Shown here: positions 1 to 64,000 of the stretch, piece by piece
Layout: each line of letters begins with the position of its first letter
Position numbering within the stretch: position 1 is the stretch's first letter
Virus record (IMG/VR): IMGVR_UViG_3300034068_001120
Location: 38,842 to 102,841 of that record
Direction: 5' to 3' (one strand)
DNA from: a virus
Length of the DNA: 64,000 nucleotides
Position numbers and translations under genes: made by a program
Notes under the pieces: generated by a model
What the model was told of the DNA's origin: nothing
The model's input: the letters and a program-made list of their open reading frames with translations, nothing else
Databases searched by the model: none

Positions 1-614
1 CCACCAAGAAGCGGTGTAGGTGCTGCAAACTCTGAACGATCATAATTAACATATCCATCAACCTGACGAATCTTTAACTTGAAATCAGCACCAGCCCAAA
101 AATCAAATGGATTGAGTGGCTTCTCATCTTGATATTGCGGATTCATTGCTTCCTGAATCTTTTCAAAAATCTTCTTGCCATACTTAAACAGGAAAACCTT
201 TCCTTCGTTTTCTGGATTCTTTGGATCTGATACAATATAGATGTTTGAAATGTAAGACAATCGACGCTTTCGATCTCGCGCAATATTCTTATCTGCATCA
301 CTACCACTTTGCCAAAGTTGTGAATTCATTTCAGAAACTGGATCTTTCAATCCAATACTTGTAAGAGAATTTTCAATATACCAACCACCTGTACCACGGA
401 ATCCGTGATTGTAAAGACGAGCCCAAGGCAAATCTTCGCCATCTGGTGCAGGCAACAATCTGATAATAGCATAACCATTATTCGTCTTGTCCAATGCAGG
501 TTTCCAAAAACGATCATCTTTATATGAATCGCTTTTCTTCACCATCTTTTCCATTTCATTTGCCAATGTTTGATACGCATTCTTTGAAGTATTCTTCAAA
601 TCTTTAAATCCCAT
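1..614 (-). CDS. 32: gp32-like single-stranded DNA-binding protein (partial, C-terminus off the left edge)
   Basis: The reading frame starts at an ATG at 614, with AAGGAG 7 nt upstream, and is open to the window edge (about 204 codons seen). The core aligns by eye with T4 gp32: FWKPALDKTNNGYAIIRLLP, then LYNHGFRGTGGWYIEN, then SDPKNPENEGKVFLFKYGKK and FDFWAGADFKLK. gp32 coats single-stranded DNA during replication, recombination and repair, and binds cooperatively. T4 gp32 has a zinc site (His64, Cys77, Cys87, Cys90); here the matching stretch reads SIGLKDPVSEMN and the visible protein has no cysteine, so the zinc subdomain must fold without metal. It has its own early-type promoter and lies next to a gp33-like gene, as in T4 (32-59-33), though no gp59 lies between them here. 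Confidence 0.93.
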   Translation of the reverse strand, partial: MGFKDLKNTSKNAYQTLANEMEKMVKKSDSYKDDRFWKPALDKTNNGYAIIRLLPAPDGEDLPWARLYNHGFRGTGGWYIENSLTSIGLKDPVSEMNSQLWQSGSDADKNIARDRKRRLSYISNIYIVSDPKNPENEGKVFLFKYGKKIFEKIQEAMNPQYQDEKPLNPFDFWAGADFKLKIRQVDGYVNYDRSEFAAPTPLLG

Positions 615-648
615 AATAATCTCCTTGTTAATGTTACCGATCACTTAT

Positions 649-676
649 ATTATATCACGAAAATCCAACAAGTCAA
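649..676 (-). promoter_or_regulatory. sigma70-like promoter of gene 32
   Basis: Read on the minus strand: TTGACT (671-676), 16-bp spacer, TATAAT (649-654). It lies between the stop of the gp33-like gene and the gp32 ribosome-binding site, so gp32 can be expressed early and independently. Confidence 0.75.
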
Positions 677-677
677 A

Positions 678-893
678 TCAAAGCGGCAATTTTGATGTTT
701 TCGGTAGCAAATTTAATTCTTGCCCCTCAATTTTAATTTTTTGAATTATTGGTTTGCTCAAAAACTTTGCCGCAACTTGCGGTTCAATACCAAATTGTTC
801 ACAAATTGCAATTACCGAATCAATGTACGATGCATTATGCATTTTTGCATATTTTTCTACTTCTTTAGGAAACCTAATATTATTAACTTCCAA
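678..893 (-). CDS. 33: gp33-like late transcription co-activator
   Basis: 71 aa. The C-terminal half (YIDSVIAICEQFGIEPQVAA, then KIEGQELNLLPK) resembles the gp33 family of T4-like phages, in particular the short marine versions. gp33 bridges host RNA polymerase and the gp45 sliding clamp and lets the gp55 sigma factor fire TATAAATA late promoters, several of which occur in this window. The start is a TTG (891-893): an in-frame TAG lies upstream and there is no upstream ATG; the next ATG is at codon 18. Position next to gene 32 supports the call. The match was made from memory of the family, not by alignment. Confidence 0.68.
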   Translation of the reverse strand: MEVNNIRFPKEVEKYAKMHNASYIDSVIAICEQFGIEPQVAAKFLSKPIIQKIKIEGQELNLLPKTSKLPL

Positions 894-917
894 CTGGTGA
901 TGCTTTCTTGTTTGTAT

Positions 918-1112
918 CTAGACAAGATGCCTGTTGTGTCCTATTCTAGAGTTATTCTTTTTTTCGTACCCGTGAAACATTCCTTGCGTAAATCCTGTAT
1001 GTTTTCCACTTTGATATCCTCGATCATATGCAAATGCATACAGTTTGAGTGCTCCTGCAACGAACAAACAGATTGACGACATAATAATTGAGATGAGTGA
1101 TAGTGTTTCCAT
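918..1112 (-). CDS. small membrane protein, unknown function
   Basis: 64 aa. Residues about 5-27 form one hydrophobic segment (LISIIMSSICLFVAGALKLY), followed by a charged, Gly/Tyr-containing tail. This suggests one transmembrane helix. The ribosome-binding site is weak. An overlapping frame (941-1156) has no such organisation and was left out. No family recognised. Confidence 0.5.
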   Translation of the reverse strand: METLSLISIIMSSICLFVAGALKLYAFAYDRGYQSGKHTGFTQGMFHGYEKKNNSRIGHNRHLV

Positions 1113-1156
1113 ACCCGTATGTACTTTATCTCATATTCTGAACCATACCTTAACAA

Positions 1157-1231
1157 TGACTCTGTTGGGATTCGAACCCAAGTGTCCTCCTTGAAAGGGA
1201 GGTGTCCTAGACCAGACTAGACGACAGAGCC
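1157..1231 (-). tRNA. tRNA-Glu (UUC)
   Basis: Cloverleaf read on the minus strand: acceptor GGCTCTG/CAGAGTC with one G-U pair, anticodon stem CCTCC/GGAGG around loop CTTTCAA (anticodon TTC), T-arm loop TTCGAAT. The discriminator is A and no CCA is encoded. It begins 7 nt after the stop of the upstream lipoprotein gene, so it may be cut from that transcript. Confidence 0.93.
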
Positions 1232-1237
1232 GATCCT

Positions 1238-1699
1238 TTAGCGAACTCGGGCTTGACCATATCCATAGACTGGTTGTGGTGCGTAACAAGCAGATCCGAA
1301 TCCACTATATCCTCCTCCACAATCACCCTGATAGCCTGCATAACCACCCTGATAACCATTTCCGTTATAGTATCCTACACCATATCCGACTCCGTATCCT
1401 GCTCCATATCCATATCCAACCCCACCCCCATTAGGATACGAATTGTAGCCGTTCATGGAACCAAATCCCCATGATCCTCCGCCACCTTGTGTACCAATCA
1501 TAACAGCAGGATTGGTGGCACTTACGACTTGTTCGCTTGTGTAATTTGGATTGTATCCGTAACCACTGCTTCGATTGGTATAGGTTGTCGTCGAACCATC
1601 TGCATTTTTTACTTCTTTGACAATATCAGTTTTTTGAATTTGACATCCAACACCAATACTAATTACTGTTGCAAATGAGATAATATTTTGAAGTTTCAT
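1238..1699 (-). CDS. Gly/Tyr-rich lipoprotein
   Basis: 153 aa. The N-terminus is a lipoprotein signal: two charged/polar residues, hydrophobic stretch, then a lipobox ending ISIGVGC (Cys19), so the mature protein would be lipid-anchored in the cell envelope. From about residue 73 it is a low-complexity run of glycine and tyrosine with GYG, GVG and GGY repeats, plus two late cysteines. No enzyme motif. It has a good ribosome-binding site (AAAGGA) and its own strong early promoter, so it is likely made early. A role in changing the infected cell surface (for example blocking a second phage) is inference only. Confidence 0.72.
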   Translation of the reverse strand: MKLQNIISFATVISIGVGCQIQKTDIVKEVKNADGSTTTYTNRSSGYGYNPNYTSEQVVSATNPAVMIGTQGGGGSWGFGSMNGYNSYPNGGGVGYGYGAGYGVGYGVGYYNGNGYQGGYAGYQGDCGGGYSGFGSACYAPQPVYGYGQARVR

Positions 1700-1741
1700 A
1701 TAGTCCTTTTGTTGTTTTACTGTTCAATCCTACACCCTAAT

Positions 1742-1769
1742 AGTATATACCAAATTACTGCGTTGTCAA
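1742..1769 (-). promoter_or_regulatory. sigma70-like promoter for the Gly/Tyr-rich lipoprotein
   Basis: Minus strand: consensus TTGACA (1764-1769), 16-bp spacer, TATACT (1742-1747). Same architecture as the promoters of the 22-32 kb array. The rest of the 1700-1942 gap holds no convincing gene; a 34-codon minus-strand frame there has no ribosome-binding site. Confidence 0.78.
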
Positions 1770-1942
1770 GTTTTTTTGGATGGTTTCTTTATTTGATTTG
1801 AATCTATGGCAGAATTACTCTTTGCCATGGTTTTCTGGGTTATTTTTGTGATAGCGGCCCGTAGAAGCATATTTTTAAATACGTCTAGTCCTTTGGGTTT
1901 TCCCACATAACTATTTATGATTTTGCATATTTACAAAATGCC

Positions 1943-2779
1943 TTATTCTACCGGCGTATTTGGCTCTTTTACCGATGTTCTCTTGGCAAATTTGTTTGCA
2001 GAATCAATATTATCAAAATATTCAAACTTGCCATTTCTGTCTTTGGCACCCCAAATACCACTACTAGTTTTCCAAACAGACTGCAAGGCATGGTATTTTG
2101 GATCATGATACTCTCCAGCCTGTTTGCCAATTTTTGGTTTTTTGTTTTCTGTACCCTTGGTTGGAGCATATAGTTTAGCATTGCCAGAGTTGGCTGGTAG
2201 ATAGTCTGTTGGCGATGCCTTTGTCTGGGTCTTGGATCGATCTGGAGGCGTTTCTTCTCCTGTTTTGGCTCCAGACCCTCCAGACTCTAAAGCAGAAAAG
2301 AAATCAGTTACTTTATGCTTTGCCAATTCTAAGTTATCTTGTCCTTCACCCTTCTCAAACTTCATTAATACTTTACCTATTCCCTTGGTTTCGTTGGTGG
2401 AAATATAATAAAAATTTATTGAATTCTTAAACATAACCAAAGGTTGATCAAATTGACGACCCAAAGTTATAATTTGTGTTTTTGTGATATTTGGCACCAT
2501 TAAACTCTTTTCAGATACATCATTGCCTTCTTTTTTAGAAGAACTACACAATTCAATATAACCGTATCCCATATCAATTACTTTTGATTTTAATTCATCA
2601 TGAGTTTGTGCATTGATTTCTTCGGTTGCCTTGCTTTGAAAACTAGAAACTATACCAAAATCTCTACTATCATCTGCCACTAAATCAAAAACAGCAGACA
2701 ATCTCTTTTTGGTGGGATTACTGGTTTCCATCGCCTCAGATAGTGTGCACTTATTAAAATATTGCGTGAATTTCTTCAT
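1943..2779 (-). CDS. probable internal head protein with capsid-targeting peptide
   Basis: 278 aa. Starts MKKFTQYFNKCTLSEAME: the MK-aromatic-x-x-aromatic pattern followed by L-S-E|A is the T4 capsid-targeting signal with a gp21-type cleavage site (L/I-x-E|A/G/S). The middle is polar and Lys/Ser/Thr-rich. The C-terminal ~45 residues (VWKTSSGIWGAKDRNGKFEYF) match the C-terminal domain of another such protein at 36365-36631. A perfect late promoter lies 10 nt before the ATG. In T4, such proteins are packed in the head, cleaved, and injected with the DNA. The exact function is unknown. Confidence 0.75.
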   Translation of the reverse strand: MKKFTQYFNKCTLSEAMETSNPTKKRLSAVFDLVADDSRDFGIVSSFQSKATEEINAQTHDELKSKVIDMGYGYIELCSSSKKEGNDVSEKSLMVPNITKTQIITLGRQFDQPLVMFKNSINFYYISTNETKGIGKVLMKFEKGEGQDNLELAKHKVTDFFSALESGGSGAKTGEETPPDRSKTQTKASPTDYLPANSGNAKLYAPTKGTENKKPKIGKQAGEYHDPKYHALQSVWKTSSGIWGAKDRNGKFEYFDNIDSANKFAKRTSVKEPNTPVE

Positions 2780-2789
2780 GGGATCCTCT

Positions 2790-2797
2790 TATTTATA
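2790..2797 (-). promoter_or_regulatory. T4-type late promoter
   Basis: TATAAATA on the minus strand, 10 nt upstream of the ATG at 2779. It sits inside a short inverted repeat (CCTCT...AGAGG), so the mRNA leader would be only a few nucleotides. Confidence 0.75.
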
Positions 2798-2826
2798 TAG
2801 AGGATATATTTTTCAACCATTACAAA

Positions 2827-2885
2827 AGCGATGGAGGGAATCGAACCCTCAGTAATGCGTACAAGACCCACCTTGCAGCATCGCC
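2827..2885 (-). tRNA. tRNA-like remnant lacking an anticodon arm
   Basis: Only 59 nt. The acceptor stem GGCGATG/CATCGCT and a perfect T-arm (GAGGG TTCGATT CCCTC) are intact and a D-arm-like hairpin (GCAAG/CTTGT) is present, but only 10 nt separate it from the T-arm, too few for an anticodon stem-loop. It cannot decode. It is best read as a tRNA with an internal deletion, or a tRNA-like processing signal. Confidence 0.5.
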
Positions 2886-2895
2886 TCACATCAAA

Positions 2896-3189
2896 TTATC
2901 GAGCAGACATTGCCATATTACTGGCAGTGTTCATCGTACGACTTGATGTATATGCACGATACTCTCGAAGACCCTTCTTGGTAATCTTCATGCTGTATGA
3001 AGTAAAACCCGAACTATTCTTCGTAGTCGTGATAGAATAGAATCCATAAGAATCTCCCATCTTCTTAATTGACGAAATCAATGATCGGAAGTTCTTCACT
3101 CCAAAGCGAGTCTTTGCCTGAGCAGCAGTGAATGATCGTCCTTCAAAAAGACATTCCAAAACTCGAACGGTATTGTTTACCTTTGACAT
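2896..3189 (-). CDS. winged-helix-like DNA-binding protein
   Basis: 97 aa, basic. Residues about 15-45 (RSFTAAQAKTRFGVKNFRSL) look like a helix-turn-helix: a short helix, turn, and a recognition-type helix, followed by a beta-hairpin-like segment with Ser/Thr and a Lys-rich tail. Such small phage proteins often act as transcription regulators. GGAG lies 8 nt before the ATG. The family assignment is by pattern only. Confidence 0.6.
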   Translation of the reverse strand: MSKVNNTVRVLECLFEGRSFTAAQAKTRFGVKNFRSLISSIKKMGDSYGFYSITTTKNSSGFTSYSMKITKKGLREYRAYTSSRTMNTASNMAMSAR

Positions 3190-3195
3190 AATAAA

Positions 3196-3301
3196 TCTCC
3201 AACGGCCTCATGTTGTACGCATTAAATCTGGCCAAAATTCAATGCGTTTATGTGATCAATGTGGCAAGAAAATGACACACGTCAAATGTTTTTATTATTA
3301 G
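3196..3301 (+). pseudogene. possible remnant encoding a zinc-ribbon peptide
   Basis: On the plus strand this gap reads as an open frame with protein-like content ending RLCDQCGKKMTHVKCFYY and a TAG, with a CxxC pair and a third cysteine. No start codon or ribosome-binding site precedes it except an internal ATG giving only 19 residues. It may be a gene fragment or chance. Confidence 0.25.
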
Positions 3302-3546
3302 TTCAGTCCCCATACAGAAAGACTAGCAGCAGAAAACGAAACTCCTGCTACTTGTATGGGTATTAGTTGAGTTGATATTGCAGGAATATGTATTCGCTGT
3401 GCGCTTGTCTGTCCTGCAAAAGTTGCACCATAAGTATATAAATCTAGATGAGTTGGTCCTGATGGAGTTGTGCATTCCACAAAAATGCCTTTGCATTTAA
3501 CCGTTGCATTAGTTGTAAGCAGTGTTAATTTAGAATAGATGTCCAT
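3298..3546 (-). CDS. small beta-rich protein, tandem paralogue A
   Basis: 82 aa. It shares with the neighbouring gene 3559-3813 the N-terminal YSK start, a T-x-LDLY-Y core, a RIH(I/V)P motif and the ending VAGVSF.(A/G)A.LSVW, so the two are a tandem duplication. The predicted content is beta-strand with no charged active site, as in small virion or decoration proteins. No named family recognised. Confidence 0.65.
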   Translation of the reverse strand: MDIYSKLTLLTTNATVKCKGIFVECTTPSGPTHLDLYTYGATFAGQTSAQRIHIPAISTQLIPIQVAGVSFSAASLSVWGLN

Positions 3547-3558
3547 GGTATGCTCCTA

Positions 3559-3813
3559 TTAAGACAACGACCATACACTTAAATTTGCACCAGCAAAAGA
3601 AACTCCTGCTACTTTTATTGGAAGTATCTGAAATGATGAGATTGGTACATGAATTCTAACACTTGATGTTACACCAGTAGAAGTATAAGCATAAAGATCT
3701 AATGTAGTTCCACCAGCAGGGGTGTTATTAATATTATCAATCATTAATCCTTTAGATCCACTGACAAATTGATTTGTTACTAACGGACTGACTTTTGAAT
3801 ATTTATCGTACAT
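3559..3813 (-). CDS. small beta-rich protein, tandem paralogue B
   Basis: 84 aa. It is the upstream member of the tandem pair with 3298-3546; conserved blocks are LDLYAY, SVRIHVP, ILPIKVAGVSF and ANLSVWSLS. The two genes are 12 nt apart and probably co-transcribed. A virion surface role is inferred from composition and from similarity in style to the 107-aa protein at 46950-47273; nothing in the sequence proves it. Confidence 0.65.
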   Translation of the reverse strand: MYDKYSKVSPLVTNQFVSGSKGLMIDNINNTPAGGTTLDLYAYTSTGVTSSVRIHVPISSFQILPIKVAGVSFAGANLSVWSLS

Positions 3814-3860
3814 TATTGGATCTCCTTGCTCTATTTAGACAACGAAGTACATGGCGAATA

Positions 3861-4232
3861 TCAGGTAGTTTTGTACTTTGTTTTCCACGCTTCTAACGAA
3901 ATGCATCTGGGTCTTTGAGACTTATCACACCAATACCACCAAGAATTTGATTTATTAGCCAAAAACCACAATAACGCACCATCTTGTCCGCATCCACCAA
4001 TTGCATCTTCCCACAAAATTACATCCAAACCATCTTCCCATTCTGTGCCATATGTTTGAAGAGATATGCCTGTCATTATTTTAAGCATAATCTGGTTAAG
4101 TGCTTCTTTTTCGCTTATTTTTATTAGGATTGGTTCTTGTGTTTGTGCCTTTGGTTTTTTTAAAAACAGCGTCCCAATTGCGCGACCAAATTTTTGGATC
4201 AACCCACCTGTATGCGTCACCTTTTCCTGCAT
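3861..4232 (-). CDS. hypothetical protein with basic N-terminus and Trp-rich C-terminus
   Basis: 123 aa. The first 35 residues are basic with a possible amphipathic helix (IQKFGRAIGTLFLKKPK), the middle is helical, and the end contains WWYWCDKSQRPRC, which could bind a metal or a ligand. No family recognised. GGAAAG-type ribosome-binding site upstream. Confidence 0.55.
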   Translation of the reverse strand: MQEKVTHTGGLIQKFGRAIGTLFLKKPKAQTQEPILIKISEKEALNQIMLKIMTGISLQTYGTEWEDGLDVILWEDAIGGCGQDGALLWFLANKSNSWWYWCDKSQRPRCISLEAWKTKYKTT

Positions 4233-4249
4233 TATTCTTTCCTTTCACG

Positions 4250-4507
4250 TCAAACCTGCATGCCACTTTGAACTAACTGCATAATTTCTCTTGCACACGG
4301 AGACAACCACAGATTTCGGGATTCTATTTCCCAATCATTGAATGCTCTATACAATAAGGCTTCTAATACTTCATCGGTATCTATTCGTGATATAATTCTA
4401 TCTTTGGGAGGAAGAGTTGGTTCCATAAGACCCAACAACCAAATGCCATCTACATCATAATCAATGAACGGATATAAACCAGACGATTCAATATACTCTC
4501 TCGACAT
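4250..4507 (-). CDS. hypothetical acidic protein
   Basis: 85 aa, acidic, with a helical C-terminal half (DTDEVLEALLYRAFNDWEIE). No recognised family. It lies between tRNA-Ile and the 123-aa gene, with 17 nt to the next gene, and is probably in the same transcript. Confidence 0.5.
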   Translation of the reverse strand: MSREYIESSGLYPFIDYDVDGIWLLGLMEPTLPPKDRIISRIDTDEVLEALLYRAFNDWEIESRNLWLSPCAREIMQLVQSGMQV

Positions 4508-4545
4508 ATTATTATTTTCCTTTTAAAAATTAATACAATACAAAA

Positions 4546-4616
4546 TAGGCAGTTCAGGTGTTGATCCTGATTGAACCCGTTATAAGCGGGTCTGCGAAGC
4601 CGTCCGCCCACCGCCC
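4546..4616 (-). tRNA. tRNA-Ile (UAU), reads AUA
   Basis: 71 nt. Acceptor GGGCGGT/ACTGCCT with two G-U pairs, anticodon stem ACCCG/CGGGT around loop CTTATAA (anticodon TAT), T-stem TCAGG/CCTGA with loop ATCAACA. No CCA encoded. It would help read AUA codons, which are frequent in this AT-rich genome. Confidence 0.85.
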
Positions 4617-4620
4617 AATA

Positions 4621-4842
4621 TTATTTACTCAATACGCTTTTCTTATTTCCAACATGACCATTAGTATTTTTCATAAAATAGTTGCTTTGTTGTCTGTCCA
4701 AATCATTGCCAAGTCGATACTGAACCACCAACTCACTATCTATCACAGATGCCAGATCTTTCAATATTTTTGTGGATAAATCTGTTGCAGTTTTTTCATC
4801 TGCACCTACTGGAATATCAATATGTAATCTAAATTGTGACAT
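4621..4842 (-). CDS. hypothetical protein from a leaderless early transcript
   Basis: 73 aa, starting MSQFRLHIDIPVGADEKTAT. I chose the ATG at 4842, not the longer frame to 4881, because the promoter -10 box overlaps the extension: TATACT ends only 5 nt before this ATG, so the mRNA would start at or next to the start codon. The fold looks like a small alpha/beta protein. No family recognised. Confidence 0.6.
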   Translation of the reverse strand: MSQFRLHIDIPVGADEKTATDLSTKILKDLASVIDSELVVQYRLGNDLDRQQSNYFMKNTNGHVGNKKSVLSK

Positions 4843-4847
4843 GCTAA

Positions 4848-4875
4848 AGTATACACCATTATCGGACCTTGTCAA
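4848..4875 (-). promoter_or_regulatory. sigma70-like promoter, leaderless start
   Basis: Minus strand: TTGACA (4870-4875), 16-bp spacer containing GTCCGATAA, TATACT (4848-4853), then 5 nt to the ATG. The spacer carries the same GTCCGATAA word that recurs in the 25-32 kb array. Confidence 0.72.
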
Positions 4876-4898
4876 GTACAAGGCACCAAAATCAATAT

Positions 4899-5096
4899 TT
4901 AATCTGCGCCTTCATCCACATTATTTATTTTATCCATAAGATCAACTGCACGCGTTGCTTTTCTCAGTCGAACCATTGTAACGGCTAAGTCTTTCCATCC
5001 AATGGTGTCCAACAAATACGCTTCATAAGACGAAATAACCGCAGAGGATGCCTTGGTCAATTCAACATATAAATCTCGTTCTAATTTCTTGGCCAT
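4899..5096 (-). CDS. hypothetical helical protein
   Basis: 65 aa, almost entirely helical with alternating charged residues (VRLRKATRAVDLMDKI). It starts 3 nt after the stop of the upstream 104-aa gene and is probably translated from the same mRNA. No family recognised. Confidence 0.55.
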   Translation of the reverse strand: MAKKLERDLYVELTKASSAVISSYEAYLLDTIGWKDLAVTMVRLRKATRAVDLMDKINNVDEGAD

Positions 5097-5099
5097 TGT

Positions 5100-5414
5100 T
5101 TACGCCTTTTTAAAAAAGTTAACCAAACGATAAAACCATGTATGTGTAGGTTGTGGACTGTTTAATACCTTTCGCTTTTCTTCTTGGTACTCCATGATCA
5201 TTTCCATTTTTAATAATTCATGAATCTGTGCTGGCATTATAACTCGAATATCTTTGGAATACTTAATCTTTGCAAACATGATTAACTCATAAATTTGAAG
5301 GGATTTTAATACTACTTCCCATTGTTCTCCTCCATTAAAAGATTCATATATTCCGTAGTAGGTGCCACGGGAATCTATCTCTATCATATCAATACCTAAG
5401 ATATGTTGTTCCAT
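5100..5414 (-). CDS. hypothetical protein
   Basis: 104 aa. An N-terminal alpha/beta half (ILGIDMIEIDSRGTYYGIYE) is followed by a helical segment and a basic aromatic end (WFYRLVNFFKKA) that could touch a membrane. Good ribosome-binding site (GAGGAG). A late-promoter-like AGATAAATA lies about 20 nt upstream. No family recognised. Confidence 0.55.
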   Translation of the reverse strand: MEQHILGIDMIEIDSRGTYYGIYESFNGGEQWEVVLKSLQIYELIMFAKIKYSKDIRVIMPAQIHELLKMEMIMEYQEEKRKVLNSPQPTHTWFYRLVNFFKKA

Positions 5415-5457
5415 ATAGATCTCCTCAAGGATATTTATCTAATAAGTGAGGTTGGAA

Positions 5458-5540
5458 TGCGGAACAAGGGACTCGAACCCTTATGCGCGGGGCGCACAAA
5501 ATTTTAAATTTTGCATGTATACCAATTCCATCAGTTCCGC
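5458..5540 (-). tRNA. tRNA-Leu (UAA)
   Basis: 83 nt class II tRNA. Acceptor GCGGAAC/GTTCCGC, anticodon stem CAAAA/TTTTG around loop TTTAAAA (anticodon TAA), long variable arm TGCGC-CCC-GCGCA, T-arm AAGGG/CCCTT with TTCGAGT loop, discriminator A. No CCA encoded. Confidence 0.94.
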
Positions 5541-5546
5541 AAATGA

Positions 5547-5894
5547 TTATATCAAGAATTCGTGATCTACTCGTGGTACTTCGTAGTATCGTCTAATGTT
5601 CCAGAACTTTGCTAGTGCACGTTCCCAACAAGCACCCTTACTGAATTGAAATCCTGCTAACATATAAATTGCATCGCAAGTAGCCAGAACCTGAATATCA
5701 CGTCTGGCGCAATCTTGGTATTCCCATTCTCCTTGATTCTCTGGTTTTAATCCAGCATCTTTATCTAATCTAGCAGGATTAATGACATCCCATCCAGCAG
5801 CCAAAAGTTGCGTTTCTTTTGAAAAAAACGCATCCCAATTGTTGTTTGGAAATCCTGTCATGGGTCCTGCAATATATATTTTTGGCTTTTTCAT
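5547..5894 (-). CDS. DUF4406 / nucleoside deoxyribosyltransferase-like protein
   Basis: 115 aa. The N-terminus KIYIAGPMTGFPNNNWDAFF, followed by GWDVINPARLD, DCARRDIQVLATCDAIYML and FSKGACWERALAKF, is the pattern of the DUF4406 family, distant relatives of nucleoside 2-deoxyribosyltransferases with a Rossmann-like nucleotide-binding fold. The conserved blocks and full length suggest a working protein. In phages it could act in nucleotide salvage or modification, but no substrate is known. It sits directly upstream of tRNA-Leu on the same strand. Confidence 0.8.
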   Translation of the reverse strand: MKKPKIYIAGPMTGFPNNNWDAFFSKETQLLAAGWDVINPARLDKDAGLKPENQGEWEYQDCARRDIQVLATCDAIYMLAGFQFSKGACWERALAKFWNIRRYYEVPRVDHEFLI

Positions 5895-5995
5895 AAAATT
5901 AATCTCAAAGTAGCCGATGTATGTAGATCATTAATTTGGAGAATTTGAATTTAAATACATACTATAGATCAGAATCTATTAAATAGGAATATCAT

Positions 5996-6565
5996 ATGAT
6001 ACCATTCAAATCGTTTAACTCAAAGCAAATTACAGAATCAGAAACCAATTATAGTGAGTTTGTTTCTGTGTTAGCCGAAGAATACGAAATGAGTGTGGAA
6101 GAAGTTGAAACACTTATCGAAGATGTGGTCAAAGAAAAAAATAGATATCGTATTGCTGGATCCAAGAATAGACCACATCGTGTGGACAGAAATTATATAA
6201 AGAAAAAATATAAACGAGCGGGTTTCGTGCGAGCCAAAAAGTATATTCTTGATAAAAAGGGAAGAAGACTACGATTAGATACTCCAAAAGAAGCAAGATA
6301 CAGAACAGCAACGGCTCAGAAAATGAAAAATTTGGATAAGGGTGGTGACTACCATGGTCTCGAACAAGTGACAAGTAGAACGCTAAAGAAGATGAGTCGT
6401 ATGTCTAAATCACCAAAGAAGAAAGACAATTCGGCGATGAGAGCGTTCATTGCTCGATCTGCTGCAATTAAATACAAAAAAACCAAAAGAACAAAGCCAG
6501 TGGTAAAGAAATTAAAGAAGAAAACGTCAAGTCAACCTAGACGACTAGCATCGGCTTCCAGATAA
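5996..6565 (+). CDS. basic internal head protein candidate
   Basis: 189 aa, very rich in Lys and Arg. Starts MIPFKSFNSKQITESETN; the I-T-E|S after a short aromatic/basic leader fits a capsid-targeting peptide with gp21-type cleavage. An acidic helical segment (VEEVETLIEDVVKEK) follows, and the rest is basic (KKKYKRAGFVRAKKY, KKSPKKKDNS-like tail), as expected for a protein packed with DNA. It is the only plus-strand gene in this part and is convergent with 6574-8022, 8 nt away. Confidence 0.7.
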   Translation: MIPFKSFNSKQITESETNYSEFVSVLAEEYEMSVEEVETLIEDVVKEKNRYRIAGSKNRPHRVDRNYIKKKYKRAGFVRAKKYILDKKGRRLRLDTPKEARYRTATAQKMKNLDKGGDYHGLEQVTSRTLKKMSRMSKSPKKKDNSAMRAFIARSAAIKYKKTKRTKPVVKKLKKKTSSQPRRLASASR

Positions 6566-6573
6566 TTAAAATG

Positions 6574-8022
6574 TTATGAAGGAAACGGAGATCCCGAATT
6601 GGTCTCTATGGTTATACCAGATGCGAATGTGGTATTAGCCAAGGCGGCTTCGGTTATTCTTATTCCGTAGTAACCAGCAGAAGGAACATAGGTAGAGCCT
6701 ATTCCTGCTCCAGGAACCAACTCATCGTTTACGGGACTCAATCGTACTAAACCGCCGAGATCTGCGCCTGCTGAAGATGATATTCTACCGTTAGTACAAA
6801 TAACTCCTTGTTGACCAAATATAGAAGTAGAATCAACTACTAGTCTTCCAGATGCCAAAGAAAAATCTGAAAGCGTAACAGTTCCTCGCAATTTAACCAA
6901 AGGAGCACCTGTCTGTGTACCCGATCCCAAGGTGGCAAATTTAAAATCTGTATTGGCTGCTGGCTCTGCTTCCGTTGGATTAGTTCCTAATATAACGGTA
7001 TATGGCAAAATAGTACCAAGAGATATTCCTTGCGCTCGAAGAGCACTATTCAATGTAAGATCTGCATATGATGCTGCGTTTTGAGGAGAAAGTGCGTTCG
7101 TGTCTCCATTTCTACGAATAGACGAACTAAGTGTATATGTACTGGCTACCGATGCATCAAAACATCTAATATTTGGTGATATTGTTATAAAATTCAATCC
7201 GCTCGATGAGCCATAAGGTATAGTTGTGTTAAATATTTGTCCAAGTAAATTTACTGGACACGACGCAGTAACACCAGAATCTTCTATAATAGTAAATAAT
7301 GGTGATATTTTTAGTTCATTCAATACTATGCCACTTTGAATCAATAGAGATTTAGCAGTACCGCCTTCAATGCGAAGTGCCGTTTGTAATTTCCATGGTC
7401 TATCTGTTATAGAAAATGCAGGTCCATTAAAATACGATTCGCCTGCAGGAGCAACTCGTGTAAATGTTATTGGAGTATTTGCGCCCTTTGGAACTATATT
7501 AATATCGTATGCACCGTCATTTGTATCGTAAATATATGTTGCACTTCCTGCACTGACTCCTAATGGATATCCTACCAAATTAGCAGCGGTATATCCAATT
7601 GTTTCTGTTATTGAAGAGTTTCCCAAAGTTGGTCCACCGACTCTGGCATGTCCAAATAATCCAGTTTCTAATGGCAATCCGTCGGTACTATAATTATTGA
7701 ATGGTCCTATGGTTACAACAGATGCAGAGAGTATGGCATTTGAACTATTCAAACAAGGACTTAGTACATAAGTGTATGCACCCGTTCCAGTTACCCCAGA
7801 TAAAGTACTACCCAAAGTAGGAAATCGGTCTGATATGAATACTGTATCGGCTACTCCAGGAATTCCTGTTGCTCCAGTAACGCCTGAACCAACTGTACCA
7901 ATACTATATGCCCAATTAGCACTCGCTCCTATGCTCGTTGCAGCAATCCATGCAACATATGATTCGCCTGTTGTACCTTTAGGGAATCCTGCAGCCGAAC
8001 CTTTCCAATAATACTTTGCCAT
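6574..8022 (-). CDS. virion protein (probable fibre or surface protein), paralogue of the next gene
   Basis: 482 aa, rich in Gly, Ser, Thr, Ala and Asn with almost no charge, typical of beta-solenoid fibre proteins. It starts MAKYYWKGSAAG and shares with the neighbour 8044-9420 an N-terminal YYW/LYW-x-G-x-x-AG block and later ADTVFISD / GDSVYINN, so the two are diverged copies. N-terminal similarity suggests a common attachment point on the particle. Receptor binding is inference. Confidence 0.7.
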   Translation of the reverse strand: MAKYYWKGSAAGFPKGTTGESYVAWIAATSIGASANWAYSIGTVGSGVTGATGIPGVADTVFISDRFPTLGSTLSGVTGTGAYTYVLSPCLNSSNAILSASVVTIGPFNNYSTDGLPLETGLFGHARVGGPTLGNSSITETIGYTAANLVGYPLGVSAGSATYIYDTNDGAYDINIVPKGANTPITFTRVAPAGESYFNGPAFSITDRPWKLQTALRIEGGTAKSLLIQSGIVLNELKISPLFTIIEDSGVTASCPVNLLGQIFNTTIPYGSSSGLNFITISPNIRCFDASVASTYTLSSSIRRNGDTNALSPQNAASYADLTLNSALRAQGISLGTILPYTVILGTNPTEAEPAANTDFKFATLGSGTQTGAPLVKLRGTVTLSDFSLASGRLVVDSTSIFGQQGVICTNGRISSSAGADLGGLVRLSPVNDELVPGAGIGSTYVPSAGYYGIRITEAALANTTFASGITIETNSGSPFPS

Positions 8023-8043
8023 TTAATATTCTCCTAGAATTCT

Positions 8044-9420
8044 TTAACCAGATATAGTGCTATTGGGATGAGGAATGAATGTACATGTCGAAGATTCTAT
8101 TTTTAGTCCTGCTGCACCAGTCCAACCGTATGCAAGAGCAGAACCACCCAGTATTAACGGAACGGTTCCAGTGATACCATAAAATCCTGTTGATGGTCGT
8201 CTTAAATCTAAACTGGAGTGTCCGCGCAAAATACCTGATTTAATGTTAATTGTATCTTGAGCATTTGAATTACTCAATATATTCATATGAGAATCTTCCA
8301 GTAACATATCATTAATAAAACAAGCACCCTGTATTACTATATCTGCTTCTCCTCCAGCTACATTTGAGGTATTATCTTCCCATAAATTATAATATAATGG
8401 AGTTGTGCTTAATGAAGATGCAGTAGTTCCAACAGGATTACCAATATAAATCGTATATGCGCCTGCTGTTGTTGATGGTGGCTGAGTTTTATTAAACTTA
8501 ATGCCTTTGAAGTTCTGATAATCATTTGCAGAAGACGCAGAACGATCATTTGTTGTTGATCCCACCGTGCAATTTATAATTATTGCCGTGGTTATTCCTG
8601 TAAAATGGTTTAGCAAATTAATAGACATGTTATCACAGGTAGATCCCAATGGAAAATATACAGATCCAGGCTGTCCTTTGATTTCGAATGTATTAACTGT
8701 AGTAGCAGCAGCAACATTTACATCACCAAACCAATAACCATATCCATTTGGCTGAGTCGCAGTAGAAGTAACAAACTCTGGCGTAGTCCATTTTCCAATT
8801 TTTCCGGAAAGAGTTACATTCCATCTGTGCTTTGAAAAATTTGCTGTGCTGTTGGTATTATATGACACCACCGAAGATATTTGATTGTAACTACTAGCCG
8901 TATATCCACCATTAACAATGCCCTTATATCCAACATTCCAATAATCTGGGTTAGTCAACATCCAAGTATCGTCTATTAATTCTAAAGATGAATACTGCCA
9001 AAATAAAGGCATAGAAACATCAGAATTAAAAGAAAATTTAGAATAGGTGTATCCCTCAGCAGGAGATCCAATTACTCCTACATTTAAATTAAATAGAGGT
9101 CCTGTAGCAGTCAATCCAGAAGTAGATCCTGCACTCACCCAGTAATAAGTAGTGCCAGTTATGCTCATGCCACCAGTCGCACAATTAGCCATAATTGGTG
9201 CCAGATTAACAGTAGAATATCCTTGTACTGGATAGGGTACTACATTATTAATATAAACACTATCACCCGCCCATGGTGATCTTCCACTTGGTATTAGTTG
9301 GGTAAAATGTGGATTTCCACCAGTTCCGCCAATAATTTGTGGGGTAACCCAATTTTGGGCAGTATTCCAATCTCCGCCACTAGTCCCTGCTGTATTTCCT
9401 AACCAATACAATACTGCCAT
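8044..9420 (-). CDS. virion protein (probable fibre or surface protein), paralogue of the previous gene
   Basis: 458 aa. Starts MAVLYWLGNTAGTSGGDWNT followed by AQNW, the W-x-G...G-x-W-x-x-x-x-NW pattern seen at the start of repetitive beta-rich surface proteins. The body is low in charge and full of Ser/Thr/Asn/Gly. It is separated by 21 nt from its paralogue 6574-8022, probably in one transcript. No catalytic motif. Confidence 0.7.
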   Translation of the reverse strand: MAVLYWLGNTAGTSGGDWNTAQNWVTPQIIGGTGGNPHFTQLIPSGRSPWAGDSVYINNVVPYPVQGYSTVNLAPIMANCATGGMSITGTTYYWVSAGSTSGLTATGPLFNLNVGVIGSPAEGYTYSKFSFNSDVSMPLFWQYSSLELIDDTWMLTNPDYWNVGYKGIVNGGYTASSYNQISSVVSYNTNSTANFSKHRWNVTLSGKIGKWTTPEFVTSTATQPNGYGYWFGDVNVAAATTVNTFEIKGQPGSVYFPLGSTCDNMSINLLNHFTGITTAIIINCTVGSTTNDRSASSANDYQNFKGIKFNKTQPPSTTAGAYTIYIGNPVGTTASSLSTTPLYYNLWEDNTSNVAGGEADIVIQGACFINDMLLEDSHMNILSNSNAQDTINIKSGILRGHSSLDLRRPSTGFYGITGTVPLILGGSALAYGWTGAAGLKIESSTCTFIPHPNSTISG

Positions 9421-9548
9421 TTGTGTCCTCTAAAAAGGGAAAGTGAGTGTTACCGCTTCCCTCTATGTAGACACAAATATATTTTGTATATTTACAAAAC
9501 ACCCCAAGTCAGGTAAATAACGCAATAATTGATCAAAAAATACAATAT

Positions 9549-10211
9549 TTAAAGATTCATCAATTCAAGGTATGGTTGTTTTCCATTTAGTACAACTCCA
9601 CACGACACAACTGGTTTCTTGAGATGATATTGTCCATATGAAAAATTGATATGATTTCTGTCTACTCCTGTACCAACATCCATACCAAAGAATCTGGTTG
9701 TTGGTCCAACTAACCAATTAATTCCTGCTATTGAATGATGATGTCCAAGAACACAACTGGTTGCTCTTGCTTTGGCAAGATTAAATGAAGGATATTGAGA
9801 GCCAGTTCCTGTTCCGTGAGTGTAGTAGACCCCATCAATAGTGAATCCATAATCCCAAACCCACTTTGGAGTTTTATATATTTCAGGATATTGTTTAATA
9901 TAGAACGAAGGAATGCCGACATCCGCACTCAATCTAAAAACTCGTTCATCATGGTTACCAATACAAATCTTCATCTTTGGAAATACCTTGTACCATTTTT
10001 TAATACAAGCCAAGGATGCTCTATATTCATCCATTGCAGCAACCGAGTCTGGATGCTTCTTGTGAAAAGAAATGGTATGATGATCTACAACATCTCCAAT
10101 ATGAACCACACCAGTGCATTTATACTTTTTGTATATTTCTTGCACAAATTGCAAGTATTTGGGATGAACAGCAGGAAAATGAGTATCACCAATAACTAAA
10201 ATGTTTGACAT
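9549..10211 (-). CDS. calcineurin-like metallophosphoesterase
   Basis: 220 aa, full length for the family. All metal-binding motifs are visible in order: GDTHFP (residues 8-13), GDVVDHH, GNHDER and GHHHS. These proteins hydrolyse phosphodiester or phosphomonoester bonds with a two-metal centre; the substrate in this phage is unknown (nucleic acid, nucleotide or protein are all possible). Ribosome-binding site AAAGGAT. It follows the dense 10.2-16.6 kb operon by 24 nt and is likely its last gene. Confidence 0.88.
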   Translation of the reverse strand: MSNILVIGDTHFPAVHPKYLQFVQEIYKKYKCTGVVHIGDVVDHHTISFHKKHPDSVAAMDEYRASLACIKKWYKVFPKMKICIGNHDERVFRLSADVGIPSFYIKQYPEIYKTPKWVWDYGFTIDGVYYTHGTGTGSQYPSFNLAKARATSCVLGHHHSIAGINWLVGPTTRFFGMDVGTGVDRNHINFSYGQYHLKKPVVSCGVVLNGKQPYLELMNL

Positions 10212-10235
10212 AATATAAATCCTTTAAATAAGTGG

Positions 10236-10439
10236 TTACACGATATTAGTAGTTTCACACAACTCGTTTAGTTCTTTGCGTATTTTCTTATGCTCCATGA
10301 GTAATGAATCATACTCAGCGGAAATCTTCTCTATATGTAGAGTTAGTTTCTGTATTTCCTTACAAGATACCAGCACATTCTTATGATTTTTCCAAGGAAT
10401 ACCACATACTTCACACAATAAGTCTTTTGATAAATTCAT
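10236..10439 (-). CDS. small zinc-finger/coiled-coil protein
   Basis: 67 aa. I use the ATG at 10439 (MNLSKDLLCEVCGIPW), which follows the stop of the upstream gene; the longer frame overlaps that gene. C-x2-C-G-x-P-W-x2-H-x(6)-C is a likely zinc site, followed by a coiled coil (IQKLTLHIEKISAEYDSLL). The same site-plus-coil layout occurs in 11424-12437 and, without the His, in 15112-15360, so these form a small local family. Confidence 0.6.
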   Translation of the reverse strand: MNLSKDLLCEVCGIPWKNHKNVLVSCKEIQKLTLHIEKISAEYDSLLMEHKKIRKELNELCETTNIV

Positions 10440-10444
10440 TTTTA

Positions 10445-10636
10445 TTATTTTCGATCTAAATAAAATAAACAAGTAAGAATAAATGCACATCCTAGTATTA
10501 CTGGAAGGGAATTTCGAGCAATATGTATGAAAAATCCCAATAATCCTTCAGTACAATAAATCAATCCAACACTAAAGATATAAACCAATATAAAGGCGCA
10601 ACAAAAATACGGAATATCTTTTCGTGTTAATTTCAT
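10445..10636 (-). CDS. small two-helix membrane protein
   Basis: 63 aa. Two hydrophobic segments (YFCCAFILVYIFSVGLIYC and LPVILGCAFILTCLFYL) flanked by basic residues. The start at 10636 is chosen because AGGAAAGGA lies just upstream and the ATG overlaps the previous stop (ATGA). Function unknown. Confidence 0.6.
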   Translation of the reverse strand: MKLTRKDIPYFCCAFILVYIFSVGLIYCTEGLLGFFIHIARNSLPVILGCAFILTCLFYLDRK

Positions 10637-10971
10637 TCGTCCTTTCCTGCGCCCCATCCCGACATACGAACACGATCTGTATTTCGATTTAGTTCTTTGA
10701 TAGTCTTCTTGTTCATATCTACCGAAACATAAACACAGGCATCCAGACCATGGTCTTCTGGTTTCTTTTTTGAATCAAGTCCTGCTATTGTTCCAAGACC
10801 GTAGAACTGTTCTCCTACTTCTAGCATTGGTCCGCCTTCAAAGTCAAACATGCCTTCTCCTTGCCTAGCATATTGGCTTTTGCCATATATTCTAAAAACG
10901 CCTTGTTTAGAATCAACACACTCAATTGTGCGTTTGTCTCCGTATCTGGATTGTGTAATTATTGGGTTCAT
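10633..10971 (-). CDS. hypothetical protein
   Basis: 112 aa, alpha/beta, with Gly-rich loops (MFDFEGGPMLEVGEQFYGLG). No family recognised. Both ends overlap neighbouring genes through ATGA junctions, so its translation is probably coupled to theirs. Confidence 0.55.
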   Translation of the reverse strand: MNPIITQSRYGDKRTIECVDSKQGVFRIYGKSQYARQGEGMFDFEGGPMLEVGEQFYGLGTIAGLDSKKKPEDHGLDACVYVSVDMNKKTIKELNRNTDRVRMSGWGAGKDE

Positions 10972-11087
10972 TGTTTGCCTTTCTTTTTCTTGAGTTGCTT
11001 ATAATCCCAAACTGACCATCCTATCATACCAAATAGTGCAGTGAATGCGAGGATAACGAATATGAGTACTTGTGTTCGTTCGTTCAT
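10968..11087 (-). CDS. 39-aa single-span membrane peptide
   Basis: Starts MNERTQVLIFVILAFTALFG, then a Trp-flanked end of the helix and a Lys-rich tail (KQLKKKKGKQ). Begins and ends in ATGA overlaps with its neighbours, which supports real translation. Function unknown. Confidence 0.6.
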   Translation of the reverse strand: MNERTQVLIFVILAFTALFGMIGWSVWDYKQLKKKKGKQ

Positions 11088-11263
11088 TTCAGTTTGCTTT
11101 CTGTGATCACATCTGTAATCACGAGTGGGTAATGGCGAAGACACGCCGATGCCTTTGCTCTAATCTCTTTAGGCACTTTTGGTGTTATTGTTTTATTAAG
11201 TAGTGCAATTAGAAATTCCTTAGTCATTTCAAGTGATCTGATTTCTTCTTCTCTTGTTGTCAT
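11084..11263 (-). CDS. 59-aa hypothetical protein, N-terminal twin of the next gene
   Basis: Starts MTTREEEIRSLEMTKEFLIA. Its first 8 codons are the same as those of the upstream gene 11260-11427, so the two arose by partial duplication or gene conversion. ATGA overlaps on both sides. It has Leu/Ile-rich helices and no recognised domain. Confidence 0.58.
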   Translation of the reverse strand: MTTREEEIRSLEMTKEFLIALLNKTITPKVPKEIRAKASACLRHYPLVITDVITESKLK

Positions 11264-11427
11264 TTTGTTTGCTCTTTGTAAATTTCGTACAGTCCTTCTA
11301 GGTGTCCATTAGAATCCGCACCATGTTCGATTCGACAATTAATTTCCGTCAAGATGCGCCGCACTAAAGAGTTCGCTTCGTCCCGTTCCTTACGAAGTTG
11401 CTCTATTTCTTCTTCTCTTGTTGTCAT
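11260..11427 (-). CDS. 55-aa hypothetical coiled-coil protein
   Basis: Starts MTTREEEIEQLRKERDEANS, a strongly helical, charged coiled coil. Shares its first codons with 11084-11263. It overlaps the 337-aa gene upstream by an ATGA junction. Function unknown. Confidence 0.58.
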   Translation of the reverse strand: MTTREEEIEQLRKERDEANSLVRRILTEINCRIEHGADSNGHLEGLYEIYKEQTK

Positions 11428-12437
11428 TTTTTCTTCTTTATTGGTTTGATCTTTGGTGGAGTCTTACTGAACTTACCTTCTTTTGCTTCTTTTAATCCTT
11501 TGCAAAGTTTTGCATCTTGCGACACTTCTTGCGACAAAGTGTCACTAGCCACTTCCTCCTTGAAGCAATCCCAACCACGATCAGCGGCAAACCATTGCAA
11601 TTTTAGACGAGTTGGTTCGACAGTTTTTTCTGCCAAAAACCAACAAACCTCACGCCTTGCATAGTCACGCTCTTTCCGTAGTTGTGCATTCTCTGCACAA
11701 GTTCCAGCGATTCCCATATGAGATGCCCACGGCACACCACAGGAATGGCAATGAGATTGAACTGCTGCAGAATCTGTATCCTCTAATTGCGACACTTCTT
11801 GTGACAAAGTGTCACGAGCCACTTCTTGCAGTTGTGCAATCACTATCTTCATCTCTGTCATTTCTGTTCGGCGATCCCACAATTCTTGATTAAGACTGTC
11901 CCACATTTCTTGCGACATTTCTTGTGAAAATTGTTCCGACACTTTGTCGGGATTTGAATCTGTTAGGAATTCTTCGGCACTTCCACTTACCCAACCTTGG
12001 CGTTTTAGATTACAGGCAGTACAAGTGGTGTGCAACCAACCACTATCTGTATTTCTCCGTGCAGGACTTCCACATAGTTCACATATTCGTCCTGACATTG
12101 CTTCTGCCAACTCAATCATTGCTTCTGTGCTAGCATCTCCACCGTCCACATAGAATCGAAGTGTTCCCAATTTCTCTTTGACTTGGGCAGCAACAACCTG
12201 TACATATTCAGGATCACCTTCTTCGACGAACTCGTACTTATCTGTTTCGATTATGTAGCGTGTATTTGCAGCAGTACAATGTTGTTGCATTGTATAACAG
12301 AGTGTATCTAGGAGGTCGTACCACCCATCGTTGCATTCGATACCCCATGCCATACAAGTCACCATCGGATCACCGCCGATATTCTTGAATATCTTTGGAT
12401 AGGTTTTTATTAAATCGTTTTGTAATTTTTCATTCAT
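11424..12437 (-). CDS. multi-zinc-finger phage protein with internal repeats
   Basis: 337 aa. The N-terminal ~55 residues (KTYPKIFKNIGGDPM, then MAWGIECNDGWYDL) are a block found in many unrelated phages. A first Cys cluster (CELCGSP...TCTAC, about residues 120-145) and a second (CHSCGVPWASH...C, about 230-250) are likely zinc sites. The sequence RDTLSQEVSQ / SDTLSQEVSQ occurs twice, reflecting a ~40-bp DNA repeat at about 11517-11557 and 11788-11828. It ends in a Lys-rich tail. Function unknown; a nucleic-acid or protein adaptor role would fit. Confidence 0.65.
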   Translation of the reverse strand: MNEKLQNDLIKTYPKIFKNIGGDPMVTCMAWGIECNDGWYDLLDTLCYTMQQHCTAANTRYIIETDKYEFVEEGDPEYVQVVAAQVKEKLGTLRFYVDGGDASTEAMIELAEAMSGRICELCGSPARRNTDSGWLHTTCTACNLKRQGWVSGSAEEFLTDSNPDKVSEQFSQEMSQEMWDSLNQELWDRRTEMTEMKIVIAQLQEVARDTLSQEVSQLEDTDSAAVQSHCHSCGVPWASHMGIAGTCAENAQLRKERDYARREVCWFLAEKTVEPTRLKLQWFAADRGWDCFKEEVASDTLSQEVSQDAKLCKGLKEAKEGKFSKTPPKIKPIKKKK

Positions 12438-12702
12438 GTGAGTTTCTTTCTTGTTCTACTCTTTCATCCAAGTCAATTAGAATTACTTTGCGCCATGTTT
12501 CTTGGTCACACCCATTGCTATACATTGCCTCATTTACTTCTTTTACAATCATGTCTTTTGTATTTTTGGATAAGAGTTTCCAATTCGTTACGATGGCATC
12601 GGCACCGTCTGATGAAGCGTATGTCTTCCTAGACAGACAATATCTAAACATCCAAAATAGCTGGTCTTCTGTTACTGTTATTTTATTATTTAACTTTCCC
12701 AA
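12430..12702 (-). CDS. conserved-looking hypothetical phage protein
   Basis: 90 aa. The motif WMFRYCLSRKTYASSDGADA, followed by a helical segment (WKLLSKNTKDMIVKEVNEA), resembles a small protein widespread in phages of unknown function. The start codon is TTG (12700-12702), preceded by GAGGAG about 10 nt away; it overlaps the upstream stop. It overlaps the downstream gene by ATGA. Confidence 0.55.
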   Translation of the reverse strand: MGKLNNKITVTEDQLFWMFRYCLSRKTYASSDGADAIVTNWKLLSKNTKDMIVKEVNEAMYSNGCDQETWRKVILIDLDERVEQERNSHE

Positions 12703-13229
12703 TATACTATTTCTCCTCGTTTGTAAAATTTTAAGTTCTTTGAATGCTTTTCATCTGTAAAATGCTTGTCCTTGATAGTGAAATGATTATTAGGAACAAG
12801 AGCAAAATATCCACGATCAAGTGTAATAAGACTTAAGGGTTTATGTTCAGCAGGATAACGAGAATAACCATCTTTCCAATCAATTATGATTCCTGTATGC
12901 CTACCTTGTTTTCCTGCATGAAATACATTGACAGCGAGTCCTTCAAGATAAGTTGCTCCAAAAGTTTCAAGATGATTACCCATTCCACCCCAAGGTTGAA
13001 TGGCATTATTCTTACCATCATCAAACACTTCCGTGGTAGACAAAGCAGATAAGGGAAGACCCGACCAATGAGCACCTGATTGAAGAACAACATGACAGCA
13101 AATCAATTGTCCTATTCTTGAGTATATAGCGTGCCATATAGCAGGAGTGTGCCCAATAGGCATATCATTACCAAGAAATGAATTTTTAACATTCACATAC
13201 AGATGATGTGGTAGGTTAGCATTTTTCAT
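12690..13229 (-). CDS. hypothetical protein with many His and Gly residues
   Basis: 179 aa. Start at 13229 (MKNANLPHHLYVNVK) is chosen because GAGGAG lies 7 nt upstream; a longer frame reaches 13250. It contains many aromatic residues and His (HVVLQSGAHWSGLPL, NHLETFGATYLEG). No catalytic signature recognised. Confidence 0.6.
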   Translation of the reverse strand: MKNANLPHHLYVNVKNSFLGNDMPIGHTPAIWHAIYSRIGQLICCHVVLQSGAHWSGLPLSALSTTEVFDDGKNNAIQPWGGMGNHLETFGATYLEGLAVNVFHAGKQGRHTGIIIDWKDGYSRYPAEHKPLSLITLDRGYFALVPNNHFTIKDKHFTDEKHSKNLKFYKRGEIVYWES

Positions 13230-13240
13230 TTCATATCTCC

Positions 13241-13402
13241 TCAAGCCCAATCTGGAAGCGAGTCAGGTCCGTCATCATCATGAGAATTGGTTGCCCAACA
13301 AAGTTTATCAATCTGTTTTTGTTGTTGGGCAATCTTATCTTCTGCCACTTTAAGTCTTCTTTGTAGTTCCTTTAACTGAAACTCAAGTTGTAAATTTGTC
13401 AT
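13241..13402 (-). CDS. 53-aa coiled-coil peptide
   Basis: Starts MTNLQLEFQLKELQRRLKVA, a clear heptad coiled coil up to about residue 35, then an acidic tail ending DSLPDWA. ATGA overlap with the upstream 172-aa gene. Function unknown; such peptides often tether partners. Confidence 0.6.
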   Translation of the reverse strand: MTNLQLEFQLKELQRRLKVAEDKIAQQQKQIDKLCWATNSHDDDGPDSLPDWA

Positions 13403-13917
13403 TTCATATATCCTTTTTTGAACTGTTCGTTGTTAAAGTTTGCTTCCTCTTGAAGATTGAGCATCTCTGCTAGTTGATTCTGCTCGTCTTCACGGCAGAT
13501 CTTCATTACATTCTCAATGGAAAGAGTGCAATCTCCTGCAGGGGATGCGCCGTACGGAGGTAATATCCCACGCACAACTGGTGACGGGACATACTCTGAT
13601 ATTCTTATTTTTGCCTCTTCTATCCGCTCATGTAAGACTCCTGCTCCCTCGAGGGTATCCAACAACTCCTCCTTGAGGGCAACAACTTGATCTTGTAGTT
13701 TTACAAGTTCAGCAATCGCTCTACCCATCAAAATCTGCTCTAGGGACGATCCCCTGCCCTCATCCAAATACTTCTGCATCAATAAGATCGTATTAGGTTC
13801 TCCATTCTCTCCTTCAAATAGTTTGCCCACAAACGAACTACTGAGTTCATTCATAAATTTTTCTACCGTCATCGTGTCTGCAATCTTTTGCCCTTGTGTT
13901 TGTGGTTTAATTTTCAT
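13399..13917 (-). CDS. hypothetical coiled-coil protein
   Basis: 172 aa, mostly helical, with a coiled coil around residues 70-105 (AELVKLQDQVVALKEELLDT) and a Pro-rich turn (VPSPVVRGILPPYG) before a second helical part. No family recognised. Overlaps both neighbours by 4 nt. Confidence 0.58.
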   Translation of the reverse strand: MKIKPQTQGQKIADTMTVEKFMNELSSSFVGKLFEGENGEPNTILLMQKYLDEGRGSSLEQILMGRAIAELVKLQDQVVALKEELLDTLEGAGVLHERIEEAKIRISEYVPSPVVRGILPPYGASPAGDCTLSIENVMKICREDEQNQLAEMLNLQEEANFNNEQFKKGYMK

Positions 13918-13994
13918 TTTTTATTCCTTCTATCCATTAGGATTGAAATTACGATTGCAACAGATACAACTAATACTAGAAACAAAATAATCAT
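13914..13994 (-). CDS. 26-aa membrane peptide
   Basis: One hydrophobic helix (IILFLVLVVSVAIVISILM) followed by DRRNKK. Third in a row of three tiny membrane peptides with ATGA overlaps. Too short for database calls, but the coupling and composition argue that it is made. Confidence 0.5.
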   Translation of the reverse strand: MIILFLVLVVSVAIVISILMDRRNKK

Positions 13995-14071
13995 TTGCGT
14001 TTCTCGTTTTGTAGTAACAATATAATGTTAAATAATTGAACCACAATTATAATGCACAATAAAGTAATCAT
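13991..14071 (-). CDS. 26-aa membrane peptide
   Basis: One hydrophobic helix (ITLLCIIIVVQLFNIILLL) followed by QNEKRK. Middle member of the three tiny membrane peptides. ATGA junctions at both ends. Confidence 0.5.
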   Translation of the reverse strand: MITLLCIIIVVQLFNIILLLQNEKRK

Positions 14072-14178
14072 CGAAGGTTTATCCTTTTTAAGATTGTATG
14101 AAGAAGTGTACTGACTATAGCACACAGCAACATAAAGCAAACTACAGGTATTGCTACAGAGAGTACGGTTTCAATCAT
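14068..14178 (-). CDS. 36-aa membrane peptide
   Basis: A hydrophobic helix (VLSVAIPVVCFMLLCAIVST) followed by a basic end (KRINLR). Its ATG overlaps the stop of uvsE, so it is translationally coupled to the repair gene. Confidence 0.52.
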   Translation of the reverse strand: MIETVLSVAIPVVCFMLLCAIVSTLLHTILKRINLR

Positions 14179-15119
14179 TTTGTTTGGCTCTTTTCAGGCA
14201 TTGAACAATACCTATACATAGGATTTTTGGTTGTGTACCACAAGACTGCAAGATCTTTTGCTTTTGCTTCTACCATTATATCATATGGTAGAGTAAGTGA
14301 TAATTCAGGAATCATACTATTTATGAAATCTGAATGTGCCTGTGGTCTAGCACCTATTTTAGATTCTGAATAATGTACTTTCGGTATCTCACAAAATCCC
14401 GCCCAAGTACTGAACGCCATTGCAGCGGCATCTTGTAAAGATTCTCGATTGCAAAATTGGTGATGATGAATATCCAAAACCAATTTAATTCCAGGACAAC
14501 GAGGCACAATGAGTTCAAACAGATCACTCATACTCCACATACTCGCCTTATCATCATTCTCTATCGTTAGTCTTTCTTGAATAGCAACAGGCAAAAGAGC
14601 ATATTGTTCTGCAAATCGTTTTGCAGTTTCTAGTTTGTTCTCATATACACCACCAATATGGATATTGATTGCAAACTCTGCTCCATATCCTAGCATATCT
14701 GCAATTGTAGAGTGCATTTGCAATCCTAAAATACTTTTCTCTACAGTTTTAGGATTAGGTGAAGCAAGGCAAGTATATGGGCCAGGATGACAACTCAATC
14801 GCATTCTTTTTTGTTTTGCGTAGTAACCTGCTGTTTGTAAATTGGTTTGTATTGCAACTGCATCAGGCAAATCTGTTACCTTGTATTGCAATGTAGAATG
14901 ATCTATAAACGGAAATATGCCACTACCAACTCGAAAAAAGTAAATCTTATTTTGATAATTCCATTCTAGAATCGGCAACAAGTCAGCACTATTTTTAAGT
15001 GCCAACTCGTTTGCACGAGCAATAGAAAACTTATTCATTCGACAAGTTCTATCTGTTAGGACTTCGTTTGATTCATTAAGTGTCATATTTTTACAAGCAT
15101 ATCCAAACCGTTTAATCAT
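14175..15119 (-). CDS. uvsE: UV damage endonuclease (UVDE/UvsE)
   Basis: 314 aa, the usual bacterial UvsE length. Characteristic blocks are in order: FGYACKNMTLNE and TDRTCR near the N-terminus, SCHPGPYT, INIHIGGVYENK, LTIENDDK, LVLDIHHHQF, HYSESK...QAHSDFI and DIMVEAKAKDLA; the His/Glu/Asp residues in them bind the three metal ions of the TIM-barrel active site. The enzyme nicks DNA on the 5' side of UV photoproducts and starts excision repair without photolyase. It lies in the same operon as the ligase, which could seal the repaired strand. It overlaps the upstream gene by 8 nt. Confidence 0.92.
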   Translation of the reverse strand: MIKRFGYACKNMTLNESNEVLTDRTCRMNKFSIARANELALKNSADLLPILEWNYQNKIYFFRVGSGIFPFIDHSTLQYKVTDLPDAVAIQTNLQTAGYYAKQKRMRLSCHPGPYTCLASPNPKTVEKSILGLQMHSTIADMLGYGAEFAINIHIGGVYENKLETAKRFAEQYALLPVAIQERLTIENDDKASMWSMSDLFELIVPRCPGIKLVLDIHHHQFCNRESLQDAAAMAFSTWAGFCEIPKVHYSESKIGARPQAHSDFINSMIPELSLTLPYDIMVEAKAKDLAVLWYTTKNPMYRYCSMPEKSQTK

Positions 15120-15360
15120 GTCGATTTAATCCTAATTGTTTTTGGTATTCCATTACGATTCTTCCTGCTTCATCACACGATTTTTCGTGTCCATGAGTAT
15201 TTGTGAAGTGGCCTTTATCACAATGAATAATATTTAATAAATCCTCTACATCATTCTTTAACTTTCTATATTCTCTGCATTTAGATAAATCTCCAAGACT
15301 ATTAACTATAGGAAATCCACAGTTCACACATTGTATTAAAGGATTAAAGCCGTTAATCAC
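15112..15360 (-). CDS. small Cys-rich (zinc-finger) protein
   Basis: 82 aa. C-x2-C-G-x-P...C (QCVNCGFPIVNSLGDLSKC) is followed by a helical segment (REYRKLKNDVEDLLNIIHC) and a His/Cys-rich stretch (THGHEKSCDEAG). The same layout is seen in 10236-10439 and 11424-12437. Function unknown. Confidence 0.58.
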   Translation of the reverse strand: MINGFNPLIQCVNCGFPIVNSLGDLSKCREYRKLKNDVEDLLNIIHCDKGHFTNTHGHEKSCDEAGRIVMEYQKQLGLNRHD

Positions 15361-15488
15361 TTGTATTCCTTTCTTGAAATAATATAGGATACCGTTTTTA
15401 ATCCAACAAACATACCAAGTGCAAATACAGCAATAATTATACCATTGTACTCAAGGAACGATTGAATGTTCAATACAGTCTGCATCAT
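15357..15488 (-). CDS. 43-aa single-span membrane peptide
   Basis: Starts MMQTVLNIQSFLEYNG, then a helix (GIIIAVFALGMFVGL) and a basic end. Start and stop overlap the ligase and the 82-aa gene. Function unknown. Confidence 0.58.
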   Translation of the reverse strand: MMQTVLNIQSFLEYNGIIIAVFALGMFVGLKTVSYIISRKEYK

Positions 15489-16627
15489 TCGTAGTCCCTC
15501 ACACTAACACCGATAGGAAACCGTGGCAGATTGCCATTAGTGAGTCCCTGATACCGTACAGTCAACATCTTCCCGATTACACTCCTAGGATTCTTTAAGA
15601 TGTCTTTAAGAACATCAAGTGAGCCTTCCATCTTGCAATCAAACAAATCACCCTTTAATGTTGTACAAGTAAAGATGGCACATTCTGCCATTCGACCACG
15701 ACCTGCCTTTACTCCTGTAATCTTAAACTCGGCATCATCGAACTCCTTGATCTTTTGCAGATTGTAGGATCGTTTGTATTCATAAAGAGAATCGGCATTG
15801 CGTGCCATTGTGCCTTCGTATCCTGATGTGCGATCTTCTTGAAATTGTTCCATTAGTTGATTCGCGTCCAATATAAAAGTAGTATTCACAGAAATCAACG
15901 GTGCTTTGAGTTCGGCATTCTTGATTGCATCTGTGCGTTCCGTGAATGCACAACCATCAATCATATCATACACATGATATTCCACCACTTCGTGTCCTGC
16001 CTTTGGCGTGACTTGCTTCACAAACGATACAATCTCTTCAAACCGATTCTTGTAAGAATGGTTATATAGTTCACCATCCAAAACAGTTCGATCTTCTGCC
16101 GTGTCTCCATCATATTGAGGAAACTGTTCTTCCAATGCACGAATAATGTGAGGAACTCCTGTAATCGGCTTGCGAGTGCGCGACCACAAAGTAGCCACAC
16201 CAAGTTCAATAATAGCAATGCATCGAATACCATCTAGTTTCGGTTGAGCATAACAAGGATACTCAATCTTACTTTCGTGATCTCGGAATTTGTGAGCCAG
16301 CATGGGATCAACGCCACCAACAACGAATTGAGTGTCAACCAATCCTGCCTTGGCTGATTCTTTTGTCTTGGAATATCCACTCTTTAACTTTTTCTCCCAT
16401 TGTGCAGTTGCTTCTGCAATAGCCTGTTCTTCAGGACTTGTTTCATTGGATTTACCCACATTCTTTCCTTTTCGGATTATATCTCTTGTGGTTTGCATTT
16501 TACCATCAATCTGACCATATACTTTGATAATACAATTGCTTTCCACACAAATACTCCATTGTTGAATGCTTCCGTTGGAATTAAGAGAAAATAATGGTGC
16601 AAAGTTTTTCATGATTAAGGTTTTCAT
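15485..16627 (-). CDS. ATP-dependent DNA ligase with N-terminal WGR-like domain
   Basis: 380 aa. The adenylated lysine is Lys130 in YAQPKLDGIRC (motif I, KxDG). Motif III-like TVLDGELYNH, motif IV-like YEGTMARN and motif V-like LQKIKEFDDAEF follow, then an OB-fold-like C-terminus (GKMLTVRYQGLTNGNLPRFP). The first ~90 residues (WSICVESNCIIKVYGQIDGK ... IAEATAQWEKKLKSGY) look like a WGR domain, a DNA-binding module. It seals nicks in replication and repair. Unlike T4 gp30 it is short and carries the WGR module. It is the first gene of the long overlapping run that includes uvsE. Confidence 0.9.
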   Translation of the reverse strand: MKTLIMKNFAPLFSLNSNGSIQQWSICVESNCIIKVYGQIDGKMQTTRDIIRKGKNVGKSNETSPEEQAIAEATAQWEKKLKSGYSKTKESAKAGLVDTQFVVGGVDPMLAHKFRDHESKIEYPCYAQPKLDGIRCIAIIELGVATLWSRTRKPITGVPHIIRALEEQFPQYDGDTAEDRTVLDGELYNHSYKNRFEEIVSFVKQVTPKAGHEVVEYHVYDMIDGCAFTERTDAIKNAELKAPLISVNTTFILDANQLMEQFQEDRTSGYEGTMARNADSLYEYKRSYNLQKIKEFDDAEFKITGVKAGRGRMAECAIFTCTTLKGDLFDCKMEGSLDVLKDILKNPRSVIGKMLTVRYQGLTNGNLPRFPIGVSVRDYE

Positions 16628-16641
16628 TGTCGGCTTTCTGT

Positions 16642-16968
16642 TTATTTGGTTCGAGTTTTACGATTCGAGTGCATGAATTCTGTGGTTTCGTTTTTGTCGT
16701 AGCATTTCCATTTGATTCGTGGCATTTGAGTGACAAAGTACGCAATAAGCGTATTGACACGCGCAATTCCTCTAATAGTGAACGAGTACTCTCTTACATT
16801 AGTAAGAAAACTATATCCTCTACCTCTTTCAGATCTCCTAAAGGTCTTGGGAAGCATATCCGCAAGCATATCAAGTTTCCAATCTTGTTTGCTTGAAAAA
16901 ACCAAGTCAAATACTCGATTCTTGTCCCCTTGTAGTTCTTTTATTTGATTGACAGGTTTCTTTTTCAT
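16642..16968 (-). CDS. hypothetical basic protein
   Basis: 108 aa, Lys/Arg-rich, with a possible small alpha/beta domain (FRRSERGRGYSFLTNVREYS). It ends 14 nt before the ligase start. No family recognised. Confidence 0.55.
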   Translation of the reverse strand: MKKKPVNQIKELQGDKNRVFDLVFSSKQDWKLDMLADMLPKTFRRSERGRGYSFLTNVREYSFTIRGIARVNTLIAYFVTQMPRIKWKCYDKNETTEFMHSNRKTRTK

Positions 16969-16972
16969 TATT

Positions 16973-17167
16973 TTAATTTCCTTGTTTTAAGTTTGAATCC
17001 GATCTATCCATAATAGGTATCCCATCTTCAAGAATGGTTGACAGAATCATTTTGGGAAATTCATCCTCTGTCTTAAAGCATTGAAATGCTTCGGAGGCAA
17101 ACGCCTCGGCTTGCTCTGTATCCTGACAAACAAATTCCAATACCAGTTTAATTTCTTTATTGTGCAT
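16973..17167 (-). CDS. hypothetical acidic protein
   Basis: 64 aa. ATG at 17167 is preferred because AAAGGAG sits 6 nt upstream; a GTG two codons earlier is too close to it. Acidic, helical (DTEQAEAFASEAFQCF). No family recognised. Confidence 0.5.
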   Translation of the reverse strand: MHNKEIKLVLEFVCQDTEQAEAFASEAFQCFKTEDEFPKMILSTILEDGIPIMDRSDSNLKQGN

Positions 17168-17435
17168 CTGCACTCCTTTTTAAAATATTAGTAGTTTCCT
17201 TGCTTTCCCGTTCTTCAAAAAACGAATAATCCAACACAGGCAGAGTAATTGCATTTGCATAACGAATCATGTCTTCTTGAAGTCCATCCACCGAGTCGGA
17301 GGACATAGGATAGGATGCTGTGGAACTGCACATAACAGGTTCTCCACCTTCAAAATAGACTTCACGAATATCCCAAATAAAAGCATCTCCTACACTTGAC
17401 ATAATCACTCGATATTCCCAATAATTCTTTTTCAT
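17157..17435 (-). CDS. hypothetical protein
   Basis: 92 aa, starting MKKNYWEYRVIMSSVGDAFI with AAAGGA upstream; the longer frame runs into tRNA-Lys and was trimmed. Aromatic-rich alpha/beta protein of unknown function. Overlaps the next gene by 11 nt. Confidence 0.55.
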   Translation of the reverse strand: MKKNYWEYRVIMSSVGDAFIWDIREVYFEGGEPVMCSSTASYPMSSDSVDGLQEDMIRYANAITLPVLDYSFFEERESKETTNILKRSADAQ

Positions 17436-17452
17436 GCGATTTCCTTTTTGAA

Positions 17453-17525
17453 TGAGGTCGGTGGGACTCGAACCCACGACCAAGAAATTAAAAGTTTCCT
17501 GCGCTTCCAACTGCGCCACGACCTC
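17453..17525 (-). tRNA. tRNA-Lys (UUU)
   Basis: 73 nt. Acceptor GAGGTCG/CGACCTC, D-stem GCGC/GCGC, anticodon stem GGAAA/TTTCT around loop CTTTTAA (anticodon TTT), T-arm GTGGG/CCCAC with TTCGAGT loop, discriminator A. No CCA encoded. Confidence 0.94.
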
Positions 17526-17542
17526 AATATATTAAATTTTGC

Positions 17543-18214
17543 TCAAAGTTGCACAGCCTGATAATTTGCTCCTGCTTTCAATATAGGAGCAGGAAGAAAC
17601 ATCTTACGATTACATATAGGATTGCAATACGACTCGGCATAATATCCTGCCATAGAAATCCATTCAGGATTACCATTTCCTGGAGGAACAAGTCGAACAG
17701 GAGCATCAATTGCGTGTTGCAAAGCCAAAAGAAATTGTTCGTCGTTTAGATGATTGCTTTCTGTAATAAAAATATCCCAAGCAGCCAATCCATGAACAAT
17801 CATACAAAGAGTAGTCCATCCTGTATCTGTGGGAGAGATGGTAATACCAATCATGTCCATCATTTTCCTGTTTGTTGACATGGGAGCAATAGTGGTATCA
17901 TATTGAATAGAACAATGTTCTCTACCATTAGAATGTCCAAGTAGATGACTTGCTTCACGCCGTGAACGCTTGTCAAGAATACTTAAATATTCATTAACCT
18001 TATCAGTCATTGCGCTCATTCGTTCTTGAATACCCAACTCTCGTTCTTCACGCAATTTAATAAATATATTCTCACAATGTCGAAAAGGTACATACGCAGG
18101 AATTATCCTGACTCCCACACTACGCGCGGGAAGTGTAGACGGAGAGGTGGCAAGAGCCTGTTTAATGGCCGCAAGATGAGCAGTGATGTTAGCGGAAGGG
18201 TTAGGTGTTTTCAT
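17543..18214 (-). CDS. hypothetical protein
   Basis: 223 aa. ATG at 18214 (MKTPNPSANITAHLAAIKQA) is used because the -10 box lies only 9 nt upstream, inside the longer frame. It contains an Arg/Glu-rich helix (FIKLREERELGIQERMSAMT) and a His/Gly segment (SHLLGHSNGREHC). No family recognised. It is the first gene of the minus-strand run that leads through tRNA-Lys to the ligase operon. Confidence 0.6.
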   Translation of the reverse strand: MKTPNPSANITAHLAAIKQALATSPSTLPARSVGVRIIPAYVPFRHCENIFIKLREERELGIQERMSAMTDKVNEYLSILDKRSRREASHLLGHSNGREHCSIQYDTTIAPMSTNRKMMDMIGITISPTDTGWTTLCMIVHGLAAWDIFITESNHLNDEQFLLALQHAIDAPVRLVPPGNGNPEWISMAGYYAESYCNPICNRKMFLPAPILKAGANYQAVQL

Positions 18215-18223
18215 GTTATACAA

Positions 18224-18252
18224 AGTATACAACAGGAATCACCTCTTGTCAA
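18224..18252 (-). promoter_or_regulatory. sigma70-like promoter at the head of the 9.5-18.2 kb minus-strand genes
   Basis: Minus strand: TTGACA (18247-18252), 17-bp spacer, TATACT (18224-18229), 9 nt to the ATG. It is the only early-type promoter found upstream of the long operon, so it may drive it, though the distance to the ligase is 1.6 kb. Confidence 0.72.
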
Positions 18253-18549
18253 ATGAGAAGCCTAATAATGAATATTTTAATTTGATACCTGCATTATTAT
18301 TCGTAAAATACATTATCCGAATAAAATATCGGCAGAATATGCTATTCAAGAGAGCATAACAGGAGAGTGGTGCTATGACGAAAGAGGTGGGATAGCGGAT
18401 CACAGCGGTCATTCTAGCCTTATAGATAAACCACTGTGAAGTCGGTGTCAGGTGGGGTGAATGGTGTCTGCGGGTGTCTGATGGTGTCAGGATGATGTTG
18501 GGTTAGTCTGCATACCCAGATGGACTCTATTTTTACCATAAATACTTTT
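18253..18549. other. intergenic region without a recognised gene
   Basis: About 300 bp between divergent genes. It contains one CTATGACGAA word at about 18374 (plus strand), as in the 25-32 kb elements, a GGTGTC-rich stretch (18440-18490) repeating GTGTC(A/T), and a late-promoter-like CATAAATA at 18537-18544. No stable open frame seen. Confidence 0.5.
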
Positions 18550-18942
18550 ATGATCACCTTTATTCCTTTTCTTCTAGAATCTTCCCCGACACTCTCTGCA
18601 CTTCGTCGAGCCAATGAAAAAGACTTGCAAGAACTTCCAGGGACCCGTGGCAAAGCAGCACATCGCAAATTACATCTTATAATTAAAAGATTAATTCGTA
18701 ACGAATCCACTGATTGGAGATCAAACCTGCACCTGTGGAGAGAGTACCTGCAAGCTACTATGCAAGAAGATAGTACTATTGGTATAGGCTTTCCTGCAGC
18801 AGAACCAGCCCAGAGAGCGGCTCGAGAACCGGGATCTGATCCAACTATGACGGCTAAAAGAATGAGACGGCGTAGACCTGTCGGTGAATGGTCGAGGTCT
18901 GGTACTGGACCAGTTGAGATGGGTAGAAGCACTTGGAGTTAA
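18550..18942 (+). CDS. basic internal head protein candidate
   Basis: 130 aa. The chosen start gives MITFIPFLLESSPTLSALRR: M-x-T/S-F plus aromatic residues and then L-L-E|S fits the capsid-targeting and cleavage pattern of the other internal-protein candidates. The rest is Arg-rich (HLIIKRLIRNES, KRMRRRRPVGEW). CATAAATA ends 5 nt upstream, so the mRNA would start at the ATG. The opposite strand is open too (18420-18932), but has no signal or start site of this kind. Confidence 0.55.
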   Translation: MITFIPFLLESSPTLSALRRANEKDLQELPGTRGKAAHRKLHLIIKRLIRNESTDWRSNLHLWREYLQATMQEDSTIGIGFPAAEPAQRAAREPGSDPTMTAKRMRRRRPVGEWSRSGTGPVEMGRSTWS

Positions 18943-18975
18943 AATATAATTCACCCAGCGTTATCCAGCGTTAAA

Positions 18976-19049
18976 CATTCCTGAGTGGACTCGAACCACT
19001 GACCACCAGATTAGAAATCTAGTGCTCTATCCAACTGAGCTACAGGAAT
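18976..19049 (-). tRNA. tRNA-Arg (UCU)
   Basis: 74 nt. Acceptor ATTCCTG/CAGGAAT, D-stem GCTC/GAGC, anticodon stem CTAGA/TCTGG around loop TTTCTAA (anticodon TCT), T-arm AGTGG/CCACT with TTCGAGT loop, discriminator G. No CCA encoded. Confidence 0.94.
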
Positions 19050-19069
19050 AACATATTAGTTGATTAGTT

Positions 19070-19360
19070 TTACTGAGAACCGTATTTACGGGCCCGCAAT
19101 CCAGCGGCTCGTTCTAATCGTTCATGATAACATTTAGGTGTGCCTCTGGCAACCTTTCGCATGACTTCTTTGAAGTCTTGTCCTGGACCCAGCGTGGCAT
19201 CGCAGCCTGTGACTGGAGGAGTAATCCAAGATTTAGCGATAACTCCTTTGGCTTCGCAGTGTGGACAAGGCTGGCTCAGAGGCTGATTTCTATCCGTCAC
19301 ACTTAAGAACTGTTCGAACTTGTAAGCGCACTCGGCACACGAAAAATCATAAGTCGGCAT
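19070..19360 (-). CDS. FmdB-type zinc-ribbon protein
   Basis: 96 aa. MPTYDFSCAECAYKFEQFLS followed by CPHC at residues about 32-35 is the FmdB/CxxC zinc-ribbon signature at its usual N-terminal place. The C-terminal half is basic. The family is annotated as putative regulators, but the true role is not known. It ends 20 nt before tRNA-Arg on the same strand. Confidence 0.78.
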   Translation of the reverse strand: MPTYDFSCAECAYKFEQFLSVTDRNQPLSQPCPHCEAKGVIAKSWITPPVTGCDATLGPGQDFKEVMRKVARGTPKCYHERLERAAGLRARKYGSQ

Positions 19361-19363
19361 TTG

Positions 19364-19798
19364 TTAAATCTTTCTTGCAACACGAAGTCGGTGCAGTTTT
19401 TTTAAATATCTGGTGCGTTCGTAACTAATGTATTTAGCAGGAATCGGCAGACGAAATTCTCGGCACACTCTGGAAACCTCGGCTTCAGTTGATTCTTCCA
19501 TAAGTAAATAGTCGGCGTGTAAAAAGATCGGATCATCTCTCATCCATTGTTTCATGTGCACATATTCATGGACCAGAGTGAGCAGCCATTGATAGGTTCT
19601 CTTGTTTCCTGTGGCGACTCGGATAGTACCATGAATCCACAAGGCATGTATCGGAGGCTCAAAGTAGCCATCACATCTTTCTCCCTCGGCATTCACTCTT
19701 TTATTCTGGGTGATGAAAAGTCTTACATTGCACTTCTGGCAATGCGTTCGGACTGTGTCCAGAAATCGAATTACTCTAGGATTCTTCATGTAAGCCAT
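19364..19798 (-). CDS. zincin-like protein with HExxH motif
   Basis: 144 aa. LLTLVHEYVHMKQW carries HEYVH, the zinc-binding HExxH of metallopeptidases, in a helix; a Glu-rich helix (LLMEESTEAEVSRVCREF) downstream could give the third ligand. An N-terminal CxxC (HCQKC) may be structural. The layout resembles SprT/Wss-like zincins. Arg-rich C-terminus. Good ribosome-binding site (GGGAGG). Whether it cleaves protein is unknown. Confidence 0.68.
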   Translation of the reverse strand: MAYMKNPRVIRFLDTVRTHCQKCNVRLFITQNKRVNAEGERCDGYFEPPIHALWIHGTIRVATGNKRTYQWLLTLVHEYVHMKQWMRDDPIFLHADYLLMEESTEAEVSRVCREFRLPIPAKYISYERTRYLKKLHRLRVARKI

Positions 19799-20409
19799 AG
19801 AAAACCTCCCTGAGTATGTATTCTTATTTTATTGATCGGAGGGTAATTCTCGGTTAAAAGGTATTCGAATATACTTCTGAATAACCTTAAAGAATCAATA
19901 GAATCTAACAATTTGAAACTACAGAAGTATGTAGTATGGCGTTTTTATAATAATAAGGCGGTTAATATATTTTTCCAAAATAAATATTCTTTCCGTGTCA
20001 CAATTTCCTCCTGGACCGCGGCAGGGGTTTCTGAGAACTATGACTTTTTAAGATATAACATATTGTTTGATAGTTTAATCCCGTGGAATTCTCCCACTGG
20101 GTCCAGGGGAGCGGGTAATTTATATTTTAATCGGATCTCGGATAACATATTATTCAGTCGGACTCTCACCGGCCAAGGGTCCCTGGCAAAGTTCACGGGG
20201 TCCAGGGGAACGCGTAAATAATATTTTAATCGGCTCTGACTTAACATATTAATCGGATTAGATTTCGCGTGCGCCGCGCCAGCGGGTCCGGCCCAGTGTG
20301 GCGAACTATGACGCAGAACCAAAATATAAAATAAAAATCCCCCAACGGACGGGGGTTCGTCGGGGGACAGATGTCGGAGCGGTGAAACGCGCGACCTGTT
20401 ATGTAGACT
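19799..20409. repeat. 600-bp noncoding region with direct repeats
   Basis: No gene is supported here. Two imperfect repeats of about 60 bp (near 20099-20150 and 20199-20250) share GGGTCCAGGGGA, a GTAA-rich middle, ATATTTTAATCGG and TAACATATT. A third TAACATATT lies at 20056. GC-rich blocks alternate with AT-rich blocks, and a GAACTATGACG word occurs at 20302. This is unlike the gene-dense surroundings and could be a replication or packaging-related region. Confidence 0.55.
20333..20356 (-). terminator. intrinsic terminator
   Basis: Minus strand: CCCCC-GTCCGTT-GGGGG followed by ATTTTTATTTT. It lies downstream of the 73-aa gene 20410-20631. A second GGGGG block (20362-20366) offers an alternative pairing. 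Confidence 0.7.
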
Positions 20410-20631
20410 TCATCCCAATCTTCTAATGGGATAAGCCGTCGATCCATTGTCGGAGACTTGAAACAATGTACTAGATCCATCTTGAAACTGAACCACTATC
20501 TCATCGCCATACAGCACGGCAGATTGGGCTTTGGAGGTCACCGTACACATAGGAGAGTTCCAACCACCCTTCCACAACAAGACTCGGCCAGACTTAACTG
20601 TAACAAACATTTGATCTGTGTTGTCTTCCAT
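20410..20631 (-). CDS. hypothetical small beta-rich protein
   Basis: 73 aa with repeated beta-strand patterns (MFVTVKSGRVLLWKGGWNSP, DEIVVQFQDGSSTLFQVSDN), possibly an SH3-like barrel. Ribosome-binding site AAAGGAAC. A terminator lies upstream and no promoter was seen, so it may depend on read-through. Confidence 0.58.
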   Translation of the reverse strand: MEDNTDQMFVTVKSGRVLLWKGGWNSPMCTVTSKAQSAVLYGDEIVVQFQDGSSTLFQVSDNGSTAYPIRRLG

Positions 20632-20658
20632 TTGAGTTCCTTTAATATATTTGTTTGA

Positions 20659-20698
20659 AAAAGAAACCCCGACAACTAGTTTAGTAATTGTCGGGGTC
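20659..20698 (-). terminator. intrinsic terminator
   Basis: Minus strand: CCCCGACAA, 12-nt loop, TTGTCGGGG, then TTTCTTTTT. It follows gene 20814-21140 after about 115 bp of noncoding sequence. Confidence 0.8.
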
Positions 20699-20813
20699 TG
20701 TGTAAGATCATCATAAACTATCTGCTAGATCTTTCGATGAAACAGATAAGGATTTTTATTCACTACATGGTTTATGGCTGAACTGATGATCTCACTATAG
20801 TGTACACATAAAC

Positions 20814-21140
20814 TTATATAATATTCTGTGCAGATTTCATTCCTTTAACATTAGGTGAACCGGCCTTGCGTCCTCGCTTGTTGTCGTTCACCGTCAAAGT
20901 ACTGACATCCACATTCAGTTCAGGAATCAGGTAGTAGCCTCGTCCTGCTCGTCGATTCTGTGTAATTGCGATCCAAGCAGGAATAGCAACATAGACAGAG
21001 TTCTCCAAGACTTCCACCAAGTCTTTGCGTGACACCTGACACTCGTTGAGTACTGTCAGGCTATTACGATTGACTTGAAGAAAGGTGATGAAGTCCACCT
21101 GACCTTGTGTATAAGTTGAAGACATAATTGAATTAGACAT
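20814..21140 (-). CDS. hypothetical protein sharing a domain with the AAA+ ATPase
   Basis: 108 aa. The block VAIPAWIAITQNRRAGRGYY followed by LIPEL matches SIVPAWIMSEDRKQGRGIYS followed by VPEL near the N-terminus of the ATPase at 21696-22973, so this is a free-standing copy of that domain. It may compete with or help the ATPase bind a partner. No known family recognised. It probably shares the transcript of the ATPase gene. Confidence 0.6.
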   Translation of the reverse strand: MSNSIMSSTYTQGQVDFITFLQVNRNSLTVLNECQVSRKDLVEVLENSVYVAIPAWIAITQNRRAGRGYYLIPELNVDVSTLTVNDNKRGRKAGSPNVKGMKSAQNII

Positions 21141-21200
21141 TAGATTTCTTTCTGTTGAATTGATTTGAATAATGAAACACGATGAGTCATAGCCCTTGGG

Positions 21201-21674
21201 TTATTTGATTCTATGCACCTCCACAGTTGGTGAGGCAAGAGAGTTCACCCAATTTATAATTTGAATGAGCGCACTCACATCCACCATCTTACAAAATAGT
21301 CCGTCACCAAATGCCACCCAATTCTTTTGAGGATCAAGAATGGATACTTCGGCACGAACTACATCAGGAATAAATTCGAATCGAATGTTGAGAAGTGATT
21401 GAGGAAGTCCTAATGGATTCACATCATCAGATGAACCATCCAACTCCTCTTGTTGAGGAGTGTAAATGTTAAGAACATATCCGTTTGGAAACTTCATTGT
21501 GAACTGTGATCCTGCGGGTTCGTAATGCGGTCCTGGAACTGCTGTAATATTTCGATTGGAGAATCCTGCAAAATCATTAGCCAAGTCTTTGATGTCGGCA
21601 GATGCACGACCTTGAACCGCTAATTCATTCTGATGAAGTCTATTATCCACGGCGTTTGTAATTGGTTGTGTCAT
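21201..21674 (-). CDS. hypothetical protein
   Basis: 157 aa. Polar N-terminus, then a beta-rich central part (SQFTMKFPNGYVLNIYTP) and a C-terminal alpha/beta part. It lies between the ATPase and the domain-sharing 108-aa gene and is probably co-transcribed with both. No family recognised. Confidence 0.58.
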   Translation of the reverse strand: MTQPITNAVDNRLHQNELAVQGRASADIKDLANDFAGFSNRNITAVPGPHYEPAGSQFTMKFPNGYVLNIYTPQQEELDGSSDDVNPLGLPQSLLNIRFEFIPDVVRAEVSILDPQKNWVAFGDGLFCKMVDVSALIQIINWVNSLASPTVEVHRIK

Positions 21675-21695
21675 TTTGTTTCTTTCTTTTATATT

Positions 21696-22973
21696 TTAGA
21701 TTGGACAGATTGTTGGAGAAACACTAGACGGAACTACGGCAGGAGCAGGAGATCCTTCGGCAGGACGCATTTGAGTATCGGCATCCACCTTGGTGTAGAA
21801 CTCCATAAAGGATTGCTTTGTATCCTCGTCGAAGCGAGACACACATCGTTCAATGGCAGTCATCTTGTCTCCGAAGATTGAGAAGCCAAACACAATGTCT
21901 CGCAGTCGGCGGGTCGTGATGATGTCAGACACAACATTCTGCTTGAATGACTTGCGAATAATGTCTGCCCAATTCACCAAGTTCACAATGAATGCAGAGT
22001 CATCGACTCCAACCGACTCGGCATACTTGGTGAGAATCTTGTTCTCGGTTGCAATGCCTGCATAATCCTGCTCGTAAGTAAAGCGGAAGCGTTCCAAGAA
22101 GGCTTCGTTCATTTGGTTTGTGCCAATGAATCTGCCGTCAGAACATCCCTTGCCTTTGGTGTTGGCAGTTGCGACAACGGTGAATCCTGCAACAGGTCTG
22201 ACAAACATTCCAATCTTTGGAATAAACTTTCCCTTGCCTTCCAAGATACTTTGAAGACACATAATGAGATGAGTTCCCAAGTCCACTTCGTCGAGAAGAA
22301 GAACAGCACCTCGTTGCATTGCAACAAGAGCAGGTCCAGGACAGAATACAGTTTCGCCATTCTGCAATCTGAATCCACCGATCAATTCATCTTCGTCGGT
22401 CTGTGCAGTAAGATTCACACGAATACATTCTCGATTCAGTTGAGCGCAAACTTGCTCAACCATTGTGGTCTTGCCATTACCTGACAAGCCTGTGATGAAG
22501 ATTGGACAGAACGAACCTGACTTCACAATCTTCTTGATCTCATTGTGATATCCCCACGGAATATAATTATCATCTTCAAGAGGAATAAAAGTATTGCCGA
22601 TATCTGTTTGTGATGCAGTCTTGATAAGACTTGCGGTTGTGGTGGTGGTGCTGTTGGTGGTGGTTGGTTTCATTGGTGTAATGGTTTCTGTTGTTGTGGG
22701 TGTGATGATGGCAGGAGTAGATACTTTGTTGCGGTTGCGAGTGTTTGGAATCACGGTGATGTCTGTGTCTTTGGCAAACAATTCAGGAACAGAATAAATT
22801 CCTCTGCCTTGCTTGCGATCTTCTGACATAATCCAAGCAGGAACGATTGAGTATCCTGCTTTGCAAGCAATGGTGTTGAGCAGACTGAACTCAAACATAT
22901 CGGTTGGTTGGGTGGGAAGGAATGGTCGGGCAGATTTCACGAAGAGGAATTGTGTGGTGGTGAGTGTGTGCAT
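21696..22973 (-). CDS. MoxR/CobS-type AAA+ ATPase
   Basis: 425 aa. Start at 22973 (MHTLTTTQFLFVK) is set by AAAGGA just upstream. Residues 43-64 carry the PAWI...GRG.Y..PEL domain shared with gene 20814. A Thr-rich linker (90-115) leads to the ATPase: Walker A GLSGNGKT (162-169), Walker B VLLLDEVD (224-231), sensor 1 VVATANT. It is closest in style to CobS/MoxR proteins, which remodel a partner using ATP and work with a VWA protein; such a protein is encoded directly upstream. CobS-like genes are known in T4-like phages of cyanobacteria. Whether it acts in cobalt insertion is doubtful. Confidence 0.85.
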   Translation of the reverse strand: MHTLTTTQFLFVKSARPFLPTQPTDMFEFSLLNTIACKAGYSIVPAWIMSEDRKQGRGIYSVPELFAKDTDITVIPNTRNRNKVSTPAIITPTTTETITPMKPTTTNSTTTTTASLIKTASQTDIGNTFIPLEDDNYIPWGYHNEIKKIVKSGSFCPIFITGLSGNGKTTMVEQVCAQLNRECIRVNLTAQTDEDELIGGFRLQNGETVFCPGPALVAMQRGAVLLLDEVDLGTHLIMCLQSILEGKGKFIPKIGMFVRPVAGFTVVATANTKGKGCSDGRFIGTNQMNEAFLERFRFTYEQDYAGIATENKILTKYAESVGVDDSAFIVNLVNWADIIRKSFKQNVVSDIITTRRLRDIVFGFSIFGDKMTAIERCVSRFDEDTKQSFMEFYTKVDADTQMRPAEGSPAPAVVPSSVSPTICPI

Positions 22974-22992
22974 TGTGTCCTTTGTTATATAA

Positions 22993-23020
22993 AGTATATG
23001 TCGTAAATGGGGGTTGTCAA
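22993..23020 (-). promoter_or_regulatory. sigma70-like promoter for the AAA+ ATPase gene
   Basis: Minus strand: TTGACA (23015-23020), 16-bp spacer, TATACT (22993-22998). The transcript has a normal leader with AAAGGA, unlike the leaderless neighbours. Confidence 0.78.
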
Positions 23021-23050
23021 ATAATGCGGTCAATTTTTCAAAGATTTATT

Positions 23051-25207
23051 TTATGTTCCAAGAGTCTCGCCGATCAGGGTGGCAACCGATTTGAGTGATC
23101 CAATTGCGGATTGATTGGCAATGAATGCCTTCTGCAATTCTGTTTTGGACTTTGCCGTGTTCATATTCTTTGACACAGTTTCCAACATACCTTGAGCAGA
23201 ATAACCAATCTCTCCGTTCTGTTGACGAGCAATACGATTCTGATCAACAACGATTGCAGTATCAAATCCGTCAACTGCACATCGAACGAATCCATCTCGT
23301 TTCCAATTACAATTCGGAAGTTCTGTTGCGCCTTTGATTTGATGAGCAGGAGATCCTTTCGACCAATGCAACTTAATCCAATGAATTGCTGTTCCTGTTC
23401 GCTTTCGGATAATGTCACAGGCAATCCACACAGAAGTAGATTGAACTGTAAGAGTCTTGTCCAATTCTTCAATGTTATATTTAAGTCCTGTCACAGGATC
23501 AGAAATAATAATGTTGCTGTGTCTGTGTCGATTTGAACCATCGGAATTCTTTCTGTCACTTGGAAGAAAGAATCCATCACAAGAATCTCCGTCAGTCAAG
23601 ACAACCAAGTGAGTGGACTGAAGATTATTCTTTGCCTTGAACTCCTCAATAGTTTCCACAATTTCAATCAATGCCGAAGTGGTTGGAGTTCCACTCAAAT
23701 GATATTGATTATGCTTTGCACAATTATCAATGTCCTGCCAATTCCACAGAATACTCTTTCCCTTTTCATACTCGGCATTTGTCATCTTGGATGACAACCA
23801 ATTCAGAAGATGAATGGGATGCATTTTCACATTGTCCTTGTCGTATTTTCTATCCGTTCGACTCGACAAATCTTCTCCGCTTGAGTTGCTAAAATCATTT
23901 GGAGTCCAAGTATGATCAGAGAATGCAAAGACTTCAAATGGAATTCCACTTCGTCGGCAAAAGTCTGTGAGAATAATAAGTTGTCCAATGGTTGATCGCA
24001 TAATTCCCTGCATTGAACCCGACCAATCCAACAGAATAATAATGCCGTGATTCTTTCCTTTGGCAATCTTTACAGTTCTGCGAAAGACATCATCAGACCA
24101 ACGATAAGAATTCATTCTCAAAGTATCAAGCGCACCTGTCTTTGCAACAGAAGAACGATGAAACAAGTCCGCAGCTTGTTTTCTTGCAAAAGCCTGTGAC
24201 ATTGTTCTGCTTGCATCAGTATAATCTTTCACCTTGATTGGAGTGAGAACTTTCTGCAAATCCAAATTGTTTGGTTTGGATGCAATAATCAAATCAACAT
24301 CTTTCAGAATCATATTGTAAGTCACAATCACATTTGGATGCTTTGGTGGAAGTGTGCAAAGATAATGATTGTCCATTGGACTTGTTTTAGCAGTGCTTGC
24401 CATTTTTTCAATTGCCTGTTCCATCATCTTGTTTGTTGATGGAGTTGGCAATTGTTGCTGTTGGTGTTGCTGTTGTGGTTTCTGCTGTGAAACTTTAGAT
24501 TCTGACGATTCTTTGGAAGAAGATTCACCTTCTTCTCCTTCGCCTTCGCCTTCTCCTGCTTGTTGTTCTGCCGATGGATCATTCTCCATCTCCACAGGAT
24601 GATTCTGTCCCTGTGATTTGCAGAATTTAATAATTTTCACCGCAAGATCAACAACATTCTGAAATGATTGTGTTCGTTCCATCAGCGGAATAAACTGCGA
24701 TTCAGCGGAAGAAAAAGGAATCACAACATTAGAATGAATGCCCAATTTGAAGTGAAGATTCAACCGATCTGCAAAGCAAGCAGTCGGGAATGTGGAAGGC
24801 TTTCCAAAGAATTCCTGTGCAACAAAGTATTCATAAGCCAAGTAGAAATCTCGTTTCAAGCCTTGAAACTTGTTCTTGATAAGTCTTTCAATTCTTGCAT
24901 CTTCCACAATATTCAAATATGATTTGGCTTGTTCTGTGGAACATCCTGTTTGCTTTGCAATAAAATCCATTCCATCCACCCATTCTTTGGCAGGAGTCCA
25001 CAAAGCGTGTCCGACTTCGTGTCCAACCAACATATCATATGTTGATTCTGAAGCAGTCTCCCACAGAGGAAGAAAGAGTGTTCGTGTTTTAAGATTAAAC
25101 ATTGCAGTCGGAATCTTTTCGTGGAGAATTGTAATGTTCTCGGATGCGAGAAGTTTCGCAAGAGTAGACTTGTTTCGGACGATTGGTTGTTGTGGTGTTG
25201 TTGACAT
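23051..25207 (-). CDS. CobT-like protein: N-terminal zincin motif and C-terminal VWA domain
   Basis: 718 aa. The ATG at 25207 (MSTTPQQPIVRNKSTL) is used because the -10 box lies 6 nt upstream, making the mRNA leaderless. Residues 63-67 are HEVGH in LVGHEVGHALWTP, followed by IVEDARIERLIK (99-111), a layout of zinc metallopeptidases. A Gln/Glu/Ser-rich linker (205-255) follows. The VWA domain has a complete MIDAS: DWSGSM (394-399), then a conserved Thr region and VVLTDGDSCDG. It pairs with the MoxR/CobS-type ATPase downstream. MoxR-VWA pairs activate or remodel target proteins; the phage target is unknown. Confidence 0.85.
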   Translation of the reverse strand: MSTTPQQPIVRNKSTLAKLLASENITILHEKIPTAMFNLKTRTLFLPLWETASESTYDMLVGHEVGHALWTPAKEWVDGMDFIAKQTGCSTEQAKSYLNIVEDARIERLIKNKFQGLKRDFYLAYEYFVAQEFFGKPSTFPTACFADRLNLHFKLGIHSNVVIPFSSAESQFIPLMERTQSFQNVVDLAVKIIKFCKSQGQNHPVEMENDPSAEQQAGEGEGEGEEGESSSKESSESKVSQQKPQQQHQQQQLPTPSTNKMMEQAIEKMASTAKTSPMDNHYLCTLPPKHPNVIVTYNMILKDVDLIIASKPNNLDLQKVLTPIKVKDYTDASRTMSQAFARKQAADLFHRSSVAKTGALDTLRMNSYRWSDDVFRRTVKIAKGKNHGIIILLDWSGSMQGIMRSTIGQLIILTDFCRRSGIPFEVFAFSDHTWTPNDFSNSSGEDLSSRTDRKYDKDNVKMHPIHLLNWLSSKMTNAEYEKGKSILWNWQDIDNCAKHNQYHLSGTPTTSALIEIVETIEEFKAKNNLQSTHLVVLTDGDSCDGFFLPSDRKNSDGSNRHRHSNIIISDPVTGLKYNIEELDKTLTVQSTSVWIACDIIRKRTGTAIHWIKLHWSKGSPAHQIKGATELPNCNWKRDGFVRCAVDGFDTAIVVDQNRIARQQNGEIGYSAQGMLETVSKNMNTAKSKTELQKAFIANQSAIGSLKSVATLIGETLGT

Positions 25208-25213
25208 ATGCAA

Positions 25214-25241
25214 AGTATGCCACCAATTCAAGCAAAGTCAA
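25214..25241 (-). promoter_or_regulatory. sigma70-like promoter, leaderless start of the VWA gene
   Basis: Minus strand: TTGACT (25236-25241), 16-bp spacer, CATACT (25214-25219), then exactly 6 nt to the ATG at 25207. Confidence 0.75.
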
Positions 25242-25278
25242 ATAATGTGATCAATTTTCTAAAGATTTATTTCAAAGG

Positions 25279-25365
25279 TTATCGGACGCAGGACCCGATC
25301 AAATCCCGCCCAGTCCGATAACAGGCCGGGCTATGACGAACTATGACGAATTCGAACTATGACGG
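25279..25365 (-). repeat. promoter-upstream repeat element, copy 1
   Basis: Read on the minus strand: three CGTCATAGTT-type words (two at exactly 10-bp spacing) followed by two GTCCGATAA words in opposite orientation. It lies between the terminator at 25374 and the promoter of the VWA gene. Confidence 0.75.
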
Positions 25366-25373
25366 CAGGCAAT

Positions 25374-25396
25374 AAAAAAACCCCCTTGCGGGGGTC
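25374..25396 (-). terminator. intrinsic terminator
   Basis: Minus strand: CCCCCGCAAGGGGG followed by seven T. It ends the 66-aa gene 25402-25602. Confidence 0.88.
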
Positions 25397-25401
25397 CTGG
25401 A

Positions 25402-25602
25402 TCATGCGGTCTTCTCTATAAAGAAGTCCGTTTCATCATAATCCATTGTGACACCATCCTGCCAAGTAAGACCTGAAGTGTCTCCGTTGAATTGACATTC
25501 AACATCGTAGTGCGCTCCATTCTTCTTGACCAGATACATTGGATTTTTCCAACATACTGTGAGTTTGTTATCAACTGCGGTTTTGATTTCATCAAGTGTC
25601 AT
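25402..25602 (-). CDS. hypothetical small protein
   Basis: 66 aa, MTLDEIKTAVDNKLTVCWKN onwards. The start at 25602 is fixed by AAAGGA 7 nt upstream; the longer frame runs through the promoter. Beta-rich, acidic C-terminus (MDYDETDFFIEKTA). Single-gene unit with its own promoter and terminator. Confidence 0.68.
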   Translation of the reverse strand: MTLDEIKTAVDNKLTVCWKNPMYLVKKNGAHYDVECQFNGDTSGLTWQDGVTMDYDETDFFIEKTA

Positions 25603-25637
25603 TGTAGTCCTTTTGTTGTGGTGATCTGTACCCTTGA

Positions 25638-25665
25638 AGTATACACCAAGAATCAACGAATGCAA
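25638..25665 (-). promoter_or_regulatory. sigma70-like promoter
   Basis: Minus strand: TTGCAT (25660-25665), 16-bp spacer, TATACT (25638-25643). Drives 25402-25602. Confidence 0.72.
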
Positions 25666-25694
25666 ATAATCAGCACAATATTTGAAAGATTTTA

Positions 25695-25726
25695 TTATCG
25701 GACACGGCGGATTCAAACTATGACGG
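25695..25726 (-). repeat. promoter-upstream repeat element, copy 2
   Basis: One CGTCATAGTT word and one GTCCGATAA word (minus strand), between terminator 25735 and promoter 25638. Confidence 0.68.
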
Positions 25727-25734
25727 CAGAAAAC

Positions 25735-25762
25735 AAAAAAACCCTTTCCCGAAGGAAAGGGT
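25735..25762 (-). terminator. intrinsic terminator
   Basis: Minus strand: ACCCTTTCC-TTCG-GGAAAGGGT followed by a T-run. Ends 25769-26125. Confidence 0.88.
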
Positions 25763-25768
25763 CTCTGA

Positions 25769-26125
25769 TCAAAACTCGTCGCTGTCAGGATAATCGAATC
25801 CGAAATCGCCTTCGCTTTCGGTGATTTCCTCAAGAATGCGAGATTCGCACTCTCGTTCAATCTGATCTGCGAGATGTTCGCAGATTTCCGTGATTGCGGG
25901 ATTGCTTTTGTCGAACGACCATTCGGCAATCACTTCTCCGTCCTCATTGAACTGCATCCACGAGTCGATTTGAACACCTTGAATGGCAAATTCGTGTCCT
26001 TTTTCTGTTCCGAACTCGTGATCGAAACTTGTATCAACCTTTTCATAAAGAATTGTGCAAATTGCTGTGTAAAATGACTCTCCGACTTCAATTTCTTCTG
26101 CTTCAAATGTAATTTCTGATTTCAT
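25769..26125 (-). CDS. hypothetical acidic protein
   Basis: 118 aa, starting MKSEITFEAEEIEVGESFYT with AAGAAAG upstream; the longer frame reaches into the upstream gene. It is strongly acidic (DQIERECESRILEEITESEG, ending PDSDEF), which is common in phage proteins that mimic DNA or bind basic host proteins. No family recognised. Co-transcribed with 26145-26540. Confidence 0.65.
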   Translation of the reverse strand: MKSEITFEAEEIEVGESFYTAICTILYEKVDTSFDHEFGTEKGHEFAIQGVQIDSWMQFNEDGEVIAEWSFDKSNPAITEICEHLADQIERECESRILEEITESEGDFGFDYPDSDEF

Positions 26126-26144
26126 TTTCGTTTTCTTTCTTGGG

Positions 26145-26540
26145 TTAGTTGTTGTTTTTGCCGTCGAGTTCAATATCTTCGAGAATTTGAGCAATCATTG
26201 TGTCTGCCACATCGGAAAGAGGTGCTCGTTCCTCGTTCTGATCGTGAATTCCTGCATTTCTTGCAAGAACAAGACGAAGCATTCGCAAAGCCGAGATGGT
26301 TTGATCAAATTCCACCATTGCAAGTTTGAATTTCGTGATATCCTTGAGCATATCAGGAATTCGCTCTGAATCATCTTCAGTTTGAAACTCTCGAAGTGAT
26401 TCTTCAAGATCTTTCAGCGATTGAGTAACAGGGTTTGAGAGAATGGCATTGAATGATCCGCACAATTGGCTTCCGATCTGGTCGATGATTTCGACAAGAC
26501 GGCGGGGGTTGAGATCGAGATTGTTAGTGTTGTTGGACAT
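26145..26540 (-). CDS. hypothetical helical protein from a leaderless transcript
   Basis: 131 aa, MSNNTNNLDLNPRRLVEIID onwards. ATG at 26540 is 6 nt downstream of TATACT, and the longer frame would start upstream of the transcription start. Mostly helical with acidic patches. The coding start ATGTCCAACAACAC matches that of 26773-27072. Confidence 0.68.
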   Translation of the reverse strand: MSNNTNNLDLNPRRLVEIIDQIGSQLCGSFNAILSNPVTQSLKDLEESLREFQTEDDSERIPDMLKDITKFKLAMVEFDQTISALRMLRLVLARNAGIHDQNEERAPLSDVADTMIAQILEDIELDGKNNN

Positions 26541-26546
26541 AATAAG

Positions 26547-26574
26547 AGTATACACCGAGAATTGAACAATGCAA
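26547..26574 (-). promoter_or_regulatory. sigma70-like promoter, leaderless start
   Basis: Minus strand: TTGCAT (26569-26574), 16-bp spacer, TATACT (26547-26552), 6 nt to ATG. Confidence 0.75.
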
Positions 26575-26603
26575 ATTATGTGGTCGATTTTCCAAAGATT
26601 TTA

Positions 26604-26639
26604 TTATCGGACTCTGAGGGCTATGACGAACTATGACGG
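26604..26639 (-). repeat. promoter-upstream repeat element, copy 3
   Basis: Two CGTCATAG words at 10-bp spacing followed by GTCCGATAA (minus strand). Confidence 0.75.
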
Positions 26640-26647
26640 CAGGCAAT

Positions 26648-26674
26648 AAAAAAAGACTGGGTTCGCACCCAGTC
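26648..26674 (-). terminator. intrinsic terminator
   Basis: Minus strand: GACTGGGT-GCGA-ACCCAGTC followed by seven T. Ends the 26773-27072 unit. Confidence 0.88.
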
Positions 26675-26725
26675 CAAAGTCCTGCGGACTTGTTATTTGT
26701 TATTTTCCGAATGTGGAGAGGTAAC

Positions 26726-26759
26726 AGGGTCGGCGGGGAAACGCTCCACCGCCGACCCT
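26726..26759 (-). terminator. strong hairpin just after gene 26773-27072
   Basis: AGGGTCGGCGG pairs with CCGCCGACCCT over a 12-nt loop. There is no T-run on the minus strand, so it is more likely a 3' stabilising structure than the terminator itself, which lies 52 nt further on. Confidence 0.6.
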
Positions 26760-26772
26760 CCAACCACAACGG

Positions 26773-27072
26773 TCAGACTGCAATACCTCGCTTGACGAGA
26801 TCTTTCGACATCGCCACAAGAACTGCGTGGTTTTCTGTGAGAGCCAGAATCAACGCATCGTGCGTCTTGCTCTCGTCAATGGCTTCTTGAGCCTGACGAG
26901 TAAATGATTCTGCCTTTGCCACGAACTTGTCTTTGTTGAATTGCGCCTTCGCAATTCCCATCGCCGCATCGTCGATTGATTGTGCGAGAGGAGATCGGCG
27001 TTCTTGACGAACACTTCCGTCTTTGTTGAGTTTGCTTGATTGGGTCGTACCCGATGTTGTGTTGTTGGACAT
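26773..27072 (-). CDS. hypothetical protein from a leaderless transcript
   Basis: 99 aa, MSNNTTSGTTQSSKLNKDGS onwards, basic N-terminus and helical remainder (DDAAMGIAKAQFNKDKFVAK). ATG at 27072 lies 6 nt after TATACT. Its first codons are near-identical to those of 26145-26540 although the proteins differ, suggesting that the RNA start is under selection. Confidence 0.68.
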   Translation of the reverse strand: MSNNTTSGTTQSSKLNKDGSVRQERRSPLAQSIDDAAMGIAKAQFNKDKFVAKAESFTRQAQEAIDESKTHDALILALTENHAVLVAMSKDLVKRGIAV

Positions 27073-27078
27073 ATACAG

Positions 27079-27106
27079 AGTATACACCAAGAATTAAACA
27101 ATGCAA
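27079..27106 (-). promoter_or_regulatory. sigma70-like promoter, leaderless start
   Basis: Minus strand: TTGCAT (27101-27106), 16-bp spacer, TATACT (27079-27084), CTGTAT, ATG. Confidence 0.75.
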
Positions 27107-27136
27107 ATTATAGGATCAATTTTCTAAAGATTATTA

Positions 27137-27172
27137 TTATCGGACTCTACGGGCTATGACGAACTATGACGG
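27137..27172 (-). repeat. promoter-upstream repeat element, copy 4
   Basis: Two CGTCATAG words at 10-bp spacing followed by GTCCGATAATAATAA (minus strand). Confidence 0.75.
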
Positions 27173-27178
27173 CAAGGC

Positions 27179-27207
27179 AAAAAAAAAACTTCCCCGAAGG
27201 GAAGTTC
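27179..27207 (-). terminator. intrinsic terminator
   Basis: Minus strand: AACTTCCC-TTCG-GGGAAGTT followed by a long T-run. Ends 27235-27639. Confidence 0.9.
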
Positions 27208-27234
27208 CGACGCTGTTGCGTCTGCCCCGAAGGG

Positions 27235-27639
27235 TTATGCGATTGCGATATCCAATTCCTTGAAGGTCTGCATTCCTTCACATTGCGTCATCGTCGACTT
27301 TCCGATGATGCCCATAATTCCTTGAACGGAATCGTTCATGGACTTTCGGACTTCCTTGCGTTCTGAATCCGACATTGCCATTGCTTCCTCGGCGATGGCA
27401 ACCAATGCCGAACGCTGAAATCCTGCACGCTGTGCAAGGATGGACAGAAGTGTCCACGGACAGGCTGACTGCGGAACAGACTTCTCGAATGCTTCGCCTC
27501 GACTGTACGAGAAGTCTACGCAGAAGGTGACCGTTCCTGCCAATTCTGATCCTGAAGGAATCGTATACAGTTCCTTGACTGCACTCTTGATTGCTGTTAC
27601 GAACTCTGGGGATTGAACGATGGTGGTTGTTGTTGTCAT
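27235..27639 (-). CDS. hypothetical protein from a leaderless transcript
   Basis: 134 aa. Starts MTTTTTIVQSPEFVTAIKSA; the mRNA start ATGACAACAACAACCACC is a CA-rich run placed 6 nt after TATACT. The rest is alpha/beta with a Met/Ser/Glu-rich helix (AIAEEAMAMSDSERKEVRKS). No family recognised. Confidence 0.68.
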   Translation of the reverse strand: MTTTTTIVQSPEFVTAIKSAVKELYTIPSGSELAGTVTFCVDFSYSRGEAFEKSVPQSACPWTLLSILAQRAGFQRSALVAIAEEAMAMSDSERKEVRKSMNDSVQGIMGIIGKSTMTQCEGMQTFKELDIAIA

Positions 27640-27645
27640 ATACAG

Positions 27646-27673
27646 AGTATACTTCCAAAATCAACCTTGTCAA
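27646..27673 (-). promoter_or_regulatory. sigma70-like promoter, leaderless start
   Basis: Minus strand: TTGACA (27668-27673), 16-bp spacer, TATACT (27646-27651), CTGTAT, ATG. Confidence 0.78.
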
Positions 27674-27702
27674 ATTATATGGCAAAGAATTAAGAATTAT
27701 TA

Positions 27703-27753
27703 TTATCGGACTCTGGGGCTATGACGAACTATGACGGATTCGAACTATGACGG
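27703..27753 (-). repeat. promoter-upstream repeat element, copy 5
   Basis: Three CGTCATAG-type words (two at 10-bp spacing) and GTCCGATAATAATAA (minus strand). Confidence 0.75.
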
Positions 27754-27775
27754 CGAACCGAAAAAAAAATTTCTG

Positions 27776-27808
27776 GAATAAAAACCCCTCGGCACGATGC
27801 CGAGGGGC
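27776..27808 (-). terminator. intrinsic terminator
   Basis: Minus strand: CCCCTCGGCA-TCG-TGCCGAGGGG followed by TTTTTATT. Ends 27832-28695. Confidence 0.88.
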
Positions 27809-27831
27809 TATGCAACCAACTGACGATTGTG

Positions 27832-28695
27832 TTAGACTCGCACTGCGAATCCGTTTGCGGTCGCATATGCCATCGATTCATCGTAGGCTCGATGCGATGT
27901 CGGTCCCTTCCAAGACAATCCGACTACCGAATTCTTCGGATCAAGAAAACGCAGATCGGTAGCCGTTCCATCGATTACGGTATATCCGTTCCAAGTCTTC
28001 GGCAATTCGGTAGCCGATTCAATACCGAACACTACGGCAACATTGTAGCCTGATTCAAGGATACTCAACGCATCGGATTCATTATCCTCGCTTCGTGAGA
28101 ATGTAAGATGATAATTCGATGGAGTTTTTCCGACTCTCGATGCGATTTTCGTATAATCGTAAAACTGAACGGTAGAGTATCGTTCGAACAATTCGCTCCA
28201 TACCTTTTCCCAAAGAATGTCACTGAATGCGTTCATACGAACCGATGGCGTAACTCCACGCTTGGCGCAACGCTTGACGAACGATGCTATCTCTCTATCA
28301 ATCGCTTGTAGTGCCATTAGCGCAGTCGATCCTCCTCCAAACAATTCTCTAGTTCTTGCAATTCTTGCGGAGCGTACCGAATTGAGCACGCTTGGATTAT
28401 TAGCGCATCCAACTCCCAATACTGAATGTCCCGCATTGATACCTACGCATCCCTGCCTACAGAATCCAGCCTTTGGGCATATATCGATACCGCTTGTGTT
28501 AGCAGGGGAAAGACTCAATGAGAGCGTAGCGTGCCCTTGCGCCGAACCTAGGAAAAGTTTCGGATTACTATCTTCCTTCGACATTATCGACCTCTTGCGA
28601 GTACCGATAGGCGCACCTTTGCGCTCGTATTCTGCGATGGATTCTCGCAGATTAGAGTAGGATAGAACAGAGGATGGTAGTTGTGTTAGTTGCAT
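27832..28695 (-). CDS. GP88-type phage protein
   Basis: 287 aa. The pattern CPKAGFCRQGCVGINAG, then RTRELF, RMNAFSDILWEKV, VQFYDYTK, YHLTFSRSE, NVAVVFG and VIDGTATDLRFLDP with VVGLSWKG is that of the GP88-domain family first named in mycobacteriophages. The clustered Cys residues suggest a metal or Fe-S site; the biochemical function is unknown. The ATG at 28695 is 6 nt after TATAAT, so it is leaderless; an ATG two codons earlier would lie within the promoter spacing. Confidence 0.82.
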   Translation of the reverse strand: MQLTQLPSSVLSYSNLRESIAEYERKGAPIGTRKRSIMSKEDSNPKLFLGSAQGHATLSLSLSPANTSGIDICPKAGFCRQGCVGINAGHSVLGVGCANNPSVLNSVRSARIARTRELFGGGSTALMALQAIDREIASFVKRCAKRGVTPSVRMNAFSDILWEKVWSELFERYSTVQFYDYTKIASRVGKTPSNYHLTFSRSEDNESDALSILESGYNVAVVFGIESATELPKTWNGYTVIDGTATDLRFLDPKNSVVGLSWKGPTSHRAYDESMAYATANGFAVRV

Positions 28696-28701
28696 ACTCA
28701 T

Positions 28702-28729
28702 ATTATACATCGTAAATCGATGATGTCAA
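28702..28729 (-). promoter_or_regulatory. sigma70-like promoter, leaderless start
   Basis: Minus strand: TTGACA (28724-28729), 16-bp spacer, TATAAT (28702-28707), 6 nt to the ATG at 28695. Closest of the set to the consensus. Confidence 0.8.
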
Positions 28730-28760
28730 ATAAAGGGTACGATTATTTGAATATTTTTTA

Positions 28761-28838
28761 TTATCGGACGCTGGTCATAGTTCGCTAGTCATAGTACCGC
28801 AGATCGACTCCCGCCACCACCACAAAAACTATGACGAA
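28761..28838 (-). repeat. promoter-upstream repeat element, copy 6 (inverted words)
   Basis: GTCCGATAA plus two TCATAG words in the opposite orientation to a further CGTCATAGTT word at 28828, so this copy forms an inverted repeat. Copy 10 has the same arrangement. Confidence 0.68.
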
Positions 28839-28841
28839 TAC

Positions 28842-28919
28842 AAAAAAAGAGGATGCCTCTGCGGTGGCATCCTCCTTGTCGCTCGCGTGTGCGACGGTTT
28901 ATTTGTTTTCCTTCCTGAC
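28842..28919 (-). ncRNA. candidate ~78-nt small RNA
   Basis: A consensus promoter (28926-28953) is followed only 45 nt later by a strong terminator, GAGGATGCC/GGCATCCTC with seven T (28842-28874). The space between has no usable start codon: it contains AGGAAGGAAAACAAATAA and a GC-rich stretch. The unit has the full promoter-terminator layout of its gene-bearing neighbours, so it makes either a small RNA or is what remains after a gene was lost. Confidence 0.55.
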
Positions 28920-28925
28920 AACTAG

Positions 28926-28953
28926 AGTATACAACAGATTCGGACAATGTCAA
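28926..28953 (-). promoter_or_regulatory. sigma70-like promoter of the small RNA unit
   Basis: Minus strand: TTGACA (28948-28953), 16-bp spacer, TATACT (28926-28931). Confidence 0.75.
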
Positions 28954-28982
28954 ATAAAAGGTTAAAGAATTATAATATTGTA

Positions 28983-29010
28983 TTATCGGACTCTCGTGAA
29001 CTATGACGAA
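28983..29010 (-). repeat. promoter-upstream repeat element, copy 7 (short)
   Basis: One CGTCATAGTT word and GTCCGATAATA, spaced by 9 bp (minus strand). Confidence 0.68.
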
Positions 29011-29013
29011 ACC

Positions 29014-29042
29014 AAAAAGAAAAGACCCCCTTGCGGGGGTCC
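29014..29042 (-). terminator. intrinsic terminator
   Basis: Minus strand: ACCCCC-GCAA-GGGGGT followed by CTTTTCTTTTT. Nearly identical copies occur at 29491 and 30041. Confidence 0.85.
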
Positions 29043-29045
29043 TGG

Positions 29046-29318
29046 TCAGGAGTCTCTCTTTGCGACTCCTGCTTTGAATCCTTCCCTCCAAGCCTCATCG
29101 AGTGCATCTGCACTCGTTGGGCGATTGTTCACCAACCAATTCCTGCAATCTTGCAGTTCGGCTTCCAAATCCGAGATTTGAAATTGATAATCCTTCAACT
29201 GCTCGAGCGATTCACGAGTTTGAATTTGTTGCGCCAATTGGGATCTCTCCCATCGCAAGACATCCAACCGTTGTTTTTTCGATTGAAATAGTATGGTCAT
29301 TTGTTGTAATACGGTCAT
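29046..29318 (-). CDS. hypothetical coiled-coil protein with structured leader
   Basis: 90 aa, MTVLQQMTILFQSKKQRLDV onwards; strongly helical coiled coil (SLEQLKDYQFQISDLEAELQ) and a basic end. Start at 29318 is fixed by AAAGGAAC. One of five neighbouring genes with the same type of hairpin leader. Function unknown. Confidence 0.68.
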   Translation of the reverse strand: MTVLQQMTILFQSKKQRLDVLRWERSQLAQQIQTRESLEQLKDYQFQISDLEAELQDCRNWLVNNRPTSADALDEAWREGFKAGVAKRDS

Positions 29319-29387
29319 TCTAGTTCCTTTGTGTCCCGCAGGGACAGATGCAATCGTAAGGGATTGAAACATTCAATCCTCATCGAC
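29319..29387 (-). ncRNA. structured 5' leader, copy 1
   Basis: Hairpin 1 GGATTGAA-TGT-TTCAATCC (29361-29379) and hairpin 2 TGTCCC-TGC-GGGACA (29332-29346) precede the ribosome-binding site. Compared with the other copies, paired positions change together. Confidence 0.7.
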
Positions 29388-29393
29388 ACCTAC

Positions 29394-29421
29394 AATATAC
29401 AACGGATTTGGGCAATGTCAA
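29394..29421 (-). promoter_or_regulatory. sigma70-like promoter
   Basis: Minus strand: TTGACA (29416-29421), 16-bp spacer, TATATT (29394-29399). Confidence 0.75.
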
Positions 29422-29450
29422 ATAAAAGGGTAAAGAATTCTAATATTGTA

Positions 29451-29487
29451 TTATCGGTCAAAGGGGGCTATAACAAACTATGACGAA
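29451..29487 (-). repeat. promoter-upstream repeat element, copy 8 (degenerate)
   Basis: CGTCATAGTT, a mutated second word (TGTTATAG) at 10-bp spacing, and GACCGATAA (minus strand). Confidence 0.65.
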
Positions 29488-29490
29488 ACC

Positions 29491-29518
29491 AAAAAGAAAA
29501 GACCCCCTTGCGGGGGTC
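29491..29518 (-). terminator. intrinsic terminator
   Basis: Minus strand: GACCCCC/GGGGGTC type stem followed by TTTTCTTTTT. Ends 29524-29871. Confidence 0.85.
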
Positions 29519-29523
29519 CTGAA

Positions 29524-29871
29524 TCACTTGGCGTAGATGTCTGCGCCAGATCGAATCCCCCATCCTCTCCTCGCCACTGTTTGGTGGCGAGTGGTGGTTC
29601 TCGAGTACTTGTCATTGGGAATCACGCATCTTGGGCACTCTCCGTCAAGATAGACCCACATAATTGGTGTTCCGTAACTATAAACAACATATTGAATGTT
29701 GTCTGTGGAAAGGAACAATCGAGCCATTTCTGGGGAAAGTCGACCCGTCCCTCTACCCACTCGAACAGTACTCGATCCGTACTCTCCGAATGAGAGTGAT
29801 CCAGTGTGAGTCTTTCCGTTTTCAAATTTGCTGATTGCCACAAACGCATTATGAAGTGAGATATTAGCCAT
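29524..29871 (-). CDS. hypothetical protein (DUF8033-like)
   Basis: 115 aa, MANISLHNAFVAISKFENGK onwards. The motifs VRVGRGTGRLSPEMARLF, YVVYSYGTPIMWV and NDKYSRTTTRHQ resemble a small family common in phages and bacteria (recalled as DUF8033). Function unknown. Start fixed by AAAGGAAC; single-gene unit with leader copy 2. Confidence 0.7.
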   Translation of the reverse strand: MANISLHNAFVAISKFENGKTHTGSLSFGEYGSSTVRVGRGTGRLSPEMARLFLSTDNIQYVVYSYGTPIMWVYLDGECPRCVIPNDKYSRTTTRHQTVARRGWGIRSGADIYAK

Positions 29872-29937
29872 TCTAGTTCCTTTGACCCGCAGGGTCAGGT
29901 GCATCATAAGGGATTGAAACATTCAATCCTCATTGAC
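29872..29937 (-). ncRNA. structured 5' leader, copy 2
   Basis: Hairpin 1 GGATTGAA-TGT-TTCAATCC and hairpin 2 TGACCC-TGC-GGGTCA (29883-29897). Hairpin 2 differs from copy 1 by a swap of one base pair (T-A to A-T). Confidence 0.7.
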
Positions 29938-29943
29938 AACCAC

Positions 29944-29971
29944 AATATACTACCGATTTCGCCGATGTCAA
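29944..29971 (-). promoter_or_regulatory. sigma70-like promoter
   Basis: Minus strand: TTGACA (29966-29971), 16-bp spacer, TATATT (29944-29949). Confidence 0.75.
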
Positions 29972-30001
29972 ATAAAGAGGTCGATTTTTCAAAGAATATT
30001 A

Positions 30002-30038
30002 TTATCGGTCAAATAGGGCTATGACGAACTATGACGAA
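30002..30038 (-). repeat. promoter-upstream repeat element, copy 9
   Basis: Two CGTCATAG words at 10-bp spacing and GACCGATAATAAT (minus strand). Confidence 0.73.
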
Positions 30039-30040
30039 AC

Positions 30041-30069
30041 CAAAAAGAAAAGACCCCCTTGCGGGGGTC
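30041..30069 (-). terminator. intrinsic terminator
   Basis: Minus strand: GACCCCC-GCAA-GGGGGTC followed by TTTTCTTTTT. Ends 30076-30474. Confidence 0.87.
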
Positions 30070-30075
30070 CTGGGG

Positions 30076-30474
30076 TTAATCGAAGTGTGTCCCGCAGTGA
30101 CCGCAATGCTCACTTTGACGGGTGCACCCGCAGTGGGGGCACTCGTACCAACCGTCGCCGTACTCTCGTCGAGGCTCGACCTCGACCTCGGACTCCTCCA
30201 TCACTAATGATGGAGACTCGATGATGCCCCTTTCTCGAAGCATCCGCTCGAGCACGATGAACTCGTCCATCACCCTCGACTTGATGGCTGCTGAAAAAAC
30301 ACTTTTTTCCCGATCATCCAGTGCCTCCACGAGATTCGTGGGGGCGGTCATTTGAATGACCGCAGAGAGTCTCATCATTTGGATGTGGATCGGCAATTTG
30401 CCGATCCACTCAACTGCGCCGACTGCATTGAGATGCGCCCTCAATGCCATACCTTCAGGGGTTGATTCATTCAT
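30076..30474 (-). CDS. hypothetical protein with C-terminal zinc ribbon
   Basis: 132 aa, MNESTPEGMALRAHLNAVGA onwards. The N-terminal ~85 residues are helical; the end carries CPHCGCTRQSEHCGHCGTHF, a four-cysteine zinc ribbon. Such ribbons often bind nucleic acid or RNA polymerase. Visibly more GC-rich than genes outside the array. Single-gene unit with leader copy 3. Confidence 0.7.
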   Translation of the reverse strand: MNESTPEGMALRAHLNAVGAVEWIGKLPIHIQMMRLSAVIQMTAPTNLVEALDDREKSVFSAAIKSRVMDEFIVLERMLRERGIIESPSLVMEESEVEVEPRREYGDGWYECPHCGCTRQSEHCGHCGTHFD

Positions 30475-30544
30475 CGTAAGATCCAATCCGACCCGCAGGG
30501 TCAGGTGCATCGTAGGCAACTTGAAACATTCAAGCCCGCCTCGA
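30475..30544 (-). ncRNA. structured 5' leader, copy 3
   Basis: Hairpin 1 is CTTGAA-TGT-TTCAAG (C-G replaces the A-T pair of copies 1, 2 and 4), hairpin 2 TGACCC-TGC-GGGTCG, where the outer pair becomes T-G. Confidence 0.7.
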
Positions 30545-30550
30545 CACCAA

Positions 30551-30578
30551 CAATATACACTCAATTTCGCCGATGTCA
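30551..30578 (-). promoter_or_regulatory. sigma70-like promoter
   Basis: Minus strand: TTGACA (30573-30578), 16-bp spacer, TATATT (30551-30556). Confidence 0.75.
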
Positions 30579-30610
30579 AATAAAAGGGTAAAGAATTACA
30601 AGATTCTTTG

Positions 30611-30671
30611 TTATCGGACTCTAGCGTCATAGTTCGCTGCAACGACCCAGCCTCCACCAAACTATGACGAA
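30611..30671 (-). repeat. promoter-upstream repeat element, copy 10 (inverted words)
   Basis: GTCCGATAA, then GCGTCATAGTTCGC in the reverse orientation (plus strand) facing a CGTCATAGTT word on the minus strand about 40 bp away; the arrangement matches copy 6. Confidence 0.66.
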
Positions 30672-30674
30672 CAC

Positions 30675-30703
30675 AAAAAAGAAAAGACCCCTTTCGGGGT
30701 CCT
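30675..30703 (-). terminator. intrinsic terminator
   Basis: Minus strand: ACCCC-GAAA-GGGGT followed by CTTTTCTTTTTT. Ends 30708-30899. Confidence 0.85.
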
Positions 30704-30707
30704 GATA

Positions 30708-30899
30708 TCAAGCGTACCACTTCTTTACTTTCTTGAACTCTTCGACAAGATCCATCTCGCCGAGATGGATCAATCGAGCCAACAGAATATGATCCGCCAT
30801 TCTGTGTGCTTGCTCGATGTCGCCCTCACAGGAGGAGCGAGAGATTTGGCGCATCTGCGCCAATCCTGTTTCTTTCGTCATTTCTTGAATTTCGTCCAT
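30708..30899 (-). CDS. hypothetical small helical protein
   Basis: 63 aa, MDEIQEMTKETGLAQMRQIS onwards, helical throughout with a basic aromatic end (KKVKKWYA). Start fixed by AAGGAAT; single-gene unit with leader copy 4. Function unknown. Confidence 0.65.
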   Translation of the reverse strand: MDEIQEMTKETGLAQMRQISRSSCEGDIEQAHRMADHILLARLIHLGEMDLVEEFKKVKKWYA

Positions 30900-30965
30900 T
30901 CTAATTCCTTTGTCCCGCAGGGACATTTGCATCGTAAGGGATTGAAACATTCAATCCTCATCGAC
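30900..30965 (-). ncRNA. structured 5' leader, copy 4
   Basis: Hairpin 1 GGATTGAA-TGT-TTCAATCC and hairpin 2 TGTCCC-TGC-GGGACA, as in copy 1. Confidence 0.7.
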
Positions 30966-30971
30966 ACCCAC

Positions 30972-30999
30972 AATATACACCAAGAATCGCCGATGTCAA
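30972..30999 (-). promoter_or_regulatory. sigma70-like promoter
   Basis: Minus strand: TTGACA (30994-30999), 16-bp spacer, TATATT (30972-30977). Confidence 0.75.
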
Positions 31000-31030
31000 A
31001 TAAAAGGGTAAAGAATTCCAAGATTCTTTG

Positions 31031-31068
31031 TTATCGGTCAAATAGGGCTATGACGAACTATGACGAAC
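31031..31068 (-). repeat. promoter-upstream repeat element, copy 11
   Basis: Two CGTCATAG words at 10-bp spacing and GACCGATAA (minus strand). Confidence 0.73.
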
Positions 31069-31070
31069 AC

Positions 31071-31097
31071 AAAAAAGAAAAGACCCCTTTCGGGGTC
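31071..31097 (-). terminator. intrinsic terminator
   Basis: Minus strand: ACCCC-GAAA-GGGGT followed by CTTTTCTTTTTT. Ends 31104-31514. Confidence 0.85.
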
Positions 31098-31103
31098 CTG
31101 GGA

Positions 31104-31514
31104 TCAGGACTTGACCCCGACTTGCGCCCAATCGGAATTGGGTGGGTATACCCACCCGCAGTGGCGGAAACTCGAGGTCTTCGTTGTTCTTCCGTCAGGA
31201 AGAACCTCCTCCACAGAGACTCGCTCTGTGAAAGAGAAGCAAACTTCCCATCCTTCTGCCTCGAGCAGGGATTGGAGCGGTCCCATCAAATACGGGGCTC
31301 CGCCGATCATGACGAAGTCAAAATCTTCGCAATCCGCATTCATCCGAAGCAGTCGGACGATGCTTTCGCATCGCGTTGCGATTTCGATGCGTGAAGGGGG
31401 GGTGGCGAATGTTAACAATTCGCACAATAACTTGCGCCCCTCGGGGAGAAAATCTACCACTCCATCCTCAATTTGTTCCTTTGTGGCGAGATGTTGGGTG
31501 AGGTTCGGTATCAT
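31104..31514 (-). CDS. hypothetical protein
   Basis: 136 aa, MIPNLTQHLATKEQIEDGVV onwards, alpha/beta with an acidic patch (MNADCEDFDFVMIGG) and a C-terminal part with WVYPPN. Ribosome-binding site AAAGGAG. Single-gene unit with leader copy 5. No family recognised. Confidence 0.68.
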   Translation of the reverse strand: MIPNLTQHLATKEQIEDGVVDFLPEGRKLLCELLTFATPPSRIEIATRCESIVRLLRMNADCEDFDFVMIGGAPYLMGPLQSLLEAEGWEVCFSFTERVSVEEVLPDGRTTKTSSFRHCGWVYPPNSDWAQVGVKS

Positions 31515-31583
31515 AAAGACTCCTTTTGACCCGCAGGGTCATTTGCATCGTAGGCAACTTGAAACATTCAAGCCCGCCTCGAC
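31515..31583 (-). ncRNA. structured 5' leader, copy 5
   Basis: Hairpin 1 CTTGAA-TGT-TTCAAG as in copy 3, hairpin 2 TGACCC-TGC-GGGTCA as in copy 2. Confidence 0.7.
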
Positions 31584-31589
31584 ACCAAC

Positions 31590-31617
31590 AATATACATCA
31601 AGAATTGACGATGTCAA
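31590..31617 (-). promoter_or_regulatory. sigma70-like promoter
   Basis: Minus strand: TTGACA (31612-31617), 16-bp spacer, TATATT (31590-31595). Confidence 0.75.
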
Positions 31618-31648
31618 ATAAAAGGGTAAAGAATTCAAAGATTCTTTG

Positions 31649-31683
31649 TTATCGGCCAAAATGGGCTATGACGAACTATGACG
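31649..31683 (-). repeat. promoter-upstream repeat element, copy 12
   Basis: Two CGTCATAG words at 10-bp spacing and GCCGATAA (minus strand). Confidence 0.72.
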
Positions 31684-31688
31684 AATAC

Positions 31689-31732
31689 AAAAAGAAACCA
31701 TTCTCTCCGTGATCGTTTCGGAGAGAATGGTT
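31689..31732 (-). terminator. intrinsic terminator
   Basis: Minus strand: AACCATTCTCTCCG pairs with CGGAGAGAATGGTT over a short loop, then TCTTTTTG. The longest stem of the series. Confidence 0.88.
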
Positions 31733-31733
31733 G

Positions 31734-31907
31734 TCAAGTGTCGGCGGTCCTGAGTCGATGCGAGCGTGCGGGTGGAAGGCAGGGGAGGGGTGTCAAACGC
31801 AGGTGGGGTGCTTCCGTGATCAAACTTGGCACTTCAAGCGTGTTGATTTTCTGCAAATCCAAGCCGAACGAGGCATCAAGCGAGCCAAACCGAATCACTT
31901 GATTCAC
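31734..31907 (-). CDS. possible 57-aa ORF with GTG start (or untranslated RNA)
   Basis: Between a consensus promoter and the long terminator lies a GTG-initiated frame of 57 codons (VNQVIRFGSLDASFGLDLQK..., Pro-rich end). There is no ATG and no ribosome-binding site, and the GTG falls about 2 nt before the predicted transcription start. It could be a decayed gene or an RNA of about 220 nt. Confidence 0.3.
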   Translation of the reverse strand: MNQVIRFGSLDASFGLDLQKINTLEVPSLITEAPHLRLTPLPCLPPARSHRLRTADT

Positions 31908-31911
31908 CTAC

Positions 31912-31939
31912 AGTATACACCGAAAAACGCCGATGTCAA
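31912..31939 (-). promoter_or_regulatory. sigma70-like promoter
   Basis: Minus strand: TTGACA (31934-31939), 16-bp spacer, TATACT (31912-31917). Last promoter of the array. Confidence 0.75.
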
Positions 31940-31970
31940 GTAAAGAGCCTGATTATTTCAAAGAATATTA

Positions 31971-32013
31971 TTATCGGACCTCACCCGCACCTATCGGAGT
32001 ACAGTGTTATCGG
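31971..32013 (-). repeat. promoter-upstream repeat element, copy 13 (partial), start of a gene-free stretch
   Basis: Two (G)GTCCGATAA/GCCGATAA words without the CGTCATAG part. From here to the plus-strand gene at 32232 (about 260 bp) I see no gene: first GC-rich sequence, then an AT-rich leader with a late promoter. Confidence 0.6.
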
Positions 32014-32211
32014 CCCCTTCCCCACCCAGCCCTAGTGGGTCTAGCAGATCGAGCAATCCCGTGGGGAGGAAATTAAAATATTCACCCCCCGTCAATTCTG
32101 TACAACATTTATCGAACCTGCTTTTGAAAATTTTTTTTGCGTAAAAATTTCACGCCAATATCCTTTTCAAATATTCTTCATATACTCTTTTTCCAAGAAA
32201 TAATCAGTTAG

Positions 32212-32219
32212 TATAAATA
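32212..32219 (+). promoter_or_regulatory. T4-type late promoter
   Basis: TATAAATA, 12 nt before the ATG at 32232; starts the plus-strand late genes. Confidence 0.8.
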
Positions 32220-32231
32220 TTAACGAATTCC

Positions 32232-32678
32232 ATGAAATCATTCATCCAATATCTAAAAGAAGATTTACGTAAGTGGTTTAGTAAAACTGATCCAGACGGC
32301 GATTGGAAACGAATAAACTCAAAGGGGGAAGCCATTGGACCTTGTGCAGCGGCTCCAGGAGAACCTAAGCCTAAATGTATGTCACGAGCGAAACGTGCTG
32401 GATTAACTAAAAAACAAAGAGCTGCAGCAGTTCTTGCCAAAAGACGAAATGATCCAAATCCTAATAGAACAGGATCTCCTATAAATGTTTCAAATTATGG
32501 AATGGGAAAAATAAGTGAAGAAATTCTACAAGAAAAAAATATACCAACCTCACCTGAAAAATGGAGTCGAGCCAAAGCACTGGCAAGATCTAAATTCAAG
32601 GTTTATCCTTCGGCATATGCAAATGGTTGGGCTGCTAAAAAATATAAAGCCATGGGTGGCGGATGGGAAACTGAATGA
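32232..32678 (+). CDS. internal head protein candidate with DUF5872-like region
   Basis: 148 aa. Starts MKSFIQYLKEDLRKWF: capsid-targeting pattern with L-K-E|D. Residues about 11-75 (WFSKTDPDGDWKRINSKGEA, then CMSRAKRAGLTKKQRAAAVL) resemble DUF5872; the end (FKVYPSAYANGWAAKKYKAM) is a short block common in T4-like phage proteins of water bacteria. Basic overall. Late promoter upstream; overlaps the next gene by ATGA. Likely packed in the head; function after injection unknown. Confidence 0.78.
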   Translation: MKSFIQYLKEDLRKWFSKTDPDGDWKRINSKGEAIGPCAAAPGEPKPKCMSRAKRAGLTKKQRAAAVLAKRRNDPNPNRTGSPINVSNYGMGKISEEILQEKNIPTSPEKWSRAKALARSKFKVYPSAYANGWAAKKYKAMGGGWETE

Positions 32679-32968
32679 AGTCATTTCTAGAACATTTAAC
32701 CGAAACTGCTGCATGGACCAGAAAAGCAGGAAAGAATCCAACAGGAGGCTTAAATGCAGCGGGTGTGGCTTCTTATAGAGCCGCAAATCCTGGCAGCAAA
32801 TTAAAAATGGCCGTGACGACTCCTCCTTCTAAATTGAAGAAGGGATCCAAAGCCGCAAAGCGAAGAAAATCTTTCTGCGCCAGAATGAGTGGTATGCGAG
32901 GTGCAATGAAAGATGCAAAGGGTAGACCAACACGCAAGGCTCTGGCTTTGCGCAAGTGGAACTGCTAG
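32675..32968 (+). CDS. internal head protein candidate with DUF6321
   Basis: 97 aa. Starts MKSFLEHLTETAAWTRK: capsid-targeting pattern with L-T-E|T. The rest (GGLNAAGVASYRAANPGSKL, SKAAKRRKSFCARMSGM, RPTRKALALRKWNC) is the highly conserved DUF6321 domain of T4-like phages. Very basic, fits DNA binding in the capsid. Coupled to the previous gene. Confidence 0.82.
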   Translation: MKSFLEHLTETAAWTRKAGKNPTGGLNAAGVASYRAANPGSKLKMAVTTPPSKLKKGSKAAKRRKSFCARMSGMRGAMKDAKGRPTRKALALRKWNC

Positions 32969-33002
32969 AATTAAACAAATCCTGACTATTCTATATACTA
33001 AT

Positions 33003-33593
33003 ATGAATAAAGATAAAACCACCGATTCCGTTAATGAGGGTGAGCGACGATATGCAAGACTTCGTGATGCAGATATAAAGAAGCACGGATACACTGAACT
33101 CCCAGGACGAAGCGATCCCAAGAGAGCAGATGTTTTTAACGCAAATACTCGTAAAATAGCAAGAGAACGCCGACTTGCAGGAATTGTTCCTGGATCTGCT
33201 AATGCACGACCAGAAAATAGATCAGATGTGTTGATTCATTCTGCAAGAAAAAGTGCCGCAAAAAGATTTTACCGAGTTGGTACAGATCATCGTCGCGATG
33301 ACCGCAAAAATAGAAATAGAAAAATTCTCGATTCATTTAATCATGGACTTGATGAAGCAAAGAAGCCTGCTGCTACCAAAATGATTACTCCTCCTAAGGG
33401 ACTTCGTGCTACAATCAGAGACCACAAACCATCTACTCTAGTCGGATCGGCTATCCACGGAGCAACTGTTCGTACAATGGATCATAATCTTGCTCCCGCA
33501 GGACGAGGCCGTATTCGACATGCATTGGGTGGAGCAGTGCGCGGAATAGCACAACACGTTTTAAATAGCTTATTGAGTTCAAAAAGAAAATAA
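33003..33593 (+). CDS. basic protein, possible internal head protein
   Basis: 196 aa, rich in Arg and Lys (RRYARLRDADIKKHGY, KIARERRLAGIVPGSA). It lacks the N-terminal targeting peptide but has SFNHGLDEAKKPA near residue 118, with an L-D-E|A site where a gp21-type protease could cut. Pro/Gly/His-rich C-terminus. Convergent with the nucleotidyltransferase gene, 4 nt apart. Confidence 0.6.
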   Translation: MNKDKTTDSVNEGERRYARLRDADIKKHGYTELPGRSDPKRADVFNANTRKIARERRLAGIVPGSANARPENRSDVLIHSARKSAAKRFYRVGTDHRRDDRKNRNRKILDSFNHGLDEAKKPAATKMITPPKGLRATIRDHKPSTLVGSAIHGATVRTMDHNLAPAGRGRIRHALGGAVRGIAQHVLNSLLSSKRK

Positions 33594-33597
33594 TAGT

Positions 33598-34317
33598 TTA
33601 AAGACTTAAAGCCTTGTCTTGTTTAGATCTTAAATAATCGTGCAATCTGCCGATATATCCGAGATTTCGTAATTCTTTAAATACCATGTTTTCTATTGAA
33701 AATTCTCCTGCTTGTTTAAGTCCAGCAGATCGCATTTCTCGGAATTTTGTTTTTAATTTATTGCAGGCTTCTTCATCGGCATTTGATCTTATCAAACTAT
33801 TAATCTGACTTGCATAATCTTCTACCTTTTGCATAAGCGCAGGATCATTGAAATTAACTTCTTGTTGCACAGGAAAACGTATCCATTTATTGAACATAAT
33901 ACTATAGACTCCTTGATCACTTGGAGTCGGTTCTGTAATATCCTGAGCATATAATTCCACATCATGTCCATATATGGTTATGTTATGTGTGTTGCCCCAC
34001 AATTGTTTCTTTAATTTAAGATAATCGGCAAGTATGGTTGGACAATTCTCGTATTGTGATTTGTCTATTAAAATATGAAGATCTATATCTGAATAACTGG
34101 TATAATTAAAATTAGCGTTTCCGCCAACAAGCAAAATATCTCGTATGGCATGTTTTGGAATTTTTGAAAATTCAGACCATAGATCGGCTATCTTTAATAG
34201 TTTCTGAGCGACCTCTGTGTCTAGGGTATTGCTCTTCCATAATTTTGGATTTAACTCTTTATGATATTGAAGAGTCAGGGCAATTGCTTCGTCAATATAT
34301 CTGTGAAAATTCTTCAT
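33598..34317 (-). CDS. nucleotidyltransferase with capsid-targeting peptide
   Basis: 239 aa. The ATG at 34317 is chosen because a perfect late promoter lies 11 nt upstream, inside the longer frame. Starts MKNFHRYIDEAIALTL: targeting pattern with I-D-E|A, an ideal gp21-type site. The catalytic core is of the polymerase-beta superfamily: VGGNANFNYTSYSDIDLHIL gives the GG-x(9)-DxD motif, and GHDVELYAQD the third acidic residue. Related proteins occur in T4-like phages of cyanobacteria. The substrate is unknown. Predicted to be packaged and injected. Confidence 0.82.
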   Translation of the reverse strand: MKNFHRYIDEAIALTLQYHKELNPKLWKSNTLDTEVAQKLLKIADLWSEFSKIPKHAIRDILLVGGNANFNYTSYSDIDLHILIDKSQYENCPTILADYLKLKKQLWGNTHNITIYGHDVELYAQDITEPTPSDQGVYSIMFNKWIRFPVQQEVNFNDPALMQKVEDYASQINSLIRSNADEEACNKLKTKFREMRSAGLKQAGEFSIENMVFKELRNLGYIGRLHDYLRSKQDKALSL

Positions 34318-34328
34318 GTATTCAATTG

Positions 34329-34336
34329 TATTTATA
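34329..34336 (-). promoter_or_regulatory. T4-type late promoter of the nucleotidyltransferase gene
   Basis: TATAAATA on the minus strand, 11 nt before the ATG at 34317. It decides the start codon. Confidence 0.8.
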
Positions 34337-34413
34337 CATATTAGTGGACTGGACACACGCGACTACGCGTTGGTGTGTAAAAGGAATTTCGCTACCTCCG
34401 GACCGACATAGTA

Positions 34414-34449
34414 GACAAACGCCGATTCACGTCGGCGTTTGTTCTTTTA
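34414..34449 (+). terminator. intrinsic terminator (possibly bidirectional)
   Basis: ACAAACGCCGA-TTCACG-TCGGCGTTTGT followed by TCTTTT on the plus strand. It lies between the minus-strand nucleotidyltransferase and the plus-strand beta-barrel gene and insulates the latter from read-through. Confidence 0.82.
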
Positions 34450-34494
34450 AATATTCAACTATCTGCGATATTCTTCAAAAAGAGCCATTCAATT

Positions 34495-34502
34495 TATAAA
34501 TA
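34495..34502 (+). promoter_or_regulatory. T4-type late promoter of the beta-barrel gene
   Basis: TATAAATA about 105 nt before the ATG, giving an unusually long leader for this phage. Confidence 0.75.
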
Positions 34503-34547
34503 CAAAACAAGATATTCATTTGAATATTTTAGTCTCTATATAACTGT

Positions 34548-34573
34548 CCCCACGGAAAATCCTTTCTGTGGGA
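34548..34573 (+). promoter_or_regulatory. hairpin in the leader of the beta-barrel gene
   Basis: CCCACGGAAA pairs with TTTCTGTGGG over a 3-5 nt loop, 33 nt before the start codon. It has no T-run. It could stabilise the mRNA or regulate translation. Confidence 0.6.
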
Positions 34574-34606
34574 TTTGATTATACACCTTACAGGAGAAAA
34601 ACATAG

Positions 34607-35353
34607 ATGGTTATTACTAGTCTACTCGCATCAGTATTGTCTCAAGCCGCTCCAGTTGCACCTGCGCAAGCAGAACCTGCTGGATTTCACTTTGTTCCTA
34701 GTGTGGATGCCATGGTCTTTGATTTTGGCGGACAAGGAACTCTTATTGAAATCACGCCAACCATTGTTCTTCCTAATGTTGTGAAGAATGTTTCTCTTAC
34801 GTTTACTCTTCCTATCTGGTCACAGAATGGGAACGATGTAACAACTTCTGGATTGAGTGATATTGGCATTATGGCTAGTGCTTCGGCATGGCAAGGTGCT
34901 GCTCTTGGAGGCAAGGGTAACTGGACATTTGATGCAGGTATTCTTGTTCCTCTCTCGTCTGAGTTTTCAAGCACCAGCATTGTTCCTGTTGTTGGAACCA
35001 AGTTTGATCTTGCTTGGGAAAAGGTTAGTTTTTCCCAGAATATTGACTGGACTATTATTGCAGAAGGAACCTCATGGAATGCACTCTTGAATTCTCAGGT
35101 TGCATCGCAATGGGTTTCTGGAAACACGCATCTTGATTATGCAGTTATGGAATCTCTTACAGTGGGTGCTGCTCTTAAAGAGCAATGGGTCTCCACAGGA
35201 GAATGGAGTGTTATTCTTGGTCCAGAAACAACATGGACACCAATGAATAATGTGAATGTATCAGCAGGAGTAGGATTTCCGATTTATCAAAATACGGGAT
35301 CTTATGATTCGCTCAATACCGTGGTTCATTGTAGTTTGAGTATCAAGTTCTGA
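34607..35353 (+). CDS. outer-membrane beta-barrel protein with signal peptide
   Basis: 248 aa. A hydrophobic start and an Ala-rich A-x-A cleavage region (VAPAQAEPA) near residue 24 form a Sec signal peptide. The mature part shows alternating hydrophobic/polar strands (SLTFTLPIWSQNG, WTFDAGILVPL, VSFSQNIDWTIIAEG) and ends LSIKF; a C-terminal Phe is the signature read by the BAM complex. It would sit in the outer membrane of the infected cell, or less likely in the virion. Late promoter, long leader. Known phage outer-membrane proteins alter receptor access or lysis; the role here is unknown. Confidence 0.75.
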   Translation: MVITSLLASVLSQAAPVAPAQAEPAGFHFVPSVDAMVFDFGGQGTLIEITPTIVLPNVVKNVSLTFTLPIWSQNGNDVTTSGLSDIGIMASASAWQGAALGGKGNWTFDAGILVPLSSEFSSTSIVPVVGTKFDLAWEKVSFSQNIDWTIIAEGTSWNALLNSQVASQWVSGNTHLDYAVMESLTVGAALKEQWVSTGEWSVILGPETTWTPMNNVNVSAGVGFPIYQNTGSYDSLNTVVHCSLSIKF

Positions 35354-35378
35354 GTTTATTTAACAAAGGAGTTTCAAT

Positions 35379-35540
35379 ATGGCACAAGTTAAGACAAGTC
35401 CGTTTAGTGGTTTTTGTTGGAAGAATGTTTGGCACTGGGCTCTCGGTCTCGCACTTCTTCCGTTTGCAGTTGCTGGAGTGCAGGTTGTTATGAATGCAGT
35501 ACACAGCGTACTCGCAATCTTTGCGGTTGCTGCCAAGTAA
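35379..35540 (+). CDS. 53-aa membrane protein
   Basis: Perfect AAAGGAG ribosome-binding site 8 nt upstream of the ATG. Two hydrophobic segments (VWHWALGLALLPFAVAGVQV and NAVHSVLAIFAVAAK). It follows the beta-barrel gene by 25 nt and shares its terminator, so the two may work together in the envelope. Confidence 0.72.
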   Translation: MAQVKTSPFSGFCWKNVWHWALGLALLPFAVAGVQVVMNAVHSVLAIFAVAAK

Positions 35541-35566
35541 AATATTAGGTAGCGAACCCTAAAATA

Positions 35567-35612
35567 GACTCTCCTGATGCAATCACCTCTGCATCAGGAG
35601 AGTTTTCCTTTA
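35567..35612 (+). terminator. intrinsic terminator
   Basis: ACTCTCCTGATGCA pairs with TGCATCAGGAGAGT over a short loop, then TTTTCCTTT. Ends the beta-barrel/53-aa unit. Confidence 0.9.
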
Positions 35613-35631
35613 ATAGATACATAAGAATAAT

Positions 35632-35907
35632 ATGAAAACATTTTTTCAATTTATAACAGAACGCGCAAAAGTCCGTAATTATAAAAAGGAATATGCAGAA
35701 TTTCAAGGAACTCCAAAACAATTAAAATATCAATCTAATTGTCATAAAGCCAGAAGAACCATGGGATTGGGAAATAACGGCGAAAACCCTGGAGTAGAAG
35801 TAGATCATAAACGTCCTGTTTCTAAGGGTGGGTCAAATAAAAAGAGTAATTTTCGGGTTGTCTCAAGAAAGACAAATCGTAAAAAAGGAAATAAATTAAA
35901 ATCATAA
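35632..35907 (+). CDS. HNH endonuclease-like protein with capsid-targeting peptide
   Basis: 91 aa. Starts MKTFFQFITERAKVRN, close to the T4 internal-protein signal, with I-T-E|R as possible cleavage site. The C-terminal half has EVDHKRPVSKGGSNKKSNFR, the D-H...G-G-x(3)-N core of HNH nucleases, followed by a Lys/Arg tail. The first His of the motif is not clearly present in the usual place, so it may be weakly active or bind DNA only. A nuclease carried in the head could act on host DNA on entry or process phage DNA. Confidence 0.75.
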   Translation: MKTFFQFITERAKVRNYKKEYAEFQGTPKQLKYQSNCHKARRTMGLGNNGENPGVEVDHKRPVSKGGSNKKSNFRVVSRKTNRKKGNKLKS

Positions 35908-35910
35908 ATA
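35903..35910 (+). promoter_or_regulatory. late-promoter variant CATAAATA
   Basis: Overlaps the stop of the HNH gene, about 43 nt before the ATG at 35954, with GAAAGG between. It is one base off TATAAATA. Confidence 0.5.
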
Positions 35911-35953
35911 GAAGTACAGGCTGTAGACTCAAAAAAATAACGAAAGGCAACTC

Positions 35954-36349
35954 ATGGCATTTACATTCGGATCAGTAGAATTGGCTAAGGCTACTCAGTT
36001 GGGCAATAAATTGGTTAATTATTCGCTTCAATTCGGTGGATTGACTCAAGGTCGTGACAAAGATCTAATGGAGAAATTAGCCAGAAAAGCACGATTCAGT
36101 GTAACTGGATTCACCACGGGAGCTGGCTTTCCACTATTCGGAACCAACAACACCACTGGTCTGACACAGACGACATATGATGGACTCACAACCACACTTG
36201 GAGCAAATGTGGGATTCACTATGGGTGTTGTCTATAAAACAGCAAACCCAGTAACAGGAGTTAATCTTACTGCTGGAACAACCGCAGCCACTATTTTCGG
36301 AATAACTGGCGCAATTTACTTTAACGGATCAACTGCATCTATCTCGTAA
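35954..36349 (+). CDS. hypothetical small virion-like protein
   Basis: 131 aa, rich in Gly and Thr with a helical N-terminal third and a beta-like remainder (TTTLGANVGFTMGVVYKTAN). Composition suits a capsid decoration or tail protein. No family recognised. GAAAGG ribosome-binding site. Confidence 0.6.
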   Translation: MAFTFGSVELAKATQLGNKLVNYSLQFGGLTQGRDKDLMEKLARKARFSVTGFTTGAGFPLFGTNNTTGLTQTTYDGLTTTLGANVGFTMGVVYKTANPVTGVNLTAGTTAATIFGITGAIYFNGSTASIS

Positions 36350-36364
36350 TATTTGTGATTCGTC

Positions 36365-36631
36365 ATGAAACCCTATATTAGTTTTCTTGCAGCAATCGAA
36401 GAGGTATATAAAAAACCTCAAGATATATGGAAAACGGCTAGTGGGTGGGGTGGCAAGAATCTAAAGGGAGAAGTAGAATACTTCGACAAAGAAGATCACG
36501 CCAAGGCTTGGGTGAATGGTACGGCAAAGATGCGAGCACACGGCAGTGTAGACCCAGGAAAGGGTCTTGATATATCTCGTACAATGAATATAGATCAATA
36601 TGGAAATGATGCCGATGCAGTAGCCTTGTGA
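36365..36631 (+). CDS. internal head protein candidate
   Basis: 88 aa. Starts MKPYISFLAAIEEVYKK: aromatic-rich targeting pattern with I-E-E|V. The next part (DIWKTASGWGGKNLKGEVEY, then FDKEDHAKAWVNG) is a domain that also forms the C-terminus of the 278-aa internal protein at 1943-2779. Function unknown. Confidence 0.7.
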   Translation: MKPYISFLAAIEEVYKKPQDIWKTASGWGGKNLKGEVEYFDKEDHAKAWVNGTAKMRAHGSVDPGKGLDISRTMNIDQYGNDADAVAL

Positions 36632-36646
36632 TATAATTTTTACATT

Positions 36647-37465
36647 ATGATTAAGACAACAACAAAACTGAATGGTGGATCAATTATTTTGGAAGATGAT
36701 TCCAATAATGCATTGGTTGATTTTACCTTATCTAATAAATCTTCTCCTATCATGTCTCTTAACTGTGTGATATCTGGGAATGATTCCAAATCCGCTACCA
36801 TAGTAACTGCCTCATTATTAGAAAAATACAATCCAGTCTGTCTTGTAATTGAAACAAAAATGCGAGATTTGCTTTATTGCAGAAAAATAGAGAACGTATT
36901 TCGTTGCTCCACCATTAGAGATAAATCATTATTCACTATTTTAAATGATAACAAGGATGTGTGGTCTAGATTATTTTCAATGACAGAAGAAATTGATTGT
37001 GGAAATCTGGCAAAAAAATCACAAACAGGTATTGATTTTTTTTCAAATTCTTCTATATTTGCATTTGTGCGAAAGAATACAAGTCCATTTGAATTTCTTT
37101 CCATTAAAGAAGAATACGAATATAATAACAAAGAATTGTGTAACGCCAAGATAAGAGAATTTTTTGATATATTCGATACTAATCTGGTACATCTATCTGG
37201 TGGAGAAATTAAAAATTCGTTAACGACTTTGGTGGAATCCTTTAAAAAAAATATTCGAGATGAACGAGGAGTCTATTATAATTCATCCAGTTCATTTCAA
37301 AAAATATTCACAGATTTGGTTCTGCCATATATTCTGACCATTGGCGAATCTCATAATTCTTCTACCAATATGATTGAATTGTTTTCAAAAACCTTTGTGG
37401 ATTATATTACAATGACAGAGGAATTTTTGCTTAGATTTGGGCCAATACTTGATTCCAAACAATGA
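36647..37465 (+). CDS. hypothetical protein
   Basis: 272 aa, mixed alpha/beta, with many Ser/Asn residues and helices (NAKIREFFDIFDTNLVHL). No motif or family recognised. It lies directly upstream of the ribonucleotide reductase gene on the same strand, 75 nt apart. Confidence 0.6.
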   Translation: MIKTTTKLNGGSIILEDDSNNALVDFTLSNKSSPIMSLNCVISGNDSKSATIVTASLLEKYNPVCLVIETKMRDLLYCRKIENVFRCSTIRDKSLFTILNDNKDVWSRLFSMTEEIDCGNLAKKSQTGIDFFSNSSIFAFVRKNTSPFEFLSIKEEYEYNNKELCNAKIREFFDIFDTNLVHLSGGEIKNSLTTLVESFKKNIRDERGVYYNSSSSFQKIFTDLVLPYILTIGESHNSSTNMIELFSKTFVDYITMTEEFLLRFGPILDSKQ

Positions 37466-37540
37466 ATTAGTCTTGCTGGAATCTGATGATTTTCAGCATA
37501 CATAATCTACCAAGCCGAACAATACTCAGGAGAATTTTTT

Positions 37541-39475
37541 ATGTCCCAATCCCGTGATCTACTTCCTACTCAATTTCAAACATTCATTCACTTATCAAGA
37601 TATTCCAGATGGTTGCACGAAGAAAATCGTAGAGAATCATGGACTGAAACTGTTAGTCGATATTTTGATTTCTTTGAAGCGCATTTAAAAGAAAACACAA
37701 AGTTCTCTTTGACCAAGGCTCTTCGAGCCGAATTGGAATCGGCTATTTTAAATCTTGAAGTTATGCCATCCATGCGCTGTTTGATGACAGCAGGAGAAGC
37801 ACTCACCAAATCAAATATTGCAGGATACAATTGTGCATACACTACAGTGAATCGTGTGCGAGCATTTGATGAGATTCTTTATGTTTTGCTGAATGGTACA
37901 GGAGTTGGATTTAGTATAGAACGCCAATATGTGGAACGACTTCCGACAATTGCAGAAGAGTTTTCTCAAAGCAATACTACTATCATTGTTGAAGATTCAA
38001 AAGGTGGATGGGCAAAGTCTTACAAAGAATTGATTTCACTGCTCATTGGTGGACAAATTCCAAAGTGGGATTTGAGTAAACTTCGTCCAGCGGGTGCAAG
38101 ACTAAAAACATTTGGTGGTCGTGCAAGTGGTCCTGCTCCACTTGATGAACTATTTCGTTTCACAATGGATTCTTTTAAACGAGCAGCAGGACGAAAATTA
38201 ACTTCAATTGAGTGTCATGATATTGTTTGCAAAATTGCAGAAGTAGTTGTGGTTGGTGGAGTTCGACGATCTGCACTGATTTCGCTGTCCAATCTCACAG
38301 ACGAAAAGATGCGAGATGCCAAGACAGGTGCATGGTGGAATGAGCATCCACAACGAGCACTTTCAAATAATTCTATTGCATATAAAGAAAAACCAGAGAT
38401 GGGCGTATTCATGGAAGAATGGATTTCTCTTTATAAATCCAAAAGCGGAGAACGAGGTATCTTCAATCGTGAGGCTGCAAAGAAAACGGTTGAAAAACTT
38501 GGAGATCGTCGTGATCCAAATTATGATTGGGGATGCAATCCATGTTCGGAAATTTTACTGAGAGATCGTGAGTTTTGCAATCTTTCTGAAGTAGTTGTTC
38601 GTGCAGAAGATACTGAAGAAACTCTAATGAGAAAGATTCGTATTGCTACAATTCTTGGAACATTCCAAGCATCTCTTACAAATTTTCCATATCTTTCAAG
38701 TGAATGGAAAAAGAATTGTGAAGAAGAAGCCTTGCTTGGAGTTTCTCTTACAGGAATTCTTGACAATAAGATATTGAGTAAAGTTTCTGTTGATACAAAG
38801 GCTCTTCTTACTCGTCTTCGTGAATCTGCAATTCTAGTAAACAAAGAGTTTGCAAAGCGGTTAGGCATCAATCCAGCAGCAGCAATTACTTGCACAAAAC
38901 CCAGCGGAACAGTTTCTACATTGGTAGATTCGGCAAGTGGTATTCATCCCCGACATGCCGAATATTATATTCGTACTGTTCGTGCAGATCGCAAAGATCC
39001 GTTGTGTCAACTAATGATTGATAAAGGATTTCCACACGAACAGTGTGTCACAAAGCCAGATTCTGTTACAGTATTTTCTTTTCCGATGCGAGCAATTGGA
39101 TCGGTTACTAGAAAAGATGTAAGTGCAATTGAGCATTTAGAATTGTGGTTAATGTATCAGCAATATTGGACAGAACACAAACCATCCATTACTGTGAGTG
39201 TTCGAGAACACGAATGGCTTGAGGTAGGTGCTTGGGTCTATAAAAACTTTGATGAAATTTCCGGAATTAGTTTTCTTCCATTTTCGGATCACACCTATCG
39301 TCAGGCTCCATTTCAGGATTGCACAAAGGAAGAATATGAAGCATTGGTCTCTCGCATTCCTGTGAATGTGGATTGGAGTGAACTTCAAAAGTACGAGAAA
39401 ACAGACAATACCACGGGTTCTCAAGAATTTGCTTGTAGTGGTGGATCATGCGAAATTGTGGATATTGTAAAATAA
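37541..39475 (+). CDS. nrdJ: class II (adenosylcobalamin-dependent) ribonucleotide reductase, monomeric RTPR type
   Basis: 644 aa. Recognisable blocks: MPSMRCLMTAGEAL, NIAGYNCAYTTVN, LLNGTGVGFSIERQYVE, GGWAKSYKELI, GGVRRSALISLS, the active-site NPCSEILL with the radical Cys, EFCNLSEVVVR, LLGVSLTGILD, CTKPSGTVSTLVDSASGIHP and YYIRTVRADRKDPL. The C-terminal CSGGSC is the thioredoxin-exchanging pair of the Lactobacillus-type monomeric enzyme. It converts ribonucleotides to deoxyribonucleotides using B12, needs no second subunit and no oxygen. No N-terminal ATP-cone is visible. T4 itself uses class I enzymes, so this is a different choice. AGGAG ribosome-binding site. Confidence 0.93.
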   Translation: MSQSRDLLPTQFQTFIHLSRYSRWLHEENRRESWTETVSRYFDFFEAHLKENTKFSLTKALRAELESAILNLEVMPSMRCLMTAGEALTKSNIAGYNCAYTTVNRVRAFDEILYVLLNGTGVGFSIERQYVERLPTIAEEFSQSNTTIIVEDSKGGWAKSYKELISLLIGGQIPKWDLSKLRPAGARLKTFGGRASGPAPLDELFRFTMDSFKRAAGRKLTSIECHDIVCKIAEVVVVGGVRRSALISLSNLTDEKMRDAKTGAWWNEHPQRALSNNSIAYKEKPEMGVFMEEWISLYKSKSGERGIFNREAAKKTVEKLGDRRDPNYDWGCNPCSEILLRDREFCNLSEVVVRAEDTEETLMRKIRIATILGTFQASLTNFPYLSSEWKKNCEEEALLGVSLTGILDNKILSKVSVDTKALLTRLRESAILVNKEFAKRLGINPAAAITCTKPSGTVSTLVDSASGIHPRHAEYYIRTVRADRKDPLCQLMIDKGFPHEQCVTKPDSVTVFSFPMRAIGSVTRKDVSAIEHLELWLMYQQYWTEHKPSITVSVREHEWLEVGAWVYKNFDEISGISFLPFSDHTYRQAPFQDCTKEEYEALVSRIPVNVDWSELQKYEKTDNTTGSQEFACSGGSCEIVDIVK

Positions 39476-39522
39476 TTTACCGAATATTTCATTTGGCACA
39501 TTAAATTGTGCTAAATAATAGC

Positions 39523-40263
39523 ATGAAGAGATATGTTCTCGCTCTTCTGTTAGTGGTTGCACTCGTCTGCATTCCAGCCTGTGTCGGGGGGACTCCCGCT
39601 TCACTTGTTGCACCACCCCCAGTATCTCATACAAAGCCCGCAGAGCCGTTCCTACGAGGTTTCACACCAATACCAGACTCCGAGGAGACTGGAGTTGGTT
39701 GTTTGATGACAGAACAGCACGAATTAATAGGAAGTGCTGTTCTTATCGGAAAAAAGCATATTCTCACTGCAGGACATTGTTTTGACGATACTCAAGCATA
39801 TTGGTTTGTCACCAACTGCAAAGAATATAAAATTTCCAAGCAAATAATACATCCAATTTTTAAATTGGCGGGTATGTTATTTAATGATTTGGCTATTGGT
39901 GTACTAGAAACGGAATGTGACGAAATTCCCATTGCAATACCCACCAAACCAATATTATTTTATCAAGGAATGGGATTAACTGCAATCGGACATGGCGGAG
40001 GAATACGCAAAAAAAGCAATCCAGGAACTATTTGGTATTACGGAACATTAGAAGAAGAACCAATAAGTTTTAAAATGATACCAATAAGTGGAACTATTTG
40101 GTTTGGAGATTCTGGTGGTGCAATTATAGATTCCTCGGGAACTCTTGTTGGTATTATATCTTCAATGAAAAGTCATCGTGGAACATTATTTGAAAATTCT
40201 GCAATTAGAGTTGATAGATTTTTACCTTGGATTACACAAATCATTTCGGAGACATCACAATGA
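39523..40263 (+). CDS. secreted trypsin-like serine protease with lipoprotein signal
   Basis: 246 aa. Starts MKRYVLALLLVVALVCIPAC: a lipoprotein signal with lipobox I-P-A-C (Cys20); a GTG five codons upstream is in frame but would only extend the basic end. The catalytic triad is complete: His85 in LTAGHC, Asp122 in FNDLAIG, Ser197 in GDSGGAI. Fold S1 (chymotrypsin-like). After export it would be anchored at the periplasmic side of a membrane. Phage-coded S1 proteases are rare; it could cut a host envelope protein, a receptor or a rival's entry protein. A GCTAAATA late-like box overlaps the upstream start. Confidence 0.86.
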   Translation: MKRYVLALLLVVALVCIPACVGGTPASLVAPPPVSHTKPAEPFLRGFTPIPDSEETGVGCLMTEQHELIGSAVLIGKKHILTAGHCFDDTQAYWFVTNCKEYKISKQIIHPIFKLAGMLFNDLAIGVLETECDEIPIAIPTKPILFYQGMGLTAIGHGGGIRKKSNPGTIWYYGTLEEEPISFKMIPISGTIWFGDSGGAIIDSSGTLVGIISSMKSHRGTLFENSAIRVDRFLPWITQIISETSQ

Positions 40264-40346
40264 AACTCAATAAAATACAACAAATATTAGTTGCCACAAT
40301 TGGTTTTTGTATTGGAATGTTGTTGGCTCGCTCATTTGGCTACTAA
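40260..40346 (+). CDS. 28-aa membrane peptide
   Basis: MKLNKIQQILVATIGFCIGM, then LLARSFGY. One transmembrane helix. Its ATG overlaps the stop of the protease gene (ATGA), so it is translationally coupled to it and may be a partner. Confidence 0.55.
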   Translation: MKLNKIQQILVATIGFCIGMLLARSFGY

Positions 40347-40354
40347 CATAAATA
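40347..40354 (+). promoter_or_regulatory. late-promoter variant CATAAATA
   Basis: 5 nt before the ATG of the RuvC-like gene, the same box and spacing as at 18537-18544. Confidence 0.45.
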
Positions 40355-40359
40355 ATTAC

Positions 40360-40941
40360 ATGATAATCGCTGGCATTGATTACTCGCTTCGAGGACCCGC
40401 CGTATGTCTTTATAAATCAGAAGACGGCAAGAAATTTTCATATGATGCTTGTTCCTTTTATTTTTTAACAGATAACAAAAAACAATCTGAAATTTGTAAT
40501 ACTCATATATTTGGCGAGCGATTATCAGATTGGACAAGCGAAGAACAAAGATATGAATCTATAGCAGATTGGGCCATTGATATAGTAATGGGTGCAACAC
40601 ATGTTGCTTTGGAAGGCTATGCATTTGGTGCGCAAGGAAGAGTGTTTCAGATAGCCGAGAATACAGGAATACTTAAATATAAATTATATCAGTTGGGTAT
40701 TCCTGTTACAATTATTCCTCCATCAGAAGTAAAGAAATACGCAACAACCAAAGGAAATGCCGATAAAAATTTAATGTATTCGGCATGGATTGCAGATACA
40801 GGAATAGATCTTAAAGGATTGCTTACACCTAAAAAACAGGATTCTGGTTCTCCTGTTTCTGATATAGTAGATTCTTTTTATATTTGTAAACGATTATATA
40901 GCACTATCGCCAACGATAATAAAATTACAACAGAGGATTAG
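40360..40941 (+). CDS. RuvC-like Holliday junction resolvase
   Basis: 193 aa from the ATG at 40360 (MIIAGIDYSLRGPAVCLYKS). RNase H-like fold with acidic catalytic residues in GIDYS (Asp), VALEGYAFGAQ (Glu) and PVSDIVDSFY (Asp/Asp), plus the conserved GRVFQIAENTGILKY and IIPPSEVKKYATTKGNADKN. It would resolve branched recombination intermediates before packaging, the task of endonuclease VII in T4. Its last 17 bp overlap the convergent nuclease gene. Confidence 0.85.
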   Translation: MIIAGIDYSLRGPAVCLYKSEDGKKFSYDACSFYFLTDNKKQSEICNTHIFGERLSDWTSEEQRYESIADWAIDIVMGATHVALEGYAFGAQGRVFQIAENTGILKYKLYQLGIPVTIIPPSEVKKYATTKGNADKNLMYSAWIADTGIDLKGLLTPKKQDSGSPVSDIVDSFYICKRLYSTIANDNKITTED

Positions 40942-41317
40942 CGCGTCTCTCTGCTAGTGCCGCAAAGTTCTTTGCCTTTGTTCTACCATCATAAGCCCAA
41001 GCATAACCTTGATCTACTAGTAATTTATTAAGAGTCTTTCCATCCAATCCTGTAAAGACACCAAGAATTCTTCCGTACTTATCGTCTTTGGTGGTTTGTA
41101 ATTTAAATGGAGTATTCTTTGCAAACCAATTTGAGATATATTCTTTTGCTTCGAGTCCTAGTTTCTTTTCTACAAGATCTTTGGTTGCAGATTCTGGAGT
41201 GTCGATTCCAAGAAGACGCACTCGTTCTTTTTTTGTGGTATTAAAGCCAAGATCGATAAGAACATCAACTGTATCTCCATCAACAATCTTTATAAGACTG
41301 GATGAGTATTCATACAT
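40925..41317 (-). CDS. staphylococcal nuclease (SNase/thermonuclease) homologue
   Basis: 130 aa, a complete SNase domain. KIVDGDTVDVLIDLG, then ERVRLLGIDTPES (catalytic Arg and Glu), DDKYGRILG (second Arg) and LNKLLVDQGYAWAYDG are all in order. These Ca-dependent enzymes cut DNA and RNA. It has no signal peptide, so it would act in the cytosol. Likely use: host nucleic-acid breakdown. It overlaps the next gene by 8 nt. Confidence 0.88.
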   Translation of the reverse strand: MYEYSSSLIKIVDGDTVDVLIDLGFNTTKKERVRLLGIDTPESATKDLVEKKLGLEAKEYISNWFAKNTPFKLQTTKDDKYGRILGVFTGLDGKTLNKLLVDQGYAWAYDGRTKAKNFAALAERRANPLL

Positions 41318-41825
41318 TTTTTCGTTTTCTTTTTGGTTGATCTACAAATCCGTCGTTGTTTGCATCTTTGTCTTGATTTCTAATAAAGAAGAAATAATAT
41401 ACCAATCCACCAATTGCTATTATATAAAATAGAATAGCATACCAGTTAATTTTGGACATGGTAACAATAGTACCTTTCTTCAATGTAATATCAGAAGATT
41501 CTTCCAATCGAATGGTTGCTGAATCTTTAATAATAAGAAACGTGTTTGGAGGAAGAATTATCTTTGTATTTTTTGGAAGATCTACTTCTTTGCCACCAAC
41601 AGTAGTTTTAGTTGATTGTGCAAGTGTTGCTTCTACAGAAGGTTTATCTTCTGTTTCGGTTTGTACGTGGGTACCTCTATCAAGAGTAGCCACGACTCCT
41701 GGAGATACTACTACTTGTGTATCTTTTGTCAGTACATTTGGGGTTGGATTAGTAAGACTCGGCATGCTAATCGAAGGAGAGCATCCAACACACAACATTA
41801 CAAATAACAAGGCAATCACTTTCAT
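41310..41825 (-). CDS. lipoprotein with C-terminal membrane segment
   Basis: 171 aa. N-terminus MKVIALLFVMLCVGCSPSIS has a lipobox (LCVGC, Cys15). The middle is Thr/Ser/Val-rich beta-like (VVVSPGVVATLDRGTHV). Near the C-terminus is a transmembrane helix (YAILFYIIAIGGLVYYFFFI) and a basic tail (PKRKRKNV), so both ends may be membrane-anchored. This is odd for a lipoprotein and could span the periplasm between two membranes, as spanins do, but the order of parts differs from known spanins. Confidence 0.68.
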   Translation of the reverse strand: MKVIALLFVMLCVGCSPSISMPSLTNPTPNVLTKDTQVVVSPGVVATLDRGTHVQTETEDKPSVEATLAQSTKTTVGGKEVDLPKNTKIILPPNTFLIIKDSATIRLEESSDITLKKGTIVTMSKINWYAILFYIIAIGGLVYYFFFIRNQDKDANNDGFVDQPKRKRKNV

Positions 41826-41837
41826 AATATTCTTTCT

Positions 41838-42041
41838 TTATTTTGTTTTTCTTTTTACTCGTGGTGCACGTAATTTAATCTTTGTTTTATGAGACTGAAG
41901 GGTTTTTATAATTCTCTTATTTTTGTTTTGCTTTGTTTCTGTAAGAGATGCCTTTGCCATAATCTTAGACCATTGAGCGCAACACCATGTCCAGCAAACT
42001 TCCCAAACTTCGATTATTTTATTCTTAATAGTAGTGTACAT
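41838..42041 (-). CDS. small basic protein
   Basis: 67 aa from the ATG at 42041 (MYTTIKNKIIEVWEVCWTWC), which has AAGGAA upstream; the longer frame overlaps the membrane gene. A Trp/Cys-rich amphipathic start is followed by a Lys/Arg-rich half. Function unknown. Confidence 0.55.
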   Translation of the reverse strand: MYTTIKNKIIEVWEVCWTWCCAQWSKIMAKASLTETKQNKNKRIIKTLQSHKTKIKLRAPRVKRKTK

Positions 42042-42048
42042 ATATTCC

Positions 42049-42492
42049 TTATGATTTGTTAGCGGCTGCTGCTGATCCAAAATAAAATCCAACGATTGAA
42101 ACTAAAATTTGACGATTCTCTGTTGTAAACAAATATCCATTAATGGTTTGAAATAACTTGGTACTGTTTGATGGTACTAATCCAAACAACCATTCTGGTG
42201 ATGTGTATTCAATTTCTACTATAGTTGGAATGCCAAAGAATGGTAGAATGAATGGAGCAAGAATGGTTCCGAATAGAATCGCTATGACGATTATTTGCCG
42301 AACACCTTTACCAACATCAATCGGAACTCTCTTGATTGCTGCATCTTGAGATTGAGTTGCTTGTTTCTTGAAGGCCATTGCTCTCTGAAAGTTTTCTTGT
42401 GCGTTTTTTCTATTTTCTGCCATGTGACGAAAAATGAATCCTGTTGCAGATCCAGCAATTAAAGTAATTAGTTCCGTGGGTATCATATCCAT
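42049..42492 (-). CDS. three-helix membrane protein, possible holin
   Basis: 147 aa. Hydrophobic segments at about 7-22 (ELITLIAGSATGFIF), 65-90 (IIVIAILFGTILAPFILPFF) and 125-143 (QILVSIVGFYFGSAAA), with a basic helix between the first two. The layout recalls three-span phage holins, and it sits beside lipoprotein and small basic genes, as in lysis clusters, but no lysin is present in the window. GATAAATA lies just upstream. Confidence 0.6.
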   Translation of the reverse strand: MDMIPTELITLIAGSATGFIFRHMAENRKNAQENFQRAMAFKKQATQSQDAAIKRVPIDVGKGVRQIIVIAILFGTILAPFILPFFGIPTIVEIEYTSPEWLFGLVPSNSTKLFQTINGYLFTTENRQILVSIVGFYFGSAAAANKS

Positions 42493-42496
42493 ATAT

Positions 42497-42688
42497 TTAT
42501 CTTTTTGGAAGTTTTCTTCTGCTCATTGGAAGAACAATAGGATTCGCTGGTTTCCTGTTTCTGTGTTTTCTCTGGCTTGGAGTCAATCCAGCAGGAAGAC
42601 TATCTGGAGTTAATCCTGCTATTTGACCACTACCAACAGAATTTGTAGGCACGAAATCTTCTCTCATAAACGCTATAAATGTTTTCAT
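42497..42688 (-). CDS. internal head protein candidate, short and basic
   Basis: 63 aa. Starts MKTFIAFMREDFVPTN, with M-R-E|D as possible cleavage site; MKTF-x-x-F is nearly the T4 signal. The remainder (GQIAGLTPDSLPAGLTPSQR, then Lys/Arg-rich) is small and basic. Related short proteins occur in other T4-like phages. Overlaps the upstream gene by ATGA. Confidence 0.65.
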   Translation of the reverse strand: MKTFIAFMREDFVPTNSVGSGQIAGLTPDSLPAGLTPSQRKHRNRKPANPIVLPMSRRKLPKR

Positions 42689-43083
42689 TTGGATATTTCG
42701 GTAGTTTTTAGTAAGAGAGTGGCAAGTGGTTGATCTATTGGAATGGTATTGACTGATATAGTATCCAGTATTGTATTTTCTTCAATGAAATTAAGATATA
42801 ATAGTACTGTTTTTAATGGCGAGTGTATCTGTGATTCTAACTTAAAAAAAAGCATTCGAGAAGTAGCCTGAGGACCAAAGATATTTCCTAATATCATTAA
42901 ATGATTTAATAAGAGAATTGGTCGTATATTTCCTGTTCTGGTATACTTTTTAAGTAACCGTTTAATATATTTAATCTTTGATAAATCTTCTGTGAATTCT
43001 TCTATTCCACTACAATCACAATTCGAATAATTGCCTATTGCGTATAGCAGAAAATTTTCCTTGGTTAATATCCTCATATCCAT
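42685..43083 (-). CDS. conserved T4-like phage protein (DUF7207-like)
   Basis: 132 aa. The pattern NFLLYAIGNYSNCDCSGIEE, then KYIKRLLKKYTRTGNIRPIL followed by LNHLMILGNIFGPQATSRML, is a block I recall from T4-like phages of cyanobacteria (DUF7207). Helical. Function unknown. Overlaps the downstream targeting-peptide gene. Confidence 0.7.
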   Translation of the reverse strand: MDMRILTKENFLLYAIGNYSNCDCSGIEEFTEDLSKIKYIKRLLKKYTRTGNIRPILLLNHLMILGNIFGPQATSRMLFFKLESQIHSPLKTVLLYLNFIEENTILDTISVNTIPIDQPLATLLLKTTEISK

Positions 43084-43103
43084 AACGAAAAGATTTCTGT
43101 TTA

Positions 43104-44360
43104 TTATCCCGTTGTACGAGCTTTGCGAGCGTTGCGGATTGCATCTCTTTTTGAAGATGCCGCTAATGATCCGCGAAACTTCTTTGCTGTTTCAGGTGAT
43201 TTTTCTTTATTCTGCTGACCCATCCTCTTGAGAGCAAGTCCACTCATTCTACCAGCCCGACCCGTTGAAGCAAATCCGTCTGGTTTAATGGCTTCTAATA
43301 CTTCGGAATTCTCGGATGTGGTATCTTCATTGGTCTTGGTCATATTTAATTTTCTTAATTTCTTTTTTCCCGTACTGATTGTTGTTGCTGCTTTATCAGC
43401 GGCTCGTGCTGCTGCATTTGGATTTTTACTAGGATCTGTTCTGGTAGTTTCTCCTGCTTTCTTAGCCTTTTCTATTTTTGTTTTCAGTGTTGCTGCAGCA
43501 TCAGAGGTTGCTACATCATCATTGGTGTAGGCTTCATTGGTTTTAAAATTTGCTCCCCTGTGTGTTGCCGCTGCACCTTTCCCGTATCTGTCCTTAAGAA
43601 GCTTTGCAAATGCCGATACCCTTTTCGCCTTTGGTGTTGTTGGTTTGCTCTTGACTGGTCTAGTTGACACGTCAGTTAAGACCTCATCAACTTGTTCCAC
43701 TGATTCATTTCTTTTTAGTGTTGCCGCTGCAGGAGATATTGTGGATCTAGGTGGAGCCGCGCCTTGTGGTCGAAGATAAGCATGCACGGTATAAAGATAA
43801 TCAGGTGTAAGTTCAATATTAACATGTAGGTTTACAGCAGGTAATCCTTCTGCATCTCTTGCTTTTCCGTCAAATCGAAGTTCTCCACTGTTTCCATCAT
43901 ATCCATCCACTCTACCAAATCTATTAATAGGAAGAACAAAAGAGCCTACGTCTTTGTTCTTCAAATCAATGAATGTTCTCAAGTCAAGATCAAGAAGAAA
44001 TACATTTAATCGAACACGAATCTTGTTGAATGCTTCCATTGGATCTGTGTATGTTGCATGTCCAATAGCGGCAAGCATGGCATTAATACTATTAAGCATC
44101 TTTGGATTTTGAATACGATAAGTTCCATCATCGTTATATGCAGAACGATGAGAATTTCCAGTAACATATTCACCATATTCTGCTTCTGAAAGAGTTGTCC
44201 GAAATGATTTAAATGATTTGTCTTCGCTCATATGTTTTGCCTTTGAAATTTCTACTGCCGCTAATTGGGCAAGTGCTGCCTTTTTTGTTGAATGTGTTCC
44301 TAGAGTCTCGTCTCCACTACTAGTGGTTACCTTATATTTATCGCCTATTTTTTTAATCAT
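43104..44360 (-). CDS. structural or internal protein with a possible internal targeting peptide
   Basis: 418 aa. The first ~40 residues (KYKVTTSSGDETLGTHSTKK) form a short repeat-type module often found in phage proteins. At about residue 44 a second possible start gives MSEDKSFKSFRTTLSEAEYG, a targeting-like peptide with L-S-E|A. A central beta domain (RVRLNVFLLDLDLRTFIDLK) and a Lys/Ala-rich C-terminal half follow. Overlaps the upstream gene by ATGA. Function unknown. Confidence 0.65.
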   Translation of the reverse strand: MIKKIGDKYKVTTSSGDETLGTHSTKKAALAQLAAVEISKAKHMSEDKSFKSFRTTLSEAEYGEYVTGNSHRSAYNDDGTYRIQNPKMLNSINAMLAAIGHATYTDPMEAFNKIRVRLNVFLLDLDLRTFIDLKNKDVGSFVLPINRFGRVDGYDGNSGELRFDGKARDAEGLPAVNLHVNIELTPDYLYTVHAYLRPQGAAPPRSTISPAAATLKRNESVEQVDEVLTDVSTRPVKSKPTTPKAKRVSAFAKLLKDRYGKGAAATHRGANFKTNEAYTNDDVATSDAAATLKTKIEKAKKAGETTRTDPSKNPNAAARAADKAATTISTGKKKLRKLNMTKTNEDTTSENSEVLEAIKPDGFASTGRAGRMSGLALKRMGQQNKEKSPETAKKFRGSLAASSKRDAIRNARKARTTG

Positions 44361-45529
44361 TGTCGATTCTTGTCATTTATCGTCTTGGTTGCCTTACGAT
44401 TAAATCCTTGTAATCCGGCTGTGAATGCACCCTTTCCTGGACTAGTCAGGAACCTTGATGGTCGAATTGCTGCTCGCCCACCTTTCCCAGCCTCTCCTCC
44501 GCCCCCACGAACTGCTCTCTGCATCTCGTTCTTATTTACTGCATTCCTAACCTTAGCGTTTCCTTGCGGAGTAGTTTTTAATTTCTTTGAACGAATCATT
44601 CTTAGGGTTTTGGCTTTAAGATTGCGTACAACAGGCTTTGGTTCGTTATCTGATACTGGTTCTGGATTATCAGCCAGGGTTTTGATTTTTCTTTTTTTGT
44701 CTATCTTGGCACGTACAGCTTCAAGAGACTTCTTGGGTTTTTTTGTTGTAGAAGGATTCTCGGCTCGCTTTTTTGCTTGTAATCTAGCAGCATCTCCTGC
44801 GGACATTACACCAATTTCTTCCATTAATTGAAAGAAAGTTTTTCCTGCAGAAACAGGACCCCATTCCCCGCGACTTTCGTTGTATAATTTAACTGCCCAA
44901 GCATTAATACATTCCTTGGAATCATATTTTTCTTTTGCAGAATCCTTTGCTTCTAGCCACAAAGAAAGTTCAAGAGGAACATAATCTTCTAACAATTCTG
45001 CGGCCATGATATCCAGCTCTAGTTCAGTTACCAAATCTGGGGAAGATTGTGTAACAGATTCGTTCATACGACCTGCAGTCTTTTTGAATGCATTAAATAA
45101 AACAGGACTGCCTGTTATTCGTTTGGCAAGAGTATCCAACACATGAACCATTAAATCTCGATATGCATGTGCCGACTTAATAGATTTTAGATTTTCTCTG
45201 TTTGATGCAAGTTTCTTTGCATTACCAAGATGCTTCTTTTCTACCAATCCAGTTCGCAATAGGTTGTCTATTTTTCCTGCATCTTCCCATAGTGGCTTTG
45301 TTGGAGGAAGAGTCTTTATAACTGTTTCATAAAGAGCATCATTGCTTGCAATATACTCTAAGGAGTCCGCAATTACTTCATGAATCAATGCGTGTGATCC
45401 TGGCTCACTCATCATTTCTTCTGGACTTTCAAATACTAATGCAACGCGGCTCACATTATTTTCTGAAATTAGTCCAAGACGATGTAAAATTCCAAGTTTC
45501 GATGATATGCCATTAAATGATGAATCCAT
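44357..45529 (-). CDS. hypothetical late protein, helical with basic C-terminus
   Basis: 390 aa. Helical N-terminal two thirds (GSHALIHEVIADSLEYIASN, ELELDIMAAELLEDYVPLEL); from about 250 on it is Lys/Arg-rich and Gly-rich (RAVRGGGGEAGKGGRAAIRP), suggesting DNA contact. Perfect late promoter 17 nt upstream with GGGAG. Probably a capsid-associated protein. No family recognised. Confidence 0.62.
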   Translation of the reverse strand: MDSSFNGISSKLGILHRLGLISENNVSRVALVFESPEEMMSEPGSHALIHEVIADSLEYIASNDALYETVIKTLPPTKPLWEDAGKIDNLLRTGLVEKKHLGNAKKLASNRENLKSIKSAHAYRDLMVHVLDTLAKRITGSPVLFNAFKKTAGRMNESVTQSSPDLVTELELDIMAAELLEDYVPLELSLWLEAKDSAKEKYDSKECINAWAVKLYNESRGEWGPVSAGKTFFQLMEEIGVMSAGDAARLQAKKRAENPSTTKKPKKSLEAVRAKIDKKRKIKTLADNPEPVSDNEPKPVVRNLKAKTLRMIRSKKLKTTPQGNAKVRNAVNKNEMQRAVRGGGGEAGKGGRAAIRPSRFLTSPGKGAFTAGLQGFNRKATKTINDKNRQ

Positions 45530-45541
45530 ATAGTCTCCCTT

Positions 45542-46003
45542 TTATCTATTTATAAATTTTTTAGAGCCTACTATTAGTAGGGAATTGAGTTTAAGATTAA
45601 CTCCGCCTCTTTTAGGAGTTAATAATATTTTTATTTCGGCTTCTGGGTTTTCCACTACGCCATCTTTCACTATAAGTATGTCTGTATATCCCAGACTAGT
45701 AAGATACTTTATGGCATCTAGGGGTATTTTTATTTCTTTTTCGTGGAAAAACAATATTTGTGGGTATTTTTTACGTAATTCTTGTAATTTTAATGGAGAA
45801 ATGCGGTTATTTTTTAGAAAAACAGCATTTTCAAAGCCATTCTGTTTACAAATATTTAAAACCGAGACAATCAGTGGCTGGTGTTCCAAAGATGGTGGCG
45901 AAAAAACACAAAACGCAACAACAATGCATCTGCGTTTTGGTTTAATTAAACTTGTCTTTGCCACTTCGATCACCTCCTCGATAGTATTTGGAACACCAAC
46001 CAT
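45542..46003 (-). CDS. nucleotidylyltransferase-fold protein (degenerate)
   Basis: 153 aa from the ATG at 46003 (MVGVPNTIEEVIEVAK). VVAFCVFSPPSLEHQPLIVS resembles the F-N-P-P-T-x-x-H signature of cytidylyl/adenylyltransferases of T4-like phages, but the usual G-R-F and the second motif (ISSTxxR) are not evident, so it may have lost activity. The rest is alpha/beta. It lies 16 nt after the PD-(D/E)XK gene. Confidence 0.58.
   Translation of the reverse strand: MVGVPNTIEEVIEVAKTSLIKPKRRCIVVAFCVFSPPSLEHQPLIVSVLNICKQNGFENAVFLKNNRISPLKLQELRKKYPQILFFHEKEIKIPLDAIKYLTSLGYTDILIVKDGVVENPEAEIKILLTPKRGGVNLKLNSLLIVGSKKFINR
45547..45554 (-). promoter_or_regulatory. T4-type late promoter
   Basis: TATAAATA, minus strand, 17 nt before the ATG at 45529, within the end of the upstream gene. 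Confidence 0.78.
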
Positions 46004-46019
46004 CCGATTGTGATTCCTA

Positions 46020-46685
46020 TTATTTAGTATTCCACTGATCTCTTTTCCACGCAGAAATATAATCAAAGAGATTTTCTACATGTTCTCTTGGAGTGGATTC
46101 AAACACCTGACAGCCTCCACTTTCGACTCCGATAATTATAGTAATGTTCGGAATTGCTTGACCAGTTCTATCCTGCCACATTAACGCATATGCTGTTGCT
46201 TGTGTAAAATAATCCAGAATACCATCTTCGGATTTTGGGTTTGTTGAGGATTTAAAATCAATAACGGATAGCTTTCCATCAAATTCGCCTATACAATCTG
46301 TTCGTCCTGCTAGTCCTATTTTCTTGGACCATAGCGCAACTTCAATGGCTCGTATGGCTCCAATACGATCAATGTCTTCTCGCATGGAATGAAACAAATC
46401 CGTTGCCGAAGTTCCTTCAGATTCTGATAATAGCTGTGGTGTCAGGGTATTGAGTAGATACGACTCTATGGTGGAATGCATTGCCGTTCCGCGAGACAGC
46501 ACTCGGCGTGATTCATCTGGATTTTTTTTTCTCCAGTGAGCAAAAAATGCTCGTTTCTTCCATCCTGTTACCGTTGTCACGGACGGAAAAACTCCATCAG
46601 GAGTTTGATATCTTCTTCCTTTGTCGTCTTCTATAGAGGAGATAGAACCATCAAAAGTAATAAATTCATGACAAAAAGATTTCAT
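46020..46685 (-). CDS. PD-(D/E)XK exonuclease (RecB/MGME1-like)
   Basis: 221 aa. Nuclease core: LAGRTDCIGEFDGKLSVIDF-K-S-S gives G-x-x-D...x-D-x-K, followed by the helix QATAYALMW with the conserved Gln. Upstream, GTAMHSTIESYL is the His/Glu helix typical of RecB-type nucleases. It degrades single-stranded or ended DNA, probably in recombination. Its first residues, MKSFCHEFIT, resemble a targeting peptide but continue into the fold. It is transcribed from an early-type promoter. Confidence 0.82.
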   Translation of the reverse strand: MKSFCHEFITFDGSISSIEDDKGRRYQTPDGVFPSVTTVTGWKKRAFFAHWRKKNPDESRRVLSRGTAMHSTIESYLLNTLTPQLLSESEGTSATDLFHSMREDIDRIGAIRAIEVALWSKKIGLAGRTDCIGEFDGKLSVIDFKSSTNPKSEDGILDYFTQATAYALMWQDRTGQAIPNITIIIGVESGGCQVFESTPREHVENLFDYISAWKRDQWNTK

Positions 46686-46859
46686 TTATTCTTCTGGTTT
46701 TGGAGTCTCGTCAATCACTGTTTCGTCATTGGATCTCGGTGGTGATGGTTCGTTTATTTTACTTTGGTTTCTGTTTTGAAACTTAGAAGCACTTTTCCAA
46801 TCAGGATTGTTTTCCTGATTCTGTTTTAACCATAACATATAATCTTTAATGTTTGTCAT
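46686..46859 (-). CDS. 57-aa hydrophilic protein
   Basis: MTNIKDYMLWLKQNQENNPD, then a Pro/Asn/Glu-rich tail ending PKPEE. Excellent ribosome-binding site (AAGGAG). It ends immediately before the start of the nuclease gene, so it is the first gene of that operon. Function unknown. Confidence 0.65.
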   Translation of the reverse strand: MTNIKDYMLWLKQNQENNPDWKSASKFQNRNQSKINEPSPPRSNDETVIDETPKPEE

Positions 46860-46925
46860 AATAATCTCCTTATTGTAAGTATCCGATCAGTCTCATAATT
46901 CGTAGCATCCTAATTTCATGGTGTG

Positions 46926-46953
46926 AGTATATCATGAATAGTTATAGTGTCAA
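46926..46953 (-). promoter_or_regulatory. sigma70-like promoter of the nuclease operon
   Basis: Minus strand: TTGACA (46948-46953), 16-bp spacer, TATACT (46926-46931). It overlaps the stop of the structural gene 46950-47273 and marks a switch from late to early control. Confidence 0.75.
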
Positions 46954-47273
46954 GCAGTTATCTCAAGCACCGACACTACCATTTCTAATATAGATGCCGT
47001 TGCAGCAGTGGCGGTAATTGTATTTCCTGATTCACATATGATAGGAGCATCTAGCACCTGCAAAGATGATCCAGAAGGAATAACAACATTTGAAATAAGA
47101 CTAAATGATGTTCCACTTTTTACTAGAAACACACTAACAGCACAAGAATTATAAGAGTCAACATTAGAAATATTAATACCATTTGCCACACCTGTTCCTA
47201 CTACACCATCGTAAATAGTGGTGTTTGAGGATGTGGTGAGTTTTGTTCCTTGACTTTTATATGCTTCTGCCAT
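46950..47273 (-). CDS. small virion-type protein
   Basis: 107 aa, no Trp or Pro-rich parts, Ser/Thr/Val-rich beta pattern (SVFLVKSGTSFSLISNVVIP, then SGSSLQVLDAPIICESG). Typical of small tail or head surface proteins in phage structural blocks. No named family recognised. Confidence 0.62.
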   Translation of the reverse strand: MAEAYKSQGTKLTTSSNTTIYDGVVGTGVANGINISNVDSYNSCAVSVFLVKSGTSFSLISNVVIPSGSSLQVLDAPIICESGNTITATAATASILEMVVSVLEITA

Positions 47274-47274
47274 G

Positions 47275-47481
47275 TTATTCTCCTGTTGGTTCTTGTATTG
47301 GTAATTCTAATCCAAAAAACAAATATGCTTCTTCTACAGAATCAAACCAATACCATCCATCTACTGGATATGTATAAGTGTCCTTTAGATCGTCATTCAA
47401 GACATAGTTGGCATTGCTGACCATTGTTGGTCCGTGTAACACCATTCCGTCATCATTTTTGTAAAATCCTTGTGTCGTCAT
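47275..47481 (-). CDS. hypothetical small acidic protein
   Basis: 68 aa from the ATG at 47481 (MTTQGFYKNDDGMVLHGPTM), with AAGGAA upstream. Aromatic and acidic (YPVDGWYWFDSVEEAYLFFG). It sits between tail genes and may be a fibre-associated protein. Confidence 0.6.
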   Translation of the reverse strand: MTTQGFYKNDDGMVLHGPTMVSNANYVLNDDLKDTYTYPVDGWYWFDSVEEAYLFFGLELPIQEPTGE

Positions 47482-47489
47482 ATTGTTCC

Positions 47490-50400
47490 TTATGCTGTAA
47501 CTGTCCAACCTTTATCTGTTGCTACTTTAGAGTACGGAGGAGTTGCTGTAATTCCGATAGAGCCAACAGTTTGTGATACCGACACCGTGTAGGTTCCTGC
47601 TCCACCGTAAGTTCTGAAAGAGTAAGTTCCTGTTGAGTTAGAAGTCAAATTATTAGAAAGAGTTACATTTGATCCGTTAAGATGTGTAACATAAGTTCCA
47701 TTAGGAATTCCTGTGCCAGAAACAAGATGACCAACGATAATGGATGTGGGAGAACTGACTACCAGAATGGGTTGACCACTAAGACTGCCGCTTGAAGTCG
47801 GAGTAGCAGCAGCGGCATTTGTTCCTGTAAGTTGGTTAGTTATAATAGTTCCAACTGTAACACCTACTCCGCTGATGCGTTGATTAGGATAAAGAGTTCC
47901 TGATGAAACTGCGGTAACTGTAAGAGTGGTGCTAGCAATAGATCCTGAAACAGTTGCCTTTATTGCTCCTAATTGATTAGTAATTGTGATAGTCTTTGAT
48001 ACAACCGTGGCAAGATTAGTGTAAAGGGTATTAAGCGCATCTACTCCCATTTTTGATCCACTAATGGTTATGTTTTGATTTATTCCTGTTGCTGCTATAG
48101 AACTCAAATTAGTACAATTATTAAATATAGTACTGTATATTGTAGTGTTTGCTCCTCCTGCTAAATTCAATGCTGGAATTTCTGTTAGATTGGTGCAATT
48201 ACCGAAGACTAAATTATATGCTGTAGAAGACAAAGTTCCTACTACAGGTTGGGTAACAAATAATGGAACAGAGGTGAGAGAAAAGCAATTATTAAACATC
48301 TGTGTAAAATCTGTTACTTTTGCTGTATTGAATAATGGAACAGTAGTAAGAGTATAGCAATTACTAAACATACTGTTAAGGGTGGTTGCATTTGCCGTAT
48401 TAAATAATGGAACAGAAGTGAGAGAATAGCAAGTATTAAACATACTTGTAAAATTAGTTCCTTTTGCTGTATTGAATAATGGAACAGAAGTGAGAGAATA
48501 GCAATTTTGAAACATACTTGTAAAAGTAGTTGTATTTGCAGTGTTGAATAATGGAACAGTAGTAAGAGCATGGCAACTATTAAACATAGTATCAAGGGTG
48601 GTTGCCTTTACAGTGTTGAATAATGGAACAGAAGTGAGTGAGCTGCATTGCCGAAACATACTTGTAAAAGTAGTTGCATTTGCAGTGTTGAATAATGGAA
48701 CAGAGGTGAGAGAAAAACAACCATTAAACATATTACTAAAAGTAGTTGCATTTGTAGTGTTGAATAAAGGAACAGAAACTAAAGAGGGGGATTGATAAAA
48801 CATCTGTGTAAAATCTGTTACTTTTGCGGTATTAAATAATGGAACAGAAGTGAGAGAATAGCAAACAGAAAACATACTGTTAAGGGTGGTTGCATTTGTA
48901 GTGTCGAATAATGGAACAGAAGTGAGAGAATAGCAACTAGCAAACATATTTGAAAAATCAGTTCCTTTTGCGGTGTTAAATAATGGAACAGAGGTGAGAG
49001 AATGGCAACTACTAAACATAATGCTAAAACTAACCGATAAATTTGTGTATAGACTTACTATTTTTTTCAAACTCGCACTATTATAGAACAGATAACTACA
49101 AGATCCCCATACATTTGGACCCACCCATTCAAATTGCTCTAATGCTCTAAACGGTTTTGATGCAGTTCCAAGAGCGAATGAGTTAGTCGCTGCCATTCCT
49201 GCTTTAATATCTAACCAACGAGTACTAGCAGTACTGCTCTCTGTTATTTTTCCATCTGTCCAATTAGACAAAAGAGTGACCGCTGTAATATTTTGTCCAC
49301 TTTGGGGAGTAATAGTAATCAGTACAGTTTTATAGCCATTGTATGCATTTTGACCTGTAAGAGCAGAAAAAGTCGCAGTAGTGTAGGTGTGATTTGCTTG
49401 CACATTAGAAGCAATATCCGAAGTAGTTTCGTCTCCCCAATCTACGGTATACGCTCCTGTGCAGGAAAACGCTACAAAATTTGTATTATTATTGTACACA
49501 GCATACGCACCGACAAGTTTCTGCTCAGTACTACTCATTGCGGTAGAAGCAACAGTCTGTGATGCCGATACCGTGTATGTGCCTGTGCCTCCTGTTCCTG
49601 TGCCTAGTGCTGTAATTCTAGTTCCTGTGGTAATGACTCCTGTTTGATCTCCTGCTGTAGGCAGAGTAACAAGTTGTCCTACTGCAAGTGTGCCAGATGC
49701 CACTGCTGTTACTGTGAGAGTTGTTCCAGAAATACTTCCAGTAATCTCACAGGTCATTACAGTAGGTAATGGAATCCATCCACCAATAATGACTGTTGGT
49801 GGTGTTGAGAATCTAGCATTACCTGTGTTTACGATGAATGCTGTAATTGCTCCACCAGATACTGTTGCCGTTGCACTGGTAGTTGTTCCTGCTGTTCCAT
49901 CAATGAAAACAGTTGGTGCCGAGGTATAACCACTACCACCAGAATTGACTGCTAGTGCTACTTGTGCGGAAATCGTAGCAGTTGCGGCGGCATTACTACC
50001 AGCACCTCCAGTAAAACTAATAGTAGGAGCAGAAGTATAGCCCGTACCGCAAATTATGTTTGGTACTGCTACGGCTAACACGCCTCTAGGAGTAATTGTC
50101 GTGGATGCTACTGTTTGTGGTATGCTGACTGTATAGGTTCCTGCTCCACCTGTACCAGTGCCAAGAGCAATAATCGTAGTTTGACCTGCAACATAATTTC
50201 CTGTTAGAATTTGACCAACATGTAATACTGCTGTTCCTGCTGCACTTACTGTGAGTGTTGTTCCCGAAATACTGCCTGTACAAGTTCCTGTTCCGTTAGT
50301 ATTGCTTAGAGTAATTGTTGGTTGTGTGAGATAGCGTGATCCTGCAAGTACTATGGCAATACTAACAACTCTGCCCCCGACTACGGTAGCAGTTCCTGTT

Positions 50401-50834
50401 GCCGTAGTTCCGCCAGAAGAGGGTGCAGAGAAAGTAACTGTGGGTGCAGAACTATATCCACTACCTCCATCAAGAACCATAACATCTGTTACCGTGTGCC
50501 ACAGGTTTACTGCGGTAATGGTGTTAGTAGTTCTTGTTACTCCTGCTTCTGCACCGCTGCCTCCACCACCAGTAAATACAACTGTTGGATCTGATGTGTA
50601 TCCTGATCCGACGGCAGTTACAACAACAGATGCTAAAGTGCCGTTTGTAAGAGTAACTGTGGCAGTTCCATCTTTTCCGTTACCATTCGTCGGACGGATA
50701 TAGGTAGATGAGTTTCTAGCCTGTTTCAGACCTTTTTTGTTTGCCAATACAGAGGTGGATAAAGTGCCTGAAACAGAACTTTGTGATGCACTGTCAACAC
50801 CAATAAATCCACCTGTGCTTCTATTCTTCCTCAT
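47490..50834 (-). CDS. very large fibre-type protein with BspA-like repeats
   Basis: 1114 aa. The ATG at 50834 ([12 protein letters not shown]) overlaps the stop of the 56-aa gene upstream. Residues 60-380 contain copies of GSGYTS-x-P-T-V-x-F and GTYTVS-x-x-QTVAS modules. About 600-880 holds some 13 near-identical 23-residue repeats of the type [13 protein letters not shown], as in BspA/DUF285 surface proteins with a leucine-rich-like solenoid. The C-terminus repeats the first module type. Such proteins bind cells or matrix. Probably a receptor-binding or tail-surface protein. Confidence 0.8.
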
Positions 50835-51001
50835 CCTATAAACCACTTTCTTGCTGTTGTATCTGATACAGCAGAATCAAATCTGTCTACTATGACTTCT
50901 CGATTCCAGAATATTCCGAACACGAAATTTGCACTTTTTACCACTCCTACTACGACAGATGCAAAACCTACTCTACTAGCATGGAAAGAAGGAATTCTCA
51001 T
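50831..51001 (-). CDS. 56-aa protein between fibre genes
   Basis: [20 protein letters not shown], then [20 protein letters not shown] and a tail ending KWFIG. ATGA overlaps at both ends with the flanking fibre genes support its translation. Possibly a fibre chaperone or a spacer; unknown. Confidence 0.62.
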
Positions 51002-52344
51002 GCGCTTAGACTTCCTGCAACATTATAGACATTAGAAACATAACTGATTATACTTGCCGATCCATGTTGCCCACTTATTTTCAAATAACCTTGATATGAG
51101 TTCAGGGTAGTACCAGATGCGGCAATAGTTGTCTGTCCTGCACCAAGTTGAATAACGGTGCAGTTGAATCCTACCGCCAATGATGCAGGAACTGTGAGCG
51201 TGTTTCCTGTCCCCACATTCATGGTTACAATTTTTCCGTTGTCTCCTGCAACTAGACTATAACTAGCGGTCTGTGCATTTATTGCTCCAGAAGATATTTG
51301 ATATCCTGTGCTGATTATTGGACCAGTGAAGGTTGCACCAGTTGAACTCAATCCACTTGGTAGATTTAATAGGCCGTAAATAGTTGCAGCACTTTGTAGT
51401 GTAGCACCAATGACGGCAGTATTTGATCCAAGTCCTAGAGCATCAGCACCAATCACTATTTCATTTGTTAATGCATTCGCACTTGCTCTTGCTTGATGAC
51501 CAATATAGATTCCATTAGTTCCTGATGCTAAGCCAGTTGTTCCAGTTCCTCTATATCGCCCTGCATTATTTCCAAGGGCAGTCAGTTGGGATCCCGTAGT
51601 AATTTGTCTTAATACATTACTACCCACACCAGTATTATTTGAACCACTAGTATTTAACGTTAAAGATTGATATCCTACGCCGACATTTTGGGATCCTGTA
51701 TTGCCCACTGCACCTAGAGCGTCAGAACCAATTCCTATATTAAAATCTCCTACAGTCAATGAATCTAAAGAATTGATTCCGATTGCAAGATTATTACCTG
51801 CGGTTGAACTATTTGTAAGTGCACCATATCCTATTGCAATATTATTCTCACCACTAGAATTTGTAGAGAGTGTGCCTGCACCGATTGCAGTATTAAATTG
51901 TCCTGTCGTATTTGAAGTCAACGCAGAACCACCTACTGCAGTATTATATGACCCGAGAGAGGAATTTGGTTGATCACTCGTATTTGATGCTAGTGCACCA
52001 TTACCAATTGCTACATTGTTTGTGTCAGAACTTTTTCCCAGACCAACCGTCATAGAATTTACCGTGATATCTTTAGAGAAAGTTGCTGTTGCTCCACTAA
52101 TCAATCCTGTAAATGTTGCACCCGATGCAGAAATACCCGCAGAGAATGTGTTAAGTTGAGTAAAGGTATTTGCAGTACCCAATCCCACAGAAGAAGTGGA
52201 ATCTAAAAATATAACATTTGTGCCAGCAGTTCCACCAACATACAATTTTTTATCAACTAGATTAATTGCCATTTCACCAGCAGTCAAACCAGTCGGTGCC
52301 GTTGCGTCTGCCGTTCTTCTTTTAATTTTTACTTGTGTTGCCAT
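50998..52344 (-). CDS. tail fibre with YadA-like head repeats
   Basis: 448 aa. The N-terminus KIKRRTADATAPTGLTAGEM-A is the module shared with other fibres of T4-like phages, including 52584-54956. About 100-260 carries repeats NTAIG...AL..N..G..N (YadA-like trimeric-adhesin head repeats). The C-terminal part is beta-rich. It probably forms a trimeric fibre that touches the host. TCTAAATA, a late-promoter variant, lies upstream. Confidence 0.8.
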   Translation of the reverse strand: MATQVKIKRRTADATAPTGLTAGEMAINLVDKKLYVGGTAGTNVIFLDSTSSVGLGTANTFTQLNTFSAGISASGATFTGLISGATATFSKDITVNSMTVGLGKSSDTNNVAIGNGALASNTSDQPNSSLGSYNTAVGGSALTSNTTGQFNTAIGAGTLSTNSSGENNIAIGYGALTNSSTAGNNLAIGINSLDSLTVGDFNIGIGSDALGAVGNTGSQNVGVGYQSLTLNTSGSNNTGVGSNVLRQITTGSQLTALGNNAGRYRGTGTTGLASGTNGIYIGHQARASANALTNEIVIGADALGLGSNTAVIGATLQSAATIYGLLNLPSGLSSTGATFTGPIISTGYQISSGAINAQTASYSLVAGDNGKIVTMNVGTGNTLTVPASLAVGFNCTVIQLGAGQTTIAASGTTLNSYQGYLKISGQHGSASIISYVSNVYNVAGSLSA

Positions 52345-52362
52345 AATATAACTCTACACTAT

Positions 52363-52569
52363 TTAGAAGGTTTCTCCATCCAATTTTTCACCCTTTTTCT
52401 TCTTTTCGTGTTTATTAAATAGTGTAGTATATTTTTCTGTCAGATCTGCAAATTTTGCTCTTTCAATTAATAAATTTGCTTCTAATATTAGATTAGAATT
52501 AGTTAATTCTCTGAACTTACCTTGAAGTAACGGTATAACAATAGACTCATTATAATTAGGTTCACTCAT
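52363..52569 (-). CDS. small coiled-coil protein of the fibre cluster
   Basis: 68 aa, MSEPNYNESIVIPLLQGKFR onwards, almost all helical and Lys-rich at the end. The last residues, LDGETF, resemble the ends of three neighbouring fibre genes (DGG(E/T)F). Possibly a fibre-assembly factor. Confidence 0.6.
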   Translation of the reverse strand: MSEPNYNESIVIPLLQGKFRELTNSNLILEANLLIERAKFADLTEKYTTLFNKHEKKKKGEKLDGETF

Positions 52570-52583
52570 ATATTAAATTCCTT

Positions 52584-54956
52584 TTAGAAAGTTCCACCGT
52601 CAATTAACGTTGCAGAGAGTTCTCCAGATGCAGCATTGTATGTCAATGTTGAATTTATCTTTGCTGGTAAATTTCCAGGGGTACTATCGGTAACGAATGT
52701 AATAAAACATGTTGTATCTGATGAGTCTGCAAGAACTGCTATATTGGTCGCATTTGTTGCGGTTCCTGTAAGAGTGGCGGTAATGGTTCCTGCGGTAAAT
52801 CCACCACTAGCATCTCTTGCAACTATAGCACTGGCAGTATTCGCACTTGTTGCAGTTGTTGCAGAATTTGAAACTTTACCCGCAGTTGCTATAGTTGCTA
52901 ACTTGGTATCGACGATACCTGCAGCTGCATTGATATCATTATTTGATATAATACCTGCGGCAAAGGAAGAATTCCATGTACCACTTGTAATAGTACCGAC
53001 TTGTGTCAGCGAAGATCCAGTTATACCAGCACCCAGTGCGGAAGAATTAAGAACTGTTGTTCCACCAATTTTATAGGATTTACCCGAAAGAACATTAAGA
53101 TCCACAGTAGACAACCACGAAGTACTAGAATGTTCGTATGCGAAAGAAATTCCTGTTCCTACACCAATTGCAATACCAGCACCAGTAGAAAGAGAAGCAC
53201 TATTTAATGTAAGACCCATTGTTATGTTAAAGTCTTCAACATTAAGGGTTGTGGTATTAAGGGTTGTGGTACTTCCTTGAACTGTGAAATCGCCGTTTAC
53301 TATAACAGAACCTGCAAATGTTGCAGTGCCACCTATAACTCCAACATTTAATGCGGTTGCTGCGCCTGCAAAGTTAACAGTGGTTGCAGTTGCATTAATA
53401 AGACTAAAAGTTGTACTTGGAGTAGTCAGACTTGTAGTGATGGCAGGATCTGTTCCAAATACAGCCACACCAGTACCAGTTTCATCAGTAAGTGCAGTAC
53501 GCAGATGTGAAGAAGTAAATGAACCTAATGTTGTTCCGTTTCCAATGGATGTAATAGCACCTGTTAGATTTGCATTAGTGGTAACGGTACCCGCTACAAG
53601 TCCTGAAGCAGTACCTGTTATATTAGTACCAACCAACTGTGTTGGTGTGCCAAAAGTTCCACCACTAGTAGAGATACCCGCAGAGAATGTGTTGACTGCA
53701 GTAAAGGTATTGGCAACAGAAGTAGTTACACCACCAACTGCACCTGTGAGTCCGTTGAAACTAGAAACTCCTGTAACAGCACCTGTTGCACCGTTGAAAG
53801 TTCGAACGCCGATATTTGTAATAGTAACTGCGCCAGTTGCACCAGATACGGAAATTCCAGTTCCTGCTACTGCCGAAGAAACAACTGTTGTAGTCAATGC
53901 AACAGTTCCTGTTGCATCTGGCAGAGTGATTAAATTATTTGTTGTTGGAAAGCCCGCGTGAAAGTTTGTATATGTATTTCCAGGTTTGAAGCTAATATAA
54001 TTTGGGTCTACATTCGACTCGGAATCTGTCTTTGTTTGAAGAACCAGAGCACCGCCATAAACGGATACAGTACCCAGACCTGATGGAAGATTTGTTACTG
54101 TTAAAACTGTTGGACTACCTATACCGCTAGTTTCGGATGTTGGAGCAATAACAACGCTACCAAATGGAGATACAGTCAGGGTATTTCCAGTTCCAGAAGC
54201 AGTGGTAATAGTTGCAACAGTATTTCCAACTTGAATTGTTGGATTTCTAAGATTAAGAGTACCAGTAGCAGCACCCATAGTAATTGCAGTTGCTGCACCA
54301 CCGATACCTAAACTAGTTGCAACACTATTAAATACAGTTGCATTTCCTGCTGTTGTAGTTGTAAGAGTTGCTGGAGTATTATTAATACTAACAGAACCCG
54401 TTGTGTTTATATTTACAGCATTTAAATTGCCACCACTTACGGTGATACCAGCAGAGAATGTTTGGGCTGCGGTAAAGGTATTGGCAACCGAAGTAGTCAC
54501 ACCACCCACTGCTCCTGTGAGTCCGTTGAAACTAGAAACTCCTGTAACGGCTCCTGTTGCACCGTTGAAGGTCTGAACACCGATATTTGTAATTGTGACT
54601 GCACCAGTTGCACCAGATACCGAAATTCCAGTTCCTGCTACTGCTGATCCTACTCCTGTAACAGCACCTGTTGCGCCGTTGAAACTAGAAACACCAGTTG
54701 CACTTGCTATTATTTTCGCACCAATTCGTTGCTCAATTGCATATTGTGTTGCAAGAGAGGTTTGTGCAGAGGTATCTGTCCATGTTCCAGTAGTGCCAAT
54801 TTGTGCACCAACCCAGACTGGATTTCCACCAGAAATACCAACATAGAGTTGGTTTGCGGTTAATCCAGATCCTTGAACAAGTGCCATTTCACCATAGGAA
54901 AGGCCGGCGGGTGCAGCTGCAGTTTGTGATCGTTTAATTGTAATTTTAGATGCCAT
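52584..54956 (-). CDS. large tail fibre protein
   Basis: 790 aa. N-terminus ASKITIKRSQTAAAPAGLSY-GEMAL is the fibre attachment module also in 50998-52344. The body is made of repeats (SSFNGATGAVTGV, VANTFTA.QTFSAGI, AGTGISVSGATGAVTITN), low in charge, long beta-structure. It ends LIDGGTF. Perfect late promoter upstream with AAAGGAA. Confidence 0.8.
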   Translation of the reverse strand: MASKITIKRSQTAAAPAGLSYGEMALVQGSGLTANQLYVGISGGNPVWVGAQIGTTGTWTDTSAQTSLATQYAIEQRIGAKIIASATGVSSFNGATGAVTGVGSAVAGTGISVSGATGAVTITNIGVQTFNGATGAVTGVSSFNGLTGAVGGVTTSVANTFTAAQTFSAGITVSGGNLNAVNINTTGSVSINNTPATLTTTTAGNATVFNSVATSLGIGGAATAITMGAATGTLNLRNPTIQVGNTVATITTASGTGNTLTVSPFGSVVIAPTSETSGIGSPTVLTVTNLPSGLGTVSVYGGALVLQTKTDSESNVDPNYISFKPGNTYTNFHAGFPTTNNLITLPDATGTVALTTTVVSSAVAGTGISVSGATGAVTITNIGVRTFNGATGAVTGVSSFNGLTGAVGGVTTSVANTFTAVNTFSAGISTSGGTFGTPTQLVGTNITGTASGLVAGTVTTNANLTGAITSIGNGTTLGSFTSSHLRTALTDETGTGVAVFGTDPAITTSLTTPSTTFSLINATATTVNFAGAATALNVGVIGGTATFAGSVIVNGDFTVQGSTTTLNTTTLNVEDFNITMGLTLNSASLSTGAGIAIGVGTGISFAYEHSSTSWLSTVDLNVLSGKSYKIGGTTVLNSSALGAGITGSSLTQVGTITSGTWNSSFAAGIISNNDINAAAGIVDTKLATIATAGKVSNSATTATSANTASAIVARDASGGFTAGTITATLTGTATNATNIAVLADSSDTTCFITFVTDSTPGNLPAKINSTLTYNAASGELSATLIDGGTF

Positions 54957-54974
54957 AGTTGATTCCTTTATTTC

Positions 54975-54982
54975 TATTTATA
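54975..54982 (-). promoter_or_regulatory. T4-type late promoter of the large fibre gene
   Basis: TATAAATA, minus strand, 18 nt before the ATG at 54956. Confidence 0.8.
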
Positions 54983-54986
54983 ATGG

Positions 54987-55505
54987 CTAAAACTCTCCAC
55001 CATCCATAGTCATATTATCCACAGGTTCTATTAAAGAATTTGCAGTAGCACCAAAAATACCCGTAGAAGTCACTATTTGACCAGTAACAATTAAATCCTC
55101 AGTTAAATAGAGACTAGATCCTCTAATAGGACCAGTAAAAGTCACACCATCCAGAACGTTTAAAGTAGATGCGGAGCCTTGTGTTGTACCATCGGGAAAT
55201 ATAATATAACTAGGATTATATATTGTTCCAAATTGAAATGATCCAGGAGTAGTTAATAGTCCATCCTCTTCTATAAATTTAAATGTACTAACTACTTGTG
55301 TATCTGTTGAATCCGCATTAGTAAACTGTATTGCTCCTGCGCCTCCTTTAATTGATGGTATGACTACCACACCAGAGGTTGCACCGATTATGGAGAATTT
55401 ACCGTCTATGGATACTATGGATAATACTGTAGGAACAACAGCATTCTGCCTATCAAGAGCAATTTTTTCTCTGATTTTTTGTAATTTGGCATTAACATAT
55501 TCCAT
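54987..55505 (-). CDS. fibre-type protein sharing its C-terminus with the next gene
   Basis: 172 aa. Helical N-terminus (YVNAKLQKIREKIALDRQNA) then beta-rich. Its last ~40 residues (VTGQIVTSTGIFGATANSLI, EPVDNMTMDGGEF) are nearly the same as those of 55606-55968, also at DNA level. Late promoter ends 7 nt before the ATG, so the mRNA would be leaderless. Confidence 0.7.
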   Translation of the reverse strand: MEYVNAKLQKIREKIALDRQNAVVPTVLSIVSIDGKFSIIGATSGVVVIPSIKGGAGAIQFTNADSTDTQVVSTFKFIEEDGLLTTPGSFQFGTIYNPSYIIFPDGTTQGSASTLNVLDGVTFTGPIRGSSLYLTEDLIVTGQIVTSTGIFGATANSLIEPVDNMTMDGGEF

Positions 55506-55512
55506 ACGTGTT

Positions 55513-55520
55513 TATTTATA
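55513..55520 (-). promoter_or_regulatory. T4-type late promoter, near-leaderless
   Basis: TATAAATA, minus strand, 7 nt before the ATG at 55505. Confidence 0.75.
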
Positions 55521-55605
55521 TGAATCTTCTATATTTGTAAATATAGCAATGTTATGAGTCTTTCTACTTTATCAGTATTTTAGAATTTTTTTTCTGTGTA
55601 TATCA

Positions 55606-55968
55606 TTAAAACTCTCCACCATCCATATTCATATTATCCACAGGTTCTATTAAAGAATTTGCCGTTGCACCAAAAACTCCTGTAGAAGTCACTATTCGAC
55701 CTGTAACCACCAAATCTCCTGTCATATAAACCGTTGAACCAAATGTTGCACCGTTTGAGGAAATGCCCGTATTAAATGTATTGAGTGCCGTAAAGGTATT
55801 TGCTACAGAAGTAGTAACACCATGTACCGCACCTGTGAGTCCATTAAAAGAAGAAACATAATTTGTAGTACCTAATGCTTTCCAATACGATCCACTCCAT
55901 ATCCACGATTTGGCATCATATGAATACGTGTCGTTTGTGGCAGGACCATTTGGAAAATTAATTGGCAT
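55606..55968 (-). CDS. short fibre-type protein
   Basis: 120 aa. MPINFPNGPATNDTYSYDAK-S-W then W-x-W-x-G-x-Y-W-K, a block at the start of many phage fibres, followed by [10 protein letters not shown] and VANTFTALNTF modules found in 52584-54956, and the shared C-terminus with DGGEF. It looks like a shortened fibre made by duplication. Confidence 0.7.
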   Translation of the reverse strand: MPINFPNGPATNDTYSYDAKSWIWSGSYWKALGTTNYVSSFNGLTGAVHGVTTSVANTFTALNTFNTGISSNGATFGSTVYMTGDLVVTGRIVTSTGVFGATANSLIEPVDNMNMDGGEF

Positions 55969-55970
55969 AC

Positions 55971-58847
55971 TTACCAGAACCTAAGAGTGCGCCACATTTC
56001 TTGACCCGTATGTCGCATAATATAAAGATATTTCAAACCATCAGCAGTTGTTACAATTTCCATACGATTACCAAGAACTGCGGCACCGTGTGCATAAGGA
56101 GTTGTAGTTTCTCCATTCATTTGGAATGTCTGCAAGTCTATTGAATACACTCTTCCTGTTGCGTCTTTAGTAAAGAAGTAAGTGTCTTCGCCATCATAAA
56201 CAAACATCGTGCCAGTTGTAAGAGTAACTGTTTGTGGTGTAAATACAGGACTCACATCCCATGTGTTTGAAGGAATATCATACAGATCAAATCCGTTACT
56301 TGCACCACCACGATTTGAGATCAACCATCTTCCTGCCTTAGCAGTATCAGCAATACCAAACAACCATGTTATATTTGTTCCTGTTGAACGAGCAGCAATC
56401 TCATAGATTACATACACCGAGGTTGTATCCGTAGTTACAGCAGATGCAATAGTAATTACTGTGGCAGTATTAGATGTAATAGCAATTTCGTTTCCTATAC
56501 CTGTACCTGCAACAATTCTTACACGCTTACCTGCAAGAATATTTACTGTCCAGTTCTTATTAGCATCAGTAATAGTTGTAGATACACCACCAGTAGTCAC
56601 AACACCAAACGCATCTAAAATCTCATACTTTGTAGTTGCATCAGGTGTTGCAACACCCCATGATGCTACAGTAAGAGTAGTGGCTGTATTTGATGTAATT
56701 GTAGATTCGTTCCCAATTCCAGTTCCAGAAACAACTCGTACTTTACAGTTTAACCATTGATTGATATTCCAATTTTTAGTGGAGTCAACAAGAGTTGTAG
56801 CAGTTCCAGATGTTGCCCAACCGTTTCTTTGTTTGGTCAATACTTTATTTGTTTGCATAGAACCAAAACAATTAATTTCTTGAATTACATAACGGCTTGT
56901 TCCGTTTACTGCTGCTGTAATAGTAGGAACTGTAATTGTTGTAGCAGTATTCGAAGTAATTCTTCTACTCTGTATTGTTGGAGTAATACCAGCAGTCTGA
57001 ATGTGAACAATCTTTCCTGTATGTTCATTGGTATCCCATGTAGCAGTAGCATCTACAAGTACAGTCACAGATTGTGAACTTGCAGCAGTTGGTGATGCAG
57101 TTGCCGAAGCATTTGCAGCAATAGAGAAAGTAGTCTGTGAGCCTATACCGATAGTTGCAAACACCGCATTAAAGGTAGTTTCTGTAGCACAACCCGCAAT
57201 AGTTACCGATTCACCATGACGGAAATCGTGATTCGTAGCAGTTGTAACAACTGCACTTTTTCCAGTAGTTACAGTTAAAGTTAATGATGTACCACTACCA
57301 CCTGTAGTAGCACTACTGGTAATAGCAGCATAGTTGATGCCACTATTTGCAAGTTGAACAGAAGTAACTGCACCACCTGTTGTTACCTCTGTCACATAAG
57401 CAGTAGCAAGAGTTCCTGTTGTCGAAAGAGTAACAAGATCACCAACAACATAATTTGTTCCTGCTGCATTCACTGCAACTGTCAAAATACCAGTGGCATT
57501 ATATACAATACCACTCACACCATATCCTTCATGTGGTGCGCCATATGTTGCACCAGCATATGGAGTTGCCGAAATATTTCTAGCAATTCCCGTATCACTT
57601 ACATGACCAGTAGACCAAATATCTGCTTCTACTCCATATTGGAACATTGCAGCACTTGCATTTCCCGATAACCATAATTTATCAGTATCTCCATATATTG
57701 CATATTGTGAAGTTGCATCAGGTGTAATATCCCATTTTCTAGCAATCCACATGGTTGTGTCATTGTGTCCAACGATTCTTCTTCGTTGTCCAATACCAGT
57801 GCCACTTGTAATACGAACTTGATAATTCGCATAACGATCATAATCCATCGTTGCACCACTATTTACTAGTGTTCTTGAGGTTGCAGAAGATGCAGTAAGT
57901 CCACTTACATATGCACCTGCTGCTTCACCTGTTCGATCTATAGAAAAATCAGTTCCCAGTGCAGCGGTTAGGTGACCACCAATAGGTGTCTTGGTCATCC
58001 ATGTATCGGTTAAAATATCATAAAATTGCATAGAAGAAAAAGGAGTTGCTGCTGCGGATGAAATTAACCACAAACCACCAGCAAGAATCATATAAACAGA
58101 ACTTTCGTCAGGTGTTACAGTCCATGCAGTATCAACAGTTAATACTGATGATTCAATCACATAGTGTGCCTGTGATCCTGCTGTTGTTACAGGAACCGCA
58201 TATGGAGTAACAGCAGAAAATCCAGTATTGTTAAAAGAATCAATTGCTTGAAAATTGGTATCAAAAAAGGTTAATGATGTCGTATCATTGTATGAAATTC
58301 TACGAATTTGTGTTTGACCTGTACCATACACTAAACGACATTGATAACCATCCCATTGGTTGACTCTCCACTTCTTTGTAGAGTCTGCAATAGATACGAG
58401 TGCTGTAGTATTTGTAAATGCAGTGATAACACCAAAGTCTGCTATTTCTGCATCTGCTAGTTCAGTAATGGTTCGTTCTTGTCCTGCACCTTTACCTGCA
58501 ATAATACGAATTTTAATATTATCAGGAAGATGCGAATGGCGACTAAATCCTGCTACAGTAATAGTAGTAGACGATGCTGCAATAGCATGACCACGATATC
58601 CAGAGTATGCTGAATATTTCATACTCACTGCTGTAAGTGGTGCGATATTGGGAGCAGCACACTCTTGCCATGTATCAGCATAGGTATCATATCTCCACAT
58701 TGCTTGAGCAACAAGATAGTACATATATCGTGCAGCAAGATCACTTGAAGCAAGGGTAGAAGTTGCAGAAGTTGCTGTTGGAGCAAAGCGCATCCATTCA
58801 AATACTGGTAGATCTACTTGTGTTTTTAATAAATTTGTTACTGCCAT
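55971..58847 (-). CDS. large baseplate or tail-surface protein with internal repeats
   Basis: 958 aa. Several copies of a ~50-residue unit are visible: W..N.W....VRIV.GTGIGNE..ITSNTATT.T, then P-D-A/T-T-x-Y-x-I. Copies lie around 95-200, 320-380 and 600-800. Trp-containing beta modules like this occur in large phage structural proteins. The ends (QVDLPVFEWMRFAPTATSAT and YIMRHTGQEMWRTLRFW) are non-repeated. Late by position. No exact family recognised. Confidence 0.7.
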   Translation of the reverse strand: MAVTNLLKTQVDLPVFEWMRFAPTATSATSTLASSDLAARYMYYLVAQAMWRYDTYADTWQECAAPNIAPLTAVSMKYSAYSGYRGHAIAASSTTITVAGFSRHSHLPDNIKIRIIAGKGAGQERTITELADAEIADFGVITAFTNTTALVSIADSTKKWRVNQWDGYQCRLVYGTGQTQIRRISYNDTTSLTFFDTNFQAIDSFNNTGFSAVTPYAVPVTTAGSQAHYVIESSVLTVDTAWTVTPDESSVYMILAGGLWLISSAAATPFSSMQFYDILTDTWMTKTPIGGHLTAALGTDFSIDRTGEAAGAYVSGLTASSATSRTLVNSGATMDYDRYANYQVRITSGTGIGQRRRIVGHNDTTMWIARKWDITPDATSQYAIYGDTDKLWLSGNASAAMFQYGVEADIWSTGHVSDTGIARNISATPYAGATYGAPHEGYGVSGIVYNATGILTVAVNAAGTNYVVGDLVTLSTTGTLATAYVTEVTTGGAVTSVQLANSGINYAAITSSATTGGSGTSLTLTVTTGKSAVVTTATNHDFRHGESVTIAGCATETTFNAVFATIGIGSQTTFSIAANASATASPTAASSQSVTVLVDATATWDTNEHTGKIVHIQTAGITPTIQSRRITSNTATTITVPTITAAVNGTSRYVIQEINCFGSMQTNKVLTKQRNGWATSGTATTLVDSTKNWNINQWLNCKVRVVSGTGIGNESTITSNTATTLTVASWGVATPDATTKYEILDAFGVVTTGGVSTTITDANKNWTVNILAGKRVRIVAGTGIGNEIAITSNTATVITIASAVTTDTTSVYVIYEIAARSTGTNITWLFGIADTAKAGRWLISNRGGASNGFDLYDIPSNTWDVSPVFTPQTVTLTTGTMFVYDGEDTYFFTKDATGRVYSIDLQTFQMNGETTTPYAHGAAVLGNRMEIVTTADGLKYLYIMRHTGQEMWRTLRFW

Positions 58848-58859
58848 ATATTTCCTTAA

Positions 58860-59489
58860 TTATGTAAATGAAAGTTTAGATCGAATTGCGGATGCATAAC
58901 ATGCTTGAGCGTCATTGGCTACACGCCACAACTGATGAACTGGTGCTTCTACAACAATTCCCACAAATGGAGTGGAAGCCACGGTATACGGATTTGATGT
59001 ATTATTTGGCGCAAATTGCGACGTAATAAAATTTCCACCAGACATTGATGCGGTAACCGTTCCCGAAACAGGAATAGTTGCATTAAGTTCAGTTGGGTTG
59101 GATGAATTGTTTGCGCCAATTGCTTCAATGGTTACTCGTTGTCGCAACTTGCTGTCTACAACAGCATTGCTTTCAAGCAATTTATTCATTCTTCGCAATA
59201 GATTATGGAGAGTCTCCTCGTAGGAGGGAAGATCCACATAAATTTGCAAGCGATCAGTTGATGCCATTGCAGAAGTATTATAATCCAATGTGAGAATATT
59301 ATTATTAAAACTTACAGCACCAGTTGTTGAATCTGCAAAATTGTAAATAATGGTGTTGGCAGTAGTATTAGTTATCAGAAGAAAGTTTTCAAGTGCCATA
59401 GTCTGAGCAAGACCACTCAATGTAATGGTATTTGCTGCTGGAGTGAAAGTGTAACTTCCTACTGCGTCTGTTCCTAATAATTTCTTCAT
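58860..59489 (-). CDS. structural protein
   Basis: 209 aa. Beta-rich N-terminal half (GSYTFTPAANTITLSGLAQT), a helical middle (YEETLHNLLRRMNKLLESNA), and a C-terminal part ending SAIRSKLSFT. It fits a tail or baseplate component between two fibre-type genes. Perfect late promoter with AAGGAG. Confidence 0.65.
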   Translation of the reverse strand: MKKLLGTDAVGSYTFTPAANTITLSGLAQTMALENFLLITNTTANTIIYNFADSTTGAVSFNNNILTLDYNTSAMASTDRLQIYVDLPSYEETLHNLLRRMNKLLESNAVVDSKLRQRVTIEAIGANNSSNPTELNATIPVSGTVTASMSGGNFITSQFAPNNTSNPYTVASTPFVGIVVEAPVHQLWRVANDAQACYASAIRSKLSFT

Positions 59490-59501
59490 ATTTCTCCTTT
59501 G

Positions 59502-64000
<4,499 letters not shown>

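Follow-up and report, generated by a model that had tools for sequence, protein, structure and literature searches.

Five neighbouring minus-strand genes in an unclassified T4-like phage are each preceded by a two-hairpin leader, which raises the question of whether this leader is a selected RNA structure and what it may do for genes that appear to have nothing else in common. We analysed a 64,000-nt stretch (the window) of a 102.8-kb record. The record has the makeup of a T4-like myovirus, with tail and terminase genes present and a terminase 56-58% identical over 96-99% to those of T4-superfamily cyanophages and Methylophilales phage Melnitz.

Leader copies and the cassette that carries them

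An earlier note on this DNA had described six-base hairpin arms and constant loops ahead of the genes starting at 29318, 29871, 30474, 30899 and 31514, and all of these were confirmed on the minus strand. A covariance model of the leader recovered exactly five copies in the whole record (81-94 bits; next match 18 bits), as listed in Table 1. Measured from the predicted +1 to the ATG, the leaders span 66-71 nt, close to the 66-70 nt first given. The arms described for hairpin 1 are present but belong to a longer stem of 15-16 pairs within a 35-37 nt hairpin. Hairpin 2 is a perfect 6-bp triloop hairpin that adjoins the ribosome-binding site (RBS), with the Shine-Dalgarno (SD) sequence mostly unpaired in the predicted fold. 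All five leaders have the same loops, UGU and UGC, and the same unpaired linker bases, GCA. The encoded proteins are unrelated, as had been claimed: blastp gave no meaningful match, and the coding starts are 29% identical. For the 115-aa protein, all named phage homologues come from phages of Gordonia, Streptomyces, Rhodococcus and Microbacterium, with one further, unnamed homologue.

Table 1. Leaders with their parts and promoters, the genes behind them and the upstream half of one cassette (window positions)
Feature	Position	Strand	Description
Leader of gene 29046-29318	29319..29387	-	69 nt; 93.7 bits; hairpin 1 29353-29387, type A; linker 29347-29352; hairpin 2 29332-29346, UGUCCC/GGGACA; RBS stretch 29319-29331; -10 TATATT 29394-29399; -35 TTGACA 29416-29421
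Leader of gene 29524-29871	29872..29937	-	66 nt; 87.7 bits; hairpin 1 29903-29937, type A with compensatory GUCA/UGAU base; linker 29898-29902; hairpin 2 29883-29897, UGACCC/GGGUCA; RBS stretch 29872-29882; -10 29944-29949; -35 29966-29971
Leader of gene 30076-30474	30475..30545	-	71 nt; 81.1 bits; hairpin 1 30509-30545, type B; linker 30504-30508; hairpin 2 30489-30503, UGACCC/GGGUCG, outer pair wobble, additional C-G underneath; RBS stretch 30475-30488; -10 30552-30557; -35 30574-30579
Leader of gene 30708-30899	30900..30965	-	66 nt; 92.5 bits; hairpin 1 30931-30965, type A; linker 30926-30930; hairpin 2 30911-30925, UGUCCC/GGGACA; RBS stretch 30900-30910; -10 30972-30977; -35 30994-30999
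Leader of gene 31104-31514	31515..31583	-	69 nt; 83.4 bits; hairpin 1 31547-31583, type B; linker 31542-31546; hairpin 2 31527-31541, UGACCC/GGGUCA; RBS stretch 31515-31526; -10 31590-31595; -35 31612-31617
ORF	29046..29318	-	90 aa; no confident family (PHROG 5589 weak)
ORF	29524..29871	-	115 aa; PHROG 32689, function unknown
ORF	30076..30474	-	132 aa; no phage homologue found
ORF	30708..30899	-	63 aa; no confident family
ORF	31104..31514	-	136 aa; 43% identical to Rhodothermus phage RM378 protein, function unknown
Upstream half of one cassette	29446..29522	-	Intrinsic terminator of preceding gene, stem 29501-29518; GTCATAG-type repeats; CCGATAA element 29451-29457

An intergenic cassette of about 200 nt (terminator, promoter, leader) has been duplicated, and each leader is the 3' part of one copy; pairwise matches are mostly 79-92% identical, and the leaders are thus paralogues. 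Blocks comparable to the upstream half in Table 1 precede the other four leaders; the GTCATAG stretch has diverged in the 30474 cassette and the terminator differs in the 31514 cassette. Intrinsic terminators follow each gene, and the cassette promoter is by sequence host-like and of a strong sigma-70 type (TTGACA/TATATT). The predicted +1 is supported by neighbouring, apparently leaderless genes, in which the ATG lies exactly 6 nt past the -10 box. Hairpin 1 starts at this predicted +1 in all five leaders, which places a predicted stem-loop within a few nucleotides of the 5' end, as in ompA-type mRNAs. In the predicted folds base 1 is paired in every leader (unpaired probability 0.09-0.22); of the 13 other predicted transcripts examined, 11 have it unpaired at a probability of at least 0.85.

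Searches of IMG/VR with the exact two-hairpin pattern, the GTCATAG repeat, and the VWA and GP88 proteins returned only the same phage, whose other carrier contig, 3300034168_000564, is 99.98% identical. A pattern of linker and hairpin 2 retrieved the same phage or two unrelated matches only, and one of CCGATAA and promoter gave scattered single matches, taken as chance. The covariance model gave no convincing match among 44 control or outgroup loci, at 80 loci surrounding a MoxR-like gene, in 12 whole records of these MoxR-region loci or in eight phage genomes, where the best E-value outside a CRISPR array was 0.07. Rfam 15 detected only tRNAs in the window; the leaders matched no family at E-values up to 10, and none scored at a gathering threshold.

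Base changes and conservation in the stems

The earlier note had read base changes with retained pairing as the hallmark of a selected RNA structure. The changes it listed do keep pairing; each is a single base pair in two states, which amounts to few independent events. The list was also incomplete. Pair 4 of hairpin 1 is A-U in copy 29871 where the others have G-C, and the middle stem of hairpin 1 differs entirely between its two versions (AUGAGGA/UCCCUUA versus AGGCGGGC/GUUGCCUA), both of which are paired. None of the stem differences breaks pairing in any copy, and together they comprise three compensatory events and one wobble. The chance of all pairs surviving random substitutions is approximately 0.10 for hairpin 1 (two changes), 0.13 and 0.33 for hairpin 2, and 0.065 for the type B middle stem; the combined probability of intact pairing is about 3e-4, a rough value since independence was assumed. 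Chimeric stems with mixed arms are approximately 3-12 kcal/mol weaker than natural ones and mostly fold far worse. Fold z-scores of the leaders range from -2.1 to -3.4; for type A the antisense strand gives an equally good fold, so folding energy alone is uninformative on the strand.

Conservation among the five copies is concentrated in the hairpins, which are 85-89% identical versus 59% for the promoter spacer, 67% for the linker and 55% for the RBS stretch. Because the hairpins outconserve their non-coding surroundings, no pair is broken, chimeras mostly fold worse and the structure begins at the predicted +1, the leader is best read as a selected RNA structure. This reading draws on about three compensatory events among paralogues of one phage, for which "hallmark" is too strong a word.

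Possible functions of the leader

The leader is most likely, at a confidence somewhat short of even, a stem-loop at the mRNA 5' terminus that protects the message against 5'-end-dependent decay and keeps the RBS insulated. A T4-like phage would have copied one regulatory cassette ahead of five different small genes, in the order of the previous gene's intrinsic terminator, GTCATAG and CCGATAA, a strong sigma-70-type promoter, and a two-hairpin leader that ends at the RBS and acts as RNA. With hairpin 1 starting directly at the first base of the transcript, the mRNA 5' end would be base-paired, which could hinder decay of the RppH/RNase E or RNase J type and so stabilise each one-gene mRNA. Hairpin 2 would abut the SD and leave it mostly single-stranded, and therefore allow similar translation of whichever gene stands behind the leader. 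We infer both effects, with the +1, the folds and the open SD predicted. In E. coli, mRNAs such as ompA and papA gain stability from base-pairing at the 5' end (PMC3997798), B. subtilis RppH requires at least two unpaired 5' nucleotides (PMC7509114), and T4 mRNA is degraded by RNase E throughout infection (PMC3014915). Two observations count against stabilisation: a pure stabiliser would not require constant loops or linker bases, and type A is predicted to fold equally well on the antisense strand.

The constant bases, identical in all copies while the stems covary, would be expected if a phage or host RNA-binding protein read the UGU and UGC loops and the GCA linker as an operator, switching the five genes on or off together. 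One element common to unrelated genes, with hairpin 2 adjoining the RBS, suits such a role, and T4 gp43 uses an upstream hairpin operator (PMC3014915), with a conserved loop near the RBS. We consider an operator rather unlikely: the copies are recent paralogues, so loop constancy may be inherited; no candidate regulator or ligand was identified; and the gp43 operator governs one autoregulated gene, whereas five genes and two hairpins are involved here. A nascent leader might instead bind RNA polymerase and promote read-through of the cluster terminators in the manner of HK022 putL, an RNA of about 70 nt with two stem-loops just past an early promoter (PMC9378689), of which sequence-similar copies lie behind different promoters. 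The size, the two stem-loops from the predicted +1 and the terminator after each gene agree with this. However, the two stems of put are long and include non-canonical pairs, internal ones in stem II, whereas hairpin 2 has only six perfect pairs; the leader touches the RBS and lacks an Rfam match; each transcript carries its own terminator just after one gene; and read-through is unneeded because every downstream unit has its own promoter. Anti-termination is improbable. It is doubtful that the leader represents a new modular class of phage RNA with a dedicated partner, be it host RNA polymerase, remodelled in a put-like way, or a phage RNA-binding protein for which the leader is the common operator of a regulon of five genes.

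Duplication of the entire cassette, together with the strand-independent folding of type A, would also be explained if the palindromes had no RNA function and were copied along with a recently duplicated promoter, their symmetry kept by mutation (quasipalindrome templating) or their sequence serving as DNA sites. This is unlikely, as neighbouring cassette sequence is less conserved than the hairpins, and although both arms of the hairpin 1 middle stem changed, its pairing on the transcribed strand is still imperfect, with G-U pairs and a bulge in a shifted position. Repair towards symmetry would erase these features, and a shared DNA operator would preserve sequence rather than pairing. A short reading frame starts at an AUG that spans the loop of hairpin 1 and is preceded by GAGG; it shares the gene's frame in all three type A copies (open frames 29046-29372, 29524-29922 and 30708-30950) and is separate in type B. 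We set translation of the leader aside as very improbable: all six differences between copies 29871 and 30899 there alter an amino acid, the frame is lost in type B, and in four of the five copies the downstream ATG has a good SD ahead of it. CRISPR mimicry was likewise set aside, as the least credible of these readings and extremely unlikely. The leader stretch GTTTCAATCC...GTCCCTGCGGGAC looks like a type I CRISPR repeat, and in viruses a solitary repeat is often found just past a promoter (PMC10651486). A genome scan matched a Bacteroidetes CRISPR-like array with the repeat GTTTCAATCCACGCGCCCCTGCGGGACGCGAC (covariance model at most 20 bits), but this array was selected by a pattern containing those very letters, and the likeness to it is partial. 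No Rfam CRISPR family matches at E-values up to 10, the GTTTCAATCC block is lost from type B copies, and the repeat-like stretch is located in mRNA leaders. Moreover, the transcribed strand would presumably correspond to a type I-C crRNA repeat only in reverse complement.

Resemblance to known regulatory elements

PeSL (promoter early stem-loop) cassettes of T4-like phages, reportedly the subject of Arbiol 2010 and Comeau 2014, are among the closest parallels. According to the passages of PMC4503421 that, with general knowledge, underlie this comparison, they too are promoter and terminator units repeated in the intergenic spaces of small ORFan genes, and they seem to be shuffled, the gene that follows differing from case to case. 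The present cassette is likewise a repeated intergenic unit with a terminator stem-loop and a promoter, and five unrelated genes stand behind it, within this phage alone, no near relative having been found; early use of its promoter is a candidate property. It differs from PeSL units as described in those passages by GTCATAG and CCGATAA and by a transcribed, structured leader up to the RBS, and thus appears to be a modest variation on known phage regulatory cassettes.

The stem-loops of ompA, papA and B. subtilis aprE are also at or near the mRNA 5' end, upstream of an open RBS; the present leader differs in that a pair of tight triloop hairpins recurs in five mRNAs of one phage, with a putative stabilising role. 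In Cluster K mycobacteriophages, repeated inverted repeats and a start-associated sequence (ESAS/SAS) precede many unrelated genes; the idea that ESAS repeats form mRNA hairpins received little support from the authors' own data (PMC3203893), whereas pairing is kept in the present leaders. The sequences are unrelated: the SAS 5'-GGGATAGGAGCCC does not precede the start codons here, where the stretch from hairpin 2 to the ATG reads CAAAGGAACTAGA and variants.

If the favoured reading of stabilisation and insulation is right, a T4-like phage packs promoter, terminator and a leader for stability and translation into one copyable unit, by which newly acquired small genes could be expressed at once. 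The same cluster also holds a block of apparently leaderless genes, so that leadered and leaderless expression strategies could be compared directly within one genome.

A leader shared by five genes

The earlier note had claimed a leader with two hairpins before five genes for unrelated products. All five leaders were confirmed on the minus strand, before the genes whose starts are listed in the table and by which they are named, and the five downstream proteins, most of them of no known family, bear no resemblance to one another. A covariance model trained on the five leaders and run on the whole record scored them at 81-94 bits; the next match, on the antisense strand of a leader region, reached 18 bits, and this search of the record gave no convincing sixth copy. 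The leader RNA is real and, judged from five paralogous copies in one phage, probably functional.

Hairpin 1, which follows the promoter, had been recognized but drawn too small, as folding gives a hairpin of 35-37 nt with the base GUCG...CGAU. Six bases lie between a TATATT -10 box and its first base. In five neighboring genes the ATG is found exactly six bases past the -10 box (TATACT, TATAAT or CATACT), which suggests leaderless transcription. Because of this spacing, the start of transcription is predicted seven bases past the box, and by the same yardstick hairpin 1 would start at +1. Base 1 is paired in the predicted folds of all five leaders (unpaired probability 0.09-0.22), and it is unpaired at 0.85 or more in 11 of 13 other predicted transcripts examined.

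Features of the window and their coordinates
Position	Strand	Feature
29318, 29871, 30474, 30899, 31514 (gene starts)	minus	Leaders of 66-71 nt
29353-29372 and equivalents	minus	AUG across the hairpin 1 loop, GAGG upstream
22900-32050	minus	About a dozen promoters with a shared CCGATAA element and GTCATAG repeats ahead of the -35 box
25200-28710	minus	Five candidate leaderless genes, one for a large VWA-type protein; ATG at about 28695, 27639, 27072, 26540, 25207
28842-28919	minus	Cassette promoter and ~78 nt transcript with no credible gene; one hairpin and a terminator, stem containing SD-like AAGGAGGATG
31690-31911	minus	First promoter of the cluster, then about 220 nt with a terminator; sole frame a possible 57 codons from GTG
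29524-29871		115-aa protein
39508-40263	plus	Trypsin-like protease
60520-62150		Long collagen-like repeats
near 63300-63960		Further collagen-like repeats

Pairing and conservation of the hairpins

Hairpin 1 occurs as type A (leaders 29318, 29871 and 30899) and type B (30474 and 31514), with the constant top UUGAA-UGU-UUCAA. The middle stem opposes AUGAGGA to UCCCUUA in type A and AGGCGGGC to GUUGCCUA in type B; both are paired, with the bulge placed differently. In copy 29871 the fourth pair is A-U instead of G-C, while the third pair of hairpin 2 is U-A or A-U, depending on the copy, and its outer pair is U-G in copy 30474. No stem pair is broken when the two types are folded separately, and the two "broken" columns in the RNAalifold table for hairpin 1 are an artefact of aligning the A and B middle stems by sequence. 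Mixing arms between copies weakened the folds, to -3.4 and -2.3 kcal/mol for hairpin 2 (natural, -7.4) and -4.0 and -9.3 kcal/mol for hairpin 1 (natural, -11.9 and -16.2). With the same numbers of changes placed at random, the chances of all pairs remaining intact were 0.10, 0.13, 0.33 and 0.065; the joint chance of ~3e-4 is rough, taking the events as independent and ignoring recombination among copies.

The hairpins are also preferentially conserved. Mean pairwise identity among the five copies was 100% in the -35 and -10 boxes, 85% in hairpin 1, 89% in hairpin 2, 59% in the promoter spacer, 67% in the linker, 66% in the 45 bases upstream, 55% from hairpin 2 to the ATG and 29% in the first 60 bases of the unrelated coding regions. 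The hairpins have therefore been retained more than recent duplication alone predicts.

Possible roles of the leader

The most likely role of hairpin 1, as a 5'-terminal stem, is to hide the 5' end of the mRNA, which would increase stability. Such a stem stabilizes the ompA and papA mRNAs of E. coli, and RppH of B. subtilis acts only on 5' ends with two or more unpaired nucleotides (PMC3997798, PMC7509114); in T4 infection, RNase E of the host is one of the main nucleases acting on the phage mRNA (PMC3014915). Hairpin 2 ends directly before the Shine-Dalgarno sequence, which stays mostly open in the predicted fold, and may insulate the ribosome-binding site from upstream sequence.

The strongest rival is an operator for an RNA-binding protein, because the loops and the linker GCA are constant across copies. 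A put-like antiterminator RNA is another rival: HK022 putL resembles the leader in size, number of stems and position (PMC9378689), but both putL stems are long and irregular, unlike hairpin 2 with its 6 bp. Symmetry at the DNA level without RNA function is disfavored by middle stems that are imperfect yet paired, and by the pattern of segment conservation. Translation of the leader could begin at the AUG in the hairpin 1 loop, which shares the reading frame of the gene in all three type A copies but not in type B; this reading is disfavored, since each of the six differences that separate copies 29871 and 30899 in the leader frame alters an amino acid. The pattern search also matched a CRISPR-like array (WSXX01000009.1) whose repeat, GTTTCAATCCACGCGCCCCTGCGGGACGCGAC, is partly like the leader; this likeness was rejected as a by-product of the search pattern and had no backing from Rfam.

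The intergenic cassette and the phage

The repeated intergenic unit runs from the preceding gene's terminator through GTCATAG repeats, the CCGATAA element and the promoter to the leader, and its upstream part, without this leader, also precedes other cluster genes. The unit is similar to the promoter early stem-loop (PeSL) promoter-terminator cassettes of T4-like phages (PMC4503421), but carries a structured leader in addition. The CCGATAA and GTCATAG motifs are possibly binding sites of a phage or host activator. The ~78 nt transcript is a candidate small RNA or emptied cassette, and the region behind the first promoter is a possible non-coding RNA or very short gene.

The window comprises bases 38842-102841 of the 102,841-base record, which encodes T4-type structural genes and a terminase 58% identical to that of Methylophilales phage Melnitz and 56% to those of marine cyanophages. 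IMG/VR holds the same phage in one other contig only (99.98% identical across 12.6 kb), and searches with DNA patterns and with the VWA and GP88 proteins of the cluster turned up no near relative. For the class II ribonucleotide reductase the best matches are mixed and point to no particular host. Named phage homologues of the 115-aa protein come only from Gordonia, Streptomyces, Rhodococcus and Microbacterium phages; together with the leaderless genes, they hint at an actinobacterial host, which would be unusual for a T4-like phage. The protease (Pfam Trypsin 6e-14) carries a lipoprotein-type signal sequence, and the long repeats, of 9-nt units and GPTGPV type, lie in a probable tail-fibre gene.
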